This document shows positions 1 to 11,193 of a stretch of 11,193 bases of DNA, in pieces (position 1 is the first letter of the stretch; every line of letters starts with the position of its first letter). The DNA is taken from contig CALRDY010000014.1 in assembly GCA_943355045.1 (NCBI GenBank), positions 1 to 11,193 on the forward strand. Reading direction: 5' to 3'. This stretch comes from Candidatus Nomurabacteria bacterium. Its GTDB lineage: Bacteria > Patescibacteriota > Minisyncoccia > Phycocordibacterales > Phycocordibacteraceae. The notes beneath the pieces are model-generated. The model was not told the origin of the DNA and searched no databases. It worked only from the letters and a program-made list of their open reading frames with translations. Position numbers and translations under genes: made by a program.

Positions 1-1
1 T

Positions 2-1738
2 GCGATCGCCTTTCTGCTCGCCGCGGCGCTTCTTACCTCGCTACCGAGCTTCTACCTCCTCGCGATTGGCATCGGCATCATCGAGATAGGCATCGCGACC
101 TACCGCAGGATTCGTACTGGCGGCGGCTCGCTCGACTACATCGCCTTCCTCGCGATGGCGCTCGCCGCTTTTACCCATGAATATCTCGCGGGGGCCGTCA
201 TCGCGCTCATGTATGCCAGCGGCGAAGCGCTCGAAGCCTATGCATCGCGCCGGGCTGAAGCTTCCCTTGCGGCCCTCCTTGCTCGAATCCCGAAGACCGC
301 GCTCGTGAAGCGAGGGACGGACATCGAGGAGATGCCGCTTGCCGCAGTCCTGACCGGAGCGACTATCGTCGTGCGCGGCGGAGAACTAGTGCCGCTCGAC
401 GGTCTCCTCGTTTCGCCTCGCGCGGTACTCAATCTCGCAAACCTTACCGGCGAGCCGCTCCCCGAGACGATCGCGGAGGGGGCGGTCGTCAAAAGCGGGA
501 GCGTAAATGCCGGCGAAGCGTTCGAGATCGTCGTCTCAGGAACGCTCGCAACCTCGACCTATGCGAAGATTATTGATCTCGTAAAAAACGCTGAATTGGA
601 CCAGGCACCCTTCGTGCGCCTCACGGCCGCGGCAAATCTGCCGTTCACGTTTCTCACGCTCGGCATCTCGGGCGCCGCATATCTTCTGACCGGCGACGTT
701 GGGCGCGTACTCGCCGTGCTCGTCATCGCGACGCCCTGCCCGCTCATCATCGCGGCGCCCGTCGCTTTCATCGGCGGCCTCTCGCGCGCGGCGGGCCGGA
801 ACATCATCGTGAAGACGCCGACGGCGCTCGAGACGATCGCGCGCGTCACGACCATATTCTTCGACAAGACCGGCACCCTGACTCTCGGCGCGCCGGAGCT
901 TACTGCTATCACGATAATCGACGCTCGCATGAATGAGATTCAGGCGCTCTCGCTCGCAGCCGCGCTCGAGTTCCACTCTATCCATCCGCTCGCGCGCGCC
1001 GTCATCAATGCAGCACAAAAGCATAATTTCACTCCTGCGCCCGCATACGACGTGAAGGAAGTCCTCGGGAGCGGTATCGACGGCAGAGTCGACGGACATT
1101 TCATCTCCCTCAAGCAAGCACCCGAGGAGCATCATAAGGAGGGCGGCATCTCGCTTCTTCTCACAGAAGACGGAAATCCGGTCGCGACATTCCATTTCGC
1201 CGACGTGCTCAAAGAGAATGCGAAGAAATTCTTGACCGATCTCGCGCACAACGGCTTCAAAGTCGCGGTACTGACCGGCGATAGGAAGGAGCATGCCGAG
1301 GCCGTCTTCGCCGGGCTTGCTCTCGACATCTGCGCCGACTGCACGCCCGAGGAAAAGTACCGCATCGTAGACGCCGCGCGACAGCGCGGCGAAACGGTCG
1401 CGATGGTGGGCGACGGGCTGAATGACGCTCCTGCGCTCGCACGAGCGGACGTCGGGATCGTCTTTTCCGGCACCGAGAACAGCGCCTCGATCGAAGCGGC
1501 AGACGTCGCCATCCTCGGGCACGATGTCGCCCTCATCCACGAGCTTTTCACTCTCGCGAAACGCTCGGTGCGCATCGCGGGCGAAAGCGTCTATGCGGGC
1601 ATCGGTCTCTCGACGGTTGGCATGCTCTTCGCCGCATTCGGCTTCATACCACCGGTCCAAGGGGCAATACTCCAGGAAGGCATCGATGTGGCGGTCATTC
1701 TGAATGCGCTTCGTGCAGCATTGAATCCGCGCACCTGA
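2..1738 (+). CDS. Heavy-metal P1B-type ATPase, 5'-truncated
   Basis: This is an integral membrane pump that would move a transition-metal ion across the membrane using ATP. The frame is open from the first bases of the window, so the N-terminus, including any soluble metal-binding domain, lies outside; 578 codons are present. Visible parts in order: hydrophobic helices over the first ~70 codons; the actuator loop with TGEPLPE (nt ~446-466); the membrane metal-site motif TPCP (from nt 731); the phosphorylation motif DKTGT with the aspartate at nt 863; the P1B-specific HP pair in SIHPLAR (~nt 980-995); TGDRKEH; the hinge VGDGLNDAPALARADVG (~nt 1406-1456); and two C-terminal helices ending in QEGIDVAVILNALRA. 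The metal site reads TPC instead of the CPC of copper and zinc/cadmium pumps. TPC has been linked to the P1B-5 group (Ni/Fe in one rhizobial example), but the substrate cannot be read safely from this. The gene is probably unrelated to the GH130 genes that follow after an 80-nt gap. Confidence 0.95.
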   Translation, partial: AIAFLLAAALLTSLPSFYLLAIGIGIIEIGIATYRRIRTGGGSLDYIAFLAMALAAFTHEYLAGAVIALMYASGEALEAYASRRAEASLAALLARIPKTALVKRGTDIEEMPLAAVLTGATIVVRGGELVPLDGLLVSPRAVLNLANLTGEPLPETIAEGAVVKSGSVNAGEAFEIVVSGTLATSTYAKIIDLVKNAELDQAPFVRLTAAANLPFTFLTLGISGAAYLLTGDVGRVLAVLVIATPCPLIIAAPVAFIGGLSRAAGRNIIVKTPTALETIARVTTIFFDKTGTLTLGAPELTAITIIDARMNEIQALSLAAALEFHSIHPLARAVINAAQKHNFTPAPAYDVKEVLGSGIDGRVDGHFISLKQAPEEHHKEGGISLLLTEDGNPVATFHFADVLKENAKKFLTDLAHNGFKVAVLTGDRKEHAEAVFAGLALDICADCTPEEKYRIVDAARQRGETVAMVGDGLNDAPALARADVGIVFSGTENSASIEAADVAILGHDVALIHELFTLAKRSVRIAGESVYAGIGLSTVGMLFAAFGFIPPVQGAILQEGIDVAVILNALRAALNPRT

Positions 1739-1803
1739 CGAAGTTCTTTGCCAACACCTGACGGATAGCGCGCCATCATACGCGGCGCACGGATGGTATT
1801 GTA

Positions 1804-1809
1804 GAGGAG
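1804..1809 (+). promoter_or_regulatory. Shine-Dalgarno site of the first GH130 gene
   Basis: GAGGAG lies 9 nt before the ATG at 1819 and is the clearest Shine-Dalgarno site in the window. The 80-nt gap upstream (1739-1818) also holds a weak TATTGT hexamer at 1797-1802 that could be a -10 box, but no convincing -35. A 9-nt direct repeat CACCTGACG occurs at 1732-1740, covering the ATPase stop, and again at 1755-1763. I see no terminator hairpin after the ATPase gene. Confidence 0.55.
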
Positions 1810-1818
1810 TATATTTTT

Positions 1819-2997
1819 ATGAGTTTCCCTTTCGCGGTAAACATCATCGCACTGCTCTTTTCCTTCTTCGTCGTCGGAGCGGTTCTTGGTGCCGCATTCT
1901 CGAAACCCATCCGCACGAAGCTTATCGAGATTCTGCATCTCGAACGTCTACTGCTTTCAAAATCCGCGCATAATCCAATCCTCCAGCCAGGGACTCATCC
2001 GTGGACCGCGGAGGCGGTCTTAAATCCGGCGGCCGCCGTACTCGGCGGCCGGACGCACCTCGTGTATCGCGCCATCGGCATGGACGGCGTCTCGCGGCTC
2101 GGCTACGCGAGCAGTCCTGACGGCCTCGTTTTTGATGAGCGGCTCCCCTATCCCGCCTACGTCGCACGAAATCCGCAAAAGGTCGCCGCTCATCTGCGGC
2201 ACTACTCTCCCGTCATGTACCCTTCGGGCGGCAGCTGGGGCGGCTGTGAAGACCCGCGTATGGTAGCGATCGACGGGCGTGTATACGTTACCTTCAACAT
2301 GTTCGAGAATTGGATGCTTCGCGTCGCCGTCATCTCGATGAGCGAAGCAGATTTTCTTGCAAAGCGCTTCGATAGATGGGAAGGCCCGATCATACTCTCG
2401 CACGGCACCCGGGATAAGAACTGGGTGCTCTTCCCCGAAAAGATCGGCGGGCAATATGCCGTCTTACACAGCATCATCGGCGACGATGCTGGTCGCGTGC
2501 GCATCGAATACGCCGATGACCTCGCCGAGCTCGCGCAGATGAAATTCACGAGCCCTGATCCGCACCAGATGCCGGACGCGCAGATCGCCTGGCATTACCG
2601 GATGCGCAGCGCCGGCCCGCCGCCGCTCAAAACCTCCCGCGGCTGGCTCGTCTTCTACCATGCGATGGACCCGAAAGAGCCGGATCGCTACAAGCTCGGC
2701 GCGATGCTGCTCGACCCCGATGACCCGACGAAGGTGCTTCATCGCGCCGCGGCGCCGGTACTCTCGCCCGATGAGCGCTATGAGAATCACGGCAAGCCGG
2801 GCATCGTCTACGCCTGCGGCGCCGTCGTGCGCCCCTCGACTCCGCTCGGGACAGGCGGCGATACCCTCTTCGTCTATTATGGCGGCGCAGACAAAGTCGT
2901 CTGCGCCGCGACCACGCCGCTCGATGCGTTTCTCGACGCGCTCGTCGAGGGCAGCCAGCCTTCGCTCGCGGTAACGAGTCCCGCACAAACCGATTGA
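1819..2997 (+). CDS. Membrane-anchored GH130 family protein (beta-mannoside phosphorylase/hydrolase-like)
   Basis: This is a 392-residue GH130 (DUF377) five-bladed beta-propeller protein. Characterised members split or build beta-mannosidic bonds, most using phosphate and releasing mannose 1-phosphate. Family signatures: HNPIL; LNPAAAVLGGRTHLVYRA; GCEDPR with the presumed catalytic aspartate at residue 145; FPEKIGGQYAVLH; GWLVFYHA with His281; YKLGAMLLDPDDP; and a C-terminal VYYGGADKV. Where many phosphorylases have LHR it has LHS, so phosphate use is uncertain. Residues ~5-27 form one hydrophobic helix followed by a Lys/Arg-rich stretch, which predicts an N-terminal anchor with the catalytic domain on the cytoplasmic side. 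A short repeat adds PSTPLGTGG in the loop before the last strand. The ATG at 1819 is supported by GAGGAG 9 nt upstream. The next gene begins 3 nt after the stop, so the two are probably co-transcribed. Family confidence is high; the exact reaction is unknown. Confidence 0.88.
   Translation: MSFPFAVNIIALLFSFFVVGAVLGAAFSKPIRTKLIEILHLERLLLSKSAHNPILQPGTHPWTAEAVLNPAAAVLGGRTHLVYRAIGMDGVSRLGYASSPDGLVFDERLPYPAYVARNPQKVAAHLRHYSPVMYPSGGSWGGCEDPRMVAIDGRVYVTFNMFENWMLRVAVISMSEADFLAKRFDRWEGPIILSHGTRDKNWVLFPEKIGGQYAVLHSIIGDDAGRVRIEYADDLAELAQMKFTSPDPHQMPDAQIAWHYRMRSAGPPPLKTSRGWLVFYHAMDPKEPDRYKLGAMLLDPDDPTKVLHRAAAPVLSPDERYENHGKPGIVYACGAVVRPSTPLGTGGDTLFVYYGGADKVVCAATTPLDAFLDALVEGSQPSLAVTSPAQTD
2830..2864 (+). 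repeat. Interspersed repeat copy 1, in frame in the GH130 gene
   Basis: These 35 nt are identical to 4840-4874, with core CTCGACTCCGCTCGGGACAG. They lie in frame in the loop between the CGAVV strand and the DTLFVYYGG strand and add about nine residues (PSTPLGTGG) compared with my memory of typical GH130 proteins. Translated in other frames the core gives LRSGQA (+) and PERSRG (-), peptide strings I recall as frequent artefacts of a short repeat in CPR and Chloroflexi contigs. Confidence 0.75.
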
Positions 2998-3000
2998 CCT

Positions 3001-4959
3001 ATGTTCGTCATTCGCCGAGAACCCCACAATCCGCTCCTCTCGCCGCAACGCGAGCGCCCATGGGAGTCGATCGCGACATTCAACCCTTCGGTCGTCCGCA
3101 CCAAAGACGGCGTGCATCTTTTTTATCGCGCACTCGGAAACCCGGATGCGCTCGGGGCGCACCCCGCTCTTTCAACCGTCGGTATGGCCTTCGCTGAAGA
3201 CGGCGTTCACTTCCATTCACGGCAACAAGTCATCGTGCCGCAAGAATCATGGGATACCTTCGGCTGCGAAGATCCGCGCGTAACGTTCTTTGAAGGCCGC
3301 TGGTACTGTTTCTACACTGCGCTCGGCGGCTGGCCGTTCGGCCCCGACAATATAAAAGTCGCCGTCGCCGTCGGCGACGCGCCTGATGCTTTTACCGAGC
3401 GGCACCTCATCACGCCCTTCAATGCGAAAGCCGCGACGCTCTTTCCCGAGCGTATACATGGCGAGATCGTACTCCTGCTTACGGTGCACACTGACTGGAC
3501 TGCGGAGCATCCGCGCCCGACGATCGCGCTCGCGCGCGCGAAGCGGATCGAGGACTTTTTCAATCCAGAATACTGGCATCAGTGGCACGACCATCTCGCC
3601 GACCACGCGCTCCCCGAACTGCGCCGCGTCGATGGAGACCATGTCGAAGTCGGCGCTTCGCCGCTGAAGACCGCTACCGGCTGGCTGCTCATCTACTCCT
3701 ACATTCAGGAGTATTACAACGAACGCAATCGCATCTTCTCGATCGAAGCTGCGCTTCTCGACGCAAAAGATCCCCAGAAGCTCATCTCCCGCACGGAATC
3801 CATCCTCGTGCCGCAGGAGATCTACGAGGAGTACGGCCTCGTGCCGCATATCGTCTTCCCCACGAGCGCCACGCTTCGCTCCTCGACTTCGCTCGGGACA
3901 AGCGACCAGATGCTTGAGATATGGTATGGCGCGGCGGACACCGTGTGCGCCAAAGCGAGCATGAAGCTCGCCGACCTCCTGCGCGCGCTCGACCCCGAGC
4001 GACCTGCGCGCACATTCATCCGCGCGACGCAGAATCCGATCCTCACAGCTAAAGGAGAGGGTTTCGAAAGCCGCGACGTCTTCAATGCCGCGGCGATCGA
4101 TCTCGATGGTTCTGTATACATCCTCTATCGCGCGATGGATGCGCTGAATACGTCGACCATCGGCCTCGCGATATCAAGAGACGGCATCACTATCGACGAG
4201 CGCTTGCCGGAGCCCATCTATGTGCCGCGCGAAAGCTTTGAAATGAAGCGTGGCACTCCCACCGGTAACTCCGGCTGCGAAGATCCGCGCATCGTGCGCA
4301 TCGGCGACACACTGTACATGACCTACACGGCCTACGACGGCGTCCGTGCGCCCTCCGGCGCGATCTCATCGATACGCGTCGATGATTTCCTCGCGCGGCG
4401 ATTCGATCGCTGGAGCACACCATTTCTGCTGACCCCCGAAAACGTGGATGATAAAGATCTCGCGCTCCTGCCTGAAAAAATTGATGGGAACTATCTGCTC
4501 TACCATCGCATCAATAACCAGATCTGCGCCGACCTCTTACCCGACCTCATCTCGGGGAAACGCGCGAGTCGCTGCATTGAGATCATGACGCCACGCCGCG
4601 GCATGTGGGACGGAGCAAAAGTCGGCGTCGCAGCGCCGCCGATCAGAGTCGGCGATAACTGGCTCATGATCTACCACGGCGTCTCGCGCCACAGCAAGTA
4701 CCGCCTCGGCGCCGCGCTCCTCGACCCATCCGGCACCGTCGTCCTCGCCCGCACCGCCGACCCGATCTTCGAACCGTTGGAAAAGTATGAGCAAGAAGGC
4801 GAGGTCGCGAACGTCGTCTTCTCCTGCGGCACAGTCGTCCGCCCCTCGACTCCGCTCGGGACAGGCGGCGATACGCTCTTCCTCTACTATGGCGCAGCCG
4901 ACAAGGTCATCGGCGTCGCGACCGCCTCGCTCGCGCATATCGTTGAAGCTCTAACATGA
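3001..4959 (+). CDS. Tandem double-domain GH130 protein
   Basis: This 652-residue protein has two complete GH130 beta-propeller domains in one chain, where typical members have one domain of roughly 300-400 residues. Domain 1 (about 1-335) starts directly with RREPHNPLLSP and has FNPSVV, LFYRALG, GCEDPR with Asp91, LFPERI and WYGAADTV. Domain 2 (about 338-652) has QNPIL, ILYRAMD, GCEDPR with Asp428, LLPEKIDGNYLLYHR, NWLMIYHG with His559, YRLGAALLDP and YYGAADKV. Domain 2 keeps both the HR and YHG motifs typical of phosphate-using members. Domain 1 reads LLLTVH and IYSY (Ser233) there, so it may be hydrolytic, a binding module or inactive. No signal peptide or membrane helix is seen, so the protein is probably cytoplasmic. 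There is no clear Shine-Dalgarno site; the ATG lies 3 nt after the previous stop, which suggests coupled translation. Both domains carry the interspersed repeat in the same loop. Likely substrate is a beta-mannan or mannoside, by family only. Confidence 0.9.
   Translation: MFVIRREPHNPLLSPQRERPWESIATFNPSVVRTKDGVHLFYRALGNPDALGAHPALSTVGMAFAEDGVHFHSRQQVIVPQESWDTFGCEDPRVTFFEGRWYCFYTALGGWPFGPDNIKVAVAVGDAPDAFTERHLITPFNAKAATLFPERIHGEIVLLLTVHTDWTAEHPRPTIALARAKRIEDFFNPEYWHQWHDHLADHALPELRRVDGDHVEVGASPLKTATGWLLIYSYIQEYYNERNRIFSIEAALLDAKDPQKLISRTESILVPQEIYEEYGLVPHIVFPTSATLRSSTSLGTSDQMLEIWYGAADTVCAKASMKLADLLRALDPERPARTFIRATQNPILTAKGEGFESRDVFNAAAIDLDGSVYILYRAMDALNTSTIGLAISRDGITIDERLPEPIYVPRESFEMKRGTPTGNSGCEDPRIVRIGDTLYMTYTAYDGVRAPSGAISSIRVDDFLARRFDRWSTPFLLTPENVDDKDLALLPEKIDGNYLLYHRINNQICADLLPDLISGKRASRCIEIMTPRRGMWDGAKVGVAAPPIRVGDNWLMIYHGVSRHSKYRLGAALLDPSGTVVLARTADPIFEPLEKYEQEGEVANVVFSCGTVVRPSTPLGTGGDTLFLYYGAADKVIGVATASLAHIVEALT
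3881..3904 (+). repeat. Interspersed repeat copy 2 (diverged), in domain 1 of the tandem GH130 gene
   Basis: These 24 nt match 22 of 24 positions of the other two copies (CTTCG for CTCCG, ACAAG for ACAGG). They encode STSLGTS in the loop before the WYGAADTV strand, at the position equivalent to copies 1 and 3. The CTTCGCTC...ACAAGC variant is also a form I recall for this repeat family. Confidence 0.7.
4840..4874 (+). repeat. Interspersed repeat copy 3, in domain 2 of the tandem GH130 gene
   Basis: These 35 nt are identical to 2830-2864, although the flanking GH130 coding sequence of the two genes is only roughly 75-80% identical by eye. They encode RPSTPLGTGGD between the CGTVV strand and the TLFLYYGAAD strand. 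Confidence 0.75.
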
Positions 4960-4973
4960 GCTCATTCAAAGGA

Positions 4974-5080
4974 GCGGCTGGCAATACTCTTTCGGAGGCT
5001 CTCGCAGCGCGACGGCGCGAGAGCGAGGCGGATTTTCAGCAGAAAATCACGCCGTACTCCGAAAGAGTATTGCCAGCCGC
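4974..5080 (+). other. 107-nt structured intergenic element (three-way junction)
   Basis: A perfect 24-bp inverted repeat (4974-4997 with 5057-5080, starting GCGGCTGGCAATACTC) closes a region holding two more hairpins. Hairpin 1 pairs 4998-5005 with 5017-5024 (8 bp, GCTCTCGC/GCGAGAGC, 11-nt loop). Hairpin 2 pairs 5027-5037 with 5042-5053 (11 bp with one bulged A at 5049, AGCA loop). Only GA separates the hairpins and GTA follows the second. The element begins 14 nt after the tandem GH130 stop and ends 9 nt before the HAD ATG, so it covers the place where a ribosome-binding site would be. There is no T-tract on the + strand, so it does not look like an ordinary terminator. It could be a processing or stability element, a translational control element, a small structured RNA, or a MITE-like insertion; no target-site duplication is visible. 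Confidence 0.8.
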
Positions 5081-5089
5081 ATACCCCCT

Positions 5090-5848
5090 ATGTACAAATT
5101 AATCCTATTTGATCTCGACGGCACACTTGCCGAGAGCAAGCAGCCGATTACGAGCGAGATGGCGACGCTTCTCACACGGCTTCTAGCTGCTACGCGCGTC
5201 GCGATCATTTCCGGCGGCGCTTTGCCGCAATTCCTCTCGCAGGCAGTCACGGAACTCCCGCACGGAGCAAACCTCGCACATCTCTACCTTCTTCCGACGA
5301 GCGGCGCAGCGCTCTACGCATATGACAATGGCGACTGGAAAAAAATATACGAGGAACGCCTATCGGAAAAAGAAGCGTACGCAATTGAAGCGGCGATGCG
5401 CGCGGCCGGCGCCGAGACCGGCCTCATCGATTTTTCAAAACCAGTATACGGAGAACGCATCGAGTATCGCGGCGGACAGGTAACGCTCTCCGCACTCGGC
5501 CAGCGAGCGCCGCTCGACGAGAAGAAAGCGTGGGACCCCACCCATACGAAACGCTCCGCGCTCCGCAAATACATTGCGGAACGGTTACCTGAGTTTTCGG
5601 TCAGCATCGGCGGCGCAACCTCTATCGACATCACGAAACACGGCGTCGACAAAGCGTACGGAGTCCGGAAGCTCTGCGAACGCCTCGGCATCCGGGAGTC
5701 AGACGCGCTGTATGTGGGCGACGAGCTTGGCGCCGGAGGAAACGACGAAGCCGTCTTTAAGACGGCTTCGCAAACACACGCGGTATCCGGTCCCGAAGAT
5801 ACGATGCGACTCATCGAATCCCTAGTGGCTGGCACTACAAAAGATTAA
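5090..5848 (+). CDS. HAD-IIB family protein, phosphomannomutase-like
   Basis: This is a 252-residue cytoplasmic HAD superfamily protein with a C2-type cap. Motif I is FDLDGT with nucleophile Asp8 and acid/base Asp10; motif II is SGG at 41-43. The cap spans roughly 80-185 and contains ERIEYRGGQ, TLSALGQ, GGATSIDITKHG and DKAYG with the motif III lysine at 178. Motif IV is GDELGAGGND at 200-209. Cap motifs and length fit the eukaryote-type phosphomannomutase branch (mannose 1-phosphate to mannose 6-phosphate) and its bacterial relatives annotated simply as HAD-IIB hydrolases; a sugar phosphatase is the main alternative. Its place after two GH130 genes favours mannose 1-phosphate as substrate, which is context inference. 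The ATG at 5090 sits directly before the conserved LILFDLDGT. There is no Shine-Dalgarno site or -10 box; the structured element ends 9 nt upstream. The 3' end overlaps pyruvate kinase by 4 nt, tail to tail. Confidence 0.87.
   Translation: MYKLILFDLDGTLAESKQPITSEMATLLTRLLAATRVAIISGGALPQFLSQAVTELPHGANLAHLYLLPTSGAALYAYDNGDWKKIYEERLSEKEAYAIEAAMRAAGAETGLIDFSKPVYGERIEYRGGQVTLSALGQRAPLDEKKAWDPTHTKRSALRKYIAERLPEFSVSIGGATSIDITKHGVDKAYGVRKLCERLGIRESDALYVGDELGAGGNDEAVFKTASQTHAVSGPEDTMRLIESLVAGTTKD
5746..5770 (-). terminator. Possible terminator of pyruvate kinase, inside the HAD gene
   Basis: This is a perfect dyad with 12-nt arms around one central base (arm CGAAGCCGTCTT). Read on the minus strand it lies about 75 nt past the pyruvate kinase stop and is followed by a moderately T-rich stretch, TCGTTTCCTCC. 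On the + strand it lies in the coding sequence for EAVFKTAS, just after motif IV, with no T-tract. The GC-rich stem resembles the hairpin at the window end (both contain GCCGTCT/AGACGGC). It may instead be a chance effect of the coding sequence. Confidence 0.4.
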
Positions 5849-7278
5849 AGCGTGATTACGCAGAGCATGTTCGTCGAGCCAGCGACGCCGAATTTGAGCC
5901 CTGCCGTAATGACGATGCGGTCGCCTGATTTTGCGAGATTATTTTCAGACAGGAATTTCGATACGAATGCGATGACCTCGTCGGTCGTCTTGCCCGCATC
6001 AGCGAGGAACGGATAGACACCGCGCGAGAGCGTGAGGCGCTCAACCGTAACCTGGTTCGGAGAAAGCGCGATGATGGGACAGGCGGGCTTGAAGCGTGCG
6101 ATCATCTGCGCTGAGACCCCCGATTCCGTGAGCGTAACGATAGCTGCGGCGCCGATATGCCCCGCGGCCTCCACGCACGAAGTGCTGATCGTATCGACTG
6201 CGCTCATCGCCACGATGTCCGATTTCGGCAGGCTCGCCTCGACGGTCTCTGCGATGCGCGTCATCATCTGGACCGCTTCCACCGGATACTTCCCCAAGGT
6301 GCTTTCCTCAGAAAGCATGACGGCATCGGTGCCGTCGAAGATCGCATTTGCGATATCCGACACTTCAGCGCGGGTCGGCACCGGACTCTGAATCATCGAC
6401 TCGAGCATCTGCGTCGCCGTGATGACCGGCTTTCCGAGCGCATTCGCTTCGCGGATGATGCGTTTCTGCAAGATCGGCACCTGCTCGGCCGGCACTTCGA
6501 CCGCGAGGTCGCCGCGCGCGACCATCGCGCCGTCGGCCACTGCGAGAATCTCCGACATATTGTCGATAGCTTCTTGCGTCTCTATCTTCACGACGACCGG
6601 AATCGACTTCCCCGCCTTCTGCAAAAGCGCTTTGAGCTGGAGCACGTCGTCAGCGCGACGGACAAACGAGAGCGCGATGATATCGACATCATTCTCGACG
6701 GCAAAAGCGAGATCGGTCAGGTCCTTCTCGGTAATGCACGAAATGGAGAGGTACGCGCCTGGCACGTTCACGCCGCGACGACTCTTGAGCTCGCCGCCGA
6801 CGACGACACGGCAGTGTATCTCCGTACCCTCGACACGCTCCACGACGAGCTTCTTCTTGCCATCGTCGAGCATGATGACGGAGCCTTCTTTGACCTCCTG
6901 CGGAAGCTTCGGATAATTTACATAAAAACGATGTGCATCGCCGACGATCTCTTCGCTCGTAAGAATGAGCTCCTGTCCGGCTTCGATCGTGATGCGGTCG
7001 GTCGTGTAGGAGCCGGTGCGAATCTTCGGACCGGAGAGGTCGAAGAGGATCGCGATCGGCGTTCCGAGCTCTTTCGCGACTTTCCGGACATTTATAATGC
7101 GTGCGCCGTGCTCAGCATGGTCGCCGTGGCTCAAGTTGAGACGCGCGACATTCATCCCGGCTCCGACGAGCGCGGTAAGCATTTCCGGCGACTCTGTCGC
7201 CGGACCGATCGTTGCGACTATTTTCGTCTTTTTTGTCTGTAATGGCATAAGGTATGAGTTTAGCACACTCGCCCTCAT
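5845..7278 (-). CDS. pyk: Pyruvate kinase
   Basis: Pyruvate kinase catalyses phosphoenolpyruvate + ADP to pyruvate + ATP, the last step of glycolysis, in the cytoplasm. The 477-residue length is normal for a bacterial enzyme. Motifs: TKIVATIGPA; GMNVARLNLSHG with the substrate-binding Arg46; GPKIRTG; the small beta-barrel B domain; VVKIETQEA with the catalytic lysine; MVARGDLAVEVP with metal and substrate ligands; ITATQMLESM; PTRAEVSDIANAIFDGTDAVML; and a complete C-terminal domain (DTISTSCVEAAGHIG to the end). The start at 7278 is chosen because TAATAT lies exactly 7 nt upstream, as at three other starts here. The alternative start at 7248 (MPLQTKKTK) removes ten residues and fits the usual family N-terminus better; neither has a Shine-Dalgarno site. 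The gene lies 10 nt after the helicase stop on the same strand, so co-transcription is possible. The stop overlaps the convergent HAD stop in a shared TTAA. Confidence 0.97.
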   Translation of the reverse strand: MRASVLNSYLMPLQTKKTKIVATIGPATESPEMLTALVGAGMNVARLNLSHGDHAEHGARIINVRKVAKELGTPIAILFDLSGPKIRTGSYTTDRITIEAGQELILTSEEIVGDAHRFYVNYPKLPQEVKEGSVIMLDDGKKKLVVERVEGTEIHCRVVVGGELKSRRGVNVPGAYLSISCITEKDLTDLAFAVENDVDIIALSFVRRADDVLQLKALLQKAGKSIPVVVKIETQEAIDNMSEILAVADGAMVARGDLAVEVPAEQVPILQKRIIREANALGKPVITATQMLESMIQSPVPTRAEVSDIANAIFDGTDAVMLSEESTLGKYPVEAVQMMTRIAETVEASLPKSDIVAMSAVDTISTSCVEAAGHIGAAAIVTLTESGVSAQMIARFKPACPIIALSPNQVTVERLTLSRGVYPFLADAGKTTDEVIAFVSKFLSENNLAKSGDRIVITAGLKFGVAGSTNMLCVITL

Positions 7279-7285
7279 ACGGTCT

Positions 7286-7291
7286 ATATTA
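7286..7291 (-). promoter_or_regulatory. Candidate -10 box of pyk
   Basis: TAATAT lies 7 nt before the ATG at 7278. Its TAA is also the stop codon of the helicase gene. If used, transcription would begin at or next to the ATG, giving a leaderless mRNA. No recognisable -35 is seen. Overlap with a stop codon makes chance more likely here than at the other sites. Confidence 0.4.
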
Positions 7292-8971
7292 TTCGCGCGC
7301 GAGCCTGACGAGACGGATCATTTCAAAAGAATAGCGACCGCCGAGCGAGTGAAAAACGGGCGAAAGAACCTCTTTGCCGGAAGCGACGAGCGCCTCGCGT
7401 ATCTCATCGGTCGCGCCTGAGTCCGGCAGAAGATGTGCGAAATCGGTGCGAGTCAGCTTCCCTATCTCTGCAAGCTCTTCCAGATGCTTCACGATTGTGG
7501 AGACGGCGAGCGCACGCGCTTTCGCGACTTCTGCGAGCGACTTCCCATCGCGTGCGGCTTGCAGCGTCTCGGCGAGCCTGCCCGGCAGACCGGCGACCGT
7601 TTTGCCCCGAACCTGTCGAGAGATTTTCTGCTTTTCATGCCCCTCATTTTCAAGCCATGCGCCGCCTACTGCTTTTACGAATTTCTTCTGCATCTCTATC
7701 GGCTCCGCTGCGGGCATATCCGCGAACGCATCCCGTGCGGCGTCTGACGCCGCACGGAAATCCTTATCCTTCTCCAGAATCTCCGGATGCACTTCGAGCG
7801 CCCGCGCATTCATGCCCGTGAGAAAGACGCCGCTAAGCCTTCGCACGCGCGAGAGCGCGACGTACCCTTGTCCGTATTCAAATGCTTTCGAGAGATCCAT
7901 GATCGCGGCGTCCATACTCATCCCCTGACTCTTGTGCACGGTCATCGCATACGCGAGCCGCAACGGTATCTGCGAGACGCTCGCTTTTACCTTGCCTTGT
8001 TCCTCAAGCTGCCACTCCATCGGCTCAGTGCTTATGCTGAGGCCGTCTTTCGTCTCCACTATCGGCATGCCGTCCGCGCCCCAGCCGGTAACGATGCCGA
8101 GCGTGCCGTTGACGAACTTCCCTTGCGGCGAATTCTTCGTGAACATGACCGCCGCACCCTCTTTCAGCTCAAGCGTCTCGGGCGAGAGGCATCCGCGCTT
8201 CAGCCCTTCGATCATCGTATCTTTCCCTTTCGAGCTCATACTGAACTTCCGCGACGCACCTTTGAGCTTCGCGAGCTCGGCGGCATTGATGCGGTCGACG
8301 TCGGCATTATGCGAGAAGAGTTTCGGCGCATCTAACGGAAGCTCGGCAGGGTCACGATGCCGCCGCATGAGCTCTTCATAATGCAGCTCTTCGACATTCC
8401 CCGAGCGTATCGCCGAGAGCACGCTGAGGAAGTCACTATCGTCCTGACGGTATTGTTCCGTGAGATAGCACGTGAGCAGGCTCAAATCGCGCCAGACCGC
8501 TGACGAGTACGCGAATTTCACTTCGCGCCCGCGCGAGACCGGCGGCAACTGGAAGAAATCGCCCACGAGGATAACCGTGAGCCCGCCGAAAGGCTTGTCG
8601 ACTCTTCGCACTTCGCGACAGATCGCATCCGCCATCTCAAAGGTCGAAGCCGAAAGCATCGATATCTCTTCGATGATGAGCACTTTCGCTTTCTGAATGC
8701 GCCGCGCGATATGCTCTTTGGTCGCGATGCGGTCGACATCGGCTTTCGAAAGCGACTCAGCGATGCCGATGCCGCTCCAAGAGTGCAGCGTCATGCCGCC
8801 GACATGCGTCGCGGCGATGCCGGTCGCTGCCGTGACCGAGGGCTCGATGCCGGAATTACGCAACCACTCGACGAAGGCATTGACCGTATGCGTCTTCCCG
8901 CTCCCCGGCTCGCCGGTCAGGAATACGTTCGCGCCCGTCTTCAGTATCGTGAGCGCCTCGCCTTGGGTCAT
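7289..8971 (-). CDS. Pif1/RecD-like SF1B DNA helicase with C-terminal HTH domain
   Basis: This is a 560-residue ATP-dependent 5'-3' DNA helicase of the Pif1 type, expected to act on replication and repair intermediates. Motifs in order: Walker A GEPGSGKT (residues 20-27); TAATGIAATHVGGMTLHSWSG (motif Ia region, ~48-67); Walker B with LIIEEISML (~98-106); motif III GDFFQLPPV (~137-145); TEQYRQDD (motif IV region); AYAMTVHKSQGMSMD (motif V); and YVALSRVRRLSGVFLTG (motif VI). Residues ~464-555 are a predicted helical domain containing GKSLAEVAKARALAVSTIVKHLEEL, which resembles the HTH_40 domain found at the C-termini of RecQ and Pif1-like bacterial helicases. The start is supported by the family N-terminus and by TATAAT 7 nt upstream. 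GAGGAGG (8985-8991) lies upstream of that hexamer, 13 nt from the ATG, which is rather far for a Shine-Dalgarno site. Pyruvate kinase follows after 10 nt. Confidence 0.95.
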   Translation of the reverse strand: MTQGEALTILKTGANVFLTGEPGSGKTHTVNAFVEWLRNSGIEPSVTAATGIAATHVGGMTLHSWSGIGIAESLSKADVDRIATKEHIARRIQKAKVLIIEEISMLSASTFEMADAICREVRRVDKPFGGLTVILVGDFFQLPPVSRGREVKFAYSSAVWRDLSLLTCYLTEQYRQDDSDFLSVLSAIRSGNVEELHYEELMRRHRDPAELPLDAPKLFSHNADVDRINAAELAKLKGASRKFSMSSKGKDTMIEGLKRGCLSPETLELKEGAAVMFTKNSPQGKFVNGTLGIVTGWGADGMPIVETKDGLSISTEPMEWQLEEQGKVKASVSQIPLRLAYAMTVHKSQGMSMDAAIMDLSKAFEYGQGYVALSRVRRLSGVFLTGMNARALEVHPEILEKDKDFRAASDAARDAFADMPAAEPIEMQKKFVKAVGGAWLENEGHEKQKISRQVRGKTVAGLPGRLAETLQAARDGKSLAEVAKARALAVSTIVKHLEELAEIGKLTRTDFAHLLPDSGATDEIREALVASGKEVLSPVFHSLGGRYSFEMIRLVRLARE

Positions 8972-8978
8972 AGACCCG

Positions 8979-8984
8979 ATTATA
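8979..8984 (-). promoter_or_regulatory. Consensus -10 box of the helicase gene
   Basis: A perfect TATAAT lies 7 nt before the helicase ATG at 8971, which would place the transcription start on the ATG itself (leaderless mRNA). No clear -35 is seen about 17 nt upstream. The adjacent GAGGAGG would then lie outside the transcript. Confidence 0.6.
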
Positions 8985-9040
8985 CCTCCTCGGCGCGTAT
9001 AGTGTGTTTTTCAGCCGGCTCGACGCTTCCAATACCTCGC

Positions 9041-9316
9041 TTACTGTGTGGCGCGATGCATCCGATTCCAGATATTCGCGAAGAGGTAGCCGACGACGTA
9101 GCCGACAATCGAAGTGATGATGATAAGCGTCGCTGCCGCTGAAAAGTCAAATGCCTTTACGACATACGGCAAGCTAATCATGTGCATCCAGAGAACGAAA
9201 TCGACGATCCCTTGCGCCACTCCGAGCGCGACGAGAATCGACCAGATGACATGCCCGCCCCCGATAAATACCCCGACGGTAAGCGCGGTCTTTGCGGGAT
9301 CAATGTGGTGTTCCAT
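9041..9316 (-). CDS. Small membrane protein of unknown function
   Basis: This is a 91-residue hydrophobic protein I cannot assign firmly. Residues ~11-50 form one long or two tightly packed membrane segments (ALTVGVFIGGGHVIW, then LGVAQGIVDFVLWMHMI). Residues ~61-82 form another (ATLIIITSIVGYVVGYLFA), followed by NIWNRMHRATQ. The ending GYLFANIWN resembles that of small DUF5676-type membrane proteins, but this is only a resemblance. The N-terminus is His-rich (MEHHID). The frame stays open further upstream, to an ATG at 9403. The start at 9316 is chosen because the extra residues are low-complexity, run through the palindromic element, and would skip the TAACAT hexamer placed 7 nt before 9316. 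It lies 69 nt upstream of the helicase gene on the same strand, which has its own TATAAT. Confidence 0.75.
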   Translation of the reverse strand: MEHHIDPAKTALTVGVFIGGGHVIWSILVALGVAQGIVDFVLWMHMISLPYVVKAFDFSAAATLIIITSIVGYVVGYLFANIWNRMHRATQ

Positions 9317-9323
9317 AACAACT

Positions 9324-9329
9324 ATGTTA
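9324..9329 (-). promoter_or_regulatory. Candidate -10 box of the small membrane protein gene
   Basis: TAACAT lies 7 nt before the ATG at 9316, the same spacing as at the other leaderless-type starts here. A second hexamer, TATTAT, lies five bases further upstream and could serve instead. Confidence 0.45.
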
Positions 9330-9401
9330 CTCGGATAATACCTCCATGATACTCCTGCCCCTCTTGCCGCAACGCCGGCAGGTGCATAACTCAAAACAAC
9401 C

Positions 9402-9432
9402 AAAAACTAGGACATCCGATGTCCTAGTTTTT
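9402..9432. terminator. 31-bp palindrome between divergent genes: bidirectional terminator or operator
   Basis: This is a perfect dyad with 15-nt arms around a central C at 9417: AAAAACTAGGACATC, C, then the complement. The stem ends in T-runs on both strands, so as RNA it would be an intrinsic terminator in either direction. Yet it lies upstream of both divergent candidate promoters (9324-9329 - and 9465-9470 +), where no gene needs ending. It may insulate the two promoters, end an unseen short transcript, or be a DNA operator for a regulator of both genes. The other intergenic bases of 9317-9477 show no further gene I can support. Confidence 0.75.
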
Positions 9433-9464
9433 TCTTTCATCCGGAGTACTGCCGAAAAATCGAG

Positions 9465-9470
9465 TATACT
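9465..9470 (+). promoter_or_regulatory. Candidate -10 box of the FAD oxidase gene
   Basis: TATACT lies 7 nt before the ATG at 9478 and 32 nt after the palindrome. No Shine-Dalgarno site precedes the ATG, consistent with a leaderless transcript. No good -35 is visible at the usual spacing. Confidence 0.55.
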
Positions 9471-9477
9471 ATTTTCA

Positions 9478-11142
9478 ATGACTACGGATGATTTGAAGAA
9501 AGTGCTTGCGGGAGTGATGAAGGGAGAAATCGCGGACGATGCGGCGACGCTGACGAAGATGAGCCGCGACACATCGCTCTTCATGCGGATGCCGGAGCTG
9601 GTCGCGTACCCGAAAGATGCGGAAGACGTGAGTGCGATCGTGAAAGAGATAAGCCGCGCCCGCTCCGCGGGCGCGACTGTGTCGCTCGCCGGACGATCGG
9701 CGGGAACCGACATGACCGGCGGGCCGCTCACGACCGGCGTCGTCATCTCCTTCACGAAGCACATGAACCGCGTGCTCGAAGTCGGCGACGACTATGCCGT
9801 TACCGAGCCAGGCGTTTTTTATAGAGATTTCGAAAAAGAGACGCTGAAGAAGAACCTGCTGCTTCCCTCCTACCCTGCGAGCCGCGAGATAGCCGCGATG
9901 GGCGGCATCGTCGCGAACAATTCCGGCGGCGAGCGCACGCTCAAATACGGCCAGACGGAGCGCTATGTCGAAGAACTCGACGTCGTCCTCTCCGACGGCT
10001 CGCAAACCACTTTCAAAGCGCTCACGCCTGCAGAACTGGAAGAGAAGAAAAAGCTAGAGACGCTCGAAGGCGACATCTATCGCACGATGGATGCGCTCGT
10101 GACCGACAATGCCGCGCTCATCGAAATGCACAGACCGAAAGTCTCTAAGAACTCCGCCGGCTACGCGCTCTGGAGAATCCGCGATCAGAAAACAAATACG
10201 TTCAACCTCGCGAAGCTCATCTGCGGCTCGCAAGGCACGCTCGCGCTCTGGACGAAAGCGAAGCTCGCGCTCGTAACGCCGAAAGAGCGGCGCGCGATGC
10301 TCGTCGTCTTCCTCTACGATCTCGACATCCTGCCCGAGATCGTGCGGCGCGTCCTCCTCGAGAATCCCGAATCGTTCGAGAGCTACGACGACCACACCTT
10401 CACGCTCGCCGTGAAGTTCATCCCCCAGATGCTCTCGCAGATGGGCTTCATCAAGGCCGCGCGCCTCGGTGTTGACTTCATTCCCGAAGCGGCAATGGTC
10501 GCTACGGGCGGCGTGCCGAAGATGATTCTCATGGCGGAATTCGCCGAAGACACGATCGAGGAGGCGGATCAGAAAGCGCAGAAAGCAAAAGCAGCGCTCG
10601 CCGGGCTGCGTGTGCAGGCGAAAGTCGAGAAAGACGAGAAGGAGTCGGAAAAGTATTGGATCGTGCGGCGCGAAAGCTTCGCGCTCCTGCGCAAAAACGT
10701 CCACGGCCTCTACGCGGCGCCTTTCATCGACGACTTCGTCGTGCCGCCTACAAGCTACCCCGAATTCCTACCGAAACTGAATGCGCTTCTCGACGAATAC
10801 AAATCGCACTTCATCTACACCATCGCGGGCCACATCGGCAACGGCAATTTCCATATCATCCCGCTCATGGACCTTTCCAAAGAAGAGAATCGACAGGTCA
10901 TCCTCGACCTCGCGCCGAAAGTCTACGAACTCGTCATACGCGAGGGCGGCACGACGACCGGCGAGCACAATGACGGCATCATCCGCACGCCGTACCTCCC
11001 GATGCTCTTCGGCGCAGAGATGGTCGCGCTCTTCGAACAGACGAAAAAGGCGTTCGACCCTTTGAACATCTTTAACCCTGGCAAGAAAGTTGGCGGTACG
11101 TTTGCCGATATCAAGCGGGATATCATTAAGACGGTTTCTTAA
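9478..11142 (+). CDS. FAD-binding oxidoreductase (GlcD / D-lactate dehydrogenase family)
   Basis: This 554-residue flavoprotein probably oxidises a 2-hydroxy acid such as D-lactate or glycolate; the true substrate and electron acceptor are unknown. Residues ~35-250 form the PCMH-type FAD-binding domain, with AYPKDAEDVSAIV, GRSAGTDMTGG (~72-82), MGGIVANNSGGERTLKYG (~141-158) and ICGSQGTLALWTKAKLAL. Residues ~260-554 form the FAD-oxidase C-terminal domain, with GHIGNGNFHI (~451-460), TTTGEHNDGIIRTPYL (~492-506) and the terminal FDPLNIFNPGKK. GEHNDGIIRTPYL resembles the version in the larger YdiJ-like flavin/iron-sulfur proteins, but no cysteine clusters are present, so any Fe-S partner must be separate. 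The start at 9478 is chosen over the ATG at 9346 because the upstream 44 residues read through the palindrome and TATACT lies 7 nt before 9478. The gene appears monocistronic, with a strong hairpin 14 nt after its stop. Confidence 0.92.
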   Translation: MTTDDLKKVLAGVMKGEIADDAATLTKMSRDTSLFMRMPELVAYPKDAEDVSAIVKEISRARSAGATVSLAGRSAGTDMTGGPLTTGVVISFTKHMNRVLEVGDDYAVTEPGVFYRDFEKETLKKNLLLPSYPASREIAAMGGIVANNSGGERTLKYGQTERYVEELDVVLSDGSQTTFKALTPAELEEKKKLETLEGDIYRTMDALVTDNAALIEMHRPKVSKNSAGYALWRIRDQKTNTFNLAKLICGSQGTLALWTKAKLALVTPKERRAMLVVFLYDLDILPEIVRRVLLENPESFESYDDHTFTLAVKFIPQMLSQMGFIKAARLGVDFIPEAAMVATGGVPKMILMAEFAEDTIEEADQKAQKAKAALAGLRVQAKVEKDEKESEKYWIVRRESFALLRKNVHGLYAAPFIDDFVVPPTSYPEFLPKLNALLDEYKSHFIYTIAGHIGNGNFHIIPLMDLSKEENRQVILDLAPKVYELVIREGGTTTGEHNDGIIRTPYLPMLFGAEMVALFEQTKKAFDPLNIFNPGKKVGGTFADIKRDIIKTVS

Positions 11143-11156
11143 AGAGAAACAGGCAG

Positions 11157-11193
11157 AAGGTCTCGCAGACGGCTTTGCCGTCTGCGAGACCTT
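11157..11193 (+). terminator. Strong hairpin after the FAD oxidase gene, likely intrinsic terminator
   Basis: A perfect 17-bp stem (arm AAGGTCTCGCAGACGGC) closes a TTT loop, starting 14 nt after the oxidase stop. The right arm ends CTT at the last base of the window, so a following T-tract cannot be seen; the AA at the left foot suggests the stem may extend into T residues. TCTCGCAG also occurs in hairpin 1 of the 4974-5080 element, although the rest differs. Confidence 0.75.

Follow-up and report, generated by a model that had tools for sequence, protein, structure and literature searches.

A covarying three-way-junction structure between a GH130 and a HAD gene is probably a resident copy of a MITE-like mobile family of Patescibacteria

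In the Candidatus Nomurabacteria contig CALRDY010000014.1 (assembly GCA_943355045.1), the gap between the genes for a double GH130 protein and a HAD/phosphomannomutase-like protein is almost filled by a branched structure of 107 nt, which raises the question of whether this structure serves the downstream gene or belongs to something else. The window, that is, the whole stretch of 11,193 nt that was analysed, had been given a first-pass annotation, in which the structure was proposed, among other possibilities, to control translation of the HAD gene, to protect or process the mRNA, to act as a small RNA, or to be a MITE-like element. Our results favour a form of the last proposal: with a probability of roughly 0.7, it belongs, as a resident copy, to a non-autonomous, fold-back, MITE-like mobile family of Patescibacteria. 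The features of the locus are given in Table 1.

Table 1. Features of the 107-nt element and its surroundings (positions in the window)
Feature	Positions	Strand	Basis
Element: outer stem and three-way junction	4974..5080	+ (modelled strand)	sequence, folding, BLAST, covariance model
Outer stem, left arm	4974..4997	+	folding and arm complementarity
Hairpin 1 (H1), GACG loop at 5011-5014 in the family fold	4998..5024	+	folding and family comparison
Hairpin 2 (H2), AGCA loop at 5038-5041, bulged A at 5049	5027..5053	+	folding and family comparison
Outer stem, right arm	5057..5080	+	folding and arm complementarity
GH130 protein gene, upstream context	3001..4959	+	
HAD/phosphomannomutase-like gene, downstream context	5090..5848	+	
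Possible terminal-repeat remnant resembling the GAACTCATTTCAAA end of genome G089	4958..4971	+	by eye; weak; one substitution, one deletion

The three-way fold with its perfect 24-bp outer stem is real: the two arms show unbroken complementarity over 24 positions, and the minimum free energy (MFE) is -80.3 kcal/mol, compared with a mean of -35.96 (sd 3.68) for shuffled sequences. With a z score of -12.05, and with none of 200 shuffles folding as well, the view that such nesting is unlikely to have arisen by chance was borne out. The opposite strand is nearly as stable (-78.5). The joints between the stems are as short as had been described, and H2 has the 7+4 bp and the bulged A that were expected of it. 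For H1 the MFE structure gives 8+2 bp; commoner in the family is an inner stem of 4 bp closed by a GACG loop, with an internal loop of the GA type. The element indeed ends 9 nt before the ATG, and no Shine-Dalgarno sequence is visible by eye in 5081-5089. A scan of 4850-5200 for promoter- and terminator-like sites found none, and the window stem is not followed by the T run of an intrinsic terminator. At the gathering score, Rfam contained no family matching the window element, which gave two sub-threshold miRNA matches only, and six loci gave tRNA matches only.

This structure is one of many. A BLAST search of its own 452-kb genome identified partial copies elsewhere, whose cores align and whose outer stems do not. 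A covariance model (R1) built from five of these copies gave 12 matches in the same genome at E <= 1, eight of which were strong (E <= 2e-7), so that several dispersed copies per genome, as expected of MITEs, are present here. R1 matched 38 of 58 genomes (own included) and 18 of 25 genera, with up to 37 matches per genome, and a second model (R2), made from 108 aligned matches, matched 32 of 286 genomes and 25 of 247 genera, own genus included, at E <= 1e-4 when genomes were sampled evenly across the phylum; the E-values of both large searches, which used strict filters, are rough. Named matches to one exact pattern came from 16 stretches, including Kaiserbacteria, Nomurabacteria, Nealsonbacteria, and other Parcubacteria. 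There was no match to the element in plasmids, and viral contigs gave 0 matches to one exact pattern. Thus, the covariance-model search that had been proposed as a check found homologues with preserved pairing, and the accompanying search for dispersed copies had a divided outcome: copies do lie at unrelated loci of the own genome, but identical copies are confined to genomes with bursts. Variant copies were noticed as well: a larger, diverged one at L008:1501-1622 on contig C29 of the own genome was not listed by the model, and at L290, L058, and L059 an additional hairpin inserted in H1 or H2 enlarges the copy to about 128 nt. Among the matches listed in the open-licence literature, no description of this family was found.

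What the copies share is the centre of the fold. In 128 distinct cores with a two-hairpin fold, AGCA forms the H2 loop 111 times and GACG the H1 loop 69 times, and 107 cores have a bulged A in the 3' strand of H2. The outer stems mostly differ between loci yet remain paired, and in several copies, by eye, the outer stem is interrupted by a further internal loop of the GA type. The compensatory changes by which the fold was to be judged are found throughout its modelled part: all 25 modelled pairs have changed on both sides (103 distinct aligned sequences, 751 cells), and the covariation score was 0.728, compared with 0.192 for shuffled data and at most 0.13 when the partners were slid, in an alignment that was fitted to the model and is therefore biased towards it.

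The relatives of the window's genome make it possible to follow the GH130-HAD site itself. The HAD protein is present in 63 of 92 genomes of the genus, and among 30 HAD loci that were fetched, one of which lacks GH130 upstream, the gap between the two genes is 20 nt or less in 16, 39-53 nt in 5, and 130 nt or more in 8. R2 matched the site in three of the 30 loci, namely those of the own genome, G002, and G080. Between the own copy and that of G002, eight of the 24 arm pairs show two-sided differences and none a one-sided one, while the core differs at 2 of 59 positions; between the own copy and that of G080, six arm pairs differ on both sides and three on one, the core differs at 4 of 59, and the G080 arm consists of 21 Watson-Crick pairs, 2 G-U pairs, and 1 mismatched pair. 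Judging from these alignments, the copy appears to have been inherited by at least three species, with arms that turn over in matched pairs and a core that is constrained. Template switching between the arms could match them without selection, which would leave the constant core unexplained. At another pair of loci in the own genome and G002 (L013 and L053), unlike at the HAD site, the same 22-nt inner arm is found despite flanks that are 84% identical. The idea that the core invades pre-existing terminator hairpins does not fit the HAD site, at which 16 of 30 relatives are nearly gapless. By eye, L155 and L157 look like enlarged relatives, and other long hairpins unmatched by the model occupy the GH130-HAD slot in L163 (G065), L174 (G107), and L170 (G014); the ends of L163 and L174 resemble the G089 terminal repeat.

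A second property of the arms is their strand polarity. On the modelled strand outside the modelled region, 34 G-U, 9 A-C, and 36 other mismatches were counted (p 1.7e-4) in the 73 of 143 copies with distinct arms and a gapless run of at least 8, copies that are not fully independent. Other bounds gave G-U to A-C ratios of 58:17, with a scoring that favours G-U, and 35:13, and a weaker excess was found inside the model (46:26 in the outer 9 pairs and 19:9 in the hairpins). When 77 copies were divided by the direction of the host gene, the ratios were 15:5 for antisense, 7:2 for sense, 7:1 for inside sense, 3:0 for inside antisense, 4:2 for convergent, and 0:2 for divergent copies, all of which are small counts based on crude gene calls. 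The polarity appears to follow the element and not the host gene, and this favours the view that the element itself passes through a single-stranded form, rather than being selected by way of the mRNA of its host gene.

Evidence for mobility was found in several genomes. In G056, 10 fetched copies are near-alike including their arms, and their ends, TGAATTACGAAACTC, are the ends of a 973-bp insertion sequence (IS) with a DDE transposase gene at L259:1511-2311 (PF13612), for which IS982 is the best NCBIfam fit (104.2 bits, under the cut-off of 130). The longest word shared by the left and right flanks of the copies averages 6.6 in G056, compared with 4.34 for permuted flanks (0/800 as high), and 5.6 in G037, compared with 4.49 (27/800 as high); the signal in G037 is weaker, and two of five copies there show no target repeat. 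In G037 and G056, several further miniature elements (L266-L276, L260-L265), about 100-320 bp long, were seen to carry these IS982-like ends around different interiors, and an IS66-type transposase gene (PF03050) directly adjoins the IS982-like element in G056 (L259:146-1396). In the window's own genus, G089 gave 38 matches to the dnaE-region query, two of which are dnaE itself; among 20 fetched copies, the median number of core differences is 5 in 67 positions and the maximum 9, and both terminal inverted repeats are recognisable in 10 of the 20, at a length of 149-160 bp. The G089 end, given as GAACTCATTTCAAA and also as GAACYCATTTCAAA, was found in 4 of 9 genomes of the genus and not in the own genome. 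No suitably spaced pair of ends that would mark an autonomous partner IS was found in these 9 genomes with up to one mismatch. For the window copy, no terminal repeats shared with an IS were found, the possible remnant upstream of it has no right counterpart that we could see and was not recovered in the own genome by an exact-pattern search allowing 1 mismatch, and a search around the own-genome copies gave no target duplication. At the L024 site, no empty allele was found in G013, and elsewhere only one flank matched. RAYT-driven REP movement was considered as the motor and set aside: the covariance model gave 0 matches in 30 Y1 loci, and Y1/RAYT genes were not found in several copy-rich genomes (G051, G046, G016, and G032). 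The own genome (G000) contains three Y1/RAYT-like genes, on C8, C4, and C31. The MITE-like option of the first-pass annotation is thus strengthened by the dispersed copies, the burst in G089, and the IS ends with short target repeats in G056 and, more weakly, G037, and qualified by the existence of homologues with preserved pairing.

Copies are also found inside protein genes. In-frame insertion in protein genes, as reported for Rickettsia palindromic elements, was found here in prmC, between PRPETEWW and LDLCAGSG, with 12 model matches in 11 of 30 fetched loci, and in dnaE, within the HHH_6 match, in L057 and L072. Every prmC copy is in the sense orientation and open in frame, and several core types and arms are represented. 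The prmC linker measures 58-105 aa in 10 loci with a match and 35-61 aa in 14 without, lengths that exclude L289 and four loci without a match; one further matchless locus has a linker of 84 aa. PrmC is the best NCBIfam match of the protein, somewhat below the cut-off. A second kind of insert, with the peptide FSVV-LG-AARSATEN or similar and unmatched by the model, is present in the prmC linker of L281, L282, L295, and L297. The dnaE site comprises 20 nt in G027, which is without the insert, and 131 nt in G013, with flanks that are 98-100% identical; it was considered as a clean insertion site and not retained as such, because base differences cluster near it, and the case may therefore be one of allele exchange instead of fresh insertion. 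The gap between the genes for type B L31 and prfA (named after a check of one L31 and one RF1, the latter under its cut-off) contains copies in 8 loci, all antisense, and their core types differ by eye, which suggests repeated arrival of the element.

A further subclass lies next to tRNA genes. In 21 loci, picked as weak-scoring copies that looked tRNA-adjacent, a same-strand tRNA was found upstream in 14, within 85 nt in 13 and at 200 nt in L131, and in 11 of the 14 the core is followed by a 16-37 nt direct repeat of the 3' part of the tRNA, which starts at the T-loop CGA/CAA in 9 of 11. The left arm of these copies approximates by eye the inverse of the tRNA repeat. In L048 and L080 the parts are arranged likewise at what appear to be ends of protein genes, the repeats being 13 and 18 nt long. 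The duplicated tRNA 3' part (L063-L152) resembles integrase attachment sites, and in L150 a 17-nt direct repeat surrounds the element at the apparent start of uvrA, as if the gene start had been duplicated. Repeats of 16-37 nt do not look like an ordinary transposase product. Arms derived from the target fit the tRNA-adjacent copies, L048, and L080, and were rejected as a general rule, as no copy of the target was found around the own-genome copies.

Taken as a model, a full element of this family would be about 150-160 bp long, as in G089. It would have inverted repeats at its termini, a long paired arm containing an internal loop of the GA type, and the three-way junction in its centre. A transposase provided in trans would act on the terminal repeats, as may be surmised from the core that shares its ends with the IS982-like element in G056. 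The junction with its bulged A would be maintained by a need of the element to fold, at some step, as one defined single strand of DNA or RNA, a need to which the covariation and the G-U polarity point. The copy in the window would have been inherited by at least three species while its arms changed fast in matched pairs and its core slowly, and any effect on the HAD gene would be a by-product of an insert that separates stop and start codons lying close together in most relatives.

Dedicated control of HAD translation by a cis-acting regulator, the reading that the position of the element 9 nt before an ATG without a visible Shine-Dalgarno sequence invites, and to which its retention in three species with a near-constant core lends something, is very improbable: just 3 of 30 HAD loci have a model match and 16 of 30 are nearly gapless, the family is found next to unrelated genes in either orientation, and a G-U excess found in sense and antisense copies alike speaks against a regulator of the host mRNA. 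A putative side effect on HAD translation is possible. It is also unlikely, if somewhat less so, that the element is a domesticated 3'-end structure for mRNA protection or bidirectional termination that spread once and is now kept for function. By crude gene calls, many copies begin no more than a few tens of nt from a stop codon; by eye, the G046 and G051 arms are A-rich and then T-rich like those of bidirectional terminators; and the core constraint at the HAD site would agree with a function; but the window copy has no T run, copies lie within prmC and dnaE, and placement between convergent (20) and divergent (17) genes, again by crude gene calls, is about equally frequent.

The most serious alternative is that another enzyme moves the element as folded single-stranded DNA or RNA, with the junction as recognition site and the IS ends of some lineages as secondary captures. 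We consider this less probable than movement by a transposase in trans. In its favour, the junction is the part common to all lineages, the 34:9 polarity extends to antisense copies (15:5), and most of the long tRNA repeats start at the T-loop. Against it, no recurring enzyme gene adjoins the copies, the listed neighbour clusters being by eye ordinary genes or orthologous sites, the Y1/RAYT results above offer no candidate, and an ordinary DDE IS accounts for the ends in G056. GC skew at the copies (mean -0.013, 50 of 137 positive), taken as a measure of replication-strand bias, is confounded by gene direction and was set aside. Against the MITE-like reading itself, a dead insertion would not explain a HAD-site core with 2 of 59 changes beside arms with 8 of 24. 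The shared junction, the strand polarity, and the tRNA subclass go beyond known MITEs and leave some room, at perhaps one chance in a few and overlapping with the MITE-like reading, for an unknown single-strand mechanism. Tentatively, the copies might even represent a phylum-wide mobile class that has only a covarying three-way junction in common, which an enzyme would recognise in single-stranded form, as DNA or RNA. Some arms would then derive from the target (tRNA 3' ends), the core could move from the ends of one insertion sequence to those of another, and prmC would be entered repeatedly in frame.

Patescibacteria genomes are very small, and yet some carry tens of copies of this family, and prmC and dnaE have been entered with the frame kept open. 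A strong covarying intergenic fold in such genomes is not by itself evidence of a regulator. The question raised is what keeps the three-way junction constant while the flanking stem turns over in matched pairs. We know of no MITE family that combines a covarying three-way junction with locus-specific arms.

Several described repeat families resemble this one in part. The bacterial MITEs reviewed in PMC10969869 are likewise short, non-coding, and dispersed, with inverted repeats and, as in G056, ends shared with an IS; here, in contrast, a covarying three-way junction is present in all lineages and the arms are locus-specific at most loci. Rickettsia palindromic elements, which the same review describes as palindromes of ~100-150 bp inserted in frame in genes, are similar in size, shape, and placement when compared by description and not by sequence, whereas the present family has an unrelated host group, one conserved junction with variable arms, and most of its copies seen so far outside genes. 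The MRSC-65-2 motif shares many copies per genome, strong covariation, and mixed orientation, and is set apart by its description in PMC11109978, where it appears as one long stem carrying a UYCCGG repeat instead of a three-way junction. REP/REPIN sequences with RAYT are also dispersed palindromes that possibly act as single strands, whereas the element described here is longer and branched, and no link to a Y1 gene was found for it.
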